From Flavobacterium psychrotrophum (lineage in GTDB: Bacteria; Bacteroidota; Bacteroidia; Flavobacteriales; Flavobacteriaceae): a stretch of 64,000 nucleotides of DNA. Below the pieces are notes generated by a model. That model had not been told where the DNA came from and ran no database searches. It worked only from the letters and a program-made list of their open reading frames with translations. This document shows positions 1-64,000 of this stretch, piece by piece (positions within the stretch are counted from its first letter, which is position 1; each line of letters opens with the position of its first letter). The stretch lies in assembly GCF_003403075.1 (NCBI RefSeq), contig NZ_CP031557.1:4650001-4714000 (forward strand). The letters are read 5' to 3'. Made by a program: the position numbers and the translations under genes.

Positions 1-251
1 GCTATTTCTTTTGTTTCATATCCCAAAAATGTAAAAACAATGGTTTGAGCACCTGCGGGAACTTTTAAAGTATAGGTTCCTGCCTCATCCGTATTGGTAG
101 AAATGCTTGTGCCTTTTACGGCTACACTGGCAAATGGCAGGGCTTCGCCGCCCATGTCTTTGTCAGTCACTTTTCCGGTAACGGTTGCCTGGTCCTGGGC
201 ATAGCCCATTACAAAGGTAAGTAGTGTAATTAATAAGAATTTAAGTTTCAT
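1..251 (-). CDS. TonB-dependent receptor, N-terminal fragment (cut by window edge)
   Basis: Only the first 83 codons are inside the window; the gene runs off the left edge. The start ATG is at 251-249. The product begins with a signal peptide (hydrophobic residues 4-16, cleavage likely after YAQ). A CarboxypepD_reg-like beta-sandwich follows, with the hallmarks GKVTD, LPFASV.VKGT, TNTDEAGTYTLKVPAG and FLGYET. In Bacteroidota this domain normally sits at the N-terminus of SusC/CirA-type outer-membrane receptors, ahead of the TonB box, plug and barrel. A shorter protein with only this domain is possible, since the rest cannot be seen. It is divergent from the response regulator at 436. Confidence 0.7.
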   Translation of the reverse strand, partial: MKLKFLLITLLTFVMGYAQDQATVTGKVTDKDMGGEALPFASVAVKGTSISTNTDEAGTYTLKVPAGAQTIVFTFLGYETKEI

Positions 252-381
252 TTCGTGTTGTTATAATTTTGGTGCAAAGATGCCGCCAAGGCATGAACCG
301 AATGTTAGTTAAACGTTAGGTTTGGATTTACGATTTATTATTAAATTGTTAACAGATTAAATTACAGTTAACACTATTTGA

Positions 382-389
382 TACTTTTG
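382..389 (+). promoter_or_regulatory. Candidate minus-7 box for the two-component operon
   Basis: TACTTTTG matches the Bacteroidota TAnnTTTG element and lies 46 nt ahead of the response regulator ATG. No well-spaced TTG minus-33 element is visible, so the call is tentative. Confidence 0.4.
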
Positions 390-435
390 TATTATCTTTA
401 CCTTTACCCCGCTAAAACATTCATATAGCATCAAA

Positions 436-1119
436 ATGAAGAAAAAAGACATTAAGATCTTACTGGTCGATGATGAGCAGGATATCCTTGAAATTGTGGG
501 GTATAACCTTTCTCAGGAAGGCTATCAGGTTATTACTGCGGTAAACGGAAGAGAGGCTGTGGCCAAGGCTAAAAAAGAATTGCCACACCTTATTATTATT
601 GATGTAATGATGCCGGAAATGGATGGCATGGAAGCGGTAGAAAACATCAGGAAAATGCCTGAGCTGGCTAATGTTATTATTACCTTTTTAACGGCACGTA
701 GCGAAGATTACAGCCAGGTAGCAGGTTTTGATGCCGGTGCAGACGACTACATTGCAAAGCCAATTAAGCCAAAATTACTGGTAAGCAAAGTTAAGGCACT
801 ACTGCGCAGGCTTAAAGAAGATGAAAGCAAAGAAGATGTTTTACGCGTAGGCAATATCGAAATTAACCGCGAAGAGTACAAGATTATAATGGAAGACCGC
901 GAAATTGTATTGCCAAGAAAAGAATTTGAACTGTTTTATCTGCTGGCTTCTAAGCCGGGTAAAGTGTTTAAAAGAGAAGAAATTCTTGACAAGGTTTGGG
1001 GTAACGAAGTTGTAGTGGGTGGCCGTACCATAGACGTACACATACGCAAGCTTCGCGAAAAAATAGGAGACGAAATATTTAAAACAATTAAGGGAGTGGG
1101 CTACAAGCTCGAAGTTTAG
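436..1119 (+). CDS. OmpR/PhoB-family response regulator
   Basis: A 227-residue two-component response regulator. The receiver domain (about 5-122) has the acidic pair D12/D13, the phospho-acceptor D56 in IIIDVMMPEMDG, the conserved T86 and K108 in AKPI. A winged-helix OmpR-type DNA-binding domain follows (about 133-227), with the recognition region GGRTIDVHIRKLR. Its stop codon overlaps the GTG start of the histidine kinase by 1 nt, so the two are a cognate pair in one operon. The layout resembles PhoB/PhoR pairs. Nothing in the window shows what genes it regulates, so no phosphate role can be assigned. Confidence 0.93.
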   Translation: MKKKDIKILLVDDEQDILEIVGYNLSQEGYQVITAVNGREAVAKAKKELPHLIIIDVMMPEMDGMEAVENIRKMPELANVIITFLTARSEDYSQVAGFDAGADDYIAKPIKPKLLVSKVKALLRRLKEDESKEDVLRVGNIEINREEYKIIMEDREIVLPRKEFELFYLLASKPGKVFKREEILDKVWGNEVVVGGRTIDVHIRKLREKIGDEIFKTIKGVGYKLEV

Positions 1120-2162
1120 TGAATATAAAATTTAAAAAGTCATACAGGTTTGCCGTAAAATCGGCCATATACATTTCTTTGTTTGCCGCTATAATGCTGG
1201 CGGCGCTTATGTACTATATGTACACCATTAACTGGGGATTTGTAGCCATATTTTCGCTTACACTACTTGTCTTTTCATTTTTTGTACTCCAGTACCGGGT
1301 AGAGCATTTTATATATCGCAGGGTAAAGAAAATTTACGACGATATAGCCTTGCTCGAAGCAAGCCCCCTGCGTGGCCAGCGCATTACTACAGATATGGCT
1401 ACGCTTACAAAGGAGCTTGAAAAATTTGCCCGTGATAAAAAACTGGAGATTGAAACCCTTAAAATACAGGAAGAATACAGGCGGGAATTTTTAGGTAACG
1501 TATCGCACGAACTAAAAACCCCGCTTTTTACCGTTCAGGGCTATTTGCTTACCTTGCTGGATGGCGCCATGAACGATAAAACCCTTAGAAAAAAATACCT
1601 GCAACGTGCCGAAAAAGGTGTAGAACGCCTTACTTATATTGTTCAGGATCTCGACATGATTACTAAAATGGAAGTGGGCGACCTTAACCTGCAGTTTACC
1701 CGTTTTAATATTGTAGAGCTTATACAAAACGTTTTTGACCTGCTCGAAATGAAAGCCGATAAAAAGGGTATCATTTTAATGTTTGATGCAAAATATATTA
1801 AGCCTATAATGGTATTTGCAGATCAGGAAAAAGTACAGCAAATTGTAACCAACCTGGTTATGAACTCTGTAAAATATGGTAAAGAAAACGGCACTACAGA
1901 GGTAAGTATCGAAGATCTTGTAAACAACAAAGTTATTGTGCGTGTAAAAGATAATGGCGAGGGTATAGAGCAAAAGCATATACCGCGCCTGTTTGAACGT
2001 TTTTACCGTGTAGATAAAAGCGGTGCCCGTACAGAGGGTGGCTCAGGTTTAGGGCTTGCCATTGTTAAGCACATTGTAGAGGCGCACGACGAAAAAATTT
2101 ATGTAGAAAGTGCCTTTGGGCAAGGGTCAGAGTTTTCATTTACCCTCGAAAAGACTAAATAA
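1119..2162 (+). CDS. Two-component sensor histidine kinase (PhoR-like)
   Basis: A 347-residue membrane histidine kinase starting at GTG 1119, which overlaps the regulator stop (TAGTG). Two transmembrane helices lie at about 13-34 and 40-58 with almost no periplasmic loop, so it probably senses within the membrane or through partner proteins. The HisKA H-box is FLGNVSHELKTPL with the phospho-accepting H130. The catalytic domain has an N-box at N245/N249, G1 box DNGEG (278-282), F-box region FERFYRVDK and G2 box GGSGLGLA (307-314). All key residues are present. Its 3' end overlaps the convergent glycosyltransferase by 27 nt. Confidence 0.92.
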   Translation: MNIKFKKSYRFAVKSAIYISLFAAIMLAALMYYMYTINWGFVAIFSLTLLVFSFFVLQYRVEHFIYRRVKKIYDDIALLEASPLRGQRITTDMATLTKELEKFARDKKLEIETLKIQEEYRREFLGNVSHELKTPLFTVQGYLLTLLDGAMNDKTLRKKYLQRAEKGVERLTYIVQDLDMITKMEVGDLNLQFTRFNIVELIQNVFDLLEMKADKKGIILMFDAKYIKPIMVFADQEKVQQIVTNLVMNSVKYGKENGTTEVSIEDLVNNKVIVRVKDNGEGIEQKHIPRLFERFYRVDKSGARTEGGSGLGLAIVKHIVEAHDEKIYVESAFGQGSEFSFTLEKTK

Positions 2163-3206
2163 GTCCTTCCATTTTGCAAGGCCGTTAATGTCTCGCAATC
2201 CTTTATAAATATCGGCTTTTTCTATATCTGCCAGCCTAAAGTTTTTTTGGTGGCTGTAGGGTGTAAGTCCTGCTTTTTTAAGTTTCTTAGCTAAATATAG
2301 TTGTTCTTCGTTGCCGGGTATGGGTATAAAAAGTACTTTTTTACAAAGCTTAGATAAATCCATTATATTGCTATAGCTGGGGCGTGCAAGTACCAGGCTG
2401 CTGTTGTTTAATACCTCTTCGAGTTCGTCACTTTTCATAAAATTATAGTAGGTAACGTTGCCTTGTTGTGTTATAGACTGTTCAGGTTCTATTACGCCGC
2501 GTATAAAAATAACATTACCCTTAAAAGATAGTAAAAGCTCTTTTAGTTTGTCTTCCAGTTGCAGGCAATGCTCGCCATCAATAGTAAGTAATACAGCAAG
2601 GTCATACTTTTTGCCGGTTCCTGTTTTGTGCAGTCGGCTTAGTGTGCCCATATATCGCACGCTTTCTATGGTAATGTCATCGCTATGACCCAGTTTGCCG
2701 CTAAGGTTTAGCGATGCCTGTACATCGGGTATCCAGCACTCGCGGTATTTTTTTATAAAACTTTGTTGTATGCGTGTGGCAAGCCCAGGCAAATCTCCCG
2801 ATATGATATTTAGGTGATGTGTAATGATTACCGATGGCACACCGTTATAATAAACTCCCGGGCGGGAGTCTGAAATTATGCCACTAATGCCCATTTGTTG
2901 CACACAGTCGCGCACCATTTTATGTTCGTGTGTAATTTTTGCAAACATTTTACCCAGGCGCATAAGGTGGCGCACGTTAAATAGCGAATGTGCTTTTGCA
3001 TATTCCATCTGGTAAGCAGGCAGTTCGAGTGCTTTATGTTGCGGAAACTCTTTTTTAAGTAATAGTAATGCGGCACCGTCTGAGGCCATTATGGGTTCAA
3101 AACCATGGTTGTCAAGCGCCTCTATAATAGGGATGCAGCGTGTTGCGTGGCCCAGTCCTGAGTTGAGCGGAGCAACAAGTATCTTTTTGCGCTTTTCTAA
3201 GTTCAC
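2136..3206 (-). CDS. GT-B glycosyltransferase (MurG/GT28-like)
   Basis: A 356-residue protein with a GT-B fold signature. The N-terminal nucleotide-binding-like segment is ILVAPLNSGLGHATRCIPII (residues 9-28), like the glycine-rich GxGH loop of MurG and diacylglycerol glucosyltransferases. The C-terminal half carries the donor-site-like region LVLARPSYSNIMD followed by PGNEEQLYLAKKL. There is no signal peptide, so it acts in the cytoplasm or at the inner membrane face. The substrate cannot be read from the sequence; glycolipid or surface polysaccharide synthesis is an inference. It stands alone, convergent with the sensor kinase and overlapping its last 27 nt. Confidence 0.75.
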   Translation of the reverse strand: MNLEKRKKILVAPLNSGLGHATRCIPIIEALDNHGFEPIMASDGAALLLLKKEFPQHKALELPAYQMEYAKAHSLFNVRHLMRLGKMFAKITHEHKMVRDCVQQMGISGIISDSRPGVYYNGVPSVIITHHLNIISGDLPGLATRIQQSFIKKYRECWIPDVQASLNLSGKLGHSDDITIESVRYMGTLSRLHKTGTGKKYDLAVLLTIDGEHCLQLEDKLKELLLSFKGNVIFIRGVIEPEQSITQQGNVTYYNFMKSDELEEVLNNSSLVLARPSYSNIMDLSKLCKKVLFIPIPGNEEQLYLAKKLKKAGLTPYSHQKNFRLADIEKADIYKGLRDINGLAKWKDLFSLFEGK

Positions 3207-3300
3207 GGTTATTTTTTTGATAAGTATTTAATAACCGCAATCTAAAGTTATTTCAATTCTCATATATTTCCCTAATTTTACCAAAAATTTAATTTTAAGA

Positions 3301-3975
3301 GTGGGAAGCAAGAATAAACTGAAGCGTTTCAGGGAAAACGAAACGTTTGGCAATGTTTTACAGCCATCGAGAGAAGAGGCCGTTGCCGGAGATTTTCCGT
3401 TGAAAGGCAATTGGAATGCCAATTTTTTTAAGAACGATAACCCTATAGTGCTGGAGCTTGGCTGTGGCAAGGGCGAATATTCTGTTGGGTTGGCCAGCCG
3501 CTATCCCGATACTAATTTTATAGGTATAGATATAAAAGGTGCGCGCTTTTGGCGTGGTGCCAAGACTGCTGTAGATGAGGGTCTTAATAATGTAGGCTTT
3601 TTGCGTACGCAGATAGAGCTGCTTGAGCACTTTTTTGCCGATGGCGAAGTGAGCGAGATATGGATTACCTTTCCTGACCCGCAAATAAAATACAAGCGTA
3701 CCAAGCACAGGCTTACCAACACTGAGTTCCTTCAGCGTTACAAAAAGATACTAAAGCCGGATGGTGTTGTAAACCTTAAAACCGATAGTGAGTTTATGCA
3801 TGGCTATACACTAGGTTTACTGCATGGCGAAGGGCATGAAGTAATTTATGCAAACCATAATGTGTACAAAAACGAAGGGTCTCCAGAGGTGGTTACTGCC
3901 ATTCAAACATTTTATGAGCAGCAATACCTGGAACAAAATAAAGCCATTACATACATAAGGTTTAAAATAAAATAA
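3301..3975 (+). CDS. trmB: tRNA (guanine-N7-)-methyltransferase
   Basis: TrmB makes m7G46 in the variable loop of tRNAs, using S-adenosylmethionine. The 224-residue protein has the SAM-binding motif VLELGCGKGEYS (residues 50-61), the acidic IGIDIKG, and the family-specific WITFPDPQIKYKRTKHRL stretch (121-138). I chose the GTG start because the resulting N-terminus (MGSKNKLKRF) matches what I know of Bacteroidota TrmB proteins and no ATG is nearby. The LysE-type gene begins 1 nt after the stop, so the two are probably co-transcribed together with the MGMT-like gene. Confidence 0.93.
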   Translation: MGSKNKLKRFRENETFGNVLQPSREEAVAGDFPLKGNWNANFFKNDNPIVLELGCGKGEYSVGLASRYPDTNFIGIDIKGARFWRGAKTAVDEGLNNVGFLRTQIELLEHFFADGEVSEIWITFPDPQIKYKRTKHRLTNTEFLQRYKKILKPDGVVNLKTDSEFMHGYTLGLLHGEGHEVIYANHNVYKNEGSPEVVTAIQTFYEQQYLEQNKAITYIRFKIK

Positions 3976-3976
3976 T

Positions 3977-4615
3977 ATGGGTGTAATTCCGGTAGTGGTT
4001 GGTTTTTTTATCTCTTTTGTGGCTACGTTGCTGCCTGGCCTGTTAAACATGACAGCGGCTAAGGTTAGCCTTAAAGAAGGGCGCAAAAATGCCATGATAT
4101 TTGCTGCCGGTGCGGCTACCATAGTATTTGTACAGGCTTACATAGCAGTGGTATTTGCCAAGCTTATAAACCAAAGCCCTGATATTATAGACAGCCTCGA
4201 AGAAATAGGGGTTTTTATATTTGGGGTGCTTACCATTTTCTTTTTCTTCTTTTCTAAAAAGAAGAAAAAAAAGAAAAAAGAGGATAAAGAACTTTTAAAG
4301 ATACGCAGTAAAACAGGCAATTATTTTTTAGGAGCGATGCTTTCTGCGCTTAACTTTTTTCCGGTGCCATATTATGTTTTTGTAAGCATATCATTATCGG
4401 CTGGGCGGGTGTTTGAGTTTACTAATCTCTATATCTTCCTGTTTGTGCTGGGGGCTGTAGGCGGGGCGTATGCGGTGTTTTACCTGTATATTGTATTCTT
4501 TAAAAAATTTGAGAATAAGACCGAATTTTTTATGCGAAATGTAAACTACTTCATAGGTTCTATAACCGGAATCATATCGGTAATTACGGTAATCAAAATA
4601 ATCAGGAGGCACTAA
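3977..4615 (+). CDS. LysE-family translocator
   Basis: A 212-residue integral membrane protein with about six hydrophobic segments and the LysE/RhtB-type start, in which the first helix is followed by LPGLLNMTAAKVSLKEGRKNA. This family exports amino acids or their derivatives; the substrate here is unknown. The cytoplasmic loop after the third helix carries an unusual run of eight lysines (residues 94-101), encoded by A-rich DNA at about 4254-4285. Downstream of trmB by 1 nt and 9 nt upstream of the MGMT-like gene, so probably one operon without an obvious functional link. Confidence 0.82.
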   Translation: MGVIPVVVGFFISFVATLLPGLLNMTAAKVSLKEGRKNAMIFAAGAATIVFVQAYIAVVFAKLINQSPDIIDSLEEIGVFIFGVLTIFFFFFSKKKKKKKKEDKELLKIRSKTGNYFLGAMLSALNFFPVPYYVFVSISLSAGRVFEFTNLYIFLFVLGAVGGAYAVFYLYIVFFKKFENKTEFFMRNVNYFIGSITGIISVITVIKIIRRH

Positions 4616-4624
4616 GGCAAAGCT

Positions 4625-4957
4625 ATGGCACAGGAAGAAAACTTTTTTGACAAAGTATATGATGTGGCCAGCCAGATACCTTATGGCAGGGTAACCAGTT
4701 ATGGTGCTATTGCAAAATACCTGGGTGCTGCCCGTTCTGCCCGCATGGTGGGTTGGGCTATGAATGCCAGCCATAACCGCGATGATGTGCCTGCACACCG
4801 TGTAGTAAACCGACAGGGTTTGCTTACCGGCAAACACCATTTTGAAGGGACTAACCTTATGCAGCAGCTTTTAGAAAGTGAGGGTGTAAAGGTTAAGGAG
4901 CACAAAATTGTGAATTTCGACAAACTCTTTTGGGAACCGGCTGAGCATCTTTTGTAA
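4625..4957 (+). CDS. Alkyltransferase-like protein (MGMT family, no catalytic cysteine)
   Basis: At 110 residues it covers only the DNA-binding domain of O6-alkylguanine-DNA alkyltransferases, with the helix-turn-helix and arginine-finger region (GRVTSYGAIAKYLG, ARMVGWAM). The active-site PCHRV motif reads PAHRV, so residue 57 is alanine instead of the alkyl-accepting cysteine. Proteins of this type (ATL, e.g. E. coli YbaZ with PWHR) bind O6-alkylguanine and hand it to nucleotide excision repair; direct dealkylation is not expected. Last gene of the presumed trmB operon. Confidence 0.88.
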   Translation: MAQEENFFDKVYDVASQIPYGRVTSYGAIAKYLGAARSARMVGWAMNASHNRDDVPAHRVVNRQGLLTGKHHFEGTNLMQQLLESEGVKVKEHKIVNFDKLFWEPAEHLL

Positions 4958-4990
4958 TCTCGTATTTAGTACTACAAACTATAGCGCATA

Positions 4991-5016
4991 AAAAAACCTG
5001 CCCATTAGAGCAGGTT
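4991..5016 (-). terminator. Intrinsic terminator of the UspA gene
   Basis: The stem AACCTGC (4995-5001) pairs with GCAGGTT (5010-5016) across an 8-nt loop. On the minus strand it is followed by a run of six T. On the plus strand the flank is only weakly T-rich, so it mainly ends the minus-strand gene. Confidence 0.75.
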
Positions 5017-5039
5017 CTGTATGTTTATTTCAATCGAAA

Positions 5040-5867
5040 TTATATTTTAAACGTTACCACAGGGCGTACCGCGTGGTTAACTAAGTCTTCGCTTATGCTT
5101 CCGTTAAAAAAGTGGGCAAGGCCCTGGCGTCCGTGTGTGCACATGCCCACAAGGTCGGCATTAACGCTGTTTGCAAAGTGTAGTATACCTTTTTCTACGT
5201 TTACATCGCTATACACGTTTACACTGTAACCGTTTTCAAGCGTAAAGCCTGCTGCAAAATCGTTAATGATTTTTTCTGCTGCGTGCGTGGATTTAAAGTC
5301 GCTTGGCGTGTTTATATATACAAGGTGTAGTTTTGCATTAAAGCTGTTTGCAAAATCAACCACTTTAGCAAATGGCTTTTTAATTTCGCTTGCAAAATTA
5401 GAGGCAAATACAAAAGTAGACGGATTAAAGTCTTCTTCGTCTTTTTTGATAACAAGAACCGGTGCTTCAGATGTTCTAACTACTTTTTCTGTATTAGATC
5501 CAATAAACATTTCTTTAAAGCCGCTTGCGCCATGCGAACCCATTATAATAAGGTCGATATCGTGTTTTTTGCTCACTTTTACAATTCCTTCAAAAGCATT
5601 GTCAAACAAAACCGCTTCAGATACGGTAAGGCCTTCCAGGTAATCTGCAGATTTTACATCGTCAAACCTTTCGTGTGCTTTTTTAAGGAAAAACGCAATT
5701 TCAGGAATGTCGGCTCCGGCTACCACAGCATCACTTTCCTGTCCCGGAAGTTCCAGCAGGTGAAGCAGGAAAATTTCCGCACCATGTTCGCGTGCTACTT
5801 TGGCGGCTACTTTAAGGGCGTATTCGGCATAATCTGAAAAGTCTGTAGGGACTAGAATTTTTTTCAT
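5040..5867 (-). CDS. Universal stress protein, tandem UspA domains
   Basis: A 275-residue cytoplasmic protein made of two Usp domains (about 1-143 and 150-275). The first has an intact nucleotide-binding motif, IIMGSHGASG followed by the GSNTEKV segment. The second has MCTHGRQG and NGSISEDLV. The start ILVPTDFSD is typical of the first beta strand. Tandem Usp proteins bind ATP and are usually induced by stress or stationary phase. It is a single-gene unit divergent from the rimP operon. Its upstream region contains the 24-bp tandem repeat at 5941-5988. Confidence 0.9.
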   Translation of the reverse strand: MKKILVPTDFSDYAEYALKVAAKVAREHGAEIFLLHLLELPGQESDAVVAGADIPEIAFFLKKAHERFDDVKSADYLEGLTVSEAVLFDNAFEGIVKVSKKHDIDLIIMGSHGASGFKEMFIGSNTEKVVRTSEAPVLVIKKDEEDFNPSTFVFASNFASEIKKPFAKVVDFANSFNAKLHLVYINTPSDFKSTHAAEKIINDFAAGFTLENGYSVNVYSDVNVEKGILHFANSVNADLVGMCTHGRQGLAHFFNGSISEDLVNHAVRPVVTFKI

Positions 5868-5940
5868 AATTTAATGATATTAACAAATATTTGGCTGCAA
5901 TTTTAACACTCGAAAGGTAAGAATTAATTTTACATTAAAC

Positions 5941-5988
5941 AATGCAATTTATTTTACATTACCCAATGCAATTTATTTTACATTACCC
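5941..5988. repeat. Two perfect 24-bp tandem repeats
   Basis: The unit AATGCAATTTATTTTACATT plus ACCC occurs twice without mismatch (5941-5964 and 5965-5988). The copies are followed by the first 4 nt of another unit and preceded by a diverged partial copy at about 5921-5940. The repeat lies in the divergent promoter region between the UspA gene and rimP. Confidence 0.9.
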
Positions 5989-6017
5989 AATGATTTTCAA
6001 GATATAAAAATTATTCC

Positions 6018-6025
6018 TATATTTG
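6018..6025 (+). promoter_or_regulatory. Minus-7 box of the rimP-nusA-infB operon
   Basis: TATATTTG fits TAnnTTTG exactly. Transcription would start near 6031, leaving about 23 nt before the leader hairpin. No clear TTG lies at the usual upstream distance. Confidence 0.55.
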
Positions 6026-6053
6026 CACAGTTATTTACTAAATCATAAGTAAT

Positions 6054-6078
6054 GAGGGGACAGGAGTCCCCTCTTTTT
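6054..6078 (+). promoter_or_regulatory. Terminator-like leader hairpin before rimP (possible attenuator)
   Basis: GAGGGGAC (6054-6061) pairs perfectly with GTCCCCTC (6066-6073) across the loop AGGA, followed at once by TTTTT (6074-6078). It therefore has the full form of an intrinsic terminator, yet it sits between the promoter-like box at 6018 and the rimP start at 6088. Readthrough or attenuation of the rimP-nusA-infB transcript is the natural inference, with NusA itself as a possible effector of feedback. Confidence 0.7.
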
Positions 6079-6087
6079 ATACAAATT

Positions 6088-6552
6088 ATGGCATTTAAAG
6101 ATAAAGTGGCGGCCTTGCTTAATGAAGCGTTAGAAGAACGCCCGGACCTTTTTTTAATCGAGCTTACTATAGGCGCCGATAATAAAATAAACGTTACCAT
6201 AGATGGTGATAACGGGGTGGTGCTTCAGGATTGCATTGATATAAGCCGCGCCATAGAGCATAACCTTGATCGTGAGGAAGAAGATTTTTCGCTGGAGGTG
6301 GCGTCAGCCGGGGCTACAAGCCCTATGAAAGACCCAAGGCAGTTTAAAAAGAATATAGGGCGTACCGTTTTGATAAAAACCCAGGACGGCGAGATAGAAG
6401 CACCTCTTGTAGATGCTACTGCCGAGGCTGCTATCCTGGAGTGGAAAGCGCGTGAGCCAAAACAGATAGGAAAGGGTAAAGAAACTGTAACTAAAAGAGC
6501 TGAAATACCATATGCAAGTATTAAGCAGGCAGTTGTTGTAATTAAATTTTAA
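6088..6552 (+). CDS. rimP: Ribosome maturation factor RimP
   Basis: RimP binds the 30S subunit and helps its late maturation. The 154-residue product has the N-terminal domain with [22 protein letters not shown] and [22 protein letters not shown], and a C-terminal SH3-like part. An in-frame ATG at 6052 would add 12 residues, but it lies inside the sequence of the leader hairpin. I therefore prefer the ATG at 6088, which gives the usual start MAFKDKV. First gene of the classic rimP-nusA-infB operon, 18 nt ahead of nusA. Confidence 0.93.
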
Positions 6553-6570
6553 AAAAAAAGAGACGTTGGC

Positions 6571-7812
6571 ATGGAAAATCTGGCATTAATAGATTCGTTT
6601 TCAGAGTTTAAAGATGATAAACTGATAGATAGGGTAACGCTTATGGCGATACTTGAAGATGTATTCAGGAATGCGCTGAAAAAGAAATATGGATCTGATG
6701 ACAATTTTGACATCATTATAAACCCTGATAAAGGGGATATGGAGATATGGAGAAACCGTGTGGTGGTTGCCGATGGAGAAGTAGAAGACCCTAACTCTGA
6801 AATATCGCTTACAGAAGCCCGTAAAATAGAACGTGACTTTGAGGTGGGTGAAGAGGTTTCTGAAGAGGTAAAGCTTATACAGTTGGGCCGCAGGGCTATA
6901 CTTGCATTGCGTCAAAACCTTATATCTAAGATACATGAACACGATAATACTAACCTGTATAAGCAGTTTAAAGATATTATTGGTGATATTTATACCGCAG
7001 AAGTGCACCACGTAAGGCCAAAAGCTGTAATTTTGGTGGATGATGAAGGAAATGAGATTGTTTTGCCAAAAGAAAAACAAATTCCGTCAGATTTTTTCCG
7101 CAAAGGAGACAACGTTCGTGGTATTATTGAAAATGTGGAGCTTAAGGGCAATAAGCCACAGATCATCATGTCGCGCACGTCAGAACTTTTCCTTGAAAAA
7201 TTATTTGAACAGGAAATTCCGGAGGTTGCAGACGGTCTTATAACCGTTAAAAAAGTAGTAAGGATACCTGGCGAAAAAGCAAAAGTAGCTGTAGATTCTT
7301 ATGATGACAGGATAGACCCGGTGGGCGCCTGTGTAGGTATGAAAGGATCGCGCATCCACGGCATCGTTCGCGAGCTGGGCAATGAGAACATTGACGTTAT
7401 TAATTATACAACCAATACCCAGCTGTTTATTACAAGGGCACTTAGCCCGGCCAAAGTGTCGTCTATTAAAATAGATGAAAATACTAACAGGGCCGATGTT
7501 TTTCTTAAGCTGGAAGAGGTTTCTAAGGCCATAGGCCGCGGTGGGCACAATATTAAACTGGCAGGGTTGTTAACCGGTTTTGAGCTTGATGTTATCCGCG
7601 AGGGCAACCCGGCTGAAGAAGAAGATGTTGAACTAAGCGAATTCTCTGATGAGATCGAATCATGGGTTATTGCTGAGTTTGCTAAAATAGGGCTTGATAC
7701 TGCCCGCAGCATCCTTAACCAGGATGTTAATGACCTTGTAAGAAGGACCGACCTTGAGGAGGAAACAGTGCTTGAGGTGATGAGGATATTAAAAGAAGAG
7801 TTTGAAGACTAA
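6571..7812 (+). CDS. nusA: Transcription termination/antitermination factor NusA
   Basis: NusA binds RNA polymerase and nascent RNA and controls pausing, termination and antitermination. The 413-residue protein has the N-terminal polymerase-binding domain (about 1-125), an S1 domain (about 130-200), and two KH domains with the GMKGSRI loop near residue 257 and the GRGGHNIKLA loop near 322. It ends in a short acidic tail instead of the two acidic repeats of E. coli NusA, which is usual outside proteobacteria. Middle gene of the operon; infB follows after 55 nt. Confidence 0.96.
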   Translation: MENLALIDSFSEFKDDKLIDRVTLMAILEDVFRNALKKKYGSDDNFDIIINPDKGDMEIWRNRVVVADGEVEDPNSEISLTEARKIERDFEVGEEVSEEVKLIQLGRRAILALRQNLISKIHEHDNTNLYKQFKDIIGDIYTAEVHHVRPKAVILVDDEGNEIVLPKEKQIPSDFFRKGDNVRGIIENVELKGNKPQIIMSRTSELFLEKLFEQEIPEVADGLITVKKVVRIPGEKAKVAVDSYDDRIDPVGACVGMKGSRIHGIVRELGNENIDVINYTTNTQLFITRALSPAKVSSIKIDENTNRADVFLKLEEVSKAIGRGGHNIKLAGLLTGFELDVIREGNPAEEEDVELSEFSDEIESWVIAEFAKIGLDTARSILNQDVNDLVRRTDLEEETVLEVMRILKEEFED

Positions 7813-7867
7813 GTCTAACTAATATACAGCACAACACAACGCACGACGATAATAGTAATAAAAATTT

Positions 7868-10807
7868 ATGTCTGAAGAAAGAGCAATAAGATTAAACAAA
7901 GTTTTAAGGGAATTAAATATTTCGCTGGACAGGGCTGTCGATTTTTTAAAAGACAAAGGCCATGTTATAGAGGCCAGTCCTAATGCCAAAATATCTGGCA
8001 CGGAATATAATGCCCTTTTTAACCAATTTTCTGCCGACCAGAGCAACAAAGCAGCTTCACTTGAGGTTAGTGAAGAAAAACGCAAGGAGAAAGAAGCGCT
8101 GCGTATAGAGAGGGAAAAAGAGCTGGAGGAAAAAAGGAGGCAGGAAGAGGAAAAACAAAGGCAGGAAGTGATACGTGCACGCGCATCATTATCCGGACCC
8201 GTATCCGTAGGCAAAATAGACCTGAACCCTAAAAAACCTGAACCTGCTGCTCCCGCCCCTTCAGACGCTACAGCTAAAGCACAGCCTCAGGCAGAAAAGC
8301 CGGCTCCGGTAAAAGCAGAAGAACCACGCGAAGAGGCTAAAGCGCCAGAGCAGCCAAAAGCTGCCGAAGCCCCGGTACAACCGGAACAGCCTGCCGCAGC
8401 GGCGCAAGCCCCGGCTCCTGCACCAGTGCAGCCTCAGCAGCCACAGGCACAACAACAGCCACAGGCTCCTAAACAAGACAGGCCGGGACCTGCAATACAG
8501 CCACGTGCCAAGACAGAAAATGCTGCTCCTGCGCCACAGGCTCCTGCAGCTCCTGCTGAAGAGGAGACTATAAAAACACAATATACAAAGCTTACAGGTA
8601 CAACTTTTACCGGCCAGACTATTGACCTTTCTCAGTTCAATAAGCCTAAAAAGAAAAAAGAAGAACTTATTAAGCCTAATAATAATGCAAGGCCGGGTGC
8701 TCCGGGCGCTAATAACAATAACGCCGCGAAGCAAAAACGTAACCGCATTACGCCTAAGCCGCAAGGACAAGGTGGACCGGGTGGAAACAACCAAGGTAAC
8801 AACAGGCCAGGCGGACCGGGTAATAACCGTCCGGGAGGTCCTGCAAGCCCGGGTAAATTTGGTCCTAACAAACGTCCTGCAATTGTAAGTAAGGTAGAGC
8901 CTACGGATGAGGAAGTTAAAAACCAGATTCGTGAGACGCTTGAAAAACTACAGGGTAAAGGAAGCAAGTCTAAAGCTGCCAAATACCGTAGAGACAAGCG
9001 TGACTCTCACCGTCAGCGTACTGATGACGAGCAAAGAGCACTTGAAGAAGGAAGCAAAACAATCAAGGTTACTGAGTTTGTAACCGTGGGCGAAATTGCT
9101 ACCATGATGGATGTGCCTATTACTAAGGTTATCATGACGTGTATGAGCTTAGGTATCATGGTTACCATGAACCAGAGGCTTGATGCAGAAACGTTGTCTA
9201 TTGTAGCAGATGAGTTTGGTTTTGAAGTAGAATTCATTACCACAGATATTGAAGAAGCTAAAGAAGTAGTAGAAGACAGAGAAGAGGATCTTGTGTTCCG
9301 TGCGCCTATTGTTACGGTAATGGGTCACGTTGACCACGGTAAAACATCACTTCTTGACTACATTCGTAAAGAGAATGTAATTGCCGGAGAATCGGGTGGT
9401 ATTACCCAGCACATAGGTGCTTATGGTGTTACCCTTGATAACGGACAAAAAATTGCATTTTTAGATACACCGGGTCACGAAGCGTTTACCGCTATGCGTG
9501 CCCGTGGTGCCCAGGTAACGGATATTGCCATTATTGTAATTGCAGCAGATGATGATATCATGCCACAAACAAAAGAGGCAATTAACCACGCTCAGGCTGC
9601 CGGTGTACCAATGATATTTGCTATCAACAAAATTGATAAGCCTGCCGCTAATCCTGAAAAGATTAAAGAAAAACTTGCAGGTATGAACCTGCTTGTAGAA
9701 GACTGGGGTGGTAAATACCAATCGCACGATATTTCGGCTAAGCAGGGTATAGGCGTTAAAGAGCTACTTGAAAAAGTATTACTTGAAGCCGAAATATTAG
9801 ACCTTAAGGCTAACCCGGATAAGGCAGCTGTAGGTACTGTAGTAGAAGCGTTCCTTGATAAAGGCCGTGGATATGTTTCAACGGTGCTTGTACAGGGTGG
9901 TACACTTAGAGTGGGCGACTATGTACTTGCCGGTAAACACCACGGTAAAATTAAGGCAATGCAGGATGAACGCGGACACAATGTTAAAGAGGCAGGGCCA
10001 TCTCAGCCAATATCAATATTAGGTCTTGACGGTGCTCCTACTGCGGGTGATAAGTTTAACGTTTATGAAGATGAGCGTGAGGCTAAGCAAATTGCTGCTA
10101 AGCGTACACAGCTTATCCGTGAGCAGTCTGCTCGTACTAAAAAGCACACTACCCTTGCAGAACTTGGAAGACGTATTGCACTGGGCCAGTTTAAAGAACT
10201 TAACATCATTATTAAAGGTGACGTGGATGGTTCTGTGGAGGCTCTTGCCGATTCATTCTCTAAACTGTCTACAGAAGAGATCGAAATCAAGATCATACAC
10301 AAAGCTGTAGGTGCTATTACAGAATCTGACGTACTTCTTGCATCAGCATCAGACGCTATCATTATTGGCTTTAACGTAAGGCCGTCTGCAAGTGCAAGAC
10401 AGCTGGCAGACCGCGAAGAAATTGATATCCGTAACTACTCGATCATCTATGATGCTATCGATGACCTTAAGGATGCAATGGAAGGTATGCTTTCTCCTGA
10501 AATGAAAGAGGAAGTTACAGGTACTGCTGAGATACGTGAGGTGTTCAAGATATCTAAAGTGGGTTCTATTGCCGGATGTATGATTACAGATGGTAAGGTG
10601 TTCCGTAATTCAAGGATAAGGCTTATCCGCGAAGGTGTGGTTATCTACACTGGTGAGCTTGCTACCCTTAAGCGCTTTAAAGATGACGTTAAAGAGGTAT
10701 CTAAAGGTTATGACTGTGGTATGCAGATTAAAAACTATAACGACATACAGGAGTATGACGTAGTAGAAGCATACCATGAAGTAGAAGTGAAAAAGAAACT
10801 GAAATAA
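7868..10807 (+). CDS. infB: Translation initiation factor IF-2
   Basis: A GTPase that places initiator tRNA on the ribosome. The 979 residues comprise an IF2_N-like start (1-50), a charged coiled region (62-100), and a long Pro/Ala/Gln-rich then Asn/Gly-rich linker (about 110-340). A second IF2_N segment follows (about 395-455), and then the G domain from about residue 485, with GHVDHGKTS (G1), DTPGHEAFT (G3) and NKID (G4). Domains II-IV complete the C-terminus. The low-complexity linker explains the length; the catalytic core is standard. Last gene of the operon, followed by a good terminator. Confidence 0.97.
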
Positions 10808-10828
10808 TCAGTTACATTTTAATATCAG

Positions 10829-10868
10829 AATCCCGATTGCAGCAATGCTTTCGGGATTTTTTATTTTG
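10829..10868 (+). terminator. Terminator of the rimP-nusA-infB operon
   Basis: AATCCCGA (10829-10836) pairs with TCGGGATT (10851-10858) around a 14-nt loop that can form extra pairs, followed by a T-rich tract. Confidence 0.85.
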
Positions 10869-10893
10869 GAAAGATCCTGATGAAAGCGAAAGC

Positions 10894-10901
10894 TAAATTT
10901 G
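10894..10901 (+). promoter_or_regulatory. Candidate minus-7 box for the acyltransferase gene
   Basis: TAAATTTG matches TAnnTTTG. A TTG at 10866-10868 lies 25 nt upstream, slightly farther than usual. The box overlaps the upstream-most possible start codon (TTG 10899), which supports translation from 10959 instead. Confidence 0.45.
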
Positions 10902-10958
10902 TCATACATTTACAAAGGCTTGCTAGCCTCATTCCATCCAACCTTTAATTGTTTATCA

Positions 10959-12113
10959 TTGACCAATTCTATTCAACAGAAGTTTTATGGGCTTGACCAC
11001 TTGCGTGCCCTGGCTATCACATATGTGTTCCTTTTTCATTATTTTATACTGAGTGGCGATGAGCCTGCCTGGCTTCCCTGCTTTGCGAAATTCGGGTGGT
11101 CTGGTGTCGACTTGTTTTTTGTGCTGAGTGGTTTCCTTATTTCGTTACAGTTGTTCGGGCAGATAAAGTTCGGCCAGCGTATTTCCCTGCGACAGTTTTT
11201 TATAAAACGTATTTTCAGGATTTTCCCTGCTTACTTTTTAACTGTGGCATTGTATTTCTGCATCCCTATTTTTCGCGAAAAAGAAGCATTACCTCCTTTA
11301 TGGAAGTTCATAACCTTTACACAAAATTTTGGACTTAACCTAAAAGATTCAGGTACATTCTCTCATGCCTGGTCGCTATGTGTAGAAGAACATTTTTACC
11401 TCTTACTCCCATTAATGCTTTTGGGGCTGGTGCTTACAGGATGTTTTAAAAAATCATATTGGTTGCTAATCCTACTGTTCATTTTAGGATTTGTACTCAG
11501 ATGGTATAGCTATAACTATTTGTTTCTGCCTAAAGCAGGATATGAATATAACTGGATGTACTGGTATAAATACATTTATTATCCTACTTACAATCGTCTT
11601 GACGGCTTGCTTACCGGTGTAACGATAGCTGCTCTATACAGGTTTATGCCAGATCTTTGGCAAAAGCTTTCACAGTATGGCAACCTGCTCCTGATAATTA
11701 GCCTTATGATACTTGTAGGAGGTTATTATTTATGTTATGACCCTCATGGGTATTATGCCAGCATATTTGGCTTCCCTGTGGTTTCTATAGGATATGGGTT
11801 TATGGTTTTTGGAGCACTCAGCTCGGATAGTTTTTTGTATAAATGGAAGTCCGGCATAACTACATTTATCGCAACACTTTCTTATGCCATCTATCTTACA
11901 CATAAGGGTGTTATACATCTTACCCACCTCTTGCTAAAAGACTGCATGTTAAATAGTAACCTTGTGTTGTTTATATCTATACTCGCTTGTATTGCAGTTG
12001 CATATCTTATTAATGTTGTGGTAGAAAAACCTTTTATAAAACTTGGTAGAAAAATTTCGCATATGATTTTAATGATGCCTGAAATATTTTTTTTAATATT
12101 GCTGCACAAATAA
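10959..12113 (+). CDS. Acyltransferase family 3 membrane protein
   Basis: A polytopic membrane protein (384 residues from TTG 10959; an in-frame TTG at 10899 would add 20). It has the Acyl_transf_3 (OafA/NodX-like) signature: YGLDHLRALAITYVFLFHYF at the first helix with the conserved histidine, then GVDLFFVLSGFLIS and the arginine-rich KRIFRIFPAYF. About ten hydrophobic helices follow. Such enzymes O-acylate sugars of surface polysaccharides, peptidoglycan or exported molecules; the acceptor is unknown here. I chose 10959 because the other start lies inside a promoter-like box. The exported protein at 12122 follows after 8 nt. Confidence 0.85.
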   Translation: MTNSIQQKFYGLDHLRALAITYVFLFHYFILSGDEPAWLPCFAKFGWSGVDLFFVLSGFLISLQLFGQIKFGQRISLRQFFIKRIFRIFPAYFLTVALYFCIPIFREKEALPPLWKFITFTQNFGLNLKDSGTFSHAWSLCVEEHFYLLLPLMLLGLVLTGCFKKSYWLLILLFILGFVLRWYSYNYLFLPKAGYEYNWMYWYKYIYYPTYNRLDGLLTGVTIAALYRFMPDLWQKLSQYGNLLLIISLMILVGGYYLCYDPHGYYASIFGFPVVSIGYGFMVFGALSSDSFLYKWKSGITTFIATLSYAIYLTHKGVIHLTHLLLKDCMLNSNLVLFISILACIAVAYLINVVVEKPFIKLGRKISHMILMMPEIFFLILLHK

Positions 12114-12121
12114 CAAACCAA

Positions 12122-13216
12122 ATGAAGACCAATATAATTTCAGCTATTTTACTGCTGTTTTGCTTTATCGCTACTGCGCAAACTAAAACCGAATATCATC
12201 TTATATCACTCGCCGGAGAAAATGGAGAAGCCGTACCCATGCAGTTTTATGTGGCAGGTGTGTTTGACGGCCGCCAGTTTACAGATAACATAGGCACGGT
12301 ACAAAAAGGTATAGCCAACCGGCCGGTGCTTACACGTTTTGAAAAACCTTTTTTAGAAGAAACTACTCAGTACCTTATGGCGGCTTACCCTAAGAAAGAT
12401 GGTGGTTACCCGGTTTGGGTTCGCATAAATGATTTATACATTTCTGAGTATACAGATAGAAATGAAGAAACCGGATATGCATCTGTAGTGATGGATGTGA
12501 TGACTAAAAAGAATGATACCTTATATATAGAGGGTACTTTTGGCGGTAATATTGAAGGCACTGCAGGCGATGTTACAAAAACACATCCATTACGCCTAAG
12601 GCAGGCACTAAACAAATGTCTTGGCTTATATGAAGTGGCGCTTACGGAAGACAAGATACATGAGGTGTTTACCGAAGAGAATATAAAAAGAGAAATACCT
12701 TTAAAACCTGCTGAAGGTGCTTACAGTTCATATCTTGATATGGTAAAAAATAAACCACTTGCAAATGGTGCTTACTACCTGAAGCAGGAAAAGGATAAGT
12801 ACTATGTTATTAATAAAACTAACAGCCAGAAATGTGGTAATTTTTATGCCTATAGCGATGGCGAAAGTGTCTACCTGAATGTTTCGAAACTTGCCAATGA
12901 AAATTATTATGCCAAAACAGAACGTGTAGCCAACAAATATTATATTGATAATGTTGCCTATAATCAACATAAGGCGGGCTTACAGGTAGCCATATATATG
13001 GCAGGCGGCTATGTAGCAGCGAGTATGGTTGAAACCACTATGCCTTTATTAGTAGACTGCTATAGCGGGCAGCCTTTTTTCTTGTCTAATAGTGCTATTA
13101 AAACCATGCTGGAACCTTATCCGGTATTACTACAGGAATATAAGAAAAGTAAAAAGCAACCGGAAGATATAAAACGTATTGTGATGAAATACGTAGAGCA
13201 GAGTACTGCCAAATAA
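12122..13216 (+). CDS. Exported protein of unknown function
   Basis: A 364-residue protein with a clear Sec signal peptide (ILLLFCFIATAQ, cleavage near residue 20). I recognise no domain. The mature part is mixed polar, without further membrane segments or lipobox, so a periplasmic or outer-membrane-associated location is likely. It has recurring KDKYYVIN- and YYAK-like strands and a C-terminal lysine-rich helix. It begins 8 nt after the acyltransferase, so the two are probably co-transcribed, although this says little about function. A strong palindromic terminator follows. Confidence 0.75.
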   Translation: MKTNIISAILLLFCFIATAQTKTEYHLISLAGENGEAVPMQFYVAGVFDGRQFTDNIGTVQKGIANRPVLTRFEKPFLEETTQYLMAAYPKKDGGYPVWVRINDLYISEYTDRNEETGYASVVMDVMTKKNDTLYIEGTFGGNIEGTAGDVTKTHPLRLRQALNKCLGLYEVALTEDKIHEVFTEENIKREIPLKPAEGAYSSYLDMVKNKPLANGAYYLKQEKDKYYVINKTNSQKCGNFYAYSDGESVYLNVSKLANENYYAKTERVANKYYIDNVAYNQHKAGLQVAIYMAGGYVAASMVETTMPLLVDCYSGQPFFLSNSAIKTMLEPYPVLLQEYKKSKKQPEDIKRIVMKYVEQSTAK

Positions 13217-13219
13217 ACT

Positions 13220-13247
13220 AAAAAATCCCGCAGCTGCGGGATTTTTT
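13220..13247. terminator. Bidirectional terminator (28-nt perfect palindrome)
   Basis: Six A, TCCCGCAG, CTGCGGGA and six T form a perfect self-complementary 28-mer between two convergent genes. It can terminate both the exported protein gene and the ferredoxin gene; it overlaps the last two bases of the latter's stop codon. Confidence 0.9.
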
Positions 13248-13575
13248 AATATTCTGGGGCCAGTTCTATTTCCAGGCCTTCAAGATCATTTGTAATGGGC
13301 AACTGGCATCCCAGGCGGCTGTTTGGCTTTACATAAAAAGCTTCAGCCAGCATGGCATCTTCGTCAGGGCCCATTTCTGGCAATGCTACATCATTTAGTA
13401 CATAGCACTGGCAGGATGCACACATGGCCATACCACCACATACACCAATAGTACCTTCAGGCGCGAGTTCGTAAGCACGTACCAGTTCCATGATGTTCAT
13501 GGCCATATCGGTAGGTGCCTGTACCTCGTGGGTTGTGCCCTCCCTGTCGGTTATTTTTATTGTTATCTCGTTCAT
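13246..13575 (-). CDS. [2Fe-2S] ferredoxin, adrenodoxin-like
   Basis: A 109-residue electron carrier. The cluster ligands follow the adrenodoxin/Isc-type pattern C46-x5-C52-x2-C55 with the fourth ligand at C90 (SRLGCQLP). An extra cysteine, C57, follows in the motif CASCQC. It lies 92 nt downstream of a thioredoxin-reductase-like ferredoxin-NADP reductase on the same strand, which is its likely electron donor. Together with mrp and nfu this makes an iron-sulfur and redox operon. Confidence 0.92.
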   Translation of the reverse strand: MNEITIKITDREGTTHEVQAPTDMAMNIMELVRAYELAPEGTIGVCGGMAMCASCQCYVLNDVALPEMGPDEDAMLAEAFYVKPNSRLGCQLPITNDLEGLEIELAPEY

Positions 13576-13582
13576 TCTTCAC

Positions 13583-13664
13583 GTTTATAGTTTACTGTTT
13601 GTGGTTTATTGTTGCTTACGCAGCCGTACCACGAACTACAAACAAAAAACCATAAGCTGTAAAC
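13583..13664. repeat. Imperfect inverted repeat between ferredoxin and its reductase
   Basis: The left arm (13583-13606, GTTTATAGTTTAC and TTTGTGGTTT) is partly complementary to the right arm (13631-13664, ACTACAAACA...AAACCAT...GTAAAC). The right arm shares GAACTACAAAC and AAACCAT with the inverted repeat at 40711-40772, so this may be a dispersed intergenic family. Confidence 0.5.
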
Positions 13665-13667
13665 CGT

Positions 13668-14720
13668 TTACTCTATCGCTTTTACCACCTGCTTTTCAGC
13701 TTCCTTGCGGGTACCGTCAAAACCATCTACGCCACTTACGGTAGTATATTTAAGCACATACTTTTTACCAGGGTTGAGTTTATTGAATACACTTTGGCAC
13801 ATTAGTGTAGCCTCGTGGAAGCCGCATAAGATAAGCTTTAGTTTACCTGGGTAAGTGTTGATATCGCCTATGGCATAAATACCCTCTATATTAGTCTGGT
13901 AATCGAGTGCGTTGTTTACCTTAATAGCATTCTTTTCGATCTCTAATCCCCAGTCGGCTATAGGGCCTAATTTTGGCGTAAGCCCAAAAAGCGGGATGAA
14001 ATAATCGGTTTCTATGGTAGATTTTTCACCGTCAATTTCAAGTTCCAGCGCTTCTACCTTACCATCGCCTATAATGCCGGTAACTTCGGCAGGTGTAATA
14101 AGGTTTATTTTGCCCTGGTGCTTTAGTTCGGTTACTTTTTCAACACTGTCTAACGCTCCGCGGAATTCATTCCTCCTGTGTACCAGTGTAACCTCAGAGG
14201 CTACATCGGCAAGGAAAACACTCCAGTCTAATGCAGAGTCGCCACCACCGGCTATTACAATACGTTTATTGCGAAACTGCTCCGGGTCTTTTACAAAATA
14301 CTCCACACCGTTTTCTTCATAAGCGTCAATGCCCTCAATAAGTGGCTTACGTGGCTCAAAGCTGCCAAGTCCGCCAGCTATCGCTACGGCTTTAGCGTGG
14401 TGTTTAGTGCCTTTATTAGTGGTAACTATAAACGTACCGTCTTCCAGTTTATCTATAGTGTCAGCTTTTTCGTTTAAGGTAAAACCGGGCTGAAACTGCT
14501 TTATCTGCTCCATAAGGTTTGTAACCAGGTCGCCCGCTAAAACAGACGGAAAACCGGGAATATCAAAAATGGGCTTTTTAGGATAAAGCTCTGTCAGCTG
14601 GCCGCCCTGCTGTGGCAATGCGTCTATAATATGGCATTTAAGCTTAAGCAGGCCTGCCTCAAATACGGCAAAGAGCCCCGTGGGCCCTGCACCTATAATT
14701 AAAATATCTGTAGTGATCAT
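13668..14720 (-). CDS. Ferredoxin--NADP reductase, thioredoxin-reductase-like
   Basis: A 350-residue FAD/NAD(P)-binding flavoprotein. The FAD motif GAGPTG is at 10-15 and the NAD(P)H-binding GGGDSALDW at 158-166. The redox-active CxxC of true thioredoxin reductases is absent, which places it with the TrxR-like ferredoxin-NADP(+) reductases. The start ATG at 14720 gives the standard N-terminus MITTDILIIGAGP; a further in-frame start at 14756 would add an unlikely hydrophobic stretch. The ferredoxin gene just downstream supports the assignment. Confidence 0.9.
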   Translation of the reverse strand: MITTDILIIGAGPTGLFAVFEAGLLKLKCHIIDALPQQGGQLTELYPKKPIFDIPGFPSVLAGDLVTNLMEQIKQFQPGFTLNEKADTIDKLEDGTFIVTTNKGTKHHAKAVAIAGGLGSFEPRKPLIEGIDAYEENGVEYFVKDPEQFRNKRIVIAGGGDSALDWSVFLADVASEVTLVHRRNEFRGALDSVEKVTELKHQGKINLITPAEVTGIIGDGKVEALELEIDGEKSTIETDYFIPLFGLTPKLGPIADWGLEIEKNAIKVNNALDYQTNIEGIYAIGDINTYPGKLKLILCGFHEATLMCQSVFNKLNPGKKYVLKYTTVSGVDGFDGTRKEAEKQVVKAIE

Positions 14721-14815
14721 TAATAAAATAAGGATAAAAGCAATTTTGCACAGCAAAGCTCGCTAAAACTGCCTCAATTAAATATGATAAAAATCATTGT
14801 AGAAAAACTACGTGC

Positions 14816-15055
14816 TTATGCCACATTTACTACCGTTTCTATTTGCGGTACGTGTTTTTTTATTGTGGTTTCTACACCGGCCCTAAGCGTCATCTGGTTA
14901 ACGCTGCAGCCTACGCATGCACCCTCAAGGCGCACCTTTACGTGCTTGTCTTCCTCGATGTCTATAAGGGTAATGTTACCACCGTCTGACTCAAGAAACG
15001 GACGAATTTCGTCAAGGGCTTTCTCTACATTAAGTTTAATTTCGTCTGTTGTCAT
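14816..15055 (-). CDS. NifU-like iron-sulfur scaffold (Nfu C-terminal domain)
   Basis: A 79-residue single-domain Nfu protein with the cluster-binding CxxC (C47-VG-C50) in the segment LEGACVGCSVNQMTLRAGVE. Such proteins hold and deliver [4Fe-4S] or [2Fe-2S] clusters to client enzymes. The ATG at 15055 is 2 nt from the mrp stop, so translation is probably coupled. The longer in-frame start at 15082 would fall inside mrp and is less likely. Confidence 0.92.
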   Translation of the reverse strand: MTTDEIKLNVEKALDEIRPFLESDGGNITLIDIEEDKHVKVRLEGACVGCSVNQMTLRAGVETTIKKHVPQIETVVNVA

Positions 15056-15057
15056 TA

Positions 15058-16188
15058 TTATTTCTTTTTTACCGCCGAACAACCGGCCATGGTAGTTATT
15101 TTAATCGCCTCAGAAGGAGGAAGGTTTTCGTTCCTGTCTACCGTTTCCTGCACAATGTTACGGGCAAGTTCTTCAAATGAAGCTTCAAGCGGGGTAGCGG
15201 TTTGCAGGGCAGCAGGGCGGCCGTAGTCGCCTGCTTCGCGTATGCTTTGTACAATAGGGACTTCACCAAGGAAAGGCACTTCAAGGTCTTCGGCAAGATT
15301 GCGAGCACCTTCTTTACCAAAGATATAGTATTTGTTTTCAGGAAGTTCTTCCGGTGTAAAGTAGGCCATGTTTTCTATAATGCCCAGTACCGGTACATTG
15401 ATACTTTCCTGGCGGAACATTGCCACGCCTTTCTTGGCATCGGCAAGTGCTACAGCCTGTGGCGTACTTACAATAACCGCACCTGTAATAGGCAGCGACT
15501 GCATGATAGAAAGGTGGATGTCGCCCGTTCCCGGAGGAAGGTCTAACAACAGGAAGTCAAGCTCGCCCCAGTCAGCATCCCATATCATCTGGTTTAGTGC
15601 TTTACCCGCCATTGGGCCACGCCATATAACGGCCTGCTCAGGACTTGTAAAAAATCCTATCGAAAGTATTTCTACACCATAGCTGGTAATAGGTTTCATT
15701 TTGCTTTTGCCGTCTATGGTTACAGATATAGGGCGCTCGCGCTCTACATCAAACATTATAGGCATAGAAGGCCCGTAGATATCGGCATCAAGAACGCCTA
15801 CTTTAAAGCCCATTTTAGCAAGGGTAACGGCAAGGTTAGCCGTAATGGTAGATTTACCTACACCGCCTTTACCCGAAGATACTGCAATAATATTGCTGAT
15901 GCCTGGTATTGATTTGCCCTTAATTTCAGGCTTTTCAGGAGCTTCAACTTTTACATTCACTTTAATTTTTACATCCGGAGATATTTTTTCGTGAATGGTT
16001 TTAATGATATCGGCTTCGGCACGCTTGCGTATGTGCATGGCCGGTGTGGTCATTACAAGCTCTACAACTGCTTCATCGCCAAAGGTAAGTACGTTTCGTA
16101 TAGCGCCGCTTTCTACCATATTCTGGCCTTCTCCGGCAAGGGTTATGGTCTCAAGGGCTTTGAGTATTTCTTTTCTGTCTAACTTCAT
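15058..16188 (-). CDS. Mrp/NBP35-family P-loop ATPase (iron-sulfur carrier)
   Basis: A 376-residue protein with an N-terminal MIP18/DUF59 domain (about 5-85) and a MinD-like ATPase. The deviant Walker A is SSGKGGVGKST (104-114), followed by the switch regions GVLDADIYGPSMPIM and LLDLPPGTGD. The family (ApbC/Mrp) carries iron-sulfur clusters to apoproteins. The usual C-terminal CxxC is not visible around NMAYF; the only cysteine I see near the end is in the tail AGCSAVKKK, so cluster binding may differ. First gene of the mrp-nfu-reductase-ferredoxin operon. Confidence 0.92.
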   Translation of the reverse strand: MKLDRKEILKALETITLAGEGQNMVESGAIRNVLTFGDEAVVELVMTTPAMHIRKRAEADIIKTIHEKISPDVKIKVNVKVEAPEKPEIKGKSIPGISNIIAVSSGKGGVGKSTITANLAVTLAKMGFKVGVLDADIYGPSMPIMFDVERERPISVTIDGKSKMKPITSYGVEILSIGFFTSPEQAVIWRGPMAGKALNQMIWDADWGELDFLLLDLPPGTGDIHLSIMQSLPITGAVIVSTPQAVALADAKKGVAMFRQESINVPVLGIIENMAYFTPEELPENKYYIFGKEGARNLAEDLEVPFLGEVPIVQSIREAGDYGRPAALQTATPLEASFEELARNIVQETVDRNENLPPSEAIKITTMAGCSAVKKK

Positions 16189-16235
16189 AATTTAAAAAAT
16201 GCTAACAGCCTATTATTAAGGCTGATTTCAAAGTG

Positions 16236-16243
16236 CAAAGATA
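16236..16243 (-). promoter_or_regulatory. Minus-7 box of the mrp operon
   Basis: On the minus strand TATCTTTG lies 47 nt ahead of the mrp ATG and fits TAnnTTTG. No clear minus-33 TTG is visible. The rest of the 261-nt gap (16189-16449) holds AT-rich sequence with GCGAATTATGCGAATTT, a motif related to the repeat at 41905-41956. Confidence 0.55.
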
Positions 16244-16449
16244 GCGTGAAAAGTTTATTCGGCGAAGTTTATTGTTTCAGATTTTGCCGCGAATTATGCG
16301 AATTTCCCGAATTATGAAACCACATTCATAATCTGTAAAACACTACAGCCAAAGCAGCAAAAAACAGTAGTAATTTGTAAAAAGATGATGAATTGTGTGA
16401 AAGTGTAATTAATCTGTCGGATAATGAATGCTCATTTATTTTAAGCATT

Positions 16450-17085
16450 CTACAGATTTAAATAATTCAGTAAAGTTCCGGCCTTAACATCCTCAGGGGT
16501 CGTAGATGTAAGCAATAGAAAATAAATATCATTGTCTTTCCTGTAAAATGCAAAGTCAGATTTTAATTGTTGTTTACTGAAATTGGTGTTCTTAATGATT
16601 ATCCTTGTGTCTTTTTGGTTATTTGGGTAAAAAACTAAATGTTCATAAGCAGTGTGATATACCTGTATTGTATCATTAGAATATATACGACTGATTTCTC
16701 CATCAGAAGAAAAATGTAATGAGTTTATTTCCTTTACTTTGGAGAAACCGTATAAATTATAATTTAGATCATATTGTGTATCTTCAATGTTAGTAAACGC
16801 CGAGTTAATTGACTCATACGGAATATTAGCGTTAATATCTACTTTACGAGTATCTGTAAGATTATTAAATTTAATAATTTCTAATGTGTACTTTTTATCA
16901 AGTAGATAGTTGGATATTATGGTATCATGATGAAAAAGATAAGTGCCTTGAGAGTGATGTTTGAAATCTTTCTTCCTGAGGAATTTCTTCACATCAACTA
17001 ATTCTTTTTCAGTGTAGTCAAAGAATTCAACCTTTTGGCATGAATAGCAAAGAAGCAAAAGGATTATGATAAAACTATATTTCAT
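16450..17085 (-). CDS. Putative lipoprotein, unknown function
   Basis: A 211-residue protein with a lipoprotein signal: hydrophobic residues 4-12, then LCYSC with C16 as the lipidation site. The mature protein is rich in Asp, Lys, Asn and Tyr, and I recognise no domain. Its coding sequence is markedly more AT-rich than the neighbouring genes, which may mean recent acquisition or weak constraint. Single-gene unit between mrp and the GAF protein. Confidence 0.72.
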   Translation of the reverse strand: MKYSFIIILLLLCYSCQKVEFFDYTEKELVDVKKFLRKKDFKHHSQGTYLFHHDTIISNYLLDKKYTLEIIKFNNLTDTRKVDINANIPYESINSAFTNIEDTQYDLNYNLYGFSKVKEINSLHFSSDGEISRIYSNDTIQVYHTAYEHLVFYPNNQKDTRIIIKNTNFSKQQLKSDFAFYRKDNDIYFLLLTSTTPEDVKAGTLLNYLNL

Positions 17086-17193
17086 TATGGGTGGTTTGTA
17101 GTCGTAAAGTTAGAATAAAAATTCTGACAATATCCATCCACTTTTATAGTGTAGTTTTATAATTGCAATCAAAGATACTTTGATATACTTATG

Positions 17194-17799
17194 TTACTTC
17201 ACTTTTTTTAAAGCCTCAGCTACCCTAGCTGCAACAATACTATCCAGGTTTTTAGATTTTACCTCAAGAAGTTCTTTTTGCAGGTGCAGTTCGGCAGTAG
17301 CCTTGCGGTGTTCTAAAAGGTTCATAACCTGGCGTGCCAGTATTTTTAGGGCTTCTAGCTGTTTGTCAGTAAGTACACGGGGTTTGGTGTCTACCACACA
17401 AAACGAACCCAGGCCATATCCGTTACCGGATACAAGCGGGATGCCGGCATAAAAAACAATTTTGGGCTCATCAGTTACAAAAGGGTTGTTTTTAAAGCGG
17501 TCGTCTTCGCGGGAGTCTTCTACAATAAAAGGTTCTTCGGGGGTAAGAATTGCGTGAGAGCAAAACGAATACTGGCGGTGGGTTTCTTCGGCATCAAGGC
17601 CATAGCTCGACTTAAACCACTGCCTGTCCTGATCTACCATACTGATGAGTGCCATAGGAGCATCGCAAATTATGGCAGCAAGAGTGGTAAGATCGTCGTA
17701 ATCTTTTTCATTAAGGGTGTCAAGTATGTTATAGCTTCTTAACTCCTTAATTCGTTTCCGTTCGTTCTCAGGATCCTGTCCGTAATTCTTAGCATTCAT
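17194..17799 (-). CDS. GAF domain protein
   Basis: A 201-residue cytoplasmic protein with one GAF domain (about 20-165), recognisable from the opening NERKRIKELRSYNILDT, the core DAPMALISMVDQDRQWFKS, and YAGIPLVSGNGYGLGSFCV. The C-terminus (about 165-201) is a helical tail without an output domain. It probably binds a small ligand and acts through a partner. The conserved FCSHAI stretch is shared with GAF domains that sit ahead of diguanylate cyclases and kinases. A TAnnTTTG box lies 4 nt before its ATG, suggesting a leaderless message. Confidence 0.85.
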   Translation of the reverse strand: MNAKNYGQDPENERKRIKELRSYNILDTLNEKDYDDLTTLAAIICDAPMALISMVDQDRQWFKSSYGLDAEETHRQYSFCSHAILTPEEPFIVEDSREDDRFKNNPFVTDEPKIVFYAGIPLVSGNGYGLGSFCVVDTKPRVLTDKQLEALKILARQVMNLLEHRKATAELHLQKELLEVKSKNLDSIVAARVAEALKKVK

Positions 17800-17803
17800 G
17801 TAT

Positions 17804-17811
17804 CAAACGTA
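17804..17811 (-). promoter_or_regulatory. Minus-7 box directly before the GAF gene
   Basis: On the minus strand TACGTTTG is followed by ATAC and then the ATG. Since transcription in this phylum usually starts a few nt after the box, the mRNA would begin at or next to the start codon. Confidence 0.55.
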
Positions 17812-17913
17812 CTAAAAAAATCTCAAATCTCTTAAAATTTAGAATATAATTGACAGTTTGCGCACGACGAACGGCGCTTTAGTTACGTTGTGATAATTGA
17901 TGTTACAAAGATA

Positions 17914-18333
17914 TTACAGGGTTTTCGAAAAATAAATTCTCCTGTGTCCCAACGGAAAATCTTTAATTTCTCCAACAGCGGTATAGCCATGTTTCAGGTA
18001 AAATGCTTCGGCCTGAAAACTAAATGTATCCAGCATAGCAATAGTTGCGCCTTTTTGGCGGGCTGCGTTTTCGGCGTGTTGCAAAAGCCTGCCTCCAATA
18101 CCGCTGCCCCGATGTGTTTCGGCCACCCACAGTATGCGTATTTCAAAACCGTTCCACGCTCCTATGCCGCCCAGCAGTCCGCCAATAAGGGTGTCGTTAT
18201 CATCTTTTACAGAAAATTCAAGCGGTGTCCAAACTTCGGCAAGTGCCGCTACCTGCTGCTGATTGTAGCTGTTTATGCAATCGAGTATCGTTTTTATATC
18301 TTCTTTGTGGCTTTGAATGATGTTAAAAGGCAT
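17914..18333 (-). CDS. GNAT-family N-acetyltransferase
   Basis: A GNAT acetyltransferase of 139 residues from the ATG at 18333 (MPFNIIQS). The acetyl-CoA loop is seen in ILWVAETHRGSGIGGRLLQHAE, with the R/Q-x-x-G-x-G/A pattern RGSGIGG, and the final strands EAFYLKHGYTAVGEI are typical. A longer in-frame start at 18351 overlaps the likely promoter box and is rejected. The substrate is unknown. Confidence 0.85.
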   Translation of the reverse strand: MPFNIIQSHKEDIKTILDCINSYNQQQVAALAEVWTPLEFSVKDDNDTLIGGLLGGIGAWNGFEIRILWVAETHRGSGIGGRLLQHAENAARQKGATIAMLDTFSFQAEAFYLKHGYTAVGEIKDFPLGHRRIYFSKTL

Positions 18334-18348
18334 AGGGTAAGGTTTATG

Positions 18349-18356
18349 CAAAAATA
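18349..18356 (-). promoter_or_regulatory. Minus-7 box of the GNAT gene
   Basis: On the minus strand TATTTTTG (TAnnTTTG) ends 15 nt before the ATG at 18333. It fixes the start choice, because the ATG at 18351 would lie within the box. Confidence 0.55.
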
Positions 18357-18367
18357 GTGATTACGGT

Positions 18368-18399
18368 AAAACAAAAAGCAGCCGTTATCCGGCTGCTTT
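18368..18399 (-). terminator. Terminator of the small lipoprotein gene
   Basis: AAAGCAGCC (18375-18383) pairs with GGCTGCTTT (18391-18399). On the minus strand the stem is followed by a T-rich tract (TTTTTGTTTT). Confidence 0.8.
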
Positions 18400-18418
18400 G
18401 TAATGCGTCTTAAGATTG

Positions 18419-18583
18419 TTAAGCGTTTTGCTTAGTCTCTTTAGTTATTGTTTTTACAGGTGCTTTTTGTGTTTCTACAATACATCGGCGGCCACTGCAA
18501 CCATAGCGTGGTGTAGAACTACAGCTTGCCATAAGTAGTAACCCTGCTCCTAAAATCATCATGTACTTTCTTTTCATCATCAT
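18419..18583 (-). CDS. Small putative lipoprotein
   Basis: A 54-residue product from the ATG at 18583 (MMMKRKYMMI); nearby ATGs at 18580 and 18577 are equally possible. It has a lipoprotein signal with hydrophobic ILGAGLLLMASC, the lipidated cysteine being followed by SSTPRYGCSGRRC. The mature peptide is about 35 residues and is basic, with two further cysteines. Function unknown. It has its own promoter box and terminator, which supports a real gene despite the size. Confidence 0.65.
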   Translation of the reverse strand: MMMKRKYMMILGAGLLLMASCSSTPRYGCSGRRCIVETQKAPVKTITKETKQNA

Positions 18584-18622
18584 CTTCGCTTTAGTAATTT
18601 CTTTTAGTTGTACAGTACTAAG

Positions 18623-18630
18623 CAAAGGTA
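18623..18630 (-). promoter_or_regulatory. Minus-7 box of the small lipoprotein gene
   Basis: On the minus strand TACCTTTG fits TAnnTTTG and lies 39 nt ahead of the ATG at 18583. It rules out the in-frame start at 18637. Confidence 0.5.
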
Positions 18631-18673
18631 ATGCCAAAAGGGTCAGTGTGTTGTAAATCTGTGTGTTAAAGTT

Positions 18674-20206
18674 TTAGGCGAGCATGCTGTCTTCCTTTTG
18701 TAATGCCTTTAGCTGCTCAAGGTAGGTGCGCTCGTTGCTTAGCCTTGGTATCTTGTGCTGTCCGCCCAGTTTGTCCTGTTCTTTTAGCCAGTCATAAAAT
18801 AATTTAGGACGGGCCACATTAAGCACCAGTTTGTTTAGCGTCATGCTGTTGTAGCGCTTGGCTTCATAATCGCTGTTTACGCTTTGCAATGCTTCATCAA
18901 GATGGGTGCGGAAAGCCTCAGGATCCTGCGGGTGGCAGCTAAATTCTACAATCCATTCATGTGCGCCTTTTTCGCGGCCTTCCATGAAAATAGGGGCTAC
19001 GGTATAATCAAGCACTTCTGCGCCGGTAAGTTTGCAGGCCTTGGCTATGGCTTTATCTGTATTTTCTACCATCAGTTCTTCGCCAAATACATTAATATGG
19101 TGCTTGGTGCGGCCACTTACCCGTATGCGATAAGGGCTAAGGGAAGTAAACCTTACAGTATCGCCCACCATATATCGCCATAAGCCACCGTTAGTAGTAA
19201 GTACTACGGCATAATTTTTATTGAGTTCTACCTCACTTAGCGGAATAACGCGCTGGCGGTCTGTGCCAAAGGTATCCATAGGGATAAACTCATAAAAAAT
19301 ACCGTAGTCCAGCATTAGCAGCAACTCATTACTGTCGTTACTGTCCTGAATGGCAAAAAAGCCTTCGCTGGCATTGTATATTTCGTAGTATTTAAAATCA
19401 GGTTTAGGTAATATGTTCTGGTACTGGGTACGGTAGGGTTCAAAACTTACCCCACCATGAAAATATACCTCAAGGTTAGGCCATATTTCGAGCAGGTTGG
19501 TTTTGCCTGTTTGCTCCATTATGCGGTTTAGTAAAACCATCATCCAACTGGGTACGCCTGCAAAACTGGTAACATTTTCATTAACCGTTTCGCTTACTAT
19601 GGCGGCAAGCTTGCTCTCCCATTCTCCCATAAGCGATACGCGGCTGCTTGGGGTACTGCTTAGTTCTGCCCAAAAAGGCATGTTATCTATCAGTATGGCA
19701 GAGAGGTCGCCAAAAACGGTGTTCTTGTCTTCATACAACTGCTTGCTGCCACCCAGTCGCAGGCTCTTGCCGGTAAATAGTTGAGAACCTTCGTTGTTGT
19801 TCAGGTAAAGGCATAACAGGTCTTTACTGCCTTTGTAATGGCAGTCTTCTAAAGCTTCGCTGCTTACAGGTATAAATTTGCTTTTGGCATTTGTAGTACC
19901 GCTGGATTTTGCGAAGAATTTTATGGGGCTGGGCCAAAAAACATTTTGCTCTCCCTGTCGGGTCTGCTCTATCATGGGTTCCAGGTCTTCGTAAGTAGAA
20001 ACCGGTACGCGGCGGGCAAAAGTGGCATAATTTTTAATGGATGCAAAATCGTATTTCTTGCCAATTACCGTGTTTTCTGCCGTATCTAACAGGTTGTGCA
20101 GCAATTCTTCCTGCACTTCGTTAGGGTATTTTAAAAAAAGCTCCATGTCGTGGATGCGCTTTTTAAGTATCCATGAAGCTATTGAATTTATGATGGGCAA
20201 AGCCAT
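18674..20206 (-). CDS. GH3-family acyl-adenylating protein
   Basis: A 510-residue protein of the GH3 family, named after plant acyl-acid amido synthetases that adenylate carboxylic acids and join them to amino acids. The ATP/AMP motif FAKSSGTTNAKSKFIPVS (98-115) is intact, and the second nucleotide region is seen in YYEIYNASEGFFAIQD. The C-terminal domain holds TKHHINVFGEELMVENTD. It has no signal peptide. Substrates of the bacterial members are largely unknown; an auxin role should not be assumed. It is divergent from the DUF2797 gene with only 41 nt between the starts. Confidence 0.88.
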   Translation of the reverse strand: MALPIINSIASWILKKRIHDMELFLKYPNEVQEELLHNLLDTAENTVIGKKYDFASIKNYATFARRVPVSTYEDLEPMIEQTRQGEQNVFWPSPIKFFAKSSGTTNAKSKFIPVSSEALEDCHYKGSKDLLCLYLNNNEGSQLFTGKSLRLGGSKQLYEDKNTVFGDLSAILIDNMPFWAELSSTPSSRVSLMGEWESKLAAIVSETVNENVTSFAGVPSWMMVLLNRIMEQTGKTNLLEIWPNLEVYFHGGVSFEPYRTQYQNILPKPDFKYYEIYNASEGFFAIQDSNDSNELLLMLDYGIFYEFIPMDTFGTDRQRVIPLSEVELNKNYAVVLTTNGGLWRYMVGDTVRFTSLSPYRIRVSGRTKHHINVFGEELMVENTDKAIAKACKLTGAEVLDYTVAPIFMEGREKGAHEWIVEFSCHPQDPEAFRTHLDEALQSVNSDYEAKRYNSMTLNKLVLNVARPKLFYDWLKEQDKLGGQHKIPRLSNERTYLEQLKALQKEDSMLA

Positions 20207-20247
20207 ATTTTAGTATCTTTAGTGCCCTAAATATACTAAATTTTTTC

Positions 20248-21042
20248 ATGCGATACGAAGGCGTACTTACAAAAATGCAAACAGAGCTGGGCAGCCCAAT
20301 ACAATACTACCTGGTGTTTGAAGATAGTTTTATACACATGAATCAGCTGCTGGGCAGGGGTATGGAGATAAACTTCAGGGGATTTCAGTGCCTTAACTGT
20401 GGCAAGAAAAAAAAGATATGGCGCATGGGTTTTTGCTACGACTGTTTTTACAGCATACCCAGCGCAGGCGACTGGATAATGCGCCCGGAGTTAAGCACCG
20501 CCCACCTGGGTATTGCAGACCGCGACCTTGCTTATGAGCAGCGTGTGCAGTTACAGCCACATGTGGTGTACCTGGCGGCAAGCAGCGACCTGAAAGTAGG
20601 GGTAACCCGAAAAACGCAGGTGCCTACCCGATGGATAGACCAGGGTGCGAGTTATGCCACCCCTCTTATTGAGGTGCCTAACCGCTATCTTGCAGGTATT
20701 ACTGAGGTAGCGCTTAAAAATTATTTTTCTGATAAGATTAACTGGAAAAAAATGTTGGTTAATGATGTAGCGCCTATTGACCTGCTAGCGCGCCGTAACG
20801 AAACCAAGGCACTGCTGCCCGATGAAGTGCGTGATTATTTTGATGCCACTGCAGAAAAACTTTACACGTTAGATTACCCTGTTTTAGAATATCCTAAAAA
20901 AATAAATAGCCTCAACCTGGGTACTACGCCTAATTATAGTGGTAAGCTGGCCGGTATAAAAGGGCAGTACCTTATTTTTGAAGATGGCACGGTACTCAAT
21001 GTACGGTCTTATGAGGGTTTTGTAGTAGAAATAAATATATAA
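20248..21042 (+). CDS. DUF2797 protein with zinc ribbon
   Basis: A 264-residue protein matching the DUF2797 family. An N-terminal beta region is followed by a four-cysteine zinc ribbon (C48-x2-C51 ... C63-x2-C66). Then comes the stretch VVYLAASSDLKVGVTRKTQVPTRW, which resembles GIY-YIG-type nuclease cores with a conserved VGVTR. The biochemical role is not established. Single gene, divergent from the GH3 gene and closed by a bidirectional terminator. Confidence 0.82.
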   Translation: MRYEGVLTKMQTELGSPIQYYLVFEDSFIHMNQLLGRGMEINFRGFQCLNCGKKKKIWRMGFCYDCFYSIPSAGDWIMRPELSTAHLGIADRDLAYEQRVQLQPHVVYLAASSDLKVGVTRKTQVPTRWIDQGASYATPLIEVPNRYLAGITEVALKNYFSDKINWKKMLVNDVAPIDLLARRNETKALLPDEVRDYFDATAEKLYTLDYPVLEYPKKINSLNLGTTPNYSGKLAGIKGQYLIFEDGTVLNVRSYEGFVVEINI

Positions 21043-21077
21043 AAAAACGGAGGCCTTTTTAGAGCCTCCGTTTTTTT
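21041..21077. terminator. Bidirectional terminator
   Basis: Seven A plus CGGAGGC (21041-21054) pair with GCCTCCG plus seven T (21064-21077), a perfect 14-bp stem. It lies between convergent genes and can serve both. Confidence 0.92.
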
Positions 21078-21094
21078 ATGATGATTAAGCCAGA

Positions 21095-22486
21095 TTATTG
21101 CTTAACAAATTTAAGTGTCTTAGACTGGTTTCCTTTGCTAACTTTTACAAAGTAGATGCCTGTGCTGTAGCCCGAAGTATTTACAGTAAGATTTGCAGTG
21201 CCTTTTACAGCAATAGTGCTTACCTGCTGGCCAAGGCTGTTGTAAACGGTAAAGCTATCCGGCAGGTCGCCGTTAGCTATTGCTATGTTAACAACACTTG
21301 TAGCCGGGTTAGGGTACAGGTTAATGCCGTTTAAATAATCAAAATCTTGTATACCTGCCGGTGTTTGGCATACTGTAGATGTTTTTAATTCTTTTCTGCG
21401 CACGGCATTATTCATAACCGCTATCATCCTGTTTTTTTGATTTTGGGTAAATATGCTCATACATTGGTCATCTGTATATTCCATGTAATTTTCTATCATA
21501 TCGTTACCCGGGCTGTTAGGGCAGGAATTTGTAGTCGTACAGCCATAGTTATAACGCTTAGTGGCTGGTGTATCTGGGCAATAGTCTTTATTAGAGTCTG
21601 TGGCGTTTACAATACATGACTGGAAATCATCACCACATACGTGCAATAATCCAAGGCAGTGGCCAATTTCGTGTGTGGCAGTACGTCCAAACTGATAAGG
21701 ATTTTGACTTACGCTGCCGCCATAATTTCCTTGCGGATAAATGGCAGACGAACCAAAGTACTTATATCCTATAACTACACCATCGGTAGTAGAGCCACCA
21801 TTAGGGCTTACGCCTGCTACACCAGATCCTGTTGGAAATTGTGCATAGCCTAACAAATCTGAGTTATTGCCAAAATCAACAGTCCAGATATTAAAATATT
21901 TCGTAGGGCTCCATATCGTAGCGGGTTTTACATCTCTATCAATATCGTCTGTAGACGGATAATTTGCAGTAGAAAGATTTACGCGGTCTATACCATTTGT
22001 AGCGCTGCCGGTAGGTGTTACCTTTGCCATGCAAAATTCTATTTCAACGTCGGCACCTACTGCGCTGGTATTGTACCCGGGGGTATCAAGCATTCTCCTG
22101 TAGTCCTGGTTAAGTACCGTAATTTGCGATAGTATTTGTGCATCAGAAATATTTTCATTGCGGCCTATAGCATCGCCATTGTGTATAACGTGCACCACAA
22201 CAGGTATAGTAATTATAGCATTTACAGATTTCCCTGCCAGCCTCTTAGCCTGTACCTCGGCAACTTTAGGAGCCAGCCATGCTTCAAACTGTGCGCGGGT
22301 TTCGCGTTTAGGGTCTTGTTCCTGCAGGTATTCTTCATATTCTGTAGTAGCACAGCGTACCAGCCCATTTTCAGGATTTACGCTTTTTACAGTCCTTCCA
22401 AATGCCTTGGGTAACTGCTGCGCCTGTAATGCCATGCTAAAAGAGAAAATTGTTATAAAAACAGCTCTCATTGTAATTTTGTTCAT
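21095..22486 (-). CDS. M43-family zinc metalloprotease, T9SS type A secreted
   Basis: A 463-residue secreted protease. After the signal peptide (about 1-22) and a pro-region, the pappalysin-type catalytic domain shows the extended zinc motif HEIGHCLGLLH (H272, E273, H276, H282) and a Met-turn near M335 (ENYMEYTDDQ). Paired cysteines surround the site. The last 70 residues (about 391-463) are a T9SS type A sorting domain, with LYPNPATSVVNI, YNSLGQQV and GIYFVKVSKG, ending in KFVKQ. The protein is therefore expected at the cell surface or in the medium. Upstream lies a 38-bp AT palindrome (22554-22591). Confidence 0.93.
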   Translation of the reverse strand: MNKITMRAVFITIFSFSMALQAQQLPKAFGRTVKSVNPENGLVRCATTEYEEYLQEQDPKRETRAQFEAWLAPKVAEVQAKRLAGKSVNAIITIPVVVHVIHNGDAIGRNENISDAQILSQITVLNQDYRRMLDTPGYNTSAVGADVEIEFCMAKVTPTGSATNGIDRVNLSTANYPSTDDIDRDVKPATIWSPTKYFNIWTVDFGNNSDLLGYAQFPTGSGVAGVSPNGGSTTDGVVIGYKYFGSSAIYPQGNYGGSVSQNPYQFGRTATHEIGHCLGLLHVCGDDFQSCIVNATDSNKDYCPDTPATKRYNYGCTTTNSCPNSPGNDMIENYMEYTDDQCMSIFTQNQKNRMIAVMNNAVRRKELKTSTVCQTPAGIQDFDYLNGINLYPNPATSVVNIAIANGDLPDSFTVYNSLGQQVSTIAVKGTANLTVNTSGYSTGIYFVKVSKGNQSKTLKFVKQ

Positions 22487-22553
22487 CTTGTTATCAAGTT
22501 CAGGTAAAAATGTTAAAAAAGTGACGCAAGGTATTTAAATTCAGTCCAACAGG

Positions 22554-22591
22554 AAATATTTTTATGTTAAATTTTTAACATAAAAATATTT
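22554..22591. repeat. 38-nt near-perfect AT-rich palindrome
   Basis: An 18-nt arm (22554-22571, AAATATTTTTATGTTAAA) is repeated in perfect inverse complement at 22574-22591, with only 2 nt between. It lies between the LytTR regulator stop and the start of the M43 protease gene. It could be an operator for the protease or a weak terminator for the regulator; it has no GC core. Confidence 0.9.
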
Positions 22592-22636
22592 ATTGAGTTG
22601 AATTTCAGTAAGATTGTTTTTGTGGCGTAACTTTTT

Positions 22637-23320
22637 TTAAAAGTACCTGGCTACACTATCTTTATAGGTATCTCCTACAGGAATTACAAAATCTTCTATC
22701 TGTATGGTTTTATTGTAAAGGCTTTTTACCTTTTGAAGCGGTATGATATAAGAGCGGTGCACCCTTAAAAAATCTGGTTGAGGCAGCTTTTCTAAAATTG
22801 CTTTCATAGACATACGTGCAGTAATGGCCGTTTTACCCTTAATGTGTATGCGTATATAATCATCCAGCCCTTCAATAAGCAGGATATCGTCAAAACTAAG
22901 GCGGTGCAGTTTATAATCTGCCCGTATAAGGAGGTAATTATCTGTGCCTTTGCCTTCACTGCGCACGCGTTGTTCTTTTACAGCCTTATCTGTAGCGGCT
23001 AAAAAACGTTCAAAAGAGAAAGGCTTTAGCAAATAATCTATAGCATTTACATTAAAGCCCTCTACGGCATATTCGCTATAGGCAGTAGTAAAAATAACCA
23101 TGGTTTCTGGGCTGAGCATTTTGTAAAAATCCAGGCCGTTTTTTCCGGGCATTTGTATGTCCAGAAACAGCAGGTCTACTGGGTTTTTTTCGATATATGC
23201 AAGTGCCTCATCTGTTTTTGTAAAGCTTTTTGTAAGCTCCAGATAATCTACCTGCCCGCAAAAATGCGACACTACTTTTAGTGCCAGTGGCTCATCGTCT
23301 ATTGCTATTGCTTTAATCAT
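22637..23320 (-). CDS. LytTR-family response regulator
   Basis: A 227-residue regulator. The receiver domain has D8/D9/E10, the phospho-acceptor D54 (LLFLDIQMPGKNG) and KPFSFERF. The C-terminal LytTR DNA-binding domain (about 127-227) is recognisable from ILLIEGLDDYIRIH and FLRVHRSYIIPL. Its ATG overlaps the kinase stop by 4 nt, so it is the cognate partner of the LytS-like kinase. Target genes are not visible. Confidence 0.93.
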   Translation of the reverse strand: MIKAIAIDDEPLALKVVSHFCGQVDYLELTKSFTKTDEALAYIEKNPVDLLFLDIQMPGKNGLDFYKMLSPETMVIFTTAYSEYAVEGFNVNAIDYLLKPFSFERFLAATDKAVKEQRVRSEGKGTDNYLLIRADYKLHRLSFDDILLIEGLDDYIRIHIKGKTAITARMSMKAILEKLPQPDFLRVHRSYIIPLQKVKSLYNKTIQIEDFVIPVGDTYKDSVARYF

Positions 23321-24381
23321 ACAAGTGTTATGGTAAGTTGTACTTCAAACGTTTCGGGAGTATCAAAGATAGATAAATTGTGCTTGTCAGGATACAGGTA
23401 TTGCAGCCTCATTCGTGTATTTTCTAAGCCGTGGCCGCTTTTTTCATCATAAGGAAGCGTAATGTTTACCTTGTTGTTTTTTACCCGTAGTGACAGGTGC
23501 TTTTCAGAAATTGCCAGATGCACTTCAATAGCCGATTTTTCTTCGGGGTTTAGCCCATACTTAAAGGCATTCTCTATAAAGGGTATCAATAATAAAGGCG
23601 ATATGTATTTACCCCCTGTATCACCTTTAGTTGTAAAGTTTAGGCAGGTATTATCATCCATGCGAAGCTTTTGCAGGCTAATGTAATTCTGGATGTATTT
23701 TATTTCGTTTTCCAGTGCTACGTGTTCCCTGTCGCTCTCGGTTACCACATAGCGCATCATGCCACTAAGTTTGAGTATGGCCTCGGGTGCAGCTTCACTT
23801 TTTTCCAGGGCAAGCGCATAGAGGCTGTTTAGGGTATTAAACAAAAAATGCGGGTTTATTTGTGCCCTGAGATAACTTACCTGTGTTTTTAATTTTTCGC
23901 TCTCTATATCGCTTAGCCGCTGGTTTACGCGTAATAAAAATGATAAAGAAAATACAAGTAATACCTGTAACAACGACCCGCCAAATGCAAAGTGCATGAA
24001 CGGAAACGGGCCACCGTTCCTGGGGTTAAAACCAGAGCCGGGCGGTGGCATGGGCATATCATCTTCCAGAGGGGTGCGGCCATGATAGCCTTTAAAGGGA
24101 ATAAGGTAATGTGGCAGGTAAGCAATGATGCAAAAGCAAATTACAATGCTTATAACAAAGTAGAAATATTTTTTTGAAAAGTAAAACCTTGGAATGATGT
24201 ACAGGTAGTTTACATAAAAAAAGCAAAGCAGCAGTACAAATTTAAAAAACGTTTGCCTAAAGGGGGCAAGCTTCATAAGTTCGGTATTGGTGTTAAAGTC
24301 AGGCGACGATAACACCGGGATGCTTATAAAGAGCAGGCAGCCCAAAATATGTAGTATGTAGTTTTGCGATTTTTTTGACAT
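23317..24381 (-). CDS. LytS-like sensor histidine kinase
   Basis: A 354-residue kinase of the His_kinase (LytS/YehU) class. Four transmembrane helices (about 8-25, 45-63, 72-95, 130-150) carry no large sensor domain; a Pro/Gly-rich loop lies at about 105-128. The phospho-accepting H178 is in QINPHFLFNTLNSLYAL, and the ATPase part has PLLLIPFIENAFKYG and GHGLENTRMRLQ. It overlaps the LytTR gene by 4 nt. Confidence 0.92.
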   Translation of the reverse strand: MSKKSQNYILHILGCLLFISIPVLSSPDFNTNTELMKLAPFRQTFFKFVLLLCFFYVNYLYIIPRFYFSKKYFYFVISIVICFCIIAYLPHYLIPFKGYHGRTPLEDDMPMPPPGSGFNPRNGGPFPFMHFAFGGSLLQVLLVFSLSFLLRVNQRLSDIESEKLKTQVSYLRAQINPHFLFNTLNSLYALALEKSEAAPEAILKLSGMMRYVVTESDREHVALENEIKYIQNYISLQKLRMDDNTCLNFTTKGDTGGKYISPLLLIPFIENAFKYGLNPEEKSAIEVHLAISEKHLSLRVKNNKVNITLPYDEKSGHGLENTRMRLQYLYPDKHNLSIFDTPETFEVQLTITLV

Positions 24382-24398
24382 AAAAACTAGATAATATA

Positions 24399-24406
24399 CA
24401 AAACTA
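24399..24406 (-). promoter_or_regulatory. Minus-7 box of the LytS/LytTR operon
   Basis: On the minus strand TAGTTTTG fits TAnnTTTG and lies 17 nt before the kinase ATG. Confidence 0.5.
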
Positions 24407-24504
24407 CTTAATATTAATAGAGTATTTGGGGTAATTGCGGTAAAGTATGCTTTTAAGGCGGTTAAATTTGTAAGCTTGTTTTAGTACTATGTGCTTAATT
24501 ATCT

Positions 24505-24512
24505 TAAATTTG
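24505..24512 (+). promoter_or_regulatory. Minus-7 box of the giant T9SS protein gene
   Basis: TAAATTTG lies 22 nt before the TTG start at 24535. A second identical box at 24463-24470 could be an alternative promoter. Each has a TTG about 25 nt upstream (24476-24478 and 24435-24437). Confidence 0.5.
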
Positions 24513-24534
24513 AAAACATTTTTTTTGTCAGAAA

Positions 24535-27500
24535 TTGAAAAACACATATTACATCCTCTTTTTGCTCTTTTATATTTCGGGTTTTGCCCAAAAGGAAGCC
24601 AGTAACTGGTACTTTGGTATTAACGCGGGTTTGCATTTTAATGATGACGGCAGCGTAAGTGCGCTTGCAGGAGGAGAAATGCAAACCAATGAAGGTTGCA
24701 GTTCTATAAGTGATGCAGCTGGCAACCTGCTTTTTTATACCGATGGGCGTACCGTATGGGACAGAAACCACACAATAATGCCTAATGCTGATTATTTTGG
24801 CGGCACTGGCCTGCTGGGCGACCCCTCAAGTACACAATCGGCCATTATCGTACCTAAAAAGGGTGATCCTAATATTTATTATATTTTTACGGTAGACGAG
24901 CCTCATCATGTTAACGCATCGGTGTATCCTAACCGTTATTCAGGTCCTTATCAGGAAGGAACATCTGAAAATGGTGAAACGCAAAGCACACCCACAGCTG
25001 ATGATGGGCTTAATAACGGGCTTAATTATAGTATTGTAGATTTATCTGTTACAAGCCCTGCCGGTAATATAGGCGATGTTACAACCCGAAATGTGCATTT
25101 ATATACTTATGACCCTCTTATAACAGATGAGGCTAAGTACAAATGTTCTGAAAAAATTACTGCTGTAAAAAACAATAATGGTACAGGTTTTTGGGTAATA
25201 ACCCAGTTTATAGATAAGTTTTATGCCTTTGAGGTTACTGCGGCCGGGGTAAATACTACGCCTGTTGTTAGCAGATTAAACCCGGTAGTGCCTGTTAGTG
25301 GCTACAGGCGTAATGCTGTAGGTTGCATAAAGGCATCGCCAAATGGTAATTATATTGCCATTGCCCATCAGCAGATAGGTAACCTGACCGGTCAATTTTC
25401 GGATGGTGGTAATGTGTACCTGTATGATTTTGATAAGGCCACGGGTATTTTATCTAATCCTCTAGCCATTATACAAGATGTAGCGGCATATGGAGTGGAG
25501 TTTTCTCCGAAAGAGAAAAAGTTATACGTTTCTTACCAGCAAATGGCAGGCGGCGGAGGACGTGAAGGCACCGTAATGCAGTACGATCTTTTAAATCCGG
25601 ACATCCCTAATTCTGGTGTAGCAGTAGCAACAGGAAGATCTTCTACAACCTTGCAGCTTGGCCCTAACGGAAAAATATATAAAGCAATTAATGGCGGTAC
25701 ATCTCTGGATGTTATTAATAACCCCGAAGAAGATGGTGTAGCCTGCGGATATGCGCTTGCTACTGTACGGCTGCCTATAGATTCTAATAGTGTTTTTGGG
25801 CTGCCGCCCTTTATTACGTCATTATTTTCTGCCAGTATTGTTGCAGACCAGGTTTGCCTGGGGCAGCCTACAACATTTAAACTTCATGTAAATGGCGGAT
25901 TTGACAGTATATCGTGGAACCTGGGCGACGGAAGCCCGGCTGTGTCGGTTAACGAACCAGTGCATACTTATGGCACTGCCGGTAATTATACCGTAACTGC
26001 TACGATTATTCATAATGCCGAAACAGAAGTTGTAACGCAGCAGGTAACCGTTACACCGGTGCCGGTGGCAAACGCCATTACCGATATAGTAATGTGCGAT
26101 ACTGACGCTAACCCGGCCGACGGCTTTGCAAGCTTTATACTAAGCAATGCCAAGCCTTCAATTTTAGGAACCCAGGGGCTAACCGGTTTTACAGTATCAT
26201 ACTACCTGACACAGGCCGATGCCGATGTTAACCGTGCGCCGCTTAATCCTAATGCTTATACAAATGTTAGTAACCCGCAAGCCATATTTGCACGGGTAAT
26301 TAATAATGCTAATCCGCAATGTTTTGCTACCACCTCTTTTCAGTTAAAGGTTGTTGACGGGCCTTCGATTACAAATAAAGAATTTTTTGTTTGTGATGAT
26401 GCTCAGGATGGCGACGATACAAACGGCAGGGCAACATTTAATCTTTCGGATATCGCTGCGCAAATGGTTTCTCAAAGTGGCTTTACAGTGGCGTGGTATG
26501 GCACACTTGCTAATGCTCAGGCAGGAATCAGTCCTTTGCCTCAAAATTTTTATAGCGGTACTGCTACGGTTTTTGCCAGCGTAAAGAGCGCTGCGGCGGC
26601 AGCCTGTAATTTTATTGAAGAAGTAAAGCTGAATGTTAGGTTACTGCCGCCAAATGTACAGAATACAGTACTTGCACAATGCGATGCGGGTATCAGTCCG
26701 GATGGCCTTACGGTATTTAACCTAACGCAGGCTAACCTACAGTTTACGGGTGGCGATGCACGTTACAGCGTGGTATATTATAGCGATATGACAGGTGCTC
26801 AGTCGGGCACGGGGGCGCTGGGTACGGTATATAGAAACACTACGCCTTTTAACCAAACCATTGTCGCAAAACTACAAGATGTAGCTACCGGCTGTTTCCG
26901 TTTACTACCGCTGGATTTGCAGGTTACTGTAAATGCGCTTACTCCTGTAAACCTTGGGCAGTGCGATGATAGTATCGAAGATGGCTATACACAATTTAAT
27001 CTTGCTGATGCAGGATTTGGCCGTGGAGTAGACCCTGCAACCTATTATGCTACCGAAAATGATGCGCTTTTAGAGCAAAATGCAATAAGTTCAAACTTTA
27101 CGAATACCACAGCTGGTGCACAAACAGTTTTTGCACGTGTAGAGAGTAATAACAGTTGCCTGGGTATAGGGCAGATAAACCTTAATGTATGGCCGCTTCC
27201 TAAAATTGTGGCCCAGGATACAGCTACGGTATGCCTTAATACCCGTGTTGATGTTACCTTATCTGCCGGTATAAGCGGTAGTCAATATTCTTATGTATGG
27301 TCTACCGGTGCTACAACCCGAGCCATCTTAGTTAACCAGCCGGGTAATTATACCGTTACCGTTACAGATAATTCGCATCCGCAATTGTGCAGTAAAGAAC
27401 GTGTAATAACCGTTACTGCGGGTAACGTGGCAAAAATAACCGATGTAGTGGTAGCTGATTTAAGCGATAATAATACGGTAACCGTAGTGGCAGTGCCTGT

Positions 27501-27918
27501 TGGTGGTGCGCCGTCGGCCTATCTATACAGCCTTGATGCTCCAAATGGACCCTGGCAGGACAGCCCGTACTTTGAACACGTGCGCGAGGGCCTGCATACA
27601 GTATATGTTTACGAAACTAATGGTTGTGGTATTGTAAGCGAACGGGTAGGGGTACTGTCTATACCGGGCTATTTTACGCCAAATGCCGATGGTAAAAATG
27701 ACTACTGGCGCATACCGGGGCTAAGTGGAGAAAACTATGTGGGCAGTAAAATTTTTATATACGACCGCTATGGTAAATTGCTAACATCAATTTTGCCGGA
27801 TGGCGCTGGGTGGGATGGTACATTTAACGGTAACCCGCTACCTGCAACAGATTACTGGTATGTAATATCGTTAACCGATGGGCGCACCATAAAAGGGCAT
27901 TTTAGCTTGTTGAGGTAA
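24535..27918 (+). CDS. Large T9SS type B surface protein with PKD and repeats
   Basis: A 1127-residue exported protein starting at TTG. The signal peptide (about 1-18, ends GFAQ) is followed by a beta-propeller-like region (about 20-430). A PKD domain comes next (about 440-510, SWNLGDGSPAVSVNEPVHTYGTAG). Four related modules of roughly 90 residues (about 515-900) each open with a CD-containing strand (VMCDTD, FVCDDA, AQCDAG, GQCDDS) and contain a YY or WY core. A further Ig-like domain follows. The C-terminus is a T9SS type B (gliding-motility-type) sorting domain, with GYFTPNADGKNDYWRIPGL, FIYDRYGKLL, GWDGTFNG and DYWYVI. Likely an adhesin or surface structure; no enzymatic motif seen. Confidence 0.9.
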   Translation: MKNTYYILFLLFYISGFAQKEASNWYFGINAGLHFNDDGSVSALAGGEMQTNEGCSSISDAAGNLLFYTDGRTVWDRNHTIMPNADYFGGTGLLGDPSSTQSAIIVPKKGDPNIYYIFTVDEPHHVNASVYPNRYSGPYQEGTSENGETQSTPTADDGLNNGLNYSIVDLSVTSPAGNIGDVTTRNVHLYTYDPLITDEAKYKCSEKITAVKNNNGTGFWVITQFIDKFYAFEVTAAGVNTTPVVSRLNPVVPVSGYRRNAVGCIKASPNGNYIAIAHQQIGNLTGQFSDGGNVYLYDFDKATGILSNPLAIIQDVAAYGVEFSPKEKKLYVSYQQMAGGGGREGTVMQYDLLNPDIPNSGVAVATGRSSTTLQLGPNGKIYKAINGGTSLDVINNPEEDGVACGYALATVRLPIDSNSVFGLPPFITSLFSASIVADQVCLGQPTTFKLHVNGGFDSISWNLGDGSPAVSVNEPVHTYGTAGNYTVTATIIHNAETEVVTQQVTVTPVPVANAITDIVMCDTDANPADGFASFILSNAKPSILGTQGLTGFTVSYYLTQADADVNRAPLNPNAYTNVSNPQAIFARVINNANPQCFATTSFQLKVVDGPSITNKEFFVCDDAQDGDDTNGRATFNLSDIAAQMVSQSGFTVAWYGTLANAQAGISPLPQNFYSGTATVFASVKSAAAAACNFIEEVKLNVRLLPPNVQNTVLAQCDAGISPDGLTVFNLTQANLQFTGGDARYSVVYYSDMTGAQSGTGALGTVYRNTTPFNQTIVAKLQDVATGCFRLLPLDLQVTVNALTPVNLGQCDDSIEDGYTQFNLADAGFGRGVDPATYYATENDALLEQNAISSNFTNTTAGAQTVFARVESNNSCLGIGQINLNVWPLPKIVAQDTATVCLNTRVDVTLSAGISGSQYSYVWSTGATTRAILVNQPGNYTVTVTDNSHPQLCSKERVITVTAGNVAKITDVVVADLSDNNTVTVVAVPVGGAPSAYLYSLDAPNGPWQDSPYFEHVREGLHTVYVYETNGCGIVSERVGVLSIPGYFTPNADGKNDYWRIPGLSGENYVGSKIFIYDRYGKLLTSILPDGAGWDGTFNGNPLPATDYWYVISLTDGRTIKGHFSLLR

Positions 27919-27940
27919 AGAGATACGATTTTGCATATAT

Positions 27941-27965
27941 GGCTTCTTTTATAGAAGCCTTTTTT
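27941..27965 (+). terminator. Terminator of the giant T9SS protein gene
   Basis: GGCTTC (27941-27946) pairs with GAAGCC (27954-27959) around a 7-nt loop and is followed by six T. Confidence 0.85.
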
Positions 27966-27996
27966 ATTTATATAGGCAAAGGTTTTGTGATGCTAT

Positions 27997-28020
27997 ATTT
28001 TTACGATATATCGTAAAAAT
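27997..28020. repeat. 24-nt perfect palindrome beyond the first tRNA-Leu unit
   Basis: ATTTTTACGATATATCGTAAAAAT is written here as two 12-nt halves, ATTTTTACGATA and TATCGTAAAAAT, which are exact inverse complements. The core recurs at 28949-28966 in the same place relative to the second tRNA. Confidence 0.9.
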
Positions 28021-28052
28021 AAAAAAGCTCCTGATTTCTCAAAAGCTTTTTT
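28015..28052 (-). terminator. Terminator of tRNA-Leu unit 1
   Basis: On the minus strand a 14-bp stem (28039-28052 with 28021-28034, including two G-U pairs) closes a GAAA tetraloop and ends in six T followed by ATTTTT. Confidence 0.85.
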
Positions 28053-28054
28053 TG

Positions 28055-28136
28055 TGCGGGTGAAAGGACTCGAACCTTCACACCGTGAGGCACCAGATCC
28101 TAAGTCTGGCGTGTCTACCAATTTCACCACACCCGC
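28055..28136 (-). tRNA. tRNA-Leu (anticodon UAG), copy 1
   Basis: An 82-nt tRNA with an acceptor stem GCGGGTG/CACCCGC, D-loop TGGTAGACACG, and anticodon stem CCAGA/TCTGG closing the loop CTTAGGA with anticodon TAG. It has a class II long variable arm (TGCCTCACGGTGT) and the T-loop GGTTCGAGTCC. CCA is not encoded. It is identical over its length to the copy at 29004-29085. It has its own promoter (28178-28207) and terminator. Confidence 0.97.
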
Positions 28137-28177
28137 AGGCTGACTTAAAAACAAGTAGTTGTTTCAGTAAGTGGGTG

Positions 28178-28207
28178 CAAATATACAACTGTTTTTAATA
28201 TTTGCAA
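28178..28207 (-). promoter_or_regulatory. Promoter of tRNA-Leu copy 1
   Basis: On the minus strand TTG (28207-28205), a 19-nt spacer and TATATTTG (28185-28178) form a complete Bacteroidota promoter. Transcription would start near 28171, about 35 nt before the tRNA. The rest of the 28137-28457 gap is AT-rich with no gene; a further TATATTTG at 28349-28356 on the plus strand may serve the gene at 28458. Confidence 0.75.
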
Positions 28208-28457
28208 GAAAAAAATAAGCTGCTTGCGTTTATTTGTTCAGATATATATAGGGTCGTATTTAACGGGTTGTATCTTAAGTTTTTATATTTAAGATGTTTG
28301 GAAATTGTAATATCATAGTGAAAAATCGTAATGTTTCAATTAAGTGGTTATATTTGAGTGTGTTACCGTATTGTTTTTTGTTTTTAAAAACCTAAATTAG
28401 TCCTGCATCAACGAATGTGATATGAAGTACCAGGTAATAATTTAACATCATCCCACT

Positions 28458-28940
28458 ATGAAAAAAGTAATTGTTTTGGCATCTGTGTCCTTTGCAAGTG
28501 GTATTCTCTTTGTGAATATTTATAATTCTTTGGTTAATGCAGTTGCGGTTGAAAGTAATATTCCGGCATCGGTAATAGCTACAAGAGAATACTTCAAGAC
28601 TGTAAATCCCGGCGATTTTTTTAAAATATTCTCTCCGCTTACACAGGTGTTGGCTCTGTTGGCGCTAATTGTGTTTTGGAGAAGGTCATCACAGGTGCGG
28701 TTATTTTTAGGACTGGCATTATTCTGCTATTTCTCGGCAGATGTATTTACGTTTATTTACTTTCACCCAAGAAACGATATAATGTTTGTTTCCCAAAAGA
28801 TACCCGATACCGAAACGCTTAAGAGGTTAGCGGCAGAATGGAGTTCGATGAACTGGGTTAGGTCGCTTATCGTGTTTTTAGGTATTGTATTTTCATTTCT
28901 GGGTATTGATAAAATTTACAAGGCCAATCAAAGTGTTTGA
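28458..28940 (+). CDS. Small four-helix membrane protein, DUF1772-like
   Basis: A 160-residue inner-membrane protein with four hydrophobic helices (about 3-24, 57-74, 79-100, 134-152). The spacing and residues fit the DUF1772 (anthrone oxygenase-like) family: an early N in NIYNSLVNA, REYFKTVNPGDFF before helix two, and EWSSMNWVRS before the last helix. The function of bacterial members is not known. The gene sits between two identical tRNA-Leu units that run the other way. Moderate confidence in the family. Confidence 0.65.
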   Translation: MKKVIVLASVSFASGILFVNIYNSLVNAVAVESNIPASVIATREYFKTVNPGDFFKIFSPLTQVLALLALIVFWRRSSQVRLFLGLALFCYFSADVFTFIYFHPRNDIMFVSQKIPDTETLKRLAAEWSSMNWVRSLIVFLGIVFSFLGIDKIYKANQSV

Positions 28941-28948
28941 TTATGAAA

Positions 28949-28966
28949 TTTACGATATATCGTAAA
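28949..28966. repeat. 18-nt perfect palindrome beyond the second tRNA-Leu unit
   Basis: TTTACGATATATCGTAAA is self-complementary and equals the core of the palindrome at 27997-28020. Confidence 0.9.
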
Positions 28967-28999
28967 AATAAAAAAGCTCCTGATTTCTCAAGAGCTTTT
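28965..28999 (-). terminator. Terminator of tRNA-Leu unit 2
   Basis: Same fold as copy 1 with a GAAA tetraloop. A T-to-C change turns a G-U pair into a G-C pair, so the stem is preserved although the sequence differs. Confidence 0.82.
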
Positions 29000-29003
29000 G
29001 TTG

Positions 29004-29085
29004 TGCGGGTGAAAGGACTCGAACCTTCACACCGTGAGGCACCAGATCCTAAGTCTGGCGTGTCTACCAATTTCACCACACCCGC
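29004..29085 (-). tRNA. tRNA-Leu (anticodon UAG), copy 2
   Basis: Identical in sequence to the tRNA at 28055-28136, with anticodon TAG, a long class II variable arm and no encoded CCA. It has its own promoter (29128-29157) and GAAA-loop terminator. Confidence 0.97.
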
Positions 29086-29127
29086 AGGTTTGATAATGAC
29101 TGACAGTTTGTTTCAGTATTACGGGTG

Positions 29128-29157
29128 CAAATATACGTTGCTTTTTCAAACTTGCAA
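29128..29157 (-). promoter_or_regulatory. Promoter of tRNA-Leu copy 2
   Basis: On the minus strand TTG (29157-29155), a 19-nt spacer and TATATTTG (29135-29128), the same layout and spacing as copy 1. Confidence 0.75.
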
Positions 29158-29192
29158 GTAAATTGAACAAAAAATAATTATTATTTTTTCAG

Positions 29193-29200
29193 TAAATTTG
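29193..29200 (+). promoter_or_regulatory. Candidate minus-7 box of the M20 dipeptidase gene
   Basis: TAAATTTG fits TAnnTTTG and lies 28 nt before the ATG at 29229. The nearest upstream TTG is 27 nt away, farther than usual. Confidence 0.45.
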
Positions 29201-29228
29201 GCTTCCAATCGTATATATCTAATAATAA

Positions 29229-30617
29229 ATGGATAACATAAAAAATTATGTCGGTCAAAATAAAGACCGGTTTATAAACGAACTTATAGAATTGCTTAAA
29301 ATACCATCGGTTAGTGCTGATAGCGCCTACAGCCAGGATGTGGTTAACACTGCTGATGCTGTGTTGGCCAGCCTTAAAGCTGCCGGCTGCGACCATGTAG
29401 AACTTTGCGAAACGCCGGGCTACCCTATAGTATATGGCGAAAAAAACATCAACCCGGCACTGCCTACCATATTAGTATATGGCCATTATGATGTGCAGCC
29501 TGCCGATCCTATAAACCTGTGGACATCGCCACCGTTTGAACCTGTTATTAAAAAAACAGAACTGCACCCTGATGGAGCCATCTTTGCCCGTGGCGCATGC
29601 GATGATAAAGGCCAGATGTACATGCATGTAAAAGCCCTTGAATATATGGTGCAGAATGGCAACCTGCCCTGCAACGTTAAGTTTATGATTGAAGGTGAAG
29701 AAGAGGTGGGTTCGCCAAGCCTTGCATGGTTTGTAGAACGCAACCAGGCAAAGCTTAAAAACGACGTGATCCTGATATCTGACACCGGTATGATAAGTAA
29801 CACCCAGCCTTCTATAACTACCGGCCTGCGCGGCCTTAGCTATGTAGAGGTTGAGGTTACCGGCCCTAACCGCGACCTGCATTCAGGCTTATACGGTGGT
29901 GCTGTGGCTAACCCTATAAACATACTGGCAAAGATGATTGCCGGCCTGCACGACGAAAACAACCACATTACCATACCGGGTTTCTACGATAAAGTTGAAG
30001 AACTGAGCCGTGAGGAGCGCGACGAAATGGCAAAAGCACCTTTCTCTCTTGATGCTTACAAAAAGGCACTGGATATTGAAGATGTTTATGGTGAGGCAAC
30101 TTATACTACTAACGAGCGGAACTCCATTCGCCCTACGCTTGACGTAAACGGTATTTGGGGTGGCTACACCGGAGAAGGTGCCAAGACGGTTATTGCCAGT
30201 AAGGCGTTTGCCAAAATATCTATGCGCCTGGTGCCTGCACAAGACTGGAGCGAAATAACCGAATTGTTTACCAAACATTTTACCGCTATAGCACCTAAGG
30301 GGGTAACGGTAAAAGTTACTCCGCATCACGGTGGGCAGGCTTATGTAACGCCTATAGACAGTATAGGCTACCAGGCTGCTGCTAAAGCGTATGAAGAGAG
30401 CTTTGGCATTAAGCCAATACCGGTGCGCAGTGGTGGCAGTATACCAATAGTGGCGTTGTTTGAAAAAGAGCTGAAAAGTAAAACCATCATGATGGGCTTT
30501 GGGCTGGACAGCGATGCAATACACTCGCCTAACGAGCACTTTGGTATTTTTAATTACCTGAAAGGAATTGAAACAATACCATTGTTCTATAAATATTTTA
30601 CTGAGCTTTCTAAATAG
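29229..30617 (+). CDS. M20-family dipeptidase
   Basis: A 462-residue zinc peptidase of the M20 (carnosinase/PepV-like) group. Zinc ligand H86 lies in VYGHYDVQPADP with catalytic D88. Bridging D125 is in ARGACDDKGQ, and the catalytic glutamate region is IEGEEEVGSPS (155-163). The dimerisation domain contains DLHSGLYGGAVANP and the C-terminus PNEHFG. There is no signal peptide, so it is cytosolic and probably hydrolyses dipeptides or acyl-amino acids. Single-gene unit. Confidence 0.93.
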   Translation: MDNIKNYVGQNKDRFINELIELLKIPSVSADSAYSQDVVNTADAVLASLKAAGCDHVELCETPGYPIVYGEKNINPALPTILVYGHYDVQPADPINLWTSPPFEPVIKKTELHPDGAIFARGACDDKGQMYMHVKALEYMVQNGNLPCNVKFMIEGEEEVGSPSLAWFVERNQAKLKNDVILISDTGMISNTQPSITTGLRGLSYVEVEVTGPNRDLHSGLYGGAVANPINILAKMIAGLHDENNHITIPGFYDKVEELSREERDEMAKAPFSLDAYKKALDIEDVYGEATYTTNERNSIRPTLDVNGIWGGYTGEGAKTVIASKAFAKISMRLVPAQDWSEITELFTKHFTAIAPKGVTVKVTPHHGGQAYVTPIDSIGYQAAAKAYEESFGIKPIPVRSGGSIPIVALFEKELKSKTIMMGFGLDSDAIHSPNEHFGIFNYLKGIETIPLFYKYFTELSK

Positions 30618-30645
30618 TTATTGATTGCTGGTTTCTCGACAAGAT

Positions 30646-30839
30646 AGCCATAAGATACCGCAGAGATTCCCTGAGACACCCCAGAGTCTCGCAGAAAAAA
30701 AGAGGTAACACCCTCGGTGTAAGAACACAGAGCGTTTGTATGCTGTCTCCGCACAACTCTGTGATCTCGCTCTGTAAGCGCAATCTCAATTTGCTCTGAG
30801 AATCTCCGGGCTTACTCTGGGTATCTCTGCGGTATGGCT
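30646..30839. repeat. 194-nt imperfect inverted repeat in an otherwise empty gap
   Basis: The ends AGCCATAAGATACCGCAGAG and CTCTGCGGTATGGCT are near-exact inverse complements. The interior repeats CTCTG- and CAGAG-type words (CTCTGTGATCTCGCTCTG, CAGAGTCTCGCAG), so a large branched hairpin can form. No protein is encoded. It fills most of the gap between the dipeptidase (ends 30617) and the WG protein. Confidence 0.75.
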
Positions 30840-30886
30840 TTTAAGTGAAGCTCCTGACAACTGGCAGCCATCAACTGCTAACCAAT

Positions 30887-30919
30887 AAAAAAATCTGCTC
30901 TATGAAGGCAGATTTTTTT
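30887..30919. terminator. Terminator-like hairpin before the WG-repeat gene
   Basis: Seven A plus TCTGC (30887-30898) pair with GCAGA plus seven T (30908-30919), around a 9-nt loop. It probably ends the transcript from the dipeptidase side. Confidence 0.8.
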
Positions 30920-30985
30920 ATACCCGTTCCAACCCTTTTTTAACCACCTGCATCTTTATAAGAAATGAACCTTAAAACCATTATC

Positions 30986-31459
30986 ATGAAAAAGATGCTC
31001 AGCCTTTTGCTTTTAGTTGTATCATTGTATACACAGGCACAAACTATAAACGCAACCAACGATGTTACACAGCCGAAGTGGATAAAAACCGTTTCGCATG
31101 AAGGTATGGGGTATTTAAATGCCAACGGCGATGTGTTGCTGAACCCGGTGTATGAGGAGCTACGCCCTTTTGGCGAATTAAAGCCTGAAGTAGCTATAAT
31201 TGTACAGGATGGCAAAAGCGGACTGATAAACCGCAACGGAGAAATTATTGCCGAGCCTGACTACGACAGTATAACCACAGCCGATGCATTTAATAAAGAC
31301 TGGCTGATGGTAAGCATTGATGAAGAATTTGGGATGATAAACCTTCATGGTAAAATAGTGGTGCCTATAGTATACGATGAACTTATTCCGGCAGAGCAGG
31401 TGCTAATGCCCGAAGTTATAGAATATAACATAAATGATAAAGTGATACGCTCTAAGTAA
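30986..31459 (+). CDS. WG-repeat exported protein
   Basis: A 157-residue product from ATG 30986; an in-frame ATG at 30965 would add 7 residues. It has a signal peptide (MLSLLLLVVSLYTQAQ) and then about three WG-type repeats, beta-rich units of the form GYLNANGDVLLNPVYEEL, GLINRNGEIIAEPDYDSI and GMINLHGKIVVPIVYDEL. The function of WG repeats is not established. The sigma factor ATG follows its stop codon directly with no gap, so it may be translated together with the sigma/anti-sigma pair. Confidence 0.82.
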   Translation: MKKMLSLLLLVVSLYTQAQTINATNDVTQPKWIKTVSHEGMGYLNANGDVLLNPVYEELRPFGELKPEVAIIVQDGKSGLINRNGEIIAEPDYDSITTADAFNKDWLMVSIDEEFGMINLHGKIVVPIVYDELIPAEQVLMPEVIEYNINDKVIRSK

Positions 31460-32005
31460 ATGACCGAAGCCCAGCTTATTTCCGGCTGCCAGCAGCAGGA
31501 TCGCAAAACCCAGCACCAGGTGTACAGCACATTTGGCGCTAAGGTATTGGGTATATGTAAACGGTATATGAAAGACAGGGAAAGGGCAGAAGAAATGGCA
31601 ATGAACACTTTTCTTACGGTGTTTCAAAAAATAGGGCAGTATAAAAGTGAGGGAAGTTTTGAGGGCTGGATATTGCGCATTGCCGTAAACTGTTGCCTGA
31701 TGGAATTGCGTAAAAAGACAAATTTCACGAATGAGGTTACACCCGAAAATATAGCATTGCCGGATAATTCTGCTACAGATACTATAGTACTGGAAGGCGA
31801 CATTGAGCAAATGCTGAAAATACTGCCTGAAGGTGCACGTATTGTATTTAACCTGTATGCAATAGAGGGTTACAAACACACAGAAATAGCCCAAGAGTTG
31901 GGTATAAGCGAAGGTACCAGCAAGAGCCAGCTAAATTATGCCCGTGAAAAGTTAAAGAAAGCCTTTTTTAGTACCCACTCCCCTAAAACACAAAGCCATG
32001 GATAA
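31460..32005 (+). CDS. ECF-type RNA polymerase sigma factor
   Basis: A 181-residue sigma-70 family protein with region 2 (about 20-90, ERAEEMAMNTFLTVFQKIGQ and FEGWILRIAVN) and region 4 (about 118-172). Its helix-turn-helix is GYKHTEIAQELGISEGTSKSQ. It overlaps the next gene by 8 nt, and that product has the layout of an anti-sigma factor, so the pair probably forms a regulated sigma/anti-sigma switch. It is similar to the second ECF sigma factor at 59998. Confidence 0.93.
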   Translation: MTEAQLISGCQQQDRKTQHQVYSTFGAKVLGICKRYMKDRERAEEMAMNTFLTVFQKIGQYKSEGSFEGWILRIAVNCCLMELRKKTNFTNEVTPENIALPDNSATDTIVLEGDIEQMLKILPEGARIVFNLYAIEGYKHTEIAQELGISEGTSKSQLNYAREKLKKAFFSTHSPKTQSHG

Positions 32006-33179
32006 TAACCAGGTCGACAAATATTTTAAAGAAAACAGCCACCGGTTTGACGAACAGCCGGGTGCCGACCTATGGGCTAAAATTGAAGCTGGTCTGGATG
32101 TTGCTCCTGTGGCAACTAAGACTACGGGCAAAGGCAGATTGTTTACAGGCAAGGGATTACTGTTGTTAGTGTCAGGGATAGTACTGATAGGAGTGTTGGT
32201 TGTGTTTTTTATGCCGACCAAACTCGATATAGAGATTAATAAAAACCTGCCGGAGGTGCAGCCGCAGGAAACCGTAGTGGCAGTTCAGGATACGGTAAGT
32301 ACAGTAAAAGATACCCTTAAAGAGCATTGTGTAATAACAGGTCCTGAAAAAGCAATGAAGAGCGAGGTAGACGTTTTAGAGGCAGCTCCTGTTACCGAAA
32401 CAGATTCTATTATTATGACCAATGTTACTGTTGCGAACCAAAAGCCTGTGCAAACAGTAGCGCCTCTGCAGCGCAAAATAAGGGTAAGCGTACAGGAAAG
32501 TGCAAAGCGCACGGTTATTACTATTCGCGAAAAAATATCGCAGCAAAAATTTGATAGTATAACAGCTGCAAGCCTTGAACAGTATAAACATAAAGCAGGT
32601 ATGCAGCTTATTATAAAGAGCGTGCAGGGGTATGTATACCGTTATACGTTTCCGGCAGCCGAAAAACTTTTAGTTAGGGGTAGCGTAGCAGACACGATAA
32701 AACCACGTATAAATAATCCCAAAATGCAACTTGAGGCAGTGTTAATACGTAAGCCTGTTGGCGAAAGCCTGGCAACAGATAGTGTATCCTTCACGCCAAA
32801 ATATGATTCTGTTACTGATACATATTATGTGCAGTATGGCAGGCAGGACGTCGTACGTCAGGAGCCGGTACATATTACACAACTCACGGTACAGCCAGAA
32901 TTTCCCGGTGGTGTTACTGAGCTTCTTAGCTTTATAAACAAAACATTCAGATATCCGCAGATAGGCAAAGAGTTAAATGCCAAAGTGCATGTTTCCTTTA
33001 TTATAGAAACAGACGGTAGTATTTCAAACATCAAAGTTTTAAAAGATCCCGGCTATGGCCTGGGGGCCGAGGCGGTACGCGTACTTAAACAGCTTACTAC
33101 AAAATGGAAGCCGGGAGAGGTAAAAGGTAAAGCAGTGCGTACAGCATACTTTATGCCGATAACCGTAAAAATAAAATAA
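31998..33179 (+). CDS. Anti-sigma-like membrane protein with TonB C-terminal domain
   Basis: A 393-residue protein. The N-terminus (1-45, DKYFKENSHRFDEQPGADLW) resembles the short cytoplasmic segment of flavobacterial anti-sigma proteins. One transmembrane helix follows (about 53-71), then a long periplasmic linker. A TonB C-terminal domain comes last (about 298-393), with QPEFPGGVTELLSFI, VHVSFIIETDGSISNIKVLK, DPGYGLGAEAVRVL and WKPGEVKGKAVRTAYFMPI. The overlap with the sigma gene and the topology suggest that it holds the sigma factor and senses the envelope. The TonB domain might contact outer-membrane receptors; this is inference. Confidence 0.8.
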   Translation: MDNNQVDKYFKENSHRFDEQPGADLWAKIEAGLDVAPVATKTTGKGRLFTGKGLLLLVSGIVLIGVLVVFFMPTKLDIEINKNLPEVQPQETVVAVQDTVSTVKDTLKEHCVITGPEKAMKSEVDVLEAAPVTETDSIIMTNVTVANQKPVQTVAPLQRKIRVSVQESAKRTVITIREKISQQKFDSITAASLEQYKHKAGMQLIIKSVQGYVYRYTFPAAEKLLVRGSVADTIKPRINNPKMQLEAVLIRKPVGESLATDSVSFTPKYDSVTDTYYVQYGRQDVVRQEPVHITQLTVQPEFPGGVTELLSFINKTFRYPQIGKELNAKVHVSFIIETDGSISNIKVLKDPGYGLGAEAVRVLKQLTTKWKPGEVKGKAVRTAYFMPITVKIK

Positions 33180-33236
33180 GCATCAAGTTTCATTATAACA
33201 AATGGCTGTCTTATAAGTACTTTGATAAACATTTTT

Positions 33237-33315
33237 GTCATCCTGACGAAGGAAGGATCTCATGTAAATCAGCCAATTGAGATTCTTCATTCTGCTGCGC
33301 TACATTCAGAATGAC
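33237..33315. repeat. Dispersed intergenic inverted repeat, copy 1
   Basis: It begins GTCATCCTGACGAAGGAAGG and ends with GATTCTTCATTCTGCTGCGC followed by TACATTCAGAATGAC. The ends GTCAT and GAATGAC are roughly inverse-complementary. It is related to the elements at 50756-50829 and 53112-53205. It lies between convergent genes. Confidence 0.85.
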
Positions 33316-33354
33316 ACTTTTTATACAGCCTTATTTTTTAGTTGTATTGGTCTA

Positions 33355-34143
33355 TTACTTATAAGTAACCGTGGTATATCCAAATCCGATATTAAAATCA
33401 GGATATTTTTTTACCTGGTGCAGTGCCGGTTCGTTTATAGTTTGCCAACCACCCTCTTTGTAGTTTGGGTCTTTATAAAATGTAGTAGTACCTTTAGGTG
33501 CCGGTGTAAGCGGGAAGTTAGGCTGGCACCATTCCATCCATTTCTTTTCTTTCCCATTGTCGTCTTTATCTTTATAAACAATAAAGTCTCTGTCGTGGTT
33601 CAGGTTACCCGCTGCATCACATCTGCCAAGTATTGTAAGCTGTACAAAAACACCTTCTTGTGGTAGGGCAGCTTCATTGTTTAGCTTTATATCAAAACGC
33701 TTATTGTTTTCTTCATTATTTACAATTGCAGTCTGCTCAAGGCCTTCAATTTTATCTCCGGGTTTACCATTATCATTGGCCAGTAACTCAATTTTTACAA
33801 GTGTGTGGTATTCAATTCGTTCAAAAGTACCCGGTCTTCCTTCTGCTTCAAAAGCAATTTTTATAAGTGGCAGCGTTATTGCATACAGTGCCGAATTTTC
33901 TTTTTCAGGTGTTACAAGAAATGCGTATTCCATGCCAATGCTTGACATAAACATGGCACTGTTTTTTTGGTGTGTTACTGGTTTTACAACATTTTCCTTG
34001 CGCTTTCCGGTACGGTTTATTTGCACTTCGCTTAAGGTTACAGGCTTTAAGGTGGTCTCAGTAACTGTATTCTGGGCAATGTCATGGTGCTGCTGAGCAA
34101 AGCCGGCTGTGCCTAAAAGTAGTAGTATAGCAAGTTGTTTCAT
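33355..34143 (-). CDS. Exported protein of unknown function
   Basis: A 262-residue protein with a signal peptide (LLLLGTAGFAQ). A short segment, LSEVQINRTGKRKENV (about 38-53), recalls the TonB-box region that ends CarboxypepD_reg domains. After it comes a beta-rich domain (MSSIGMEYAFLVTPEKENSA ... LPLIKIAFEAEGRPG) of a kind I cannot name. The C-terminus has Trp/Pro-rich turns (WMEWCQPNFPLTP). The function is unknown. It lies convergent to the sigma/anti-sigma operon and divergent from blaI. Confidence 0.7.
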   Translation of the reverse strand: MKQLAILLLLGTAGFAQQHHDIAQNTVTETTLKPVTLSEVQINRTGKRKENVVKPVTHQKNSAMFMSSIGMEYAFLVTPEKENSALYAITLPLIKIAFEAEGRPGTFERIEYHTLVKIELLANDNGKPGDKIEGLEQTAIVNNEENNKRFDIKLNNEAALPQEGVFVQLTILGRCDAAGNLNHDRDFIVYKDKDDNGKEKKWMEWCQPNFPLTPAPKGTTTFYKDPNYKEGGWQTINEPALHQVKKYPDFNIGFGYTTVTYK

Positions 34144-34215
34144 AAGTATTGGATTGATTTATAATGATAAAGATAAAAATTTTGTTAAATGTTTCAAAAA
34201 AAATATCTGTACATA

Positions 34216-34244
34216 TTGCTGTGTGAATTTTTATTCTACATTTG
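34216..34244 (+). promoter_or_regulatory. Promoter of the blaI operon
   Basis: TTG (34216-34218), an 18-nt spacer and TACATTTG (34237-34244) make a complete promoter. The minus-7 box is inside the first operator palindrome, so repressor binding would block transcription. Confidence 0.75.
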
Positions 34245-34249
34245 TAGAA
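34234..34249 (+). promoter_or_regulatory. BlaI-type operator 1
   Basis: TTCTACATTTGTAGAA has 7-nt inverted arms (TTCTACA and TGTAGAA) with 2 nt in the centre. It contains the TACA/TGTA halves known for BlaI/MecI operators. It overlaps the minus-7 box. Confidence 0.8.
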
Positions 34250-34253
34250 ACAA

Positions 34254-34269
34254 TTCTAATTTTGTAGAA
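34254..34269 (+). promoter_or_regulatory. BlaI-type operator 2
   Basis: TTCTAATTTTGTAGAA is a slightly imperfect copy of operator 1, placed exactly 20 bp (about two helical turns) downstream and ending 3 nt before the blaI ATG. It too contains a TAnnTTTG word (34257-34264). Confidence 0.7.
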
Positions 34270-34272
34270 CAA

Positions 34273-34644
34273 ATGCAACTTACCAAAACAGAAGAACAGT
34301 TAATGCAAATTTTATGGAAGCAGGAAAAAGCTTTTATGAAAGATCTTATAGATGCCTTTCCAGACCCCAAACCAGCTGCAACCACCGTGGCTACATTATT
34401 AAAGCGCATGACCGAAAAAGGCTTTGTAGGGTATAAGGAGTATGGCAAGAGCCGTGAGTATTTTCCTAAGGTAGATAAGTCAGCTTATTTTTCTAAACAG
34501 GTAAATGTAATGATAAAAAGTTTCTTTAATAATTCGGCTTCTCAATTTGCTTCTTTCTTTACCAAAGAGGCTGATATGAGCAAAACCGAGCTCGAAGAAC
34601 TCCGTAAAATTATTGACACAGAAATTCAAAAGAAAAAGCAATGA
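34273..34644 (+). CDS. BlaI/MecI/CopY-family repressor
   Basis: A 123-residue winged-helix repressor from the ATG at 34273 (MQLTKTEEQLMQ). The helix-turn-helix region is DPKPAATTVATLLKRMTEKG, followed by the wing and a helical dimerisation tail containing ASFFTKEADMSKTELEELRK. In this family the paired M56 protease cleaves the repressor. The start at 34273 is preferred over upstream codons because those lie in the operator and promoter. Two operator palindromes just upstream indicate autoregulation. Its stop overlaps the next ATG (ATGA). Confidence 0.93.
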   Translation: MQLTKTEEQLMQILWKQEKAFMKDLIDAFPDPKPAATTVATLLKRMTEKGFVGYKEYGKSREYFPKVDKSAYFSKQVNVMIKSFFNNSASQFASFFTKEADMSKTELEELRKIIDTEIQKKKQ

Positions 34645-36422
34645 CAGCCTTTTTATTAAAATCTGCACTTACCATGGCTATTTTGCTGGCGGTATATCAT
34701 GTTTTTTTATCGAAAGAAAAAATGCACCGTTTTAAACGTTTTTACCTTCTTGGTGCATTAATGTTGTCTTTATGTGTGCCGTTTATAACTATTCCGGTTT
34801 ATGTTGAGGTAGTGCAGCAACTTCCTGTAGAAACACCAATGGTTATAAATATGCCCAATGGTACACCGGGAGCCGAGGCTTTTGTTACTGCAGTTCCTCA
34901 GGAACCTGCGGTAGATTACTGGCCCTATTTGTTTATTTCTGTTTATTTATTAATAACATTAATTCTGGGCGCCAGGTTTATCTCAAACATAGCAAGGTTA
35001 TACAGTCTTAAAAAATATAATTCGGTACAACCTTATAAAGATGCTACGCTAGTATTACTAGATATACCTGTGCAGCCCCATTCATTTTTGAGTACCATTT
35101 ATCTTAACCGCCTTGAATATGAATCCGGTCAAATAACCCCAGAGGTTTTTACCCATGAGCTTACCCATGTAAGGCAAAAACATACGCTTGATATTCTGTT
35201 TGTTGAAGTGCTTAAAACGCTGTTTTGGTTTAATCCGCTTTTGTATATGTACAAGCATGCCATACAGCTAAACCATGAGTTTCTGGCCGATGAACGAACC
35301 ATAAACCAATTTTGTAATATACCAACCTACCAAAAAATGCTGCTGGACAAGGCGATGCCTTATACGCCTTATGCCCTGGCCAGCAGCATTAATTTTAATG
35401 TAACTAAAAAACGTTTTATTATGATGACCAAAACCACCACCAAGACCAAAGGCCTTATTTTAAAACTGGCCGTATTGCCTATTATTGGCGGTACAATTTA
35501 TGCACTAAGTACTAAAACTGTGGCGCAGCAGGTGCCTGCAAAAGGTAAAACGGCTGTAGAAGCATTAGCATCGGCTAGCCTTAAAGATTCTGCCGACTAT
35601 AAAAAGAAACGCGATGCTTATTACAGCGGTGTAAAAGTACTCATAGACGACCAGGCTGATAATGTGTATATTGATAAGCCGTTTGAGGAATTAACCGAAA
35701 AAGAGAAAACACGCTTTTATTTTAATGTTCCAGACGGATACCCGATGAATTATCTTTCCGGAGCTGATTATAAAAAGCTGCAGGACAAAAAAGGATATTA
35801 TGTTGAGGTAGACGGAAACCCGATTGATAATGCTGATTTAAAGAAGCATACGGCAGAAGAGTTTGTATATCATACTGTTATTATAAAAGCAAAAGAATCG
35901 CTAACAAAAGAGCGTCCGCAGATATTTGAATATTACCTGTATACATTGCCCTACTATAACAAGCATTTTAAAAATAGGGAGCTTACACATTATCCTGATA
36001 CCATTTATAAAATAAGTATTCTTAAGGTATATAAAGATGATAAGGTTGTGGCTGCGGCAAAGCCTAAAAAATTTAGCAGTGTAAATGCTGCCATGAAATA
36101 TCTTAATGAAAAAGAAGCATATAATTATACCGATGTTGATAAAATGCCACAATACCCGGGAGGTATACAGAAATTTAAAGGGCTTATAGCTGATAATTTT
36201 AAAATGCCTGCATCGGCTAACAAAGAGATATCGGTGTATTACCTTAATGTAGTTATCAGCAAGGATGGTACGCTAAGCCACGCTAAGGTGCTTAATGCCG
36301 ATGATGCTGGTACTAACGACGAAATACTAAGGATACTTAAAATGTCGGCCAAATGGAAGCCCGGAATTTTAAAGGGCAAACCGGTAACTACAAGTTATAC
36401 GTTACCTGTACAAATTAACTAA
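34641..36422 (+). CDS. M56 (BlaR1-like) metallopeptidase fused to a TonB C-terminal domain
   Basis: A 593-residue membrane protein. Helices at about 5-22, 32-52 and 95-112 surround a gluzincin-type site: HELTH (H172, E173, H176) with the third ligand E213 in LNHEFLADE. A fourth helix lies near 270-285. The periplasmic part ends in a TonB C-terminal domain (about 500-593), with MPQYPGGIQKFKGLI, VVISKDGTLSHAKVL and KWKPGILKGKPVTTSY. BlaR1 proteins sense a signal outside and cleave the BlaI repressor inside; the penicillin-binding sensor of BlaR1 is replaced here. The ligand is unknown. Confidence 0.88.
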   Translation: MTAFLLKSALTMAILLAVYHVFLSKEKMHRFKRFYLLGALMLSLCVPFITIPVYVEVVQQLPVETPMVINMPNGTPGAEAFVTAVPQEPAVDYWPYLFISVYLLITLILGARFISNIARLYSLKKYNSVQPYKDATLVLLDIPVQPHSFLSTIYLNRLEYESGQITPEVFTHELTHVRQKHTLDILFVEVLKTLFWFNPLLYMYKHAIQLNHEFLADERTINQFCNIPTYQKMLLDKAMPYTPYALASSINFNVTKKRFIMMTKTTTKTKGLILKLAVLPIIGGTIYALSTKTVAQQVPAKGKTAVEALASASLKDSADYKKKRDAYYSGVKVLIDDQADNVYIDKPFEELTEKEKTRFYFNVPDGYPMNYLSGADYKKLQDKKGYYVEVDGNPIDNADLKKHTAEEFVYHTVIIKAKESLTKERPQIFEYYLYTLPYYNKHFKNRELTHYPDTIYKISILKVYKDDKVVAAAKPKKFSSVNAAMKYLNEKEAYNYTDVDKMPQYPGGIQKFKGLIADNFKMPASANKEISVYYLNVVISKDGTLSHAKVLNADDAGTNDEILRILKMSAKWKPGILKGKPVTTSYTLPVQIN

Positions 36423-36434
36423 AAGCTTACTGCC

Positions 36435-37658
36435 ATGGTAACATTTCTTTTAAAATCAACAATTGCAATGGCTGTGCTGTTTGGTATTTACCACTTGTTC
36501 CTGGAAAAAGAAAAAATGCACCGCTTTAACCGCTTTTATCTTTTAGGGGCGTTAGTGTTTTCGCTCATATTACCCTTTGTAAGCATACAAGATATGCCTG
36601 GTTTATATAGTGCAGAGCTGCCGGAATTGATTCTGACAGATAAAGCAGATGCGGAAACAGGCCATACAGCTGGTTGGTACATTGCTGTTGTTGCGGTCTA
36701 TGCTTTGGTCGCGTTACTGTTTTTGGTGCGTTTTATATCAGGGATACGGGCGTTTTACAAAACATCATACATTAATAAGGTAGTAAAAAAGTATAGGTAC
36801 ATATTTGTGCTTGTTGATGGTTTACCACTGCCTTATACATTTGCTAATATGGTGTTTGTAAACCGTAGTGAGTATGAACATAATGCCATACCAGAGCAAC
36901 TATTTATACACGAGTTGGCTCATGCCAGGCAGTGGCATACGCTTGATGTTGTATTTATTGAAATATTAAAAATGGTATTTTGGTTTAACCCGTTGCTCTA
37001 CTTTTATAAAAGAGCGATGCAGCTAAATCATGAGTTTCTTGCAGACCAGGCCGTTGTGCAGCAAGGTAACGATACCCTACAATACTTGGAGTTATTGCTC
37101 GAAAAAGCATCTTATAAAACCAATGTGAAATTAGCCCACAATCTGAATTTTTTAATAACCAAAAAAAGACTCGACATGATTACAAAAACTTCAAATCCGA
37201 TTAAAAAAATCATTAAACAGATGGCTGTACTGCCGCTTGCTATAGCAATGATATTTGTTTCCTGCGCTGATGACAATACTGATACAAAGAGTACTGAGGT
37301 GCAAAAAATAGCCAAAGATAATACTGAGCAAAATGGTGAAGTTTACAATTTAGATGCGTTGCAAAAGCAACCTGAGTTTCCCGGCGGGATATCATCATTC
37401 ATGGGTACGATACAAAAATCTTTTGCAATGCCGGAGATTGACAAAGATCTTACTGCAAAAATATATTTATCATTTGTAATAGAAACAAATGGTGAAATTA
37501 CCAATATAAAAGTGATTAAAGATCCGGGTTACGGCTTGGGTGAAGAGGCTGCACGGGCGCTTAGTTCAATAGAAAAGAAATGGCAGCCTGGAGAGTTAAA
37601 TGGTGTACCCGTACGTACTTCTTTTACTCTGCCCATTACTATAAACATAAAAAATTAA
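36435..37658 (+). CDS. Second M56 metallopeptidase fused to a TonB C-terminal domain
   Basis: A 407-residue paralogue of the preceding gene, 12 nt downstream. The HELAH zinc motif (H159, E160, H163) and E200 in LNHEFLADQ are intact. After the last helix comes IFVSCADDN (about 275), then a short linker and a TonB C-terminal domain (about 312-407). That domain has QPEFPGGISSFMGTI, IYLSFVIETNGEITNIKVIK, DPGYGLGEEAARAL and KWQPGELNGVPVRTSF. It is much closer in sequence to the TonB domain of the anti-sigma-like protein (31998) than to that of its neighbour. Third gene of the blaI operon. Confidence 0.88.
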   Translation: MVTFLLKSTIAMAVLFGIYHLFLEKEKMHRFNRFYLLGALVFSLILPFVSIQDMPGLYSAELPELILTDKADAETGHTAGWYIAVVAVYALVALLFLVRFISGIRAFYKTSYINKVVKKYRYIFVLVDGLPLPYTFANMVFVNRSEYEHNAIPEQLFIHELAHARQWHTLDVVFIEILKMVFWFNPLLYFYKRAMQLNHEFLADQAVVQQGNDTLQYLELLLEKASYKTNVKLAHNLNFLITKKRLDMITKTSNPIKKIIKQMAVLPLAIAMIFVSCADDNTDTKSTEVQKIAKDNTEQNGEVYNLDALQKQPEFPGGISSFMGTIQKSFAMPEIDKDLTAKIYLSFVIETNGEITNIKVIKDPGYGLGEEAARALSSIEKKWQPGELNGVPVRTSFTLPITINIKN

Positions 37659-37684
37659 TTTGAGCGTAGTTTATTTAATATTAG

Positions 37685-37710
37685 AATCCGTCTTAGTTAA
37701 GGCGGATTTT
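37685..37710 (+). terminator. Terminator of the blaI operon
   Basis: AATCCGTCTTA (37685-37695) pairs with TAAGGCGGATT (37698-37708), one T-G pair included, followed by a short T tract. The tract is weak. Confidence 0.6.
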
Positions 37711-37794
37711 CCTGTTAAAAAGCTGTTATCTAATATGTTAACTGGATGATTGTTTTTTGTTAAATTTTGTTAAAAATATATAATTATAGTAATA

Positions 37795-37822
37795 TTGTTT
37801 TTGTTATTAAATTATATATTTG
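37795..37822 (+). promoter_or_regulatory. Promoter of the lipoprotein protease gene
   Basis: TTG (37795-37797), a 17-nt spacer and TATATTTG (37815-37822). It ends 25 nt before the ATG at 37848, which supports that start. Confidence 0.72.
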
Positions 37823-37847
37823 CGTTTTAACAATAATAAACCAATCA

Positions 37848-39380
37848 ATGAAGAACTTTACTAAGAAGCTGGTGCTAATGTTAACCATCTCGGTTTTATT
37901 TACCAGCTGTGCATCAATTTTAAATGGTAAGTATCAAAAGGTTAAGGTACATACACCATCTGCCGATTCAAAAGTATATGTTAATGACGAATTACAGGGT
38001 ACTGGTAAAACGGTTATTACAAAAATGAAGCGTGATGTAAGCGTTAAGCAGATAAAGATAGAAAGAGAAGGCTATAAGCCAGCCTACGTTATTCATTACC
38101 AGAATAGGAAATCTGCACTTCACATCTTGTCGTGGGTACCTTTTGGGATACTTTTTTATCCTCCGTTTCTTGATTATGGACCTAAATCATTTAACTACCC
38201 TAAAGAAGTAAGCGGTGGTAAGGATATGATGGAAATTCATAAAAGAGCAGAGAACGAAAAATATGTATACCTTAAAAATACAGCATTTGATGTAAAAAAA
38301 GAGGATATTAAATTTACGGCTATTAAGCACAAAAACCAAAAGAAGAAAAACGATAAATATAAGAAAAAGACAAATTCTGAAGAAGATATTAAGTTTGACA
38401 ACTCTATATTTAGCGAAGCAGTTTCTGAGGTTCTTAAAAAAAATAATTACAGCGATACAACTAACACTATTTTTAAGAGTAATACAAACTCGCTTAATAT
38501 AAGCGCGAAAGTTAAAAAACTTCAGATTGATAATGTTTACTCGGTTTCTGCTAAGAATCTTATGCAGTTTCTAATCTCAAAACTTGAAATTGAATGGGAA
38601 ATGTATGATGTTTATGGCCAGTCTAAATACAAGCATACATTTAAATCAGAGTCTGGAGAGTTTGCTATTGATTTTAAAGGACGTGACTTTGCAATGAAAT
38701 CGAGTATGGAAGATGCCATATCTTCTTCATTCTATGCGTTTATGGACTCTAACGAGGTACAGAAATTTATTAAGCAGCAGGAAGCAAAAGAGGTAAAATT
38801 TGAGTCACTTAAGCTTGTTAAACCGGCTCTGGTAACCTCTATAGAAGATGCTATGGATGCAACAGTTACAATTAAGGTTAAAGAGGGGCATGGTAGTGGT
38901 TGTTTTGTATCTACAGACGGTTACATAGTTACTAATTTCCATGTGGTGGCTGCTTCAGATAAAATTACTGTAATTACTAAAGATGGTAAAGAGTATCCGG
39001 CTAAAATAATACGCCAAAACGAGTATTCAGACCTGGCTCTTATAAAAATAGAGGCTACCAGTAAATATGCGTTTACGCTTCCGGCAGATAAAAATTATAA
39101 AATAGGTGAAGACATATTTGCTATCGGAACTCCAAAATCTGTAGAACTTGGCCAGTCATTGACTAAAGGTATAATATCAGGTTTCCGTACTTTTGAAAAA
39201 AATAACATGATACAAACAGATGCAAGTGTAAACGGTGGTAACAGCGGCGGTGCGCTTGTTAATAAAAGTGGTACTTTCCTGGGGGTTGTAAATGCTAAGG
39301 TTTATGGCTTAGGTGTAGAAGGCCTTGGTTTTTCTATTCCGGCAGAAACTATTGCTAAAGATCTTAATATCGGATATTAG
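37848..39380 (+). CDS. Lipoprotein with PEGA-like domain and trypsin-like protease domain
   Basis: A 510-residue product from ATG 37848. A lipoprotein signal (VLMLTISVLFTSC, lipidation at C21) is followed by a PEGA-like carbohydrate-binding-type domain (about 33-85) and a lysine-rich central region of unknown fold (about 145-325). The C-terminus is a trypsin/HtrA-type protease domain (about 335-505) with the triad H365 (TNFHVV), D395 (SDLALI) and S466 (GGNSGGAL). No PDZ domain follows, so it is not a standard DegP/HtrA. Probably anchored to the outer membrane; substrate unknown. Confidence 0.87.
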   Translation: MKNFTKKLVLMLTISVLFTSCASILNGKYQKVKVHTPSADSKVYVNDELQGTGKTVITKMKRDVSVKQIKIEREGYKPAYVIHYQNRKSALHILSWVPFGILFYPPFLDYGPKSFNYPKEVSGGKDMMEIHKRAENEKYVYLKNTAFDVKKEDIKFTAIKHKNQKKKNDKYKKKTNSEEDIKFDNSIFSEAVSEVLKKNNYSDTTNTIFKSNTNSLNISAKVKKLQIDNVYSVSAKNLMQFLISKLEIEWEMYDVYGQSKYKHTFKSESGEFAIDFKGRDFAMKSSMEDAISSSFYAFMDSNEVQKFIKQQEAKEVKFESLKLVKPALVTSIEDAMDATVTIKVKEGHGSGCFVSTDGYIVTNFHVVAASDKITVITKDGKEYPAKIIRQNEYSDLALIKIEATSKYAFTLPADKNYKIGEDIFAIGTPKSVELGQSLTKGIISGFRTFEKNNMIQTDASVNGGNSGGALVNKSGTFLGVVNAKVYGLGVEGLGFSIPAETIAKDLNIGY

Positions 39381-39416
39381 TTAATTGTCAGATTATCCTG
39401 AGTAACAAAAAGAAAT

Positions 39417-39455
39417 AAAAAAGATCCGCTCCTGTTAAGGGGCGGATTTTTTTTT
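39417..39455 (+). terminator. Terminator of the lipoprotein protease gene
   Basis: ATCCGCTCC (39424-39432) pairs with GGGGCGGAT (39439-39447, one G-T pair), preceded by an A-run and followed by nine T. Confidence 0.85.
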
Positions 39456-39503
39456 AAGCCAAAACATATCAGCCGGTTACAACAATCGTACTAAAAAACA
39501 CGT

Positions 39504-39511
39504 TATCTTTG
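39504..39511 (+). promoter_or_regulatory. Minus-7 box of the DUF4407 gene
   Basis: TATCTTTG fits TAnnTTTG, 62 nt ahead of the ATG. No clear TTG upstream. Confidence 0.5.
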
Positions 39512-39573
39512 CAGTAATCAATCGTGCCCTCATCAGGCATTAATAATTATCATCATCAAAAACGAAGTGAATC

Positions 39574-40674
39574 ATGTTGAAACAATTTTTTATCACCTGC
39601 TCCGGGGCCGATAAGCAGCTTATCTACTCCTGTTCTAACGGAGAACAAAACAAGTATGCCGGTATAGGCGCCACCGTTTTCTTTACTGCATTGCTCGCCT
39701 GGATAGCATCTTCCTATGCGCTGTATACCGTGTTTGACAATGTATATACAGCCACCTTTTTCGGGTTGGTTTGGGGCTTGCTTATTTTTAACCTCGACCG
39801 TTTTATAGTATCAACCATCCGCAAGCGCGATAGGTTTAGTTCAGAGCTTTTGCAGGCTACACCGCGCATTATACTGGCAGTTATTATTGCCATTGTAATT
39901 TCTAAGCCGCTTGAAATAAAGATATTCGAGAAAGAAATTAATGCCCAACTGCTTAAGGAAAAGAATGAAATGGCCATTGCCAATAAAAAGCAGGTAGCTA
40001 CTTTCTTTAAAACAGATCTTGACAAAAATAAAGCCCAAACCGATAGCCTGCGTAGTGAGATAAACAAAAAGGATAAAGAGGTTAAGTCGCTTTATAACTC
40101 CTATATTACCGAAGCCGAAGGTTCTGCCGGTACTAAGAAAATGGGTAAAGGCCCTATTTATAAAGAAAAGCGCGATAAGCACGATGCTGCCCTTAAAGAG
40201 CTCGATAGCCTTAAGAAACGTAACGAAGCCAAAATAGCTGAAAATGAAAAAGCAGGTAAAACCCTGCAAACTGACCTTGATAAAAAGGTAGCCGATACAC
40301 AACCGGTTATTGAAGGTTTTGACGGACTTATGGCCCGCATAAATGCGCTGAACAAGCTGCCGTTTTTACCATCGCTGTTTATTATGCTGCTTTTCTTAGC
40401 CATAGAAACATCGCCTATTATTGCCAAGCTGCTTTCGCCAAAAGGGGAGTATGATTTTAAGCTTGAGGATAATGAGGCTGCGGTACGCACTAACCTGGCA
40501 CAAAATACCCACCAGCGAGAACTGCTGCAAAGCACCGATGCCGGTATTTATGATGATGTATATGCCGAGATACGCAACGATCGCGGACTTTATGACTACA
40601 AGAAAAAGAAAGCCATCGAAATGCTGGAGTTGCAAGCCGACCGTTTTAGCGAAAAGCAAAAAGGGGTAATGTAA
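39574..40674 (+). CDS. DUF4407 membrane protein with central coiled coil
   Basis: A 366-residue protein of the DUF4407 family. Two N-terminal transmembrane helices (about 30-48 and 58-72) and a third at about 96-112 are followed by a long, charged coiled coil (about 115-235, rich in Lys, Asp and Glu). A fourth helix (about 265-285) has the pattern PSLFIMLLFLAIETSPIIAKL. The segment NLDRFIVSTIRK after helix two is a family hallmark. The function is unknown. Single gene with its own promoter box. Confidence 0.85.
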   Translation: MLKQFFITCSGADKQLIYSCSNGEQNKYAGIGATVFFTALLAWIASSYALYTVFDNVYTATFFGLVWGLLIFNLDRFIVSTIRKRDRFSSELLQATPRIILAVIIAIVISKPLEIKIFEKEINAQLLKEKNEMAIANKKQVATFFKTDLDKNKAQTDSLRSEINKKDKEVKSLYNSYITEAEGSAGTKKMGKGPIYKEKRDKHDAALKELDSLKKRNEAKIAENEKAGKTLQTDLDKKVADTQPVIEGFDGLMARINALNKLPFLPSLFIMLLFLAIETSPIIAKLLSPKGEYDFKLEDNEAAVRTNLAQNTHQRELLQSTDAGIYDDVYAEIRNDRGLYDYKKKKAIEMLELQADRFSEKQKGVM

Positions 40675-40710
40675 TGCAAATCGAAGATTTGCGACTAAAA
40701 AATGTTTAGG

Positions 40711-40772
40711 GTTTAGAGTTTGTTGTTCAGGTTGTTTACAGAACTACAAACTCTAAACCATGAACAACAAAC
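40711..40772. repeat. Imperfect inverted repeat at the rlmN 3' end
   Basis: The left arm GTTTAGAGTTTGTTGTTCA is matched on the right by CAAACTCTAAAC and TGAACAACAAACT in inverse complement. The element also contains GAACTACAAAC, as at 13583-13664. It ends at the rlmN stop codon. Confidence 0.65.
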
Positions 40773-41824
40773 TATTGAGCAGATTCATTCTTATTTGCCA
40801 GCTGCCCGCAGGCGGCATCAATATCCTTACCACGGCTGCGGCGCACTTTTGCCACAATATCATTACGCTCTAAGGCGCGAATGTAGGCATCTATTGTTTC
40901 GGCGTCAGCCTGCTGAAACTCGCCGTCATCAATAGGGTTATATTCGATAAGGTTTACTTTGCAGGGCACATATTTGCAAAATTTTACAAAAGCATCAATA
41001 TCTACCTTACGGTCGTTAATGCCTTTCCATACCACGTACTCATAAGTAACGCGGCTTTTAGTTTTGCTATACCAGTACTCTAAAGATTCGCGCAGGTCTT
41101 TCAGCGGAAAGTTTTCGCTAAACGGCATGATCTTGCTGCGCACTTCATCAATAGCAGAGTGCAGTGATACTGCAAGCTTAAATTTCACCTCGTCATCGGC
41201 CAGTTTCTTTATCATCTTTGGTAACCCTGATGTAGAAACCGTAATACGCTTGGCGCTCATGCCAAGCCCTTCCGGAGAGGTAATTTTTTCTATCGCCTTT
41301 AATACATTATTATAGTTCATAAGCGGTTCGCCCATGCCCATAAATACAATATTACTCAGCGGGCGGTTATGGTACAGGCGGCTTTCTGCATCTATGGCAG
41401 CTACCTGGTCATAAATTTCGTCGGGGTTAAGGTTGCGCATGCGCTTAAGGCGTGCAGTGGCACAAAAGTTACAGTCAAGGCTGCAACCCACCTGGCTCGA
41501 TACACAGGCTGTTGTGCGGGTTTCGGTAGGTATAAGCACGCTTTCTACCACCAGGCCATCGTGCAGGCGTACCGCATTTTTTACAGTACCATCGGTACTT
41601 TGCTGCATCTCATCTACATGAATGTGGTTAATTACAAAATTATCCTCCAGCATCTGGCGGGTAGTTTTGCCGATACTAGTCATGTCTTCAAATTTATGCG
41701 CACGCTTTTGCCACAACCACTCATATACCTGGTTGCCACGGAAAGCCTTGTCTCCATTTGCTACAAAAAAATCGCGTAACTGGTCTTTTGTAAGCGCCCT
41801 AATATCTCTTTTCTCCGTTTGCAT
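40772..41824 (-). CDS. rlmN: 23S rRNA (adenine(2503)-C(2))-methyltransferase
   Basis: RlmN is a radical-SAM enzyme that methylates A2503 of 23S rRNA and A37 of some tRNAs. From the ATG at 41824 it has 350 residues. The [4Fe-4S] ligands are C114, C118 and C121 (CSLDCNFC). The second set of catalytic cysteines is present, with C107 upstream and C339 (DAACGQL) near the C-terminus. MGMGEPLMNY and VSLHS are family motifs. The in-frame start at 41851 lies upstream of a promoter-like box that sits 4 nt before 41824, so I prefer 41824. Confidence 0.94.
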   Translation of the reverse strand: MQTEKRDIRALTKDQLRDFFVANGDKAFRGNQVYEWLWQKRAHKFEDMTSIGKTTRQMLEDNFVINHIHVDEMQQSTDGTVKNAVRLHDGLVVESVLIPTETRTTACVSSQVGCSLDCNFCATARLKRMRNLNPDEIYDQVAAIDAESRLYHNRPLSNIVFMGMGEPLMNYNNVLKAIEKITSPEGLGMSAKRITVSTSGLPKMIKKLADDEVKFKLAVSLHSAIDEVRSKIMPFSENFPLKDLRESLEYWYSKTKSRVTYEYVVWKGINDRKVDIDAFVKFCKYVPCKVNLIEYNPIDDGEFQQADAETIDAYIRALERNDIVAKVRRSRGKDIDAACGQLANKNESAQ

Positions 41825-41828
41825 GGCG

Positions 41829-41836
41829 CAAAGGTA
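41829..41836 (-). promoter_or_regulatory. Minus-7 box directly before rlmN
   Basis: On the minus strand TACCTTTG is followed by CGCC and the ATG. The same 4-nt spacing is seen at the GAF gene, so this message may also be leaderless. Confidence 0.5.
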
Positions 41837-41904
41837 GTAAGTATTTAGCAAACATTATAATACCGTGTTGCTTTCGCCCATGCAAACGGATTATAAAAAA
41901 ATAA

Positions 41905-41956
41905 GCCACGAATTACGCTAATTTCACAGACTTGTGTAATTGGAGAAATTCGTGGC
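41905..41956. repeat. Imperfect inverted repeat with GAATT/AATTC words
   Basis: GCCACGAATT (41905-41914) is the exact inverse complement of AATTCGTGGC at 41947-41956 apart from the flank. The inner part holds TACGCTAATTTC and GTAATTGGAGAAA. Related GCGAATT words occur at about 16289-16313. No gene lies in the gap. Confidence 0.7.
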
Positions 41957-42032
41957 GAAAATTCTAATAAATGTTATGTACTTCCTATGGTCGATAACAC
42001 GGAAATTCTCTGTGTAACAGCTATAAGGCTAC

Positions 42033-44291
42033 TTACTGCTTAAGCAATTTAAATACAGCAGTTTTACCGTTGGTGTCTGCAATCTTTAAAAGATAAATGC
42101 CTGTAGCATTACCGCTAAGGTTAATAGAGGCGTTTGTGCCGTTTATGCTTCCGTGGCCTACTTCCTGCCCAAGCGCATTGTAAATGCTGTAAGCGGGTGC
42201 CATGCCAGATGTATTGTTTATCTTAAAAATACCTGCTGATGGGTTAGGGTAAACGCTTATTGCGTTTTGCAATTCGTGTCCTGCTGTAGCTAAAGCATTC
42301 TTTAGCGTAAAGGTAACCGCATCTGAAGACCCAAAGCTGCCTCCGCGGGCTATTTCAGTGCCATTTGCGGTAGTAAGCCTGTAACTTCCGTTACCGTATG
42401 AACAGCATATACCATCATTTTCTTCATCATATATGGTAAAAGTGTAGCAGCCTTCGTTAGTAAGGTTAAAGGTTTCTGTAACGGTTTCAAAACCGGTATA
42501 ACCTTCTCCATTGTATAATACTGTGCCTGTACCATCGGTAAGTTCCCAACTTGTTTCATTGCCATAACCATCTGTAGTAAGGGTAAAGTTAACATTGGTT
42601 ACTTCATATTCTAATGCAACAAATGCTTGCGAGGCTGTGTTGTCTGCGGTATGTTCATCTGCAACCCCGTTAGGGTTAACAATTGTTACTGTAAAGTCGT
42701 TGTTGCCTACTTCTGTACCTACGCTGGTAAGGTTCACAATTTCGCTTTGCCCTGTGGCAAGGTTACCATTCCAGTAAATCACATTTCCCGGGGTATTGCC
42801 ATTTACTGTGTAATGAATTTCTGCAATGGTAAGATTGTTTGTGCCCTTATTGGTAAGTCGTATTTGAGGCGCAAAATAACCTTCACATACTTCAAGGCGC
42901 AAATCTGTAATAGTAACTTTTGCATCAACGGCATATAACTGTGCCGGTGGGTAGTAATCTAACGTAAGCGCGCCTGTATTGGCAGGATCCAGCCAGTCGC
43001 TTAATCTTGTTGCTGCGGTAGTGCCGTTATCCCACGATTTGTCGAAACGCCCGTAAGCATCAAATTCGCCATTGTCACTGGTACCATCACAAGCAGAGTT
43101 TCCTCCGTACAGCTGGCCGCGCAGGCGGCCGTTATTGTCGTATAGGGGCGAGCCCGATGACCCACCTTCGGTAACGCCAAGGTCCCAGTCTTCGATTCTC
43201 CAAAAGTAATCTTCTGTAGCAAGCGGGCCAAAATCGCGACACGCTTTCATAATATCGCCCGCAGGGTGGTGTATACCAAAAACTGACTCCGGTGCTTCCG
43301 GTGTCCTGTCCCAGCCTGCATATATAAGATCCCAGGCAGATGGTATGTTTGCAGTTATTTGCAGTAAACAAAAATCGCTGTCAGCCTTACGTGCCTTTAA
43401 TGTTGCACCACTTGTAGTCTGGTAAAAGTTTGGGGTATTGCTGGTGCTGTTTTCTGTACCGGCACATACCGGGTTAGGGCTAATCCAGTTAAAACGGAAT
43501 GCCCATTGCGATGGGTTGCTGTAGCAGTGGTTAGCCGTTAAAAAGTATGGTGTGCCGTCATTAGCCGTGTTGTTTACAAGGCTTCCGGTACAAAAACCTG
43601 AATTATCTGTTATAATAAGCGCAACGGCTTTTTTATTAATGTCTTTAAGGCCATCGATATCGTCCATATAACAATCTACATCATAGTTACAGGCGCCTGA
43701 TGTATTAAGGCCGTCATCCGGAGATTTTGTAAAGCCTTCATCCTGGGTGCGGTATCCGTGTACTACTTTGAATATTTCAAGTTTCCCTTGTCCGGCAACG
43801 GCTTTAGGCTCATAATATTCTATCCAGATGTCCTGGCCTTTTACCAGCCATGTACCCAGTACATGTTCAGGGTTGTTTTGTTTATCATCATAAGCACCCA
43901 GCAAGTCAGTATGCGCATTGTTATACAGGTACACATTAGCGCCCTGCGGCATATAGAAATCGCTGAATAAGAAGTTCATGGTTTTGGCTCCCGCCGATGT
44001 AAAGCGTATACGCCATATTCTGTCGCCATTAGGTAAATCTGTCCAGCTACCGGCATTGGCAAGGTTGTAGTCTACTAAAAATTCTTTACCAAAACGCCAC
44101 GGCTTGTTTTTTCCTATGTCGTTTATGGCATCTTCAGCCTGAAGGGTTTTCAGGTCAAAAGCCGGCATTTCAATGGCAGCCGGTTTTTCTGCACCATTTA
44201 ATTTCCAGCTTAATGGTTTGCCCTCATTGCTTACCTGCGCAAGCAGGCTAAAGGCAGAAAATAAAGTTATAAGCGTAATTTTATACTTCAT
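42033..44291 (-). CDS. Trypsin-like serine protease, T9SS type A secreted
   Basis: A 752-residue secreted protein. After the signal peptide (about 1-19) and a pro-domain (about 30-190), a lysyl-endopeptidase-like protease domain (about 205-440) shows the triad H255 (LTANHCY), D306 (ADSDFCLL) and S379 (GGSSGSPL), with several paired cysteines. A CARDB-like region follows (about 455-565), then a beta domain ending in CCSYGNGSYRLT. The C-terminus (about 680-752) is a T9SS type A sorting domain with ISVYPNPSAGIFKI, YNALGQEVG and GIYLLKIADTNG. Expected at the surface or in the medium. Confidence 0.92.
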   Translation of the reverse strand: MKYKITLITLFSAFSLLAQVSNEGKPLSWKLNGAEKPAAIEMPAFDLKTLQAEDAINDIGKNKPWRFGKEFLVDYNLANAGSWTDLPNGDRIWRIRFTSAGAKTMNFLFSDFYMPQGANVYLYNNAHTDLLGAYDDKQNNPEHVLGTWLVKGQDIWIEYYEPKAVAGQGKLEIFKVVHGYRTQDEGFTKSPDDGLNTSGACNYDVDCYMDDIDGLKDINKKAVALIITDNSGFCTGSLVNNTANDGTPYFLTANHCYSNPSQWAFRFNWISPNPVCAGTENSTSNTPNFYQTTSGATLKARKADSDFCLLQITANIPSAWDLIYAGWDRTPEAPESVFGIHHPAGDIMKACRDFGPLATEDYFWRIEDWDLGVTEGGSSGSPLYDNNGRLRGQLYGGNSACDGTSDNGEFDAYGRFDKSWDNGTTAATRLSDWLDPANTGALTLDYYPPAQLYAVDAKVTITDLRLEVCEGYFAPQIRLTNKGTNNLTIAEIHYTVNGNTPGNVIYWNGNLATGQSEIVNLTSVGTEVGNNDFTVTIVNPNGVADEHTADNTASQAFVALEYEVTNVNFTLTTDGYGNETSWELTDGTGTVLYNGEGYTGFETVTETFNLTNEGCYTFTIYDEENDGICCSYGNGSYRLTTANGTEIARGGSFGSSDAVTFTLKNALATAGHELQNAISVYPNPSAGIFKINNTSGMAPAYSIYNALGQEVGHGSINGTNASINLSGNATGIYLLKIADTNGKTAVFKLLKQ

Positions 44292-44386
44292 GGGTTACTT
44301 TTTATGGCGGTAAAAGTAGTTTTTTTTGTTATAAATAAGTAAAGCTTATTGTGATATTGTTAAATAAAGGATTGTGTTGGATAAGA

Positions 44387-44414
44387 TTGATAACCCCGTT
44401 CTTTATTACCTTTG
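44387..44414 (+). promoter_or_regulatory. Promoter of the O-methyltransferase gene
   Basis: TTG (44387-44389), a 17-nt spacer and TACCTTTG (44407-44414), ending 16 nt before the ATG at 44431. Confidence 0.72.
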
Positions 44415-44430
44415 CAAAAATATTTTTACG

Positions 44431-45072
44431 ATGCACACCCTTTTTGAAGAATTTGAAGACTACGCAGCACGCCATAGTGCCGATGAACCTGAATTACTAC
44501 AGGAACTTGACCGCGAAACCTACCAAAAAACATTGCAGCCGCGCATGATAAGCGGGCATTTTCAGGGGCGTGTGCTGAGCATGATAAGCAAGCTTGCCAA
44601 CCCAAAGCATATTTTAGAGATAGGTACCTTTACCGGTTATGCTACGCTATGCCTTGCCGAAGGATTACAGGCAGGAGGGAGCATTGATACGCTTGATAAT
44701 AATGAGGAACTGTTTAGCCTGCAAAAAAAATATTTTGATAAAAGCCAGTGGGCAGGGCAGATAACGCAGCATTTAGGAAATGCGCTGGATATTATCCCTA
44801 CGCTGGATAAGAAGTTTGACCTTGTGTTTATAGATGCCGATAAGCCTAATTATCCTAATTACTGGAATGTGGTAGTACCCATGATGAACAAAGGCGGTAT
44901 TATACTTTCTGACAACGTATTGTGGAGCGGAAAAGTGCTCGAGCCCTTAAAGCCAAACGATAAAAGCACCCGTATTTTATTAGAATACAATAAAATGGTA
45001 AAGGAAGACGTACGTACAGAAACCGTTTTACTACCTATTAGAGACGGGCTCACTGTTAGTAGGGTTGTCTAA
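44431..45072 (+). CDS. Class I O-methyltransferase (catechol/caffeoyl-CoA type)
   Basis: A 213-residue SAM-dependent methyltransferase of the Methyltransf_3 family. The SAM site is ILEIGTFTGYATL (61-73), the metal-binding aspartates are in DLVFIDADKPNYPNYW, and ILSDNVLWSG is typical of the family. Start at ATG 44431, supported by a full promoter just upstream; the longer in-frame start at 44374 lies within it. The acceptor substrate is unknown. Its last 42 nt overlap the convergent PAP2 gene. Confidence 0.9.
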   Translation: MHTLFEEFEDYAARHSADEPELLQELDRETYQKTLQPRMISGHFQGRVLSMISKLANPKHILEIGTFTGYATLCLAEGLQAGGSIDTLDNNEELFSLQKKYFDKSQWAGQITQHLGNALDIIPTLDKKFDLVFIDADKPNYPNYWNVVVPMMNKGGIILSDNVLWSGKVLEPLKPNDKSTRILLEYNKMVKEDVRTETVLLPIRDGLTVSRVV

Positions 45073-45642
45073 ATTTTCATGCTGAGGGAAGTAACGATCC
45101 CTTAAGTACACATAAAGCTTTAGGATAAGCCAGCCGGTAAACAGCCCGTAAAGGTAACCGCACAATATGTCGCCGGGGTAGTGCAGCCCAAGGTAAATGC
45201 GGCTGTATGCAAATATCAGCGGCCATAAAAAGAAAAAGCCAATATGCTTAAGGTAAGGATGCAATACTCGATACGTAAAAAATGCCACTGCCATAGAGTT
45301 GCTGGCATGACCTGATATAAAACTGAACGAATGCCTTTTTTGAACCGCCCTTATAATGCCTGCAATTTCAGGGTTATTACCGGGGCGTAAGCGTTGCACT
45401 GTATTTTTAATAAGGTTTGTAGTTTGGTCTGTAAATAATACAAGCAAAGCTATTAACCCTACTACCATTAGGGCATGTTTATAGCCAAGGCGTTTAAAAG
45501 CAAGGTAAAGCACCAATGCAAAAACAGGTATCCAGCTTATTTGTTTTGTAATTATGCCCCATACAGGATCCCAGGTTTCAGATCCAAAGCCGTTAAGCCA
45601 TACAAAAAGTTCGCGGTCTAGTGCGCTTAGTTTTTCAAGCAT
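45031..45642 (-). CDS. PAP2-family membrane phosphatase
   Basis: A 203-residue integral membrane phosphatase of the PAP2 superfamily. The three catalytic motifs are present: K79...R86-P87 (KNTVQRLRP), S110-G111-H112 (FISGHAS), and SRIYLGLHYPGD with R148 and H154. Members dephosphorylate lipid phosphates, undecaprenyl pyrophosphate or lipid A. It begins 1 nt after the tatA stop, so the two form an operon. The 3' end overlaps the O-methyltransferase by 42 nt. Confidence 0.9.
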   Translation of the reverse strand: MLEKLSALDRELFVWLNGFGSETWDPVWGIITKQISWIPVFALVLYLAFKRLGYKHALMVVGLIALLVLFTDQTTNLIKNTVQRLRPGNNPEIAGIIRAVQKRHSFSFISGHASNSMAVAFFTYRVLHPYLKHIGFFFLWPLIFAYSRIYLGLHYPGDILCGYLYGLFTGWLILKLYVYLRDRYFPQHENLDNPTNSEPVSNR

Positions 45643-45643
45643 A

Positions 45644-45937
45644 TTATTTAATACGTTTTATAGGGCCGGACATATCTTCGATATCTTCTTTTACCTTGTC
45701 GATCTCATTCTTTATTTCATTGGTGGTGTCAGAATTGCCTATCTCGGTAAACGATTTTTTAATACCGTCTATATCGGCACTTTTATGAATCTCGCTTTTA
45801 ATATCGTTAGTGGCATTTTTAAGCTGCTGCATACCTTTGCCCAGTGTGCGTGCAATTTCAGGAATTTTATCGCTCCCAAAAAGCATTAGCGCCACAAGGA
45901 CAATTAAAAACATTTCGCCGCCTCCTATTCCAAACAT
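45644..45937 (-). CDS. tatA: Twin-arginine translocase subunit TatA/TatE
   Basis: A 97-residue Tat pore-forming subunit: one N-terminal membrane helix (about 6-20), the hinge FGSDKIPEIARTLGKG, then an amphipathic helix and an acidic tail (about 60-97). Start at ATG 45937 (MFGIGGGEMF); the TTG two codons upstream is not needed. TatC is not in the window. Co-transcribed with the PAP2 gene. Confidence 0.92.
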   Translation of the reverse strand: MFGIGGGEMFLIVLVALMLFGSDKIPEIARTLGKGMQQLKNATNDIKSEIHKSADIDGIKKSFTEIGNSDTTNEIKNEIDKVKEDIEDMSGPIKRIK

Positions 45938-45956
45938 AATCAAAAAATTTAATACA

Positions 45957-45964
45957 CAAAGTTA
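45957..45964 (-). promoter_or_regulatory. Minus-7 box of tatA
   Basis: On the minus strand TAACTTTG fits TAnnTTTG and ends 19 nt before the ATG. Confidence 0.5.
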
Positions 45965-46039
45965 ATTATAAATACGTGTTAATGGCAGATTAGGATGTTG
46001 TTTTAATGTTTTTTTAAGCGTGTTGGAGTTTAAAATAAG

Positions 46040-46067
46040 AAGCCCATCCGTATTAAAGGATGGGCTT
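46040..46067 (-). terminator. Terminator of the T9SS type A protein gene
   Basis: AAGCCCATCC (46040-46049) pairs perfectly with GGATGGGCTT (46058-46067) around an 8-nt loop. The minus-strand flank is T-rich but without a long run. Confidence 0.65.
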
Positions 46068-46090
46068 AAATTATTTTCGGGTAAAAAAGA

Positions 46091-47104
46091 TTACTGTTTT
46101 ACCACCTTTTGGGTTAGCGTTCCTGAAGCTGTTTGCGCCGAAACAAAGTACACACCGCAGTTTAAGTGGGCTATGTTAATATCGTTTCCTTTAGCACTAA
46201 GCACATTTCTGCCGGCGGCATCAGTAATGATAACATCAGTAATATCTGTATTGCCGGTAAAGTGTAGTACATTATTAACAGGGTTTGGCGCTATGCTGAT
46301 TTTTAAGGCAGTAAAGTTTTCTGACGACAATGTCAAGTCATAATAGCTTTCTATAGACTGCTGCGTTTCATTTACGCCCAATGTTGCGCTGTTTACTGTT
46401 GCTGTAAGTGTCCTGAATACAGGGCCGGTAGTAAGACCTTCGTTATAGTAGCTATACATTACCTGATGTAGCGTAGCCAATGGTATAGGTATACCCGCTA
46501 AGTACAGGTTAAGGTCCTGCTCTATTTTAAGGCGTGTTACTGATATTACAATTGGCATACCTGCCGAAAAGTAGGTTATAATGCCATAAGCATCTACAGA
46601 TGTTGTAGCATCGCCGGAAAAAGTACCTGTTATGGCTGTATCGTTTAGGTTACCGGAAAAAGTACCCGCAACGGTATCATCTGTTGCAGTTGCTCCAAAA
46701 GATTTAGGGAACGTACCCAGGTTAAGGTTATTGGTGCTGTAATTTAACAGCATTCCTGATGCGGTAGCTGCCGTAACACCTACCTGCCCGTTTACAGCAT
46801 TGGCAAGGAAAAACTGTGTGGTGGCAAAATCGCCTGTGGTTTCTACCACAGATGTTGTTCCCGGGTATGCTGTTGACTGTTCTGTTGTTGCAGCAAGAAC
46901 AGATGTATGGGAGTTACCATAATTGCTAAGGCCGGGAAAAGTCCATGAGGCATCTGCGCCTGTAGGCGTTTCATTTATTGCAGGGTCAGATTCTGCAAGG
47001 TAATAGTCTGTAACGCCGGTGCTAACCGTGTAAAATGAGTTTACCGTTTGTGCAGATGCGCCTACGGCTGCCAGTAATAAGGCCGAAAGTAATGTTTTTT
47101 TCAT
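46091..47104 (-). CDS. T9SS type A secreted protein, unknown function
   Basis: A 337-residue protein with a signal peptide (LLSALLLAAVGASAQ) and a C-terminal type A sorting domain (about 268-337; ISIAPNPVNNVLHFTG, ITDAAGRNVLS, CGVYFVSAQ, ending QKVVKQ). The middle is Thr/Ser/Ala-rich beta sequence without a domain I recognise. No catalytic motif is visible. Single gene with its own promoter box and terminator. Confidence 0.85.
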   Translation of the reverse strand: MKKTLLSALLLAAVGASAQTVNSFYTVSTGVTDYYLAESDPAINETPTGADASWTFPGLSNYGNSHTSVLAATTEQSTAYPGTTSVVETTGDFATTQFFLANAVNGQVGVTAATASGMLLNYSTNNLNLGTFPKSFGATATDDTVAGTFSGNLNDTAITGTFSGDATTSVDAYGIITYFSAGMPIVISVTRLKIEQDLNLYLAGIPIPLATLHQVMYSYYNEGLTTGPVFRTLTATVNSATLGVNETQQSIESYYDLTLSSENFTALKISIAPNPVNNVLHFTGNTDITDVIITDAAGRNVLSAKGNDINIAHLNCGVYFVSAQTASGTLTQKVVKQ

Positions 47105-47117
47105 ATTAGGTTTTTTT

Positions 47118-47125
47118 CAAAAGTA
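47118..47125 (-). promoter_or_regulatory. Minus-7 box of the T9SS type A protein gene
   Basis: On the minus strand TACTTTTG fits TAnnTTTG and ends 13 nt before the ATG at 47104. Confidence 0.5.
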
Positions 47126-47150
47126 GCGATAAATCGCTTAGTATCATATG

Positions 47151-47200
47151 AAAAACAAAACCCTGTTGCCTGATTTAATAAAATGGCAACAGGGTTTTGT
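47151..47200 (-). terminator. Strong terminator of the M1 peptidase operon
   Basis: ACAAAACCCTGTTGCC (47155-47170) pairs perfectly over 16 nt with GGCAACAGGGTTTTGT (47185-47200). On the minus strand it ends in TTTTGTTTTT. Confidence 0.9.
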
Positions 47201-47220
47201 GTATTTTGGTAAAAACGTAG

Positions 47221-49479
47221 TTATTTCTTTTGTTCGAGCTGGTCAAATTTATTGCTGACAGCAGCACGCGGCCATACATTGTTAGTTACATCAATATCGG
47301 CAGTTTTTAATTTAGGGTCAATCGTTATTTTTTTAACCACTTTATCTGTAGCAAATACACGGCTAACCGACTGGTGGTTTTTGCGCCATATTTGCACAGG
47401 GAAGGTGTGCAGCTCTGTACTGCCATCTTCAAAGGTAAGCTCTGCAAGTATTGGCATTAGCATACCTCCCGGTTTATCAAAAGTTACTTCATAAAAGTAT
47501 TTTGGCTGCTTTAACTTTGCTTTTTCTTCCGGGGTAAATTTCTCATCAAGGTATTCCTGAAGCAATTTTACATCGGTAGATTTTAATGGCTTTTTAAGGT
47601 CTTTGTTAAAGTCAGGGCCATCTGCTACCATGTAAAGAAACGGGCCTTTCTCCTGCCCGAAGCGGCCTTTTTGTATGCTCACATCCTTCACGTCTTTAGG
47701 CTGCTGCTCTGTAACGTAATATTGTTTTACATCGGCTATGGCAATGTCTACATAATCGGTGCTGTAAAACCATCCCCTCCAAAACCAGTCGAGGTCTACT
47801 GCTGAGGCATCTTCCATGGTACGGAAAAAATCTTCGGGTGTAGGGTGCTTAAATTTCCAACGGTTGGCGTATGTTTTAAAAGCATGGTCAAAAAGGTCGT
47901 GACCCATAATTACCTCGCGCAGTATATTAAGCCCCGCAGCAGGCTTGGCGTAGGCATTATTACCAAACTGGTGAATGCTTTCGCTGTTGGTCATTATAGG
48001 TTCCAGAAATTTCTGGTCACCACTCATATACGGAACAATCTTATCGGCAGGGCCACGGCGCGAGGGGTAATTTACCTCATATTCCTGTTCGGCTAAATAC
48101 TCCATAAAGGTGTTAAGCCCCTCATCCATCCAGCTCCACTGGCGCTCATCAGAGTTAACGATCATAGGAAAAAAGTTGTGCCCCACCTCATGGATGATAA
48201 CACTGGCATTGCCGTACTTTATCTGGTCGCTTACATAGCCGTTCTCATCCGGGCGGCCGTAGTTCCAGCATATCATAGGGTACTCCATGCCCTGATCTGC
48301 CGCAGAAACCGATATAGCCTTAGGGTAAGGATAATCAAAGGTGTACTTGCTGTAACTTTTTAAGGTATGTGCTACTATACGGGTACTGTTGTCGCCCCAC
48401 ATAGGGTTAGCCTCTTTAGGGTATAGCGAAAGCGCCATAACGGTTTTGCCGCCAAGCTGTACCGCCATACCATCATATATAAACTTGCGTGACGACGAAA
48501 AGCCAAAGTCGCGCACGTTAACGGCCTTAAACTTCCAGGTCTTCTTTTTGTCGCTAAAGCCTTTTTCGGTAGCTGTAGCTTCCTCTTGGGTAACAATAAC
48601 TACGGGCTTATCAAAAGTTTTGGTAGCAAGCTCGTAGCGTTTTATCTGATCTGCAGTAAACAGGTCTTTGCGGTTTTGCAGTTCGCCGGTACCGTCTAAA
48701 ACGTGGTCTGCCGGGGTGGTAATGTTTACGTCAAAATTGCCAAAAGGCAAGGCAAATTCTCCCGAACCCCAAAACTGCATATTCTGCCAGCCCTCTACAT
48801 CATTATACACCGCCATACGCGGGTAAAACTGTGCTATAACATACAGGTTGTTACCGTCTTTATCAAAGTGCTCGTAACCGCTGCGGCCACCTACCACCTG
48901 GTAGTTGTTAATGTTATACCACCACTTAATGCTGAATGAAAGTTTTTCGCCATGCTTAAGCGGGGTTGGCAGGTCAATGCGCATCATGGTTTGGTTCACG
49001 GTGTACTGCATCGGCTTACCATTGGCATCTTTAACATAGTCGAGTTTAAAGCCACCGTCAAACTCCTGCTCCATAAACTCGCGGGCAAACCCATTTGCCT
49101 TGTAAGCAGGGTTTACCTTTTGGCGGTCAATGAGCTTAGAGGGGCTATCTGCCGCGTGCTGGTTCTGGTCCAGCTGTACCCAAAGGTATTCCAACGGGTC
49201 GGGCGAATTATTGGTATAAGTGATGGTCTCGGTACCATAAAGCTTGGTGTTTTTATCATCCAGCTCTATGTCCATTTTATAATCTGCCTGCTGTTGGTAA
49301 TAGGCAGGCCCCGGTGCTCCCGATGCGGTACGGAACATATTGGGTGTAGCCAAAAGGTCGTACATCTGGCTGAACTTATTGTTATCGGTATGGCCCGGCT
49401 CACGTGGGGTAGCGGGTTTGTCTTGCGCAGTGGCAGCAAGGGCAGTAAGCAGCGATAGGCTGTAAATAACGTTTTTCAT
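47221..49479 (-). CDS. M1-family metallopeptidase
   Basis: A 752-residue exported zinc peptidase from ATG 49479. It has a signal peptide (VIYSLSLLTALAATAQ), the M1 N-terminal beta domain (YKMDIELDD ... LYGTETITY), and the gluzincin site HEVGH (H430, E431, H434) with the third ligand E453 in WSWMDEGLNTF. AADQGMEYPM stands where GAMEN is usually found, so exopeptidase recognition may differ. Probably periplasmic. Its start follows the DUF6702 stop by 2 nt, so the two are coupled. Confidence 0.9.
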   Translation of the reverse strand: MKNVIYSLSLLTALAATAQDKPATPREPGHTDNNKFSQMYDLLATPNMFRTASGAPGPAYYQQQADYKMDIELDDKNTKLYGTETITYTNNSPDPLEYLWVQLDQNQHAADSPSKLIDRQKVNPAYKANGFAREFMEQEFDGGFKLDYVKDANGKPMQYTVNQTMMRIDLPTPLKHGEKLSFSIKWWYNINNYQVVGGRSGYEHFDKDGNNLYVIAQFYPRMAVYNDVEGWQNMQFWGSGEFALPFGNFDVNITTPADHVLDGTGELQNRKDLFTADQIKRYELATKTFDKPVVIVTQEEATATEKGFSDKKKTWKFKAVNVRDFGFSSSRKFIYDGMAVQLGGKTVMALSLYPKEANPMWGDNSTRIVAHTLKSYSKYTFDYPYPKAISVSAADQGMEYPMICWNYGRPDENGYVSDQIKYGNASVIIHEVGHNFFPMIVNSDERQWSWMDEGLNTFMEYLAEQEYEVNYPSRRGPADKIVPYMSGDQKFLEPIMTNSESIHQFGNNAYAKPAAGLNILREVIMGHDLFDHAFKTYANRWKFKHPTPEDFFRTMEDASAVDLDWFWRGWFYSTDYVDIAIADVKQYYVTEQQPKDVKDVSIQKGRFGQEKGPFLYMVADGPDFNKDLKKPLKSTDVKLLQEYLDEKFTPEEKAKLKQPKYFYEVTFDKPGGMLMPILAELTFEDGSTELHTFPVQIWRKNHQSVSRVFATDKVVKKITIDPKLKTADIDVTNNVWPRAAVSNKFDQLEQKK

Positions 49480-49481
49480 AA

Positions 49482-49985
49482 TCAAAAAGTTATGGTGCCC
49501 GAAGGCGTATCGTAAGTAAGCAACAGGCTTTTTCGGTCTGTGCCTACTTTGGCATTTATCATGTTTTGTTGTGTACGGAACATTTCAAACAGCAGGGTGT
49601 TGCGTACTTCTATTGTTTCGATCTTTTTAGGGGCGGGTACGGTAAGGTAGCACACCAGCTGGTCGTCTTCTATTTCTTTAGCAAGAAAGGTAATAACAGC
49701 AGCTTTGCCGTTTATCTTCAGGCTCATTTTATCGGCCAAGTATTGTTTGATGGTCGCTGTAGTTTCGGGCAGTTCTTTGGGTGTGCCCAGGTAAAACTGT
49801 TTGCCGTATTTGGTGTCCAGCGTTTTTTCGAAGTCGTCTATAAAAATGCGGCCTGTTATCTGCAACTCCTTTTTCTTTGCAGCATATTCGATCTGGAATA
49901 CGGACACGTAGTATTTGTGCACGCCTGCTGAGGTAAGCGTGGCTGCAATTAGTAGTAGTGTAAAGGTGCTGAATAGCTTTTTCAT
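49482..49985 (-). CDS. DUF6702-like exported protein
   Basis: A 167-residue protein with a signal peptide (about 1-20). The mature part resembles DUF6702 proteins: HKYYVSVFQIEY, ITGRIFIDDFEKTLD and a C-terminal LLTYDTPSGTITF. The family is uncharacterised. The gene lies directly ahead of the M1 peptidase with a 2-nt gap, so a linked function is likely, but none is known. Confidence 0.75.
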   Translation of the reverse strand: MKKLFSTFTLLLIAATLTSAGVHKYYVSVFQIEYAAKKKELQITGRIFIDDFEKTLDTKYGKQFYLGTPKELPETTATIKQYLADKMSLKINGKAAVITFLAKEIEDDQLVCYLTVPAPKKIETIEVRNTLLFEMFRTQQNMINAKVGTDRKSLLLTYDTPSGTITF

Positions 49986-50114
49986 AGATGGCTAAAGTAC
50001 AAACTTCATTGAAATTAAAGCGTATAGAGGTGTTGAATGTATCTAATAGCTATAGATATTTAGTTGCTCCGGGACTTTTACTTACTCCAAATGCAAGACG
50101 CATGCAATGCGTCT

Positions 50115-50696
50115 CTACCCATGCACCGCCCCACTCTTTCCGTAACTCTGGATCAATTCACCTTCAAACTCCAGCCATTCTGCCCAGCGTTTGTCTACGT
50201 TTACACCTTCGCCATATTTACGGGCAAAACCTAAAAACGTAGTATAGTGTGTAGCCTCAGATATCATAAGCTCGTGGTAAAACTTGGCCAGTTCTTTATC
50301 TTTTATATTTTGAGACAATACCCTGAAACGTTCGCAACTGCGGGCTTCGATCATGGCGGCAAACAGCATACGGTCTATAAAGGCCTCCATGCGGCTACAA
50401 TTCTTTTTAGCAAACTTAGACAGTTGGCCTACATAGTCGTCCCTGCGTTCACGCCCTAACGTGTAACCACGCTTTTTGATAATTTCGACCACCATATTAA
50501 AATGTTCCATCTCCTCAACGGCAATCTCTGCCATTTTCTGAATCAGGTCTATATGCTCGGGATTATTCGTAATAATATATAGTGCGTTGGCTGCTGCTTT
50601 TTGTTCGCACCAGGCATGGTCAGTAAGAATTTCTTCGAGGTTCGATTCGGCAATATTGGCCCAGCGCGGGTCGGTCAAGAGTTTTAGTCCAAGCAT
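50115..50696 (-). CDS. miaE: tRNA-(ms[2]io[6]A)-hydroxylase
   Basis: MiaE is a non-haem diiron monooxygenase that hydroxylates the isopentenyl group of ms2i6A37 in tRNA. The 193-residue protein has a ferritin-like four-helix layout with the carboxylate/histidine ligands in AEIAVEEMEHFNM, AAMIEARSCERF and MISEATHYTTF. Single-gene unit. The gap upstream holds a dispersed repeat (50756-50829). Confidence 0.9.
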   Translation of the reverse strand: MLGLKLLTDPRWANIAESNLEEILTDHAWCEQKAAANALYIITNNPEHIDLIQKMAEIAVEEMEHFNMVVEIIKKRGYTLGRERRDDYVGQLSKFAKKNCSRMEAFIDRMLFAAMIEARSCERFRVLSQNIKDKELAKFYHELMISEATHYTTFLGFARKYGEGVNVDKRWAEWLEFEGELIQSYGKSGAVHG

Positions 50697-50755
50697 AACA
50701 AATAAATTATTGTGGGTAAAAATAGGGAATTTATAGCCATTTTTACATCGGTTTT

Positions 50756-50829
50756 GTCATTCCGACGGTAGGAGAAATCTCAGATTAAGTGTAAGATTCT
50801 TCATTCCGCTGCGCTACATTCAGAATGAC
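50756..50829. repeat. Dispersed intergenic inverted repeat, copy 2
   Basis: It starts GTCATTCCGACGGTAGGAGA and ends GATTCTTCATTCCGCTGCGC plus TACATTCAGAATGAC. The right half is almost identical to that of copy 1 (33237-33315). Confidence 0.88.
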
Positions 50830-50871
50830 ATACAGTGCGTTCTTACTCAGGTTGGGTGAATCCAATCTGTT

Positions 50872-52251
50872 TTACACCCTAGTTCCCAGTTCCTCCATCA
50901 CCCTGACAAAATCAGTTACAATAGCATCCCTGTTTTGCAACACACCCTGTTTACTAATCCATTTACCCGAAACAATAGTGCCCAGTATATCGCTAACATC
51001 AGCCGCATATACAAAGGTGTTGCACAGGTTTTTTTCAGAAGCCGTTGCAATAAGTGGCGATGCAGCATTTATAACCACCGCATCAAACGGCTGGCCTTCG
51101 CTAAAGAATGTGCCATCAGTTGCACCCATAGCCCTGCGGCCTGCCTGCCACGCCATTTTTATGGCATTAAAGCCACTGTCTCCGCTATCAGGAGTAACAA
51201 AACTGGTACGCTTGTGCGAAATCAGTCGTTGGCCGTAATCAAGTATGCGCAGTTCTTCCAACGGGTTTAGTCCCACATGGCTGTCGGTACCAATGCTCCA
51301 GTTGCCACCGGCATTTTTATAGTCCTCAAAACGGAACAGCCCGTCGCCCAGGTTGCCCTCTGTACTGGGGCATAATACCACATGGGCACCGCTTTTCGCA
51401 ATGCCGTTTACTTCGCTATCATCAAGGTGAGTGGCATGTACCAGATGATAGTTCGCATCAACCGGGCAGTTGTCTAACAACCATTGCACGGGGCGCTTGC
51501 CATGAAAAGCTACACAGTCTTCAATTTCTTTTAACTGTTCTGACACGTGTATGTGGAACGGCCTGCTGCCATCGAGCGCGTTGCAGACTGCAACTACATC
51601 TTCCGGCTTTACTGCCCGTAGCGAGTGTATACCGATGCCTACGTTAGCGTTATCAAAGGCCTTTGCTGCTTCTATGCTACTGTCAAGCAGTGTGTAATAA
51701 TCTTTTATGGTGTGCGAAATAAAACGCTTTTGCCGCTCTACGGGTTCCTGCCCAAAACCGCCCTGCTGGTAAAACATCGGCACAAGCGTAATGCGGATTC
51801 CTGCCTTTTGTGCAGCGGCCATAAGGCGGGTACCCATTTCGGCAAGGTTAGGGTAGGGGCTGCCATCTTTATCGTGGTGCAGGTAATGAAATTCTGCCAC
51901 CGCAGTATAACCGTGGCGTGCCATTTCGCTGTAGAGCATGGTAGCAACCGCTTCCATCTGATTTGGTGAAAGTGTAAGTGCCAGGCCATACATGGCATTT
52001 CGCCAGCTCCAGAAATCGTCCTGTGCTCCGGTGTTGGTATGCAGTTCTGCAAGCCCCGCCATAGCATACTGAAAGGCGTGCGAATGTGCATTTTGGAAAC
52101 CCGGCAGTGCATAGCCGTTTATATATTCGCCTTCTGGCGTTTCAGTTTGTTTTATTGAGGTAATGTTACCCAAATCATCCAGAGATACAACAGCATTCGT
52201 TATCCAGCCGTTCTCGGTTAGCAGGCCTTTAAAAGTATAGGTAGCGCCCAT
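50872..52251 (-). CDS. hutF: Formimidoylglutamate deiminase
   Basis: HutF converts N-formimidoyl-L-glutamate to N-formyl-L-glutamate and ammonia in histidine breakdown. The 459-residue amidohydrolase has the metal-binding H56 and H58 (NAHSHAFQY), FHIHVSEQ, VHATHLDD and the aspartate in SIGTDSHVGLNPLEELR. FWSWRNAMYG and CPSTEGNLGDGLF are characteristic of HutF. Its ATG overlaps the hutG stop, and the pairing with hutG makes the assignment firm. Confidence 0.92.
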   Translation of the reverse strand: MGATYTFKGLLTENGWITNAVVSLDDLGNITSIKQTETPEGEYINGYALPGFQNAHSHAFQYAMAGLAELHTNTGAQDDFWSWRNAMYGLALTLSPNQMEAVATMLYSEMARHGYTAVAEFHYLHHDKDGSPYPNLAEMGTRLMAAAQKAGIRITLVPMFYQQGGFGQEPVERQKRFISHTIKDYYTLLDSSIEAAKAFDNANVGIGIHSLRAVKPEDVVAVCNALDGSRPFHIHVSEQLKEIEDCVAFHGKRPVQWLLDNCPVDANYHLVHATHLDDSEVNGIAKSGAHVVLCPSTEGNLGDGLFRFEDYKNAGGNWSIGTDSHVGLNPLEELRILDYGQRLISHKRTSFVTPDSGDSGFNAIKMAWQAGRRAMGATDGTFFSEGQPFDAVVINAASPLIATASEKNLCNTFVYAADVSDILGTIVSGKWISKQGVLQNRDAIVTDFVRVMEELGTRV

Positions 52252-53048
52252 TATGGTTGCAGGGTTTTAATCAGTTGGGTAAATACGGCTTTTAACACCT
52301 CGCGCATCTGCGCAGCATTTTGCTCGTTATATTCGGTTTCGCCGGCATCCATATAGTTGGTTTTTGCCATTTCAAGCTGTAAGGCGTGCACATCACTTTC
52401 GGGTTTGCCAAAGTAGCGTGTTATCTGCCCGCCCTTAAACGGCGTGTTGTGCTTAGCTTCATAACCGCTATCTTTAAGGATGTTCCACGCAGCATCAATA
52501 ACGGCTGTAGAAGCCGATTTGCCATCGTTATCACCCAGGATTAGTTGCGGGAAAGCTTCCTCTTGTATGCCCGGTACCACACGGCGAATGGAATGCGCAT
52601 CAAACAACAGCACTGTTCCAAATTCCTGTTTTGTGTTTTCTATGAGTTCTTCCAGTTTTTCATGGTACGGAATGTAATATTTCTGTACGCGTTCTGCTAT
52701 TTCTACCTCATCGGGTGCCGCCTGTTTATAAAGTGGCTCGCCGTTAAAGTTAGTAGATGGTACAAGCCCTGTAATTACACGACCGTCGTTATACAGCGGC
52801 TTACTTTCGGGGTCGCGGTTAAGGTCTACCACCCAGCGGCAATAGTTGGCCTTGATCAGGGTAATACCCATTGCAGGTGCAAAGTCGTACAGGCGGTCAA
52901 TAAACCAGTCGGCATCATCGGGGCGTTCTGCTATTTCGGGTTTTAGGCGTGATGCTATTTCCGGCGGAAAGTAGGTGCCGGAATGTGGGGAGCTTATGAT
53001 AATGGGCACTTTTGGCACCGTAGGCAATGTTATATCGTAAATTTCCAT
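52251..53048 (-). CDS. hutG: N-formylglutamate amidohydrolase
   Basis: HutG hydrolyses N-formyl-L-glutamate to glutamate and formate. The 265-residue protein belongs to the FGase family, with IIISSPHSGTYFPPEI near the start, VVDLNRDPESKPLY, and LFDAHSIRRVVPG in the middle. With hutF it forms the five-step branch of histidine degradation; hutH, hutU and hutI are not in the window. First gene of the two-gene operon. Confidence 0.92.
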   Translation of the reverse strand: MEIYDITLPTVPKVPIIISSPHSGTYFPPEIASRLKPEIAERPDDADWFIDRLYDFAPAMGITLIKANYCRWVVDLNRDPESKPLYNDGRVITGLVPSTNFNGEPLYKQAAPDEVEIAERVQKYYIPYHEKLEELIENTKQEFGTVLLFDAHSIRRVVPGIQEEAFPQLILGDNDGKSASTAVIDAAWNILKDSGYEAKHNTPFKGGQITRYFGKPESDVHALQLEMAKTNYMDAGETEYNEQNAAQMREVLKAVFTQLIKTLQP

Positions 53049-53075
53049 AAAGGGATCTGGTTTTTTGCTTTATAA

Positions 53076-53083
53076 CAAAGATA
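53076..53083 (-). promoter_or_regulatory. Minus-7 box of hutG-hutF
   Basis: On the minus strand TATCTTTG fits TAnnTTTG and ends 27 nt before the hutG ATG. Confidence 0.55.
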
Positions 53084-53111
53084 AGGTTTTCGGGATATAA
53101 AACCGGTATCA

Positions 53112-53205
53112 GTCATTGCGGAGAGAAACGACGAATCAATCTTATTGTTGCAACTTAGTACAATTATTAGTCTGATTTTGAGATTCCTCCTATCGTCGGA
53201 ATGAC
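53112..53205. repeat. Dispersed intergenic inverted repeat, copy 3 (hybrid form)
   Basis: The left end GTCATTGCGGAGAGAAACGA differs from copies 1 and 2. The right end GAGATTCCTCCTATCGTCGG plus AATGAC is the inverse complement of the left end of copy 2. It lies just past the eight-gene array and could act as its terminator. Confidence 0.8.
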
Positions 53206-53233
53206 AGTATGCTTCGGTATTCGCTCACGATAA

Positions 53234-54016
53234 TTACTGCTTCTCCTTTAGATAAGCTTCCGCCTGCGTTACAAGATAATCGGTTAGTTCAAATTCTTTT
53301 TTAGGTTCCAGCAGGGGGCGGGTTTCAATGCCTTTATCGCAATACACCAGGAACTTTCCTATCTCATCATGCGGAATGTGCAGTGTCTCTGTAAAAAAGT
53401 AATAGGTGAAACGGCCACTTACCACATCATTAAATGTTTTGGTGTTTTTACTGTCGTATATTTCGCCTTTACTGTTTGCCTTCTTCTTTTTCTTAAAGAT
53501 CATTTTGCCAATGGCTATAAAATCTACACCCTGTAGCTGGCTCTCCGTTACGGGGAGTGCACCGTTAACGGGCTGTTTACTTATTGGGTAGGTGTATTTC
53601 AGGTCGCGCTCGCTGGCGTGAGGGTTTAGTGCTACCACCTTTTTCTTTTTAGCATCATAACCAAGGTCACCAGTAAGGGGAGTGATAATTACCTCTTCAA
53701 GGTTGATGACGTTAGTATCCATCTTAAGGTTAAGTGGGTTTTCTTTTAACTGGTTTTCTTTCAGCACAAGATATTGCGACCTAAAGGTAATGCTGTTAAA
53801 AAACAGCGTATCGCCCTGTCGGGCATAAATGGTAAAATATCCGTTTACATCGGTCACGGCATTAATGTGCGATGAAAGGTTTTGCACCGACACATCATTT
53901 ACCTGTAGCGAATCGGCAATAATATGCCCGCGCAGTATTTCGCGTGGTTTTTTTTGCTGGGCCAGCCCAATAAAGGGAACCAATAGTAGTATGAGGTAAA
54001 ATATTTTAGTTTTCAT
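53234..54016 (-). CDS. Tandem-array exported protein 8 (divergent member)
   Basis: Last gene of the eight-gene array; 260 residues with a signal peptide (ILLLVPFIGLAQ). The CarboxypepD_reg-like domain (about 25-105) has the form GHIIADSLQVNDVSVQNLSS and DVNGYFTIYARQGD, and ends at the TonB-box-like LEEVIITP (106-113). The C-terminal part is the most divergent: it has a lysine-rich insert (KKKKKANSKG) and lacks the LDPLINAISGRT motif. It keeps the family ending ETLHIPHDEIGKFLVYCDKG and a final helix. It overlaps gene 7 by 11 nt. No function is known. Confidence 0.85.
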   Translation of the reverse strand: MKTKIFYLILLLVPFIGLAQQKKPREILRGHIIADSLQVNDVSVQNLSSHINAVTDVNGYFTIYARQGDTLFFNSITFRSQYLVLKENQLKENPLNLKMDTNVINLEEVIITPLTGDLGYDAKKKKVVALNPHASERDLKYTYPISKQPVNGALPVTESQLQGVDFIAIGKMIFKKKKKANSKGEIYDSKNTKTFNDVVSGRFTYYFFTETLHIPHDEIGKFLVYCDKGIETRPLLEPKKEFELTDYLVTQAEAYLKEKQ

Positions 54017-54788
54017 GGGTTGCAGGTTGTATGTCAGCAGGTGGTTCGGGGTTTTCTTTTTGAAGGGCCAGGTATTTCTCGGCCAATAGCATTAAACGCA
54101 GGCGTACCATGTCGTTATTTTTTGCGCGTAATGCCTCGGCACATTCAGGGTCTTCTACAGCATAAAATATAAAGCCGTTTACCAAGTCTTCCGGAATGTG
54201 CAGTTTTGCGGTTATCTGCTCGGGTGTATAAATGTTGTTCAGCTTATCAATGTTAAACTCCTTGCGTTCTGTAGCCAGGTTTTTCTTAAGCATTTTAGTC
54301 CGCCCGCTAATGGCATTAATTATGGGGTCCAACGGAAAAGAAATACCTCCCATAAGCAGGAACATGAATGATGGCTTAAACTCGCTTGCAGTCTTAAGGC
54401 GGCGTTCTGCCACAGTAAGCTGTTTTTGGCCTTTAGGTACGAGCCCAAGCGATTCCGGACTTATTTTATTAATAACTACCTCTTTTAGGTCGGTGCCTTT
54501 AGGCTCTACTTCCAGCAGGTAAGGCTTTTGGTTGAATGATGACTCGCTTAGTTCAAACTCCCGCACCTCTATTATCTTACCGTAAATAACAATGCGGTCG
54601 CCTGCGCGGGCGGGCAGGGTAAAATCGCCATAAGCGCTGGTTTTTGTTTCTGCACCCGTGTATTTGTTTATGACAAAAACATTAGGCACTACGGCATCAC
54701 CTGCAATAACACGGCCCTGCAACGGCTTGCGCTGTTGCGCGAAAGCTGCTGTAACGGTAAGTAAAAACAAAAGTACATAGTGTTTCAT
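54006..54788 (-). CDS. Tandem-array exported protein 7
   Basis: A 260-residue paralogue. Signal peptide (VLLFLLTVTAAFAQ), CarboxypepD_reg-like domain (about 20-100; LQGRVIAGDAVVPNVFVINK, GDFTLPARAGDRIVIYG), and LKEVVIN at 101-107. The shared helical domain follows: ESLGLVPKGQKQLTVAERRL, PLDPIINAISGRT (152-164), IPEDLVNGFIFYAVEDPE and a final leucine-rich helix. The proline-rich tail beyond it is unique. It overlaps gene 6 upstream by 4 nt and gene 8 by 11 nt. Confidence 0.87.
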   Translation of the reverse strand: MKHYVLLFLLTVTAAFAQQRKPLQGRVIAGDAVVPNVFVINKYTGAETKTSAYGDFTLPARAGDRIVIYGKIIEVREFELSESSFNQKPYLLEVEPKGTDLKEVVINKISPESLGLVPKGQKQLTVAERRLKTASEFKPSFMFLLMGGISFPLDPIINAISGRTKMLKKNLATERKEFNIDKLNNIYTPEQITAKLHIPEDLVNGFIFYAVEDPECAEALRAKNNDMVRLRLMLLAEKYLALQKENPEPPADIQPATHEN

Positions 54789-55483
54789 CGTTCCTGTTGC
54801 AGTTTCATGTATTCATCTGCCAGTTCTATAAGCAGCAGTTTTATTTCATATTTGTTAGTATGTACCACATTAGCTACGCGTTTATCTTCTACAACATAAA
54901 ACAGAAACCCTCTTGCCATTTCCTCCGGAATACCAAATGCTTTAAGTTCGCTGTCATTTACTATAGCCTCAATTTCATTAACAAGGTCTTCTTTGTGCAT
55001 AGCATCTGTAGCCATGCGAAATACCCAAAGTCTGCCCATAAGTGCATTCATTAAATACTCCAGCCCTTCTCCGCCGCTGTTGCGCATATAGGCGCGTTCT
55101 CTTTCGGTCACTATTTTTTGCCCTTTTGGAACAAGCCCAAGCGACTCAGGGTTTATATGGTTGATAACAACTTCGTGCAAGTTGGTGGTTTTGGGTTCAG
55201 CTTCTAAAACATACGGATGCTGTGTAAATGATGCTTCGCCCAGTACAAACTCGCGTGTTTCTACATTACTGCCATATATTACAATGCGGTCACCCGCTTT
55301 AGATTCAAGCTGAAACCTGCCGCTGCCATCTGTTTTTATTTCGGCGCCGGTACGTTTATTAATAACAAAAATGCCTGTAACTATAGCTTCACCGGCAATT
55401 ACTTTACCGTCTAATGTTTTCTTTTCCTGCGCTTCGGCTACCGAGGCAATAATAAGCAATAGCAGCCAGAAGTTACATTTCAT
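54785..55483 (-). CDS. Tandem-array exported protein 6
   Basis: A 232-residue paralogue with signal peptide (WLLLLIIASVAEAQ), CarboxypepD_reg-like domain (about 22-101; LDGKVIAGEAIVTGIFVINK) and LHEVVIN at 102-108. The helical domain is partly worn: ESLGLVPKGQK is kept, but LDPLINAISGRT reads GLEYLMNALMGRL. IPEEMARGFLFYVVEDKRVA and the last helix are standard. It overlaps gene 5 by 11 nt and gene 7 by 4 nt. Confidence 0.86.
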   Translation of the reverse strand: MKCNFWLLLLIIASVAEAQEKKTLDGKVIAGEAIVTGIFVINKRTGAEIKTDGSGRFQLESKAGDRIVIYGSNVETREFVLGEASFTQHPYVLEAEPKTTNLHEVVINHINPESLGLVPKGQKIVTERERAYMRNSGGEGLEYLMNALMGRLWVFRMATDAMHKEDLVNEIEAIVNDSELKAFGIPEEMARGFLFYVVEDKRVANVVHTNKYEIKLLLIELADEYMKLQQER

Positions 55484-56207
55484 CTTCTATAAGCTTTATA
55501 TAGTCTGATGCAAGGTTTGTTAATAATGATTTCAACCGCTTTTTGTTGTTACATTTTATAAACGTGCGGCAGTCAGTATCTTCGCATGCATAGGTTATAA
55601 AACCGTCTACATAATCTATAGGTATCCCAAAGTTTGCATTGATTTCTTTTGGTGTGTATATTGCTTTAAGATTATCTGCGGCCTGTATTTTTTCAGATGT
55701 CCTTGTATTTTCTTTTATGGTTCTGCTTTTGCCGTTAAGCCGGTTAATTAAACCGTCGCCGGATAGTTCAAGTCCCTGATTTTTTCTTACAACACGGTTA
55801 GCTCTTTCTCTTCTTTCGGCAACCGAATATTCTTTTTGGCCTGCCTCTATCAACCCAAGTTTTTCTGCATCCAGTTTTTTGCGTTCAACTATTACTTCGT
55901 CAAGTTCACCGGCTTTTGGTTCTACTTCAAGCACATAGGGTTGCGTTGCGAAGGATTTGTCAGAAAGTACAAAATCGTGTACTTCGGTTCGGTCGCTATA
56001 CACGGTAAGGCGCTCACCTGGTTTTGCTTCAATGGTAAAAAGCCCGTTTTCAGACGTTTTTGTTTCGGTACCGGTATGCTTGTTAATAACAAAAATACCA
56101 GATGCCGGTACATTGCCCACGATTACCTTACCATTTAATGTTTTTTTATTCTGTGCTAAAGTTATTGTTGTAAAGAGCAACAGAAATATTATTAGCCTAC
56201 TTTTCAT
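55473..56207 (-). CDS. Tandem-array exported protein 5
   Basis: A 244-residue paralogue from ATG 56207 (the TTG two codons upstream is not needed). Signal peptide (LIIFLLLFTTITLAQ), CarboxypepD_reg-like domain ending at LDEVIVER (102-109), then the helical domain with KLGLIEAGQKEYSVAERRER, DGLINRLNGKSR and IPIDYVDGFITYACEDTDC. With gene 4 it forms a closer subgroup (RANR motif, two cysteines in ACEDTDCRTF). It overlaps both neighbours by 11 nt. Confidence 0.86.
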   Translation of the reverse strand: MKSRLIIFLLLFTTITLAQNKKTLNGKVIVGNVPASGIFVINKHTGTETKTSENGLFTIEAKPGERLTVYSDRTEVHDFVLSDKSFATQPYVLEVEPKAGELDEVIVERKKLDAEKLGLIEAGQKEYSVAERRERANRVVRKNQGLELSGDGLINRLNGKSRTIKENTRTSEKIQAADNLKAIYTPKEINANFGIPIDYVDGFITYACEDTDCRTFIKCNNKKRLKSLLTNLASDYIKLIEDEM

Positions 56208-56928
56208 CTTCAATAGCCTTTAAGTATTGCGGAGCGAGGCTTTGTAGTTGCGGTTTTACCAGCTTACGGCTGTTAGATTGTATTGCGTCAAAACAATCAG
56301 CATCTTCAATTACATAGTAGAGAAACCCCTCTACATAATCTGCAGGAATGGCAAATAAATCTGTAATTTCTTCGGGTGTGTACAAAATGCGCAGCTTATC
56401 AAGTGCACCCATTTTTTCTTCGGTCTTTATATTTTGCTTTATTATCCTGCTGCGCCCGTTAAGCTTATTGCTAAACGCGTCTATAGACAGGTTTAGTCCT
56501 TGGTTAGCAGTTACAGTACGGTTGGCGCGTTTTCTGCGTTGCGCTACGGTATATTGTTTTTGCCCCTGTTCTACAAGCCCCATGGCCTCAGGGTCTAACC
56601 TGCCGCCTTCTACCACAACTTCTTTCAGTTCGTTGGCCTTAAGTTCTACTTCTAATATATATGGCTGTTCTTCAAAAGATTTATCAGACAGCGAAAATTC
56701 CCGCACCTCAACGCGGTCGCTGTATACTGTCAGCCGGTCTCCGGCACGGGCATCAATGGTAAACAAGCCGTTTTCGCCCGATTTGGTTTCTTTACCCGTA
56801 TCTTTATTAATTACAAAAATACCCGGCAGTGGAGCATCCGGGGTTATAACTTTTCCCTGAAAAGCATGCCTTCTTTGGGCAAATACAGAGAGGGAACAAA
56901 ATAACAGGAGGTATAAAAGCTTATTCAT
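56197..56928 (-). CDS. Tandem-array exported protein 4
   Basis: A 243-residue paralogue from ATG 56928 (MNKLLYLLLF); the in-frame start at 56961 would spoil the signal peptide. CarboxypepD_reg-like domain (about 22-100; FQGKVITPDAPLPGIFVINK, SGENGLFTIDARAGDRLTVY), LKEVVVEG (101-108), then MGLVEQGQKQYTVAQRRKRA, SIDAFSNKLNGRS (148-160) and IPADYVEGFLYYVIEDADC. Sister of gene 5. It overlaps gene 3 by 8 nt and gene 5 by 11 nt. Confidence 0.87.
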   Translation of the reverse strand: MNKLLYLLLFCSLSVFAQRRHAFQGKVITPDAPLPGIFVINKDTGKETKSGENGLFTIDARAGDRLTVYSDRVEVREFSLSDKSFEEQPYILEVELKANELKEVVVEGGRLDPEAMGLVEQGQKQYTVAQRRKRANRTVTANQGLNLSIDAFSNKLNGRSRIIKQNIKTEEKMGALDKLRILYTPEEITDLFAIPADYVEGFLYYVIEDADCFDAIQSNSRKLVKPQLQSLAPQYLKAIEDEK

Positions 56929-57625
56929 TGCTGGTTTGTAGTTTTTTATATTTATCGGCATTCTCCATAAGCAGGAGCTTTACCAAAGCATCATTTTTAG
57001 ATTTTATAGCATCGGCTACCCGTGGGTCTTCTATGGCGTAGAATAAAAATCCGCGTGCCAGTTCCGGCTCTACGCCCAGGCCCGCCAGTTCATCATTGGT
57101 AAACAACCCGTCGATGCTTTCCATCAGGGCTTCCTTACGTTCTGTTTCTACCGCTTTTTTTAGCATGGCCATGCGCCCGCTTAGCAGGTTTATAAGCTGG
57201 TCCAGCCCCATGCCGCTGCGTGCAGTTTTCAGCCTGCGCTCTGCCGGGGTATATACTTTCTGGCCTTTGGGTACCAGCCCTCGTTTGGCGGCACTAATGT
57301 CGGTTATTACAACTTCATCCAGTTCGGTGGCTTTTGGGTCGACTTCCAGGGTATAAGGTGTTTGGCTAAAAGCATTTTCATTAACAGCAAACTCACGGGT
57401 TTCTACACCTGTGCTATATATGGCCAGCTTATCGCCAATGCGTGCCGGGATGCTAAAACTTCCGTCGGTGCCAGATTTTACTTCGGCACCTGTAGCCTTG
57501 TTAATTACAAATACACCCATTGCGGGGTTGCCGCCTGCTACAACGCGGCCTGCAAGAGCGCGACGTTCCTGGCTAAAACCCAGCAGGCTGATAAATAATG
57601 ACAGTATGGTAAGGAGTGGTTTCAT
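56921..57625 (-). CDS. Tandem-array exported protein 3
   Basis: A 234-residue paralogue. Signal peptide (LLTILSLFISLLGFSQ), CarboxypepD_reg-like domain (about 21-101; LAGRVVAGGNPAMGVFVINK, GTDGSFSIPARIGDKLAIYS), and LDEVVITD at 102-109. Helical domain with GLVPKGQKVYTPAERRLKTA, GLDQLINLLSGRM (140-152) and ELARGFLFYAIEDPRVADA. It overlaps gene 2 by 4 nt and gene 4 by 8 nt. Confidence 0.87.
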   Translation of the reverse strand: MKPLLTILSLFISLLGFSQERRALAGRVVAGGNPAMGVFVINKATGAEVKSGTDGSFSIPARIGDKLAIYSTGVETREFAVNENAFSQTPYTLEVDPKATELDEVVITDISAAKRGLVPKGQKVYTPAERRLKTARSGMGLDQLINLLSGRMAMLKKAVETERKEALMESIDGLFTNDELAGLGVEPELARGFLFYAIEDPRVADAIKSKNDALVKLLLMENADKYKKLQTSNE

Positions 57626-58362
57626 TCGGCCTGCAATTTAGTGTATTTATCTGCGAGTTCTACCAGCAATAACCTTACCATTTCGGTATTTCCGGCCTTC
57701 ACGGAATCAGCAAGGCGGATATCTTCTACGATATAAAAAATAAAACCGCGCGCAGTTTGTGCCGGGAGGCCAAAGCTTACCAGCTCATCATCGGTAAAGA
57801 GGTTGTTTATCTGTTCAGCCATTAGCTGTTGGCGCTCAATCTGTAGTTCTTTGCGCACACGTTGGGTACGTCCGTTTATGGCATTAATAAGCGGATCGAG
57901 CGGCATAGAACCTCCCAGTAGGCCAAGCAGCATTGTGGGTTTAAATTCGCCGGTAGTGTAGAGCTTGCGCTCCATTTGTGTGTTTTTCTTTTGGTTTTTA
58001 GGCACCAGCCCCAGCGATTCAGACGTTATGCCTGTTACGACCACCTCATCAAGATCGGTTCCTATGAGGTCTATTTCTATGGTATAGGGGTTTTGGCTGA
58101 ATGAATCTGCAGTAATGGCAAATTCGCGTACCTGGGTGGTATTGCTGTAAGCAGTAATACGGTCGCCAATTTTTGCCGGGATTGTAAAGGCACCGTCTGA
58201 GGCCGATTTTACTTCAGTCCCCGTATTTTTGTTGATGATAAATATGTTTTGTGCCGGGTTGCCTGCGGCAATAACACGGCCTTGCAGGTTTTTACGCTCC
58301 TGCGTGTAGCCCCTTACGGTAACGGTTAAAAATAATAGTATGGCGAGCCATTTATTTATCAT
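57622..58362 (-). CDS. Tandem-array exported protein 2
   Basis: A 246-residue paralogue and a good type example. Signal peptide (about 1-20), CarboxypepD_reg-like domain (about 24-103; LQGRVIAAGNPAQNIFIINK, ASDGAFTIPAKIGDRITAYS). The TonB-box-like LDEVVVTG (104-111) is exactly the form seen before the plug of SusC/CirA-type receptors. The shared helical domain follows in place of plug and barrel: SLGLVPKNQKK (116-126), PLDPLINAINGRT (154-166), GFIFYIVED (206-214) and a leucine-rich last helix. It overlaps gene 1 by 11 nt and gene 3 by 4 nt. Confidence 0.88.
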   Translation of the reverse strand: MINKWLAILLFLTVTVRGYTQERKNLQGRVIAAGNPAQNIFIINKNTGTEVKSASDGAFTIPAKIGDRITAYSNTTQVREFAITADSFSQNPYTIEIDLIGTDLDEVVVTGITSESLGLVPKNQKKNTQMERKLYTTGEFKPTMLLGLLGGSMPLDPLINAINGRTQRVRKELQIERQQLMAEQINNLFTDDELVSFGLPAQTARGFIFYIVEDIRLADSVKAGNTEMVRLLLVELADKYTKLQAE

Positions 58363-59086
58363 TGATTAATTGCGTCCGGTATTTATCAGCCATCCCTGCC
58401 ATCAGGAACCTTGCCATCTCCGTGTTCTTTTCAGCAACGGCTTTTGCAAAGTATTTATTTTCTACAACATAAAAAATAAAGCCCTGAACGTAGTCTAATG
58501 GTATTTTTAGCTTAGAAATAATGTCTTCCTCACTATAAAGATAGGCAATTTTTTGCATCAGGGTTTCCTTTTTCTCGGTTTCTGCAGCCTGTTTTAGTAT
58601 AGCAGTACGTCCGCTAAAGGCATTAATCAGCGGGTCCAGCCCCAGCGGATTCATCCTGAATGTACTTGCTGTAGCCAGTTTACGTTCTGCCGGGGTGTAT
58701 TTCTTTTGTCCGACAGGTACCAGGCCTAAAGATTCAGAATTTATGTGGCTATAGTCTACAATTATAAGTTCGCTAAGCTCGTGCTGTAATGGCGCCAGTG
58801 GCACCAGCAGCAGGCCGTTAAGGTCTTCTGCTTTTAGCACAACGTTTTTTGCGGTAAACTGTACCGCCGAAAATATAAGTGTATCGTTAGCGCCTGCATA
58901 GATTGTAAAGTAGCCGCCACGCCCGGTGGTAACAGATTTTTCTGTTGTTTTATTGATGACGTAAATACCGTCAAGGCTGTCAAAGTCAGATACCACTTTA
59001 CCATTTAGCGTACAGCGGTCTTGTGCCACAGCTACAGCGGTAAAACTTAAAAAAAAGGCTATAAAACTTTTAAACAGCATATTCAT
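58352..59086 (-). CDS. Tandem-array exported protein 1 (first gene)
   Basis: First gene of the array; 244 residues from ATG 59086 (ATGs at 59095 and 59080 are alternatives). Signal peptide (FIAFFLSFTAVAVAQ). The CarboxypepD_reg-like domain (about 25-102) is closer to gene 8 in its middle (GYFTIYAGANDTLIFSAVQF). The linker reads ELSELIIVD (103-111). The helical domain is canonical: SLGLVPVGQKKYTPAERKLA, GLDPLINAFSGRT (149-161), IPLDYVQGFIFYVVENKYF. Divergent from pepE. No clear TAnnTTTG box is visible in the gap to 59165, so the operon promoter is unknown. Confidence 0.87.
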   Translation of the reverse strand: MNMLFKSFIAFFLSFTAVAVAQDRCTLNGKVVSDFDSLDGIYVINKTTEKSVTTGRGGYFTIYAGANDTLIFSAVQFTAKNVVLKAEDLNGLLLVPLAPLQHELSELIIVDYSHINSESLGLVPVGQKKYTPAERKLATASTFRMNPLGLDPLINAFSGRTAILKQAAETEKKETLMQKIAYLYSEEDIISKLKIPLDYVQGFIFYVVENKYFAKAVAEKNTEMARFLMAGMADKYRTQLINDK

Positions 59087-59164
59087 ATCAGTCATTGTAT
59101 TGCGGTAATTAAGGCAGGCATTAAAAACTTTGTAACTTTACCTTTTATTACATTAGTTAAACGG

Positions 59165-59872
59165 ATGAAAAAATTAATTATTGCCAGCACCTCTACACTA
59201 CACGGAGGCAGTTATTTAGAGTACTTATTGCCAGCGCTGCAACAGCACTTTTCCGGTTGCGGATCGCTTATATTTATACCTTATGCACGGCCGGGTGGTA
59301 TGAGCCACGACGATTATACCGCACGCGCAGCAGCATTTTTTACAAAATTAAATATTACAGTTAAAGGAATACACGAATTTGAAGATCCTGCGGCGGCGTT
59401 AACCGACGCTCAAGCCGTGTTTACCGGAGGCGGCAATACCTTCCTGCTGGTTTCTCAGCTTTATAAGAACGGTGTAATGACGGCTTTGCAGGATGCTATA
59501 AGCAGAGGTGTGCCGTATCTGGGCAGTAGCGCGGGCAGTAACATTTGCGGGCTTACCATGCAAACTACTAACGATATGCCCATCATTTATCCGCCGAGTT
59601 TCCGTACGCTGGGGGCGGTACCGTTTAACCTGAACCCGCACTACCTCGACCCGCAGGAGGGAAGCACCCATATGGGCGAAACCCGCGAAACCCGTATTAA
59701 AGAGTTTCACCAGTTTAATACCCAGCCGGTATTAGGGCTTAGGGAAGGTAGCTGGCTGGACGTTAGTGGCAACACAGTACTGCTTAAAGGCGATTTACCG
59801 GCGCGGTTATTCCGCCACGGCAAAGAACCGGAAGAGCTTGAAGCCGGTACAGATATCAGTTGGCTAAAATAA
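59165..59872 (+). CDS. pepE: Peptidase E (S51 dipeptidase)
   Basis: A 235-residue serine peptidase that cleaves Asp-Xaa dipeptides. The nucleophile S122 lies in LGSSAGSNI; D138 and H159 (LNPHYLD) are the likely partners by comparison with E. coli PepE. FTGGGNTFLLV forms the nucleophile-elbow neighbourhood. There is no signal peptide, so it is cytosolic. Single gene, divergent from the tandem array. Confidence 0.92.
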   Translation: MKKLIIASTSTLHGGSYLEYLLPALQQHFSGCGSLIFIPYARPGGMSHDDYTARAAAFFTKLNITVKGIHEFEDPAAALTDAQAVFTGGGNTFLLVSQLYKNGVMTALQDAISRGVPYLGSSAGSNICGLTMQTTNDMPIIYPPSFRTLGAVPFNLNPHYLDPQEGSTHMGETRETRIKEFHQFNTQPVLGLREGSWLDVSGNTVLLKGDLPARLFRHGKEPEELEAGTDISWLK

Positions 59873-59997
59873 TTTAAATTTTATTTATTTGTAATTCAGT
59901 TAATTGTAAAATAATTTCATTTTTTTTAAATCTTCATGCAACCCTTTTTTAAGTGTGAGCGTCTTACCCTATATACAACCAATTTAATAAACGAGTT

Positions 59998-60558
59998 TTG
60001 AAAGTAATTGCCTTACATCGCGACGAAAAAGAGCTGATAAGCCAGGCCGCCGAAAACAACCGGCACGCCCAGCAGCAGATCTACACTAAGCATTCGCCAA
60101 AGATGCTGGGTATTTGCAGGCAGTATATTAAAGACCTGCACCTGGCAGAAGATGTAATGATAACAGCTTTTATGAAGGTGTTTGGAAGCCTGAAAAATTT
60201 TGAGCACAAAGGCAGTTTTGAAGGATGGATTCGCCGGATAATGGTAAACGAGTGCATAAGCTATCTTAGGGTTCAGAAAAAAACAGGGTATTTAGAAGAT
60301 GAGTTTTATGTGGAAGATACCCACAATAATATAGAAAGCGGGCTGAGTGTAGATGACATTCAGAGTCTTATAGACAGCCTGCCGGATGGCTACAAAATGG
60401 TGTTTAACCTGTACTGTATAGAAGGGTACAAGCACCAGGAAATAGCACAAATGCTTGGGATAAGCGAAGGTACAAGCAAAAGCCAGCTGAGCCACGCCAG
60501 GAAGATGTTGCAGGAGCAGATTAACAAACAAAAGAATTACGTAAATGGAACCGAATAA
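59998..60558 (+). CDS. ECF-type RNA polymerase sigma factor
   Basis: A 186-residue sigma factor starting at TTG 59998 (MKVIALHRDEKELISQ). Region 2 includes HLAEDVMITAFMKVFGSL and FEGWIRRIMVNECISYL. Region 4 has the helix-turn-helix GYKHQEIAQMLGISEGTSKS. It overlaps the anti-sigma-like gene by 14 nt, and an outer-membrane protein gene follows, giving a sigma/anti-sigma/OMP unit. Similar to the sigma factor at 31460, above all in region 4. Confidence 0.92.
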   Translation: MKVIALHRDEKELISQAAENNRHAQQQIYTKHSPKMLGICRQYIKDLHLAEDVMITAFMKVFGSLKNFEHKGSFEGWIRRIMVNECISYLRVQKKTGYLEDEFYVEDTHNNIESGLSVDDIQSLIDSLPDGYKMVFNLYCIEGYKHQEIAQMLGISEGTSKSQLSHARKMLQEQINKQKNYVNGTE

Positions 60559-61279
60559 AATAGAACAGGAATTTAAGCAGCAGCTGGAGCAGCGCAGCAT
60601 AGCACCATCGCCTATGGCGTGGGACAGGCTGGATGCCATGCTTACTGTAGCCGAACAAAAGGCGGCGCCTAAAAAAAAGGCAAATCTTGGTTGGATGTAT
60701 ATGGCTGCCTGTTTCCTGGTGTTGCTAAGCGGTGGAATGTTCTTCTTTAATAAGGAAACCAAACCACAGGGCACTGTAAACGGTAACAGTGTTGTAGAAA
60801 AAAGCACTCAGGCTACGCAAACTGAAACGCAGCCTACTCAAATAATACCGGTTGCATCACAACAAAGCCAGATTGCAGAAACGGTTAAGAGTGTAAAACC
60901 TGCCAAAAAAGTAAAAAATACAGTAAACGAGCAAAAATTCTTCCCGTTACCTGATCAAAAAATGCAGGAAGCAGTAGCACAAACTACTGTAAAAGAAGAA
61001 AGCCCTGTTGTAGAGCCGGTATCGTCTAAAATAAAAGTAGATGCCAATGCCCTGCTGGCAAGTGTAGAACATAATGCTTCAAAAAATAATGTTGCTCAAA
61101 ACATTCCTGCCGTAACCAGGCCAAACATAAAGCGTTCTAAAATAGAAGTTAATGCAAACACCCTGCTTACATCGGTAGAAGGCGAACTTGACCAGAGTTT
61201 TAGGGGTAAGGTTATTAATTCTCTTCAAAAAAACTACAATACCGTAAAAACGGCTGTTGCCACGCGCAACCTTCAATAG
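60545..61279 (+). CDS. Anti-sigma-like single-span membrane protein
   Basis: A 244-residue protein with an N-terminal cytoplasmic segment (1-45, FKQQLEQRSIAPSPMAWDRL), one membrane helix (about 49-67) and a low-complexity periplasmic part rich in Gln, Thr, Lys and Val. Two similar segments, IKVDANALLASVE and IEVNANTLLTSVE, lie about 45 residues apart near the C-terminus. The position after a sigma gene, the overlap and the topology suggest an anti-sigma factor; no named domain is recognised. Confidence 0.75.
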   Translation: MEPNKIEQEFKQQLEQRSIAPSPMAWDRLDAMLTVAEQKAAPKKKANLGWMYMAACFLVLLSGGMFFFNKETKPQGTVNGNSVVEKSTQATQTETQPTQIIPVASQQSQIAETVKSVKPAKKVKNTVNEQKFFPLPDQKMQEAVAQTTVKEESPVVEPVSSKIKVDANALLASVEHNASKNNVAQNIPAVTRPNIKRSKIEVNANTLLTSVEGELDQSFRGKVINSLQKNYNTVKTAVATRNLQ

Positions 61280-61315
61280 AAACATCATCAATTACATAAA
61301 TTTAAATCAAAGAAC

Positions 61316-62338
61316 ATGAAAACTATTACTTTTTATGTAGTGGCACTGCTATGCCTTGTTGCTACCAAAATGAATGCACAATCTTTCTCTGACAGGGCCG
61401 GAGATATATCTAATAACATTGAGAGGATAACAAAGCGTCAAAAAGATTCGCTTAAGATAGAAGTAGATGCTGTAAACCTGCAACTTGAAAAAAATGAAAT
61501 AACTGCCGCTGAGGCAGATGCCCGTAAAAAAGAATATGCAGAAAAAAGAGCTAAAAATATTGAAGACCAGGTAAGTGTGGAGGAGCAAAAACTGGCCGAT
61601 CTTGTAAAAGATAAAGTTGACGGTAATATTAAAGACAGTACCCAAAAAATAACCATAAGATGGGGTGGCAACAGAAAGAACATTAAAAAAGATGTTTTAA
61701 AATACCGCCGTACCACATCACAGTTTGTATACGCCATAGGGGTTAACCGCGCGCTGACCGATGGTAAGGCTGACGACAGCTACAAATGGCGTTCAGATTT
61801 TTATGAAGTAGGCGTTAGCTGGAATACCCGCCTGGCAAAAAACAACAACCTGCTGCATGCTAAATACGGACTTTCTTTACAATATAATAACCTGCGTGCC
61901 GCCGATGATAAAATATTTGCAGTAGACGGTAACAAAACCATACTGGTTGATGCCGGAAGGAATATAGATGTTGCCCGCCTGCGCTATGTAAACCTGGTAG
62001 TGCCTGCACACCTAGAGTTTGACTTTACCAAAAAGAAAACAGAAGGCGATAAAACATACTTTCCTACGCACAAAAGTTTCAGGGTAGGGCTTGGTGGTTA
62101 TGCCGGTGTAAACGTAAAAGAAAAACAAATTGTAAAATATACCAATGCCGATGGCAATGATGTAAAAGACAAGACCAAAGGCGATTACAACGTGAGCGAC
62201 TTTGTATATGGTGTAAGTGCTTATGTGAGCTATGGAGAAATAGGCCTTTATGCAAAATATGATTTGCAGCCTATTTTTGCAAATAACGATATTGACCAGA
62301 ATAATTTAAGTCTTGGCATAAGATTTGATTTCAATTAA
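61316..62338 (+). CDS. Outer-membrane beta-barrel protein with N-terminal coiled coil
   Basis: A 340-residue exported protein with a signal peptide (FYVVALLCLVATKMNAQ). A charged helical segment follows (about 30-100; rich in Glu, Lys and Asp, probably a coiled coil). The rest alternates in a beta-barrel pattern (FVYAIGVNRALTD, FYEVGVSWNTRL, LRYVNLVVPAHLEFDF, SLGIRFDFN) and ends in phenylalanine-rich strands. It lies 36 nt downstream of the anti-sigma-like gene and is a likely target or partner of that sigma system. A terminator follows. Confidence 0.82.
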   Translation: MKTITFYVVALLCLVATKMNAQSFSDRAGDISNNIERITKRQKDSLKIEVDAVNLQLEKNEITAAEADARKKEYAEKRAKNIEDQVSVEEQKLADLVKDKVDGNIKDSTQKITIRWGGNRKNIKKDVLKYRRTTSQFVYAIGVNRALTDGKADDSYKWRSDFYEVGVSWNTRLAKNNNLLHAKYGLSLQYNNLRAADDKIFAVDGNKTILVDAGRNIDVARLRYVNLVVPAHLEFDFTKKKTEGDKTYFPTHKSFRVGLGGYAGVNVKEKQIVKYTNADGNDVKDKTKGDYNVSDFVYGVSAYVSYGEIGLYAKYDLQPIFANNDIDQNNLSLGIRFDFN

Positions 62339-62364
62339 TAGTTAAGGGTTAGTTTTGTACTTTG

Positions 62365-62400
62365 AAAAGGTGTCCTCAGGTGAGTGGGGGACACCTTTTT
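62365..62400 (+). terminator. Terminator of the sigma/anti-sigma/OMP operon
   Basis: AAAAGGTGTCC (62365-62375) pairs with GGACACCTTTT (62389-62399), ending in a T-rich tract. Confidence 0.88.
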
Positions 62401-62447
62401 TCGTTTTAATATATCGTTAAGCCGCAGCAACGAATTTTGAATTTTCG

Positions 62448-62455
62448 TAATTTTG
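62448..62455 (+). promoter_or_regulatory. Minus-7 box of the CDF transporter gene
   Basis: TAATTTTG fits TAnnTTTG and ends 16 nt before the ATG at 62472. Confidence 0.5.
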
Positions 62456-62471
62456 GGCGAAAATTATAATA

Positions 62472-63392
62472 ATGTCCCATAGCCATTCGCACAGCCACGG
62501 CCACGACCATTCGCATCATGTATCTGCCAAAAATATAAAGGCTGCTTTTTTCCTGAACCTTGGGTTTACGGTTCTCGAAATTATAGGTGGTTTTTATGTA
62601 AATAGCGTCTCTATACTTTCGGATGCGCTGCACGATATGGGCGACAGTCTTTCGCTTGGACTATCCTGGTACCTTCACAACAAATCAAAACAGGGGGCAG
62701 ATGCAAAGTTTACCTTTGGCTACAGCCGTTTCAGTTTGTTAGGCGCACTTATAAATAGTGTCATACTAATGGTAGGTTCGTGCTTTGTAATATACGAGGC
62801 TGTAAATCGCTTTATCCACCCCGAACCTGCCGATGCGCAGGGTATGCTGTATTTTGCCATATTGGGCATTGCAGTAAACGGCTATGCTGCTTACAGGCTA
62901 ATGGGAGGCACGTCTATGAACGAGCGCGTGGTAAGCTGGCACCTTATAGAAGATGTTTTGGGTTGGGTTGCCGTGTTTATCGTGTCTATAGTTATGATGT
63001 TTACCGATGCCCCGTGGCTCGATCCGGTATTGTCGCTGGGTATAACGCTCTTTATACTGTATAATGTTATAGGCCGCTTAAAGGAGACCTTAATTATTCT
63101 ACTGCAGGGTTCTCCCGCTGATATTGATGCCGAAGAAATTAAGAATGAAATACTGCAAATACCGAATGTTACAGGCATGCACCATGTAAACATCTGGTCG
63201 CTGGAAGGTGAGCACCATGTTTATACAGCACATATAAAAACCAGAGGCATAGATACCTTTGCTGAGGTTATAGCCATAAAGCGAAGCGTAAAGGACATCC
63301 TGAAAAAACATCCGTTTACGTACTACACCATAGAGATAGAAATGGAAGACGAGGCTTGCGAATTCCAACCACATCTGCACGATAATGATTAA
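62472..63392 (+). CDS. Cation diffusion facilitator (zinc-type) exporter
   Basis: A 306-residue inner-membrane metal/proton antiporter of the CDF family (CzcD/ZitB type). The N-terminus is His-rich (SHSHSHSHGHDHSHH, residues 2-16), likely a metal-collecting tail. Six helices follow. The transport site is formed by H54 and D58 (DALHDMGD, helix 2) and H157 and D161 (HLIED, helix 5), which is the His-containing form usual for zinc transporters. The cytoplasmic C-terminal domain includes VTGMHHVNIWSLEGEHHVYT. Substrate zinc, possibly with other divalent metals, is inferred from these residues. Confidence 0.92.
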   Translation: MSHSHSHSHGHDHSHHVSAKNIKAAFFLNLGFTVLEIIGGFYVNSVSILSDALHDMGDSLSLGLSWYLHNKSKQGADAKFTFGYSRFSLLGALINSVILMVGSCFVIYEAVNRFIHPEPADAQGMLYFAILGIAVNGYAAYRLMGGTSMNERVVSWHLIEDVLGWVAVFIVSIVMMFTDAPWLDPVLSLGITLFILYNVIGRLKETLIILLQGSPADIDAEEIKNEILQIPNVTGMHHVNIWSLEGEHHVYTAHIKTRGIDTFAEVIAIKRSVKDILKKHPFTYYTIEIEMEDEACEFQPHLHDND

Positions 63393-63493
63393 GACTTGAT
63401 AGGACATTTAGTGTAGGTCTATTTTTTTCCGATACTTATGGCCTGAAAATTGCCTGCTATGTATCAGGAAAAACTTTTTTCTATCTTTACGTT

Positions 63494-63982
63494 ATGGAAA
63501 CCAACAAAAAAGGTGCTGTTTATGCGCTTGCCCTCGGCCTGCCCGCAGGGCTCATTTGCTGTTCGTTATTTCTTTCCCTTGCTAATTATTTTCCGTTTAG
63601 CCTGTTGCTTAAGGTAAGCAGTTTCCGGGTGTTTTGGCATCCGGCATCATGGGTAGCGGTAGTTGCCGTACTTGGCGCATCATTATGGTACTGTGGGCTA
63701 CACATACCAAAATGGCTACAAAAGCATGATGTACTGCGCACCAGCTTTATATTTACCCTGCGTGTTAATATCCGTTTACTTGTAGGAATGGTGGTCATTT
63801 ATTTTGGCGGAATAGGCTTCAGGATGTTTACCGGGCATAAGCCTTTGCTTGCAGCCATACCTTATGGCATCATGGCAATTGCGGGATTACTGGCTTTGGG
63901 TACGCTGATTGCTACCATAACAATAAGCCTTGCCATAGTGCAGCTTACTAAAAACAAGCTTAAAATTACGCCGGGAGTGTAA
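63494..63982 (+). CDS. Small membrane protein of unknown function
   Basis: A 162-residue protein with four hydrophobic helices (about 8-30, 50-67, 90-108, 118-145) and short polar loops (IPKWLQKHDVLRTS). I recognise no family. It is preceded by TATCTTTA, a one-base variant of the minus-7 consensus, 7 nt before the ATG. The gene is complete, ending 18 nt before the window edge. Confidence 0.7.
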   Translation: METNKKGAVYALALGLPAGLICCSLFLSLANYFPFSLLLKVSSFRVFWHPASWVAVVAVLGASLWYCGLHIPKWLQKHDVLRTSFIFTLRVNIRLLVGMVVIYFGGIGFRMFTGHKPLLAAIPYGIMAIAGLLALGTLIATITISLAIVQLTKNKLKITPGV

Positions 63983-64000
63983 CTACTCTGTATCCCTTCC

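Follow-up and report, generated by a model that had tools for sequence, protein, structure and literature searches.

An eight-gene Flavobacterium array as a probable, greatly enlarged bamP locus encoding alternative plugs for the BamA lateral gate

The window, a 64,000-nucleotide stretch of the Flavobacterium psychrotrophum genome, contains eight consecutive genes that, as judged by sequence comparison, are homologs of BamP, known from Flavobacterium johnsoniae as the periplasmic subunit of its BAM complex. Gene 8 is the positional and phylogenetic ortholog of BamP, and genes 1–7 are an expanded neighbor subfamily. The array is probably best explained as a greatly enlarged bamP locus, the products of which would serve as plugs of the BamA lateral gate. 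Although a first-pass annotation knew of no described system of this form, BamP and three homologs were reported from F. johnsoniae in 2025 (PMC12611786). Read in this way, the array would be a natural set of plugs for the BamA gate, their loops graded in length, in a genome with one canonical BamA, and would be suited to probing the purpose of the published BamP.

An ORF check of the window returned eight intact minus-strand reading frames (53234-59095; 232–260 aa each), in agreement with the first-pass annotation on position, size and overlaps (Table 1). The junctions overlap by 11, 4, 8, 11, 11, 4, and 11 nt from first to last, with lengths and overlaps of genes 4 and 5 counted from internal ATGs. 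When the genome was searched with gene 2, the other seven matched at E values of 7.6e-70 to 1.7e-6, which ruled out random or unrelated ORFs; no match beyond the eight was found at E ≤ 0.001. A coupled array of exported paralogs, as originally proposed, is likely: overlaps occur at 123 of 153 junctions in the 84 loci of a genus survey that includes the window (65 by 11 nt), a count biased toward overlaps by choosing, among several possible starts, the one nearest a small overlap. A promoter motif, scanned for with a consensus that we take to be Bacteroidota-like, was present in 24 of the 84 upstream stretches (mean 7.6 and maximum 17 in 200 mononucleotide shuffles), and this presumed consensus had no match upstream of the array in the window.

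Table 1. Positions in the window of the eight array genes and of the conserved flanking genes
Feature	Coordinates	Strand	Length (aa)	Type or role	Loop tip or linker	Remarks
Gene 1	58352..59095	-	247	BamP2/3-like type	loop tip 28 aa, 58604-58687	
Gene 2	57622..58362	-	246	BamP2/3-like type	long loop tip 36 aa, 57865-57972	
Gene 3	56921..57625	-	234	BamP2/3-like type	short loop tip 24 aa, 57170-57241	
Gene 4	56197..56928	-	243	BamP2/3-like type	loop tip 31 aa, 56449-56541	from ATG 56928
Gene 5	55473..56207	-	244	BamP2/3-like type	loop tip 31 aa, 55725-55817	from ATG 56207; pairs with gene 4
Gene 6	54785..55483	-	232	BamP2/3-like type	short degenerate loop tip 24 aa, 55028-55099	
Gene 7	54006..54788	-	260	BamP2/3-like type	long loop tip 37 aa, 54297-54407	
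Gene 8	53234..54016	-	260	bamP ortholog	BamP-type linker 69 aa, 53480-53686	
pepE-like S51 peptidase	59165..59872	+		divergent 5' neighbor		kept in 81/83 other loci
DUF6702 protein	49482-49985	-		conserved 3' neighbor		
M1 peptidase	47221-49485	-		conserved 3' neighbor		

All eight proteins share a signal-peptide-like N terminus, a CarboxypepD_reg-like domain and an LxEVVV-type hexamer, as had been noticed at first reading; the curated cut-off of Pfam family PF13715 is exceeded by gene 8 only. AlphaFold models of two of the eight, genes 2 and 8, contain an N-domain resembling the N-terminal extension (NTE) of SusC transporters, an extended linker and a helical C-terminal domain, and the same three-part build was assigned to the remaining six by alignment. 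What had been described as one shared helical domain of ~130 residues is really a linker of 46–69 residues followed by a helical domain of 79–81 residues. The motifs LGLVPKGQK, AERRL, and LDPLINAISGRT, formerly attributed to the helical domain, are placed in the linker by the alignment. The motif loss once reported for genes 6 and 8 also needs correction: in gene 6 the LDPLIN...GRT segment survives in degenerate form (LEYLMNALMGRL), and gene 8 is a member of a different subfamily and not a case of loss.

Gene 8 is homologous to BamP (Fjoh_1771; PDB 9n2d/9n2e) along its full length (residues 1–253), shares its three-part build and N-domain fold, and occupies the last position of the same genomic locus, but it is 26% identical over 252 residues and has a different linker. 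A profile of genes 1–7, with gene 8 left out, matched BamP residues 1–238 at 73.6 bits, and solved BamP was the best match, in a structure comparison with VIA-align, for the N-domains of the gene 2 and gene 8 models. Gene 3 alone, searched against solved structures, retrieved only a SusC homolog (E = 5e-4) and not BamP. None of the eight is filed as a strict BamP equivalog because all score under the 230-bit cut-off of the NCBIfam model NF053692 (gene 8, 181 bits; genes 1–7, 50–79). In the three-gene locus of the F. johnsoniae-like genome L113, the last gene passes this cut-off (376 bits), and the proteins at positions 1 and 2 fall below it (102 and 96 bits). A match to a characterized family, which the first-pass annotation had named as a refutation of its reading, thus exists at family level, but for the C-domain alone it is weak: linker plus C-domain of genes 1–7 gave an hhalign value of 59% over 69 columns, and the C-domains alone gave a pairwise value of 83% (E = 8.6e-6, 66 columns). 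A three-helix C-domain like that of BamP may be present. The corresponding portion of BamP was reported to be poorly resolved in the structure (PMC12611786). Genes 1–7 are of the same type as positions 1 and 2 of the L113 locus, which, going by the name of a joint deletion in the 2025 paper, presumably correspond to BamP2 and BamP3; the window differs in carrying seven copies rather than two, in four loop-length classes. BamP4 of F. johnsoniae is also a BamP homolog and binds BAM in vivo (PMC12611786), but it lies outside the three-gene deletion and so is presumably encoded elsewhere. In the F. psychrotrophum genome, the strongest outlying relative (G000:C1:1094188-1094988) is at most a candidate BamP4 ortholog.

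Across the genus, the locus is kept, with divergent pepE, usually one to five BamP-type genes, a DUF6702 gene, and an M1 peptidase gene. The window array, with its eight copies, is the largest among the 84 loci, and the runner-up has seven, the count in F. akiainvivens. Here pepE is a marker of the orthologous locus and lies outside the system. DUF6702 and M1 peptidase are the 3' neighbors in 71 of the 83 other loci; in the window, three genes intervene before the array. Gene 1 clusters in the tree with first-position genes from other arrays. A BamP-clade gene is missing from 24 of the 84 loci; gene 8 is 56% identical to its match in the closest other genome, and 20 of 398 genomes, including that of the window, contain a match at E ≤ 1e-40. 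Client number was unsupported as a driver of array size: the rank correlation of array size with the count of first-look candidates, presumably transporter N-domains for the most part, was 0.38 and became −0.23 with genome size held. A correlation of 0.41 with genome length remained once candidate count was partialled out.

One canonical BamA of the F. johnsoniae kind (L134:778-3534, minus strand) is encoded in the genome, together with three further Omp85-like proteins that could be partners; its FadL-family proteins are candidates for BamG. In the published complex, the BamP N-domain rests on BamA POTRA 4/5, the linker passes through the BamA barrel and exits at the lateral seam, and the helical domain spans from POTRA 1 to BamD (PMC12611786). 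By homology, each array gene would encode a secreted periplasmic protein of BamP-like build, the NTE-like β-sandwich of which would dock on POTRA 4/5, with the helical domain linking POTRA 1 and BamD. The linker, by analogy, would enter the barrel from below and leave through the lateral seam as a gate plug. Because a single BamA has space for one plug, the eight proteins would be alternative occupants, and the plug of a given BAM complex could be short, medium, long, or of the BamP type. Client folding would then require plug displacement, and differing plugs would probably tune gate closure and the access of clients and compounds, comparable to the shielding of F. johnsoniae BAM from darobactin by BamP homologs. 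We hold interchangeable lateral-gate plugs to be the most likely function, with reasonable confidence; export, the BamA contacts, and gate plugging are predicted from BamP, alternative occupancy is predicted from the pattern of the array, and specialization and client displacement are predictions as well. Among the three functions first offered, alternative specificities fits best. A multi-subunit assembly survives only indirectly, as homology points to alternatives for one BamA slot and not to a complex of eight subunits. The plug loop of the genes 1–7 type falls into discrete length classes, and more than one class is combined in 49 of 53 arrays, an observation that, as far as the content of the 2025 paper is known to us, goes beyond it. 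This pooling may go back to an ancient orthology of the first two positions; the loci are kin, so that shuffling their classes yields no probability.

By sequence and fold, the N-domain is also the NTE of SusC transporters (PDB 9hfj, 6ytc; PF13715), which are themselves assembled by BAM. To the extent that we know the 2025 paper, this link is additional to it; the term “Carboxypep” was absent from the limited literature searched, and the link may be published nonetheless. Homology to the transporters extends to about the hexamer, after which transporters have a Plug domain, whereas the array proteins have the linker and helical domain. Plug (Pfam) was present in three transporter ORFs of the genome and had no match in any of the eight proteins. 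As a tentative possibility, BamP proteins could be client mimics: the NTE of an incoming client would vie with the BamP N-domain for POTRA 4/5, raise it from there, and pull the plug from the seam, and the eight plugs, exchanged on a single BamA, would have loops and docking faces tuned to client groups. If so, the NTE, of hitherto open function, would gain a role in BAM docking and plug release.

Deletion of all four BamP homologs made F. johnsoniae sensitive to darobactin, with additive effect (PMC12611786), and the array might accordingly be read as a shield in an arms race, its copies excluding darobactin-like inhibitors of the lateral seam and multiplying as different loops bar different compounds. 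The differing sizes of the loop classes are consistent with this, as is the BamP-type linker, the least conserved part of those proteins (25% vs. 40 and 41%). Within classes of the genes 1–7 type, however, the loop tip is better preserved than either folded domain (in the long class, 54% for the tip, 30% for the N-domain, and 38% for the C-domain, gaps counted), and overexpressed BamP was sufficient by itself for protection (PMC12611786), so we judge a shield unlikely. In 21 ortholog-type pairs, gaps counted, the linker ranked lowest in conservation in 11 and highest in seven. Little phenotype followed from the F. johnsoniae deletions on the media tested. Growth was unimpaired by loss of all four homologs, and BamP4 alone among the additional homologs was appreciably expressed on rich medium (PMC12611786); both points, like the 24 loci without a BamP-clade gene, count against the plug reading. 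The slight deletion phenotype, and the larger arrays of larger genomes (81 genomes, rho 0.50), would suit dosage or neutral redundancy, in which tandem duplication in a single lineage left eight near-equivalent BamP proteins without specialized roles. Against such redundancy, which seems quite improbable, all eight frames are intact despite pairwise identities of only ~19–58%, most arrays combine loop classes, and genes in first and last position cluster with their positional counterparts in other arrays.

The hexamer (LDEVVV or variants in 8/8) resembles the TonB box VDEVVV of Bt1763 (PMC7782687), and transporter homology ends near it; the proteins could thus be decoys or adaptors that mimic the N-terminal end of SusC and bind TonB instead of BamA. 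BamP, with LKEVLV at this position, nevertheless sits on POTRA 4/5 in the BAM complex, and BamP4 likewise binds BAM (PMC12611786). TonB decoys would also leave the conserved linker and C-domain without a use, and we consider them very improbable. Antigen-like or surface-recognition diversification, suggested in the first-pass annotation, could draw on the many diverged tandem copies and the variable BamP-type linker, but it is hardly credible for proteins that are periplasmic by homology to BamP and the genes 1–7 loops of which are kept within classes, an argument that is weaker for the BamP type.

The reported pairing of genes 4 and 5 was borne out by identity (64/60/49% for N-domain/linker/C-domain) but not by exclusive kinship: the third gene of another three-gene locus (L022_3of3) branches with gene 4 and leaves gene 5 outside in both trees (support 98/83 and 99/77), so the duplication seems to predate the species. 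In the first domain, genes 1 and 8 are only slightly alike: they share 30% identity, compared with 24–27% for gene 8 and genes 2–7 and 22–31% for gene 1 and genes 2–7. In the N-domain tree, genes 6 and 7 form a sister pair (95/92); they stand apart in the tree of linker plus C-domain, where forcing them together was not rejected (AU p 0.15). Evidence of gene conversion or domain swapping within the array is suggestive only. Gene 2 and the metagenome protein P0002 are identical at 81/87 positions of the N-domain, 32/58 of the linker, and 53/80 of the C-domain (N-domain against linker, Fisher p 9e-8), and their loop tips measure 36 and 28 aa. Protein P0001 shows the opposite pattern, being identical to gene 2 at 82/87, 57/58, and 80/80 positions of the three regions. 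A swap or uneven rates could account for these values.

The part of Liu et al. (Nature 2025, PMC12611786) covered here describes BamP as a periplasmic subunit of the Flavobacterium johnsoniae BAM complex. Its N-domain binds POTRA 4/5 of BamA. The linker runs into the BamA barrel as far as loop L6 and leaves it at the lateral seam, and a C-domain of three helices is positioned between POTRA 1 and BamD. In the authors' view the state with the loop bound is inhibited or inactive, and hence catalysis requires the loop to move out. F. johnsoniae also possesses BamP2, BamP3, and BamP4, whose loops "markedly diverge". Binding to BAM in vivo is described for BamP4, and cells that lack all four homologues become darobactin-sensitive but grow without a defect on the tested media. 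In the literature searched, nothing beyond this paper was found on BamP with F. johnsoniae or Bacteroidota BamA, and nothing at all on darobactin and the lateral gate in Flavobacterium. The part of the paper covered mentions neither arrays of eight genes nor classes of loop.

The eight overlapping minus-strand genes reported in the first-pass annotation were borne out: all are intact, with overlaps exactly as claimed, and these overlaps suggest a single, translation-coupled message. The last junction is an 11-nt overlap in 44 of 71 arrays. A search of the 4.84-Mb genome with gene 2 returned the eight array genes as the only matches at E ≤ 0.001. The sole Pfam match in the array was the CarboxypepD_reg-like domain, above the cut-off in gene 8 alone. 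NF053692, the NCBIfam model of BamP, matched all eight genes (gene 8 at full length with 181 bits, genes 1–7 with 50–79 bits), none of which reached its 230-bit cut-off. There were 31 matches to this model in the whole genome, and those outside the array (a 267-aa relative, another short ORF with an open frame of 284 aa, and ORFs with frames of ~800–1100 aa) stop by position 156 of 251. Gene 8 was also aligned by phmmer with the solved BamP chain 9n2d_E over residues 1–253 (E 2e-16).

Locations of the array and associated features
Feature	Location	Remark
Eight-gene array	window 53234-59095	minus strand
Gene 8	window 53234-54016	last gene of the array
N-formylglutamate amidohydrolase, amidohydrolase, and MiaE genes	window 50115-53048	between array and DUF6702 gene
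DUF6702 gene	window 49482-49985	
Sigma-70 family gene (ECF-type match) overlapping a 244-aa gene	window 59998-61279	near array
Outlying BamP-like gene, window genome	G000:C1:1094188-1094988 (L015:1081-1884:-)	267 aa
F. akiainvivens array	L021:7448-13155	seven genes
Lone BamP-type gene, F. johnsoniae-like genome G079	L147:1501-2211	236 aa

Conservation was examined in 84 loci, comprising the window, three named Flavobacterium loci, and 80 array regions drawn from 80 other genomes of the genus (of 120 such genomes), those among the matches listed. Of the 83 other loci, 81 have a divergent pepE ahead of the array and 71 have DUF6702 and M1 peptidase genes after it. Counting members above 100 bits, arrays contain one gene in 13 loci, two in 16, three in 38, four in 12, and five in 3, with L022 and L118 possibly cut by contig ends; the largest are the window array and that of F. 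akiainvivens, the second largest seen, which has no BamP-clade member. Larger arrays could occur in the 40 genus genomes outside this sample. In a search of 249 Flavobacteriaceae genomes, 219, including the window's, had one or more matches at E ≤ 1e-30, and only the window's had more than four (11 candidates were scored per genome). A FastTree tree built from 238 sequences places F. johnsoniae BamP in a clade with support of 100, confirmed as a bipartition. This clade holds 62 array members from 60 of the 84 loci and is unrepresented in the other 24; 59 of these members are the last gene of an array, and gene 8, one of the 59, is the only member from the window. The last gene of the F. johnsoniae-like locus L113 is 92.9% identical to F. 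johnsoniae BamP.

Genes 1–7 are of the BamP2/3-like type, in which the loop tip, the part of the linker between ERKL and GRT, varies in length more than the N- and C-domains do. The linker pattern recognized 248 such sequences among 439 aligned, and 245 remained after three incomplete ones were dropped; it missed some members, including three of seven in F. akiainvivens. The tip had a length SD of 6.0 aa, the N-domain one of 1.3, and the C-domain one of 0.7; tip lengths peak at 23–24, 28, and 36–37 aa. Length classes are combined in 49 of 53 arrays with at least two recognized members, and shuffling gave a mean of 35.2 and a maximum of 46 (0/5000 reached 49); this mixing is a pattern and not a probability, because the loci are related and old orthologues occupy positions 1 and 2. 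Four classes occur in the window array alone (28, 36, 24, 31, 31, 24, and 37 aa in genes 1–7). With gaps counted, tip identity within a class was 54% (long), 47% (short), and 44% (medium), versus 31–39% between classes; the corresponding within-class values were 30–33% for the N-domain and 37–39% for the C-domain. Without gaps, tips were 50–55% identical within and 45–48% between classes. In the BamP type (143 sequences), the linker is least conserved (25%, versus 40% for the N-domain and 41% for the C-domain). A tree built without the linker required at least 39 class changes, a count that includes tree errors, versus ~94 for shuffled labels. As judged from these sequences, the loops are inherited yet often switched.

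The genome encodes one protein above the BamA family cut-off, matching F. johnsoniae BamA (9n2d_A) over residues 58–918 at 1247 bits, and three weaker Omp85-like frames. With one BamP per BamA, on this reading of the covered part of PMC12611786, the eight BamP-type proteins would most simply be sharers of a single BamA slot. Both subfamily profiles also matched the N-terminal part of transporter-length ORFs in all eight loci tested (seven distinct, L019 being L158). The principal matches extend to model positions 109–116 (genes-1–7 profile) or 112–135 (gene-8 profile), at the LxEVVV hexamer or soon after, and in three tested ORFs of the window genome a Plug follows the domain resembling the N-terminal extension (NTE) of SusC-type transporters. 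A speculative reading is that the NTE and the BamP N-domain may compete for POTRA 4/5. Two points count against it. Array size does not follow the number of first-look candidates when genome size is held constant. The B. thetaiotaomicron BAM has only BamADGH in common with that of F. johnsoniae (PMC12611786, part covered), which rules out plug release as the explanation of the B. thetaiotaomicron NTE phenotype; "BamP" was not found in the covered part of PMC12578637.

Two further genes lie apart from arrays. The 267-aa outlier has an NTE-like domain and its own linker, adjoins a gene we take to be DEAD-box-helicase-like, and is a candidate BamP4 orthologue; at E ≤ 1e-15, 30 of 296 Bacteroidota genomes have relatives of it, and all 30 belong to the same family. 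The lone gene of G079, separate from a three-gene array, is another BamP4 candidate.

In relatives, DUF6702 usually abuts or overlaps the array end (median distance −3 bp, 71 loci) and so may share the array's operon. Because it lies within 500 bp in 70 of these 71 loci, the three intervening genes in the window, including a presumably hutF-like amidohydrolase, are probably an insertion. The F. johnsoniae-like loci L113, L091, and L094 share, upstream of their arrays, a promoter-like motif with TANNTTTG at its end; the motif is absent upstream of the window array. The 244-aa gene has no Pfam match, and its pairing with the sigma-70 family gene also adjoins the array in L022.
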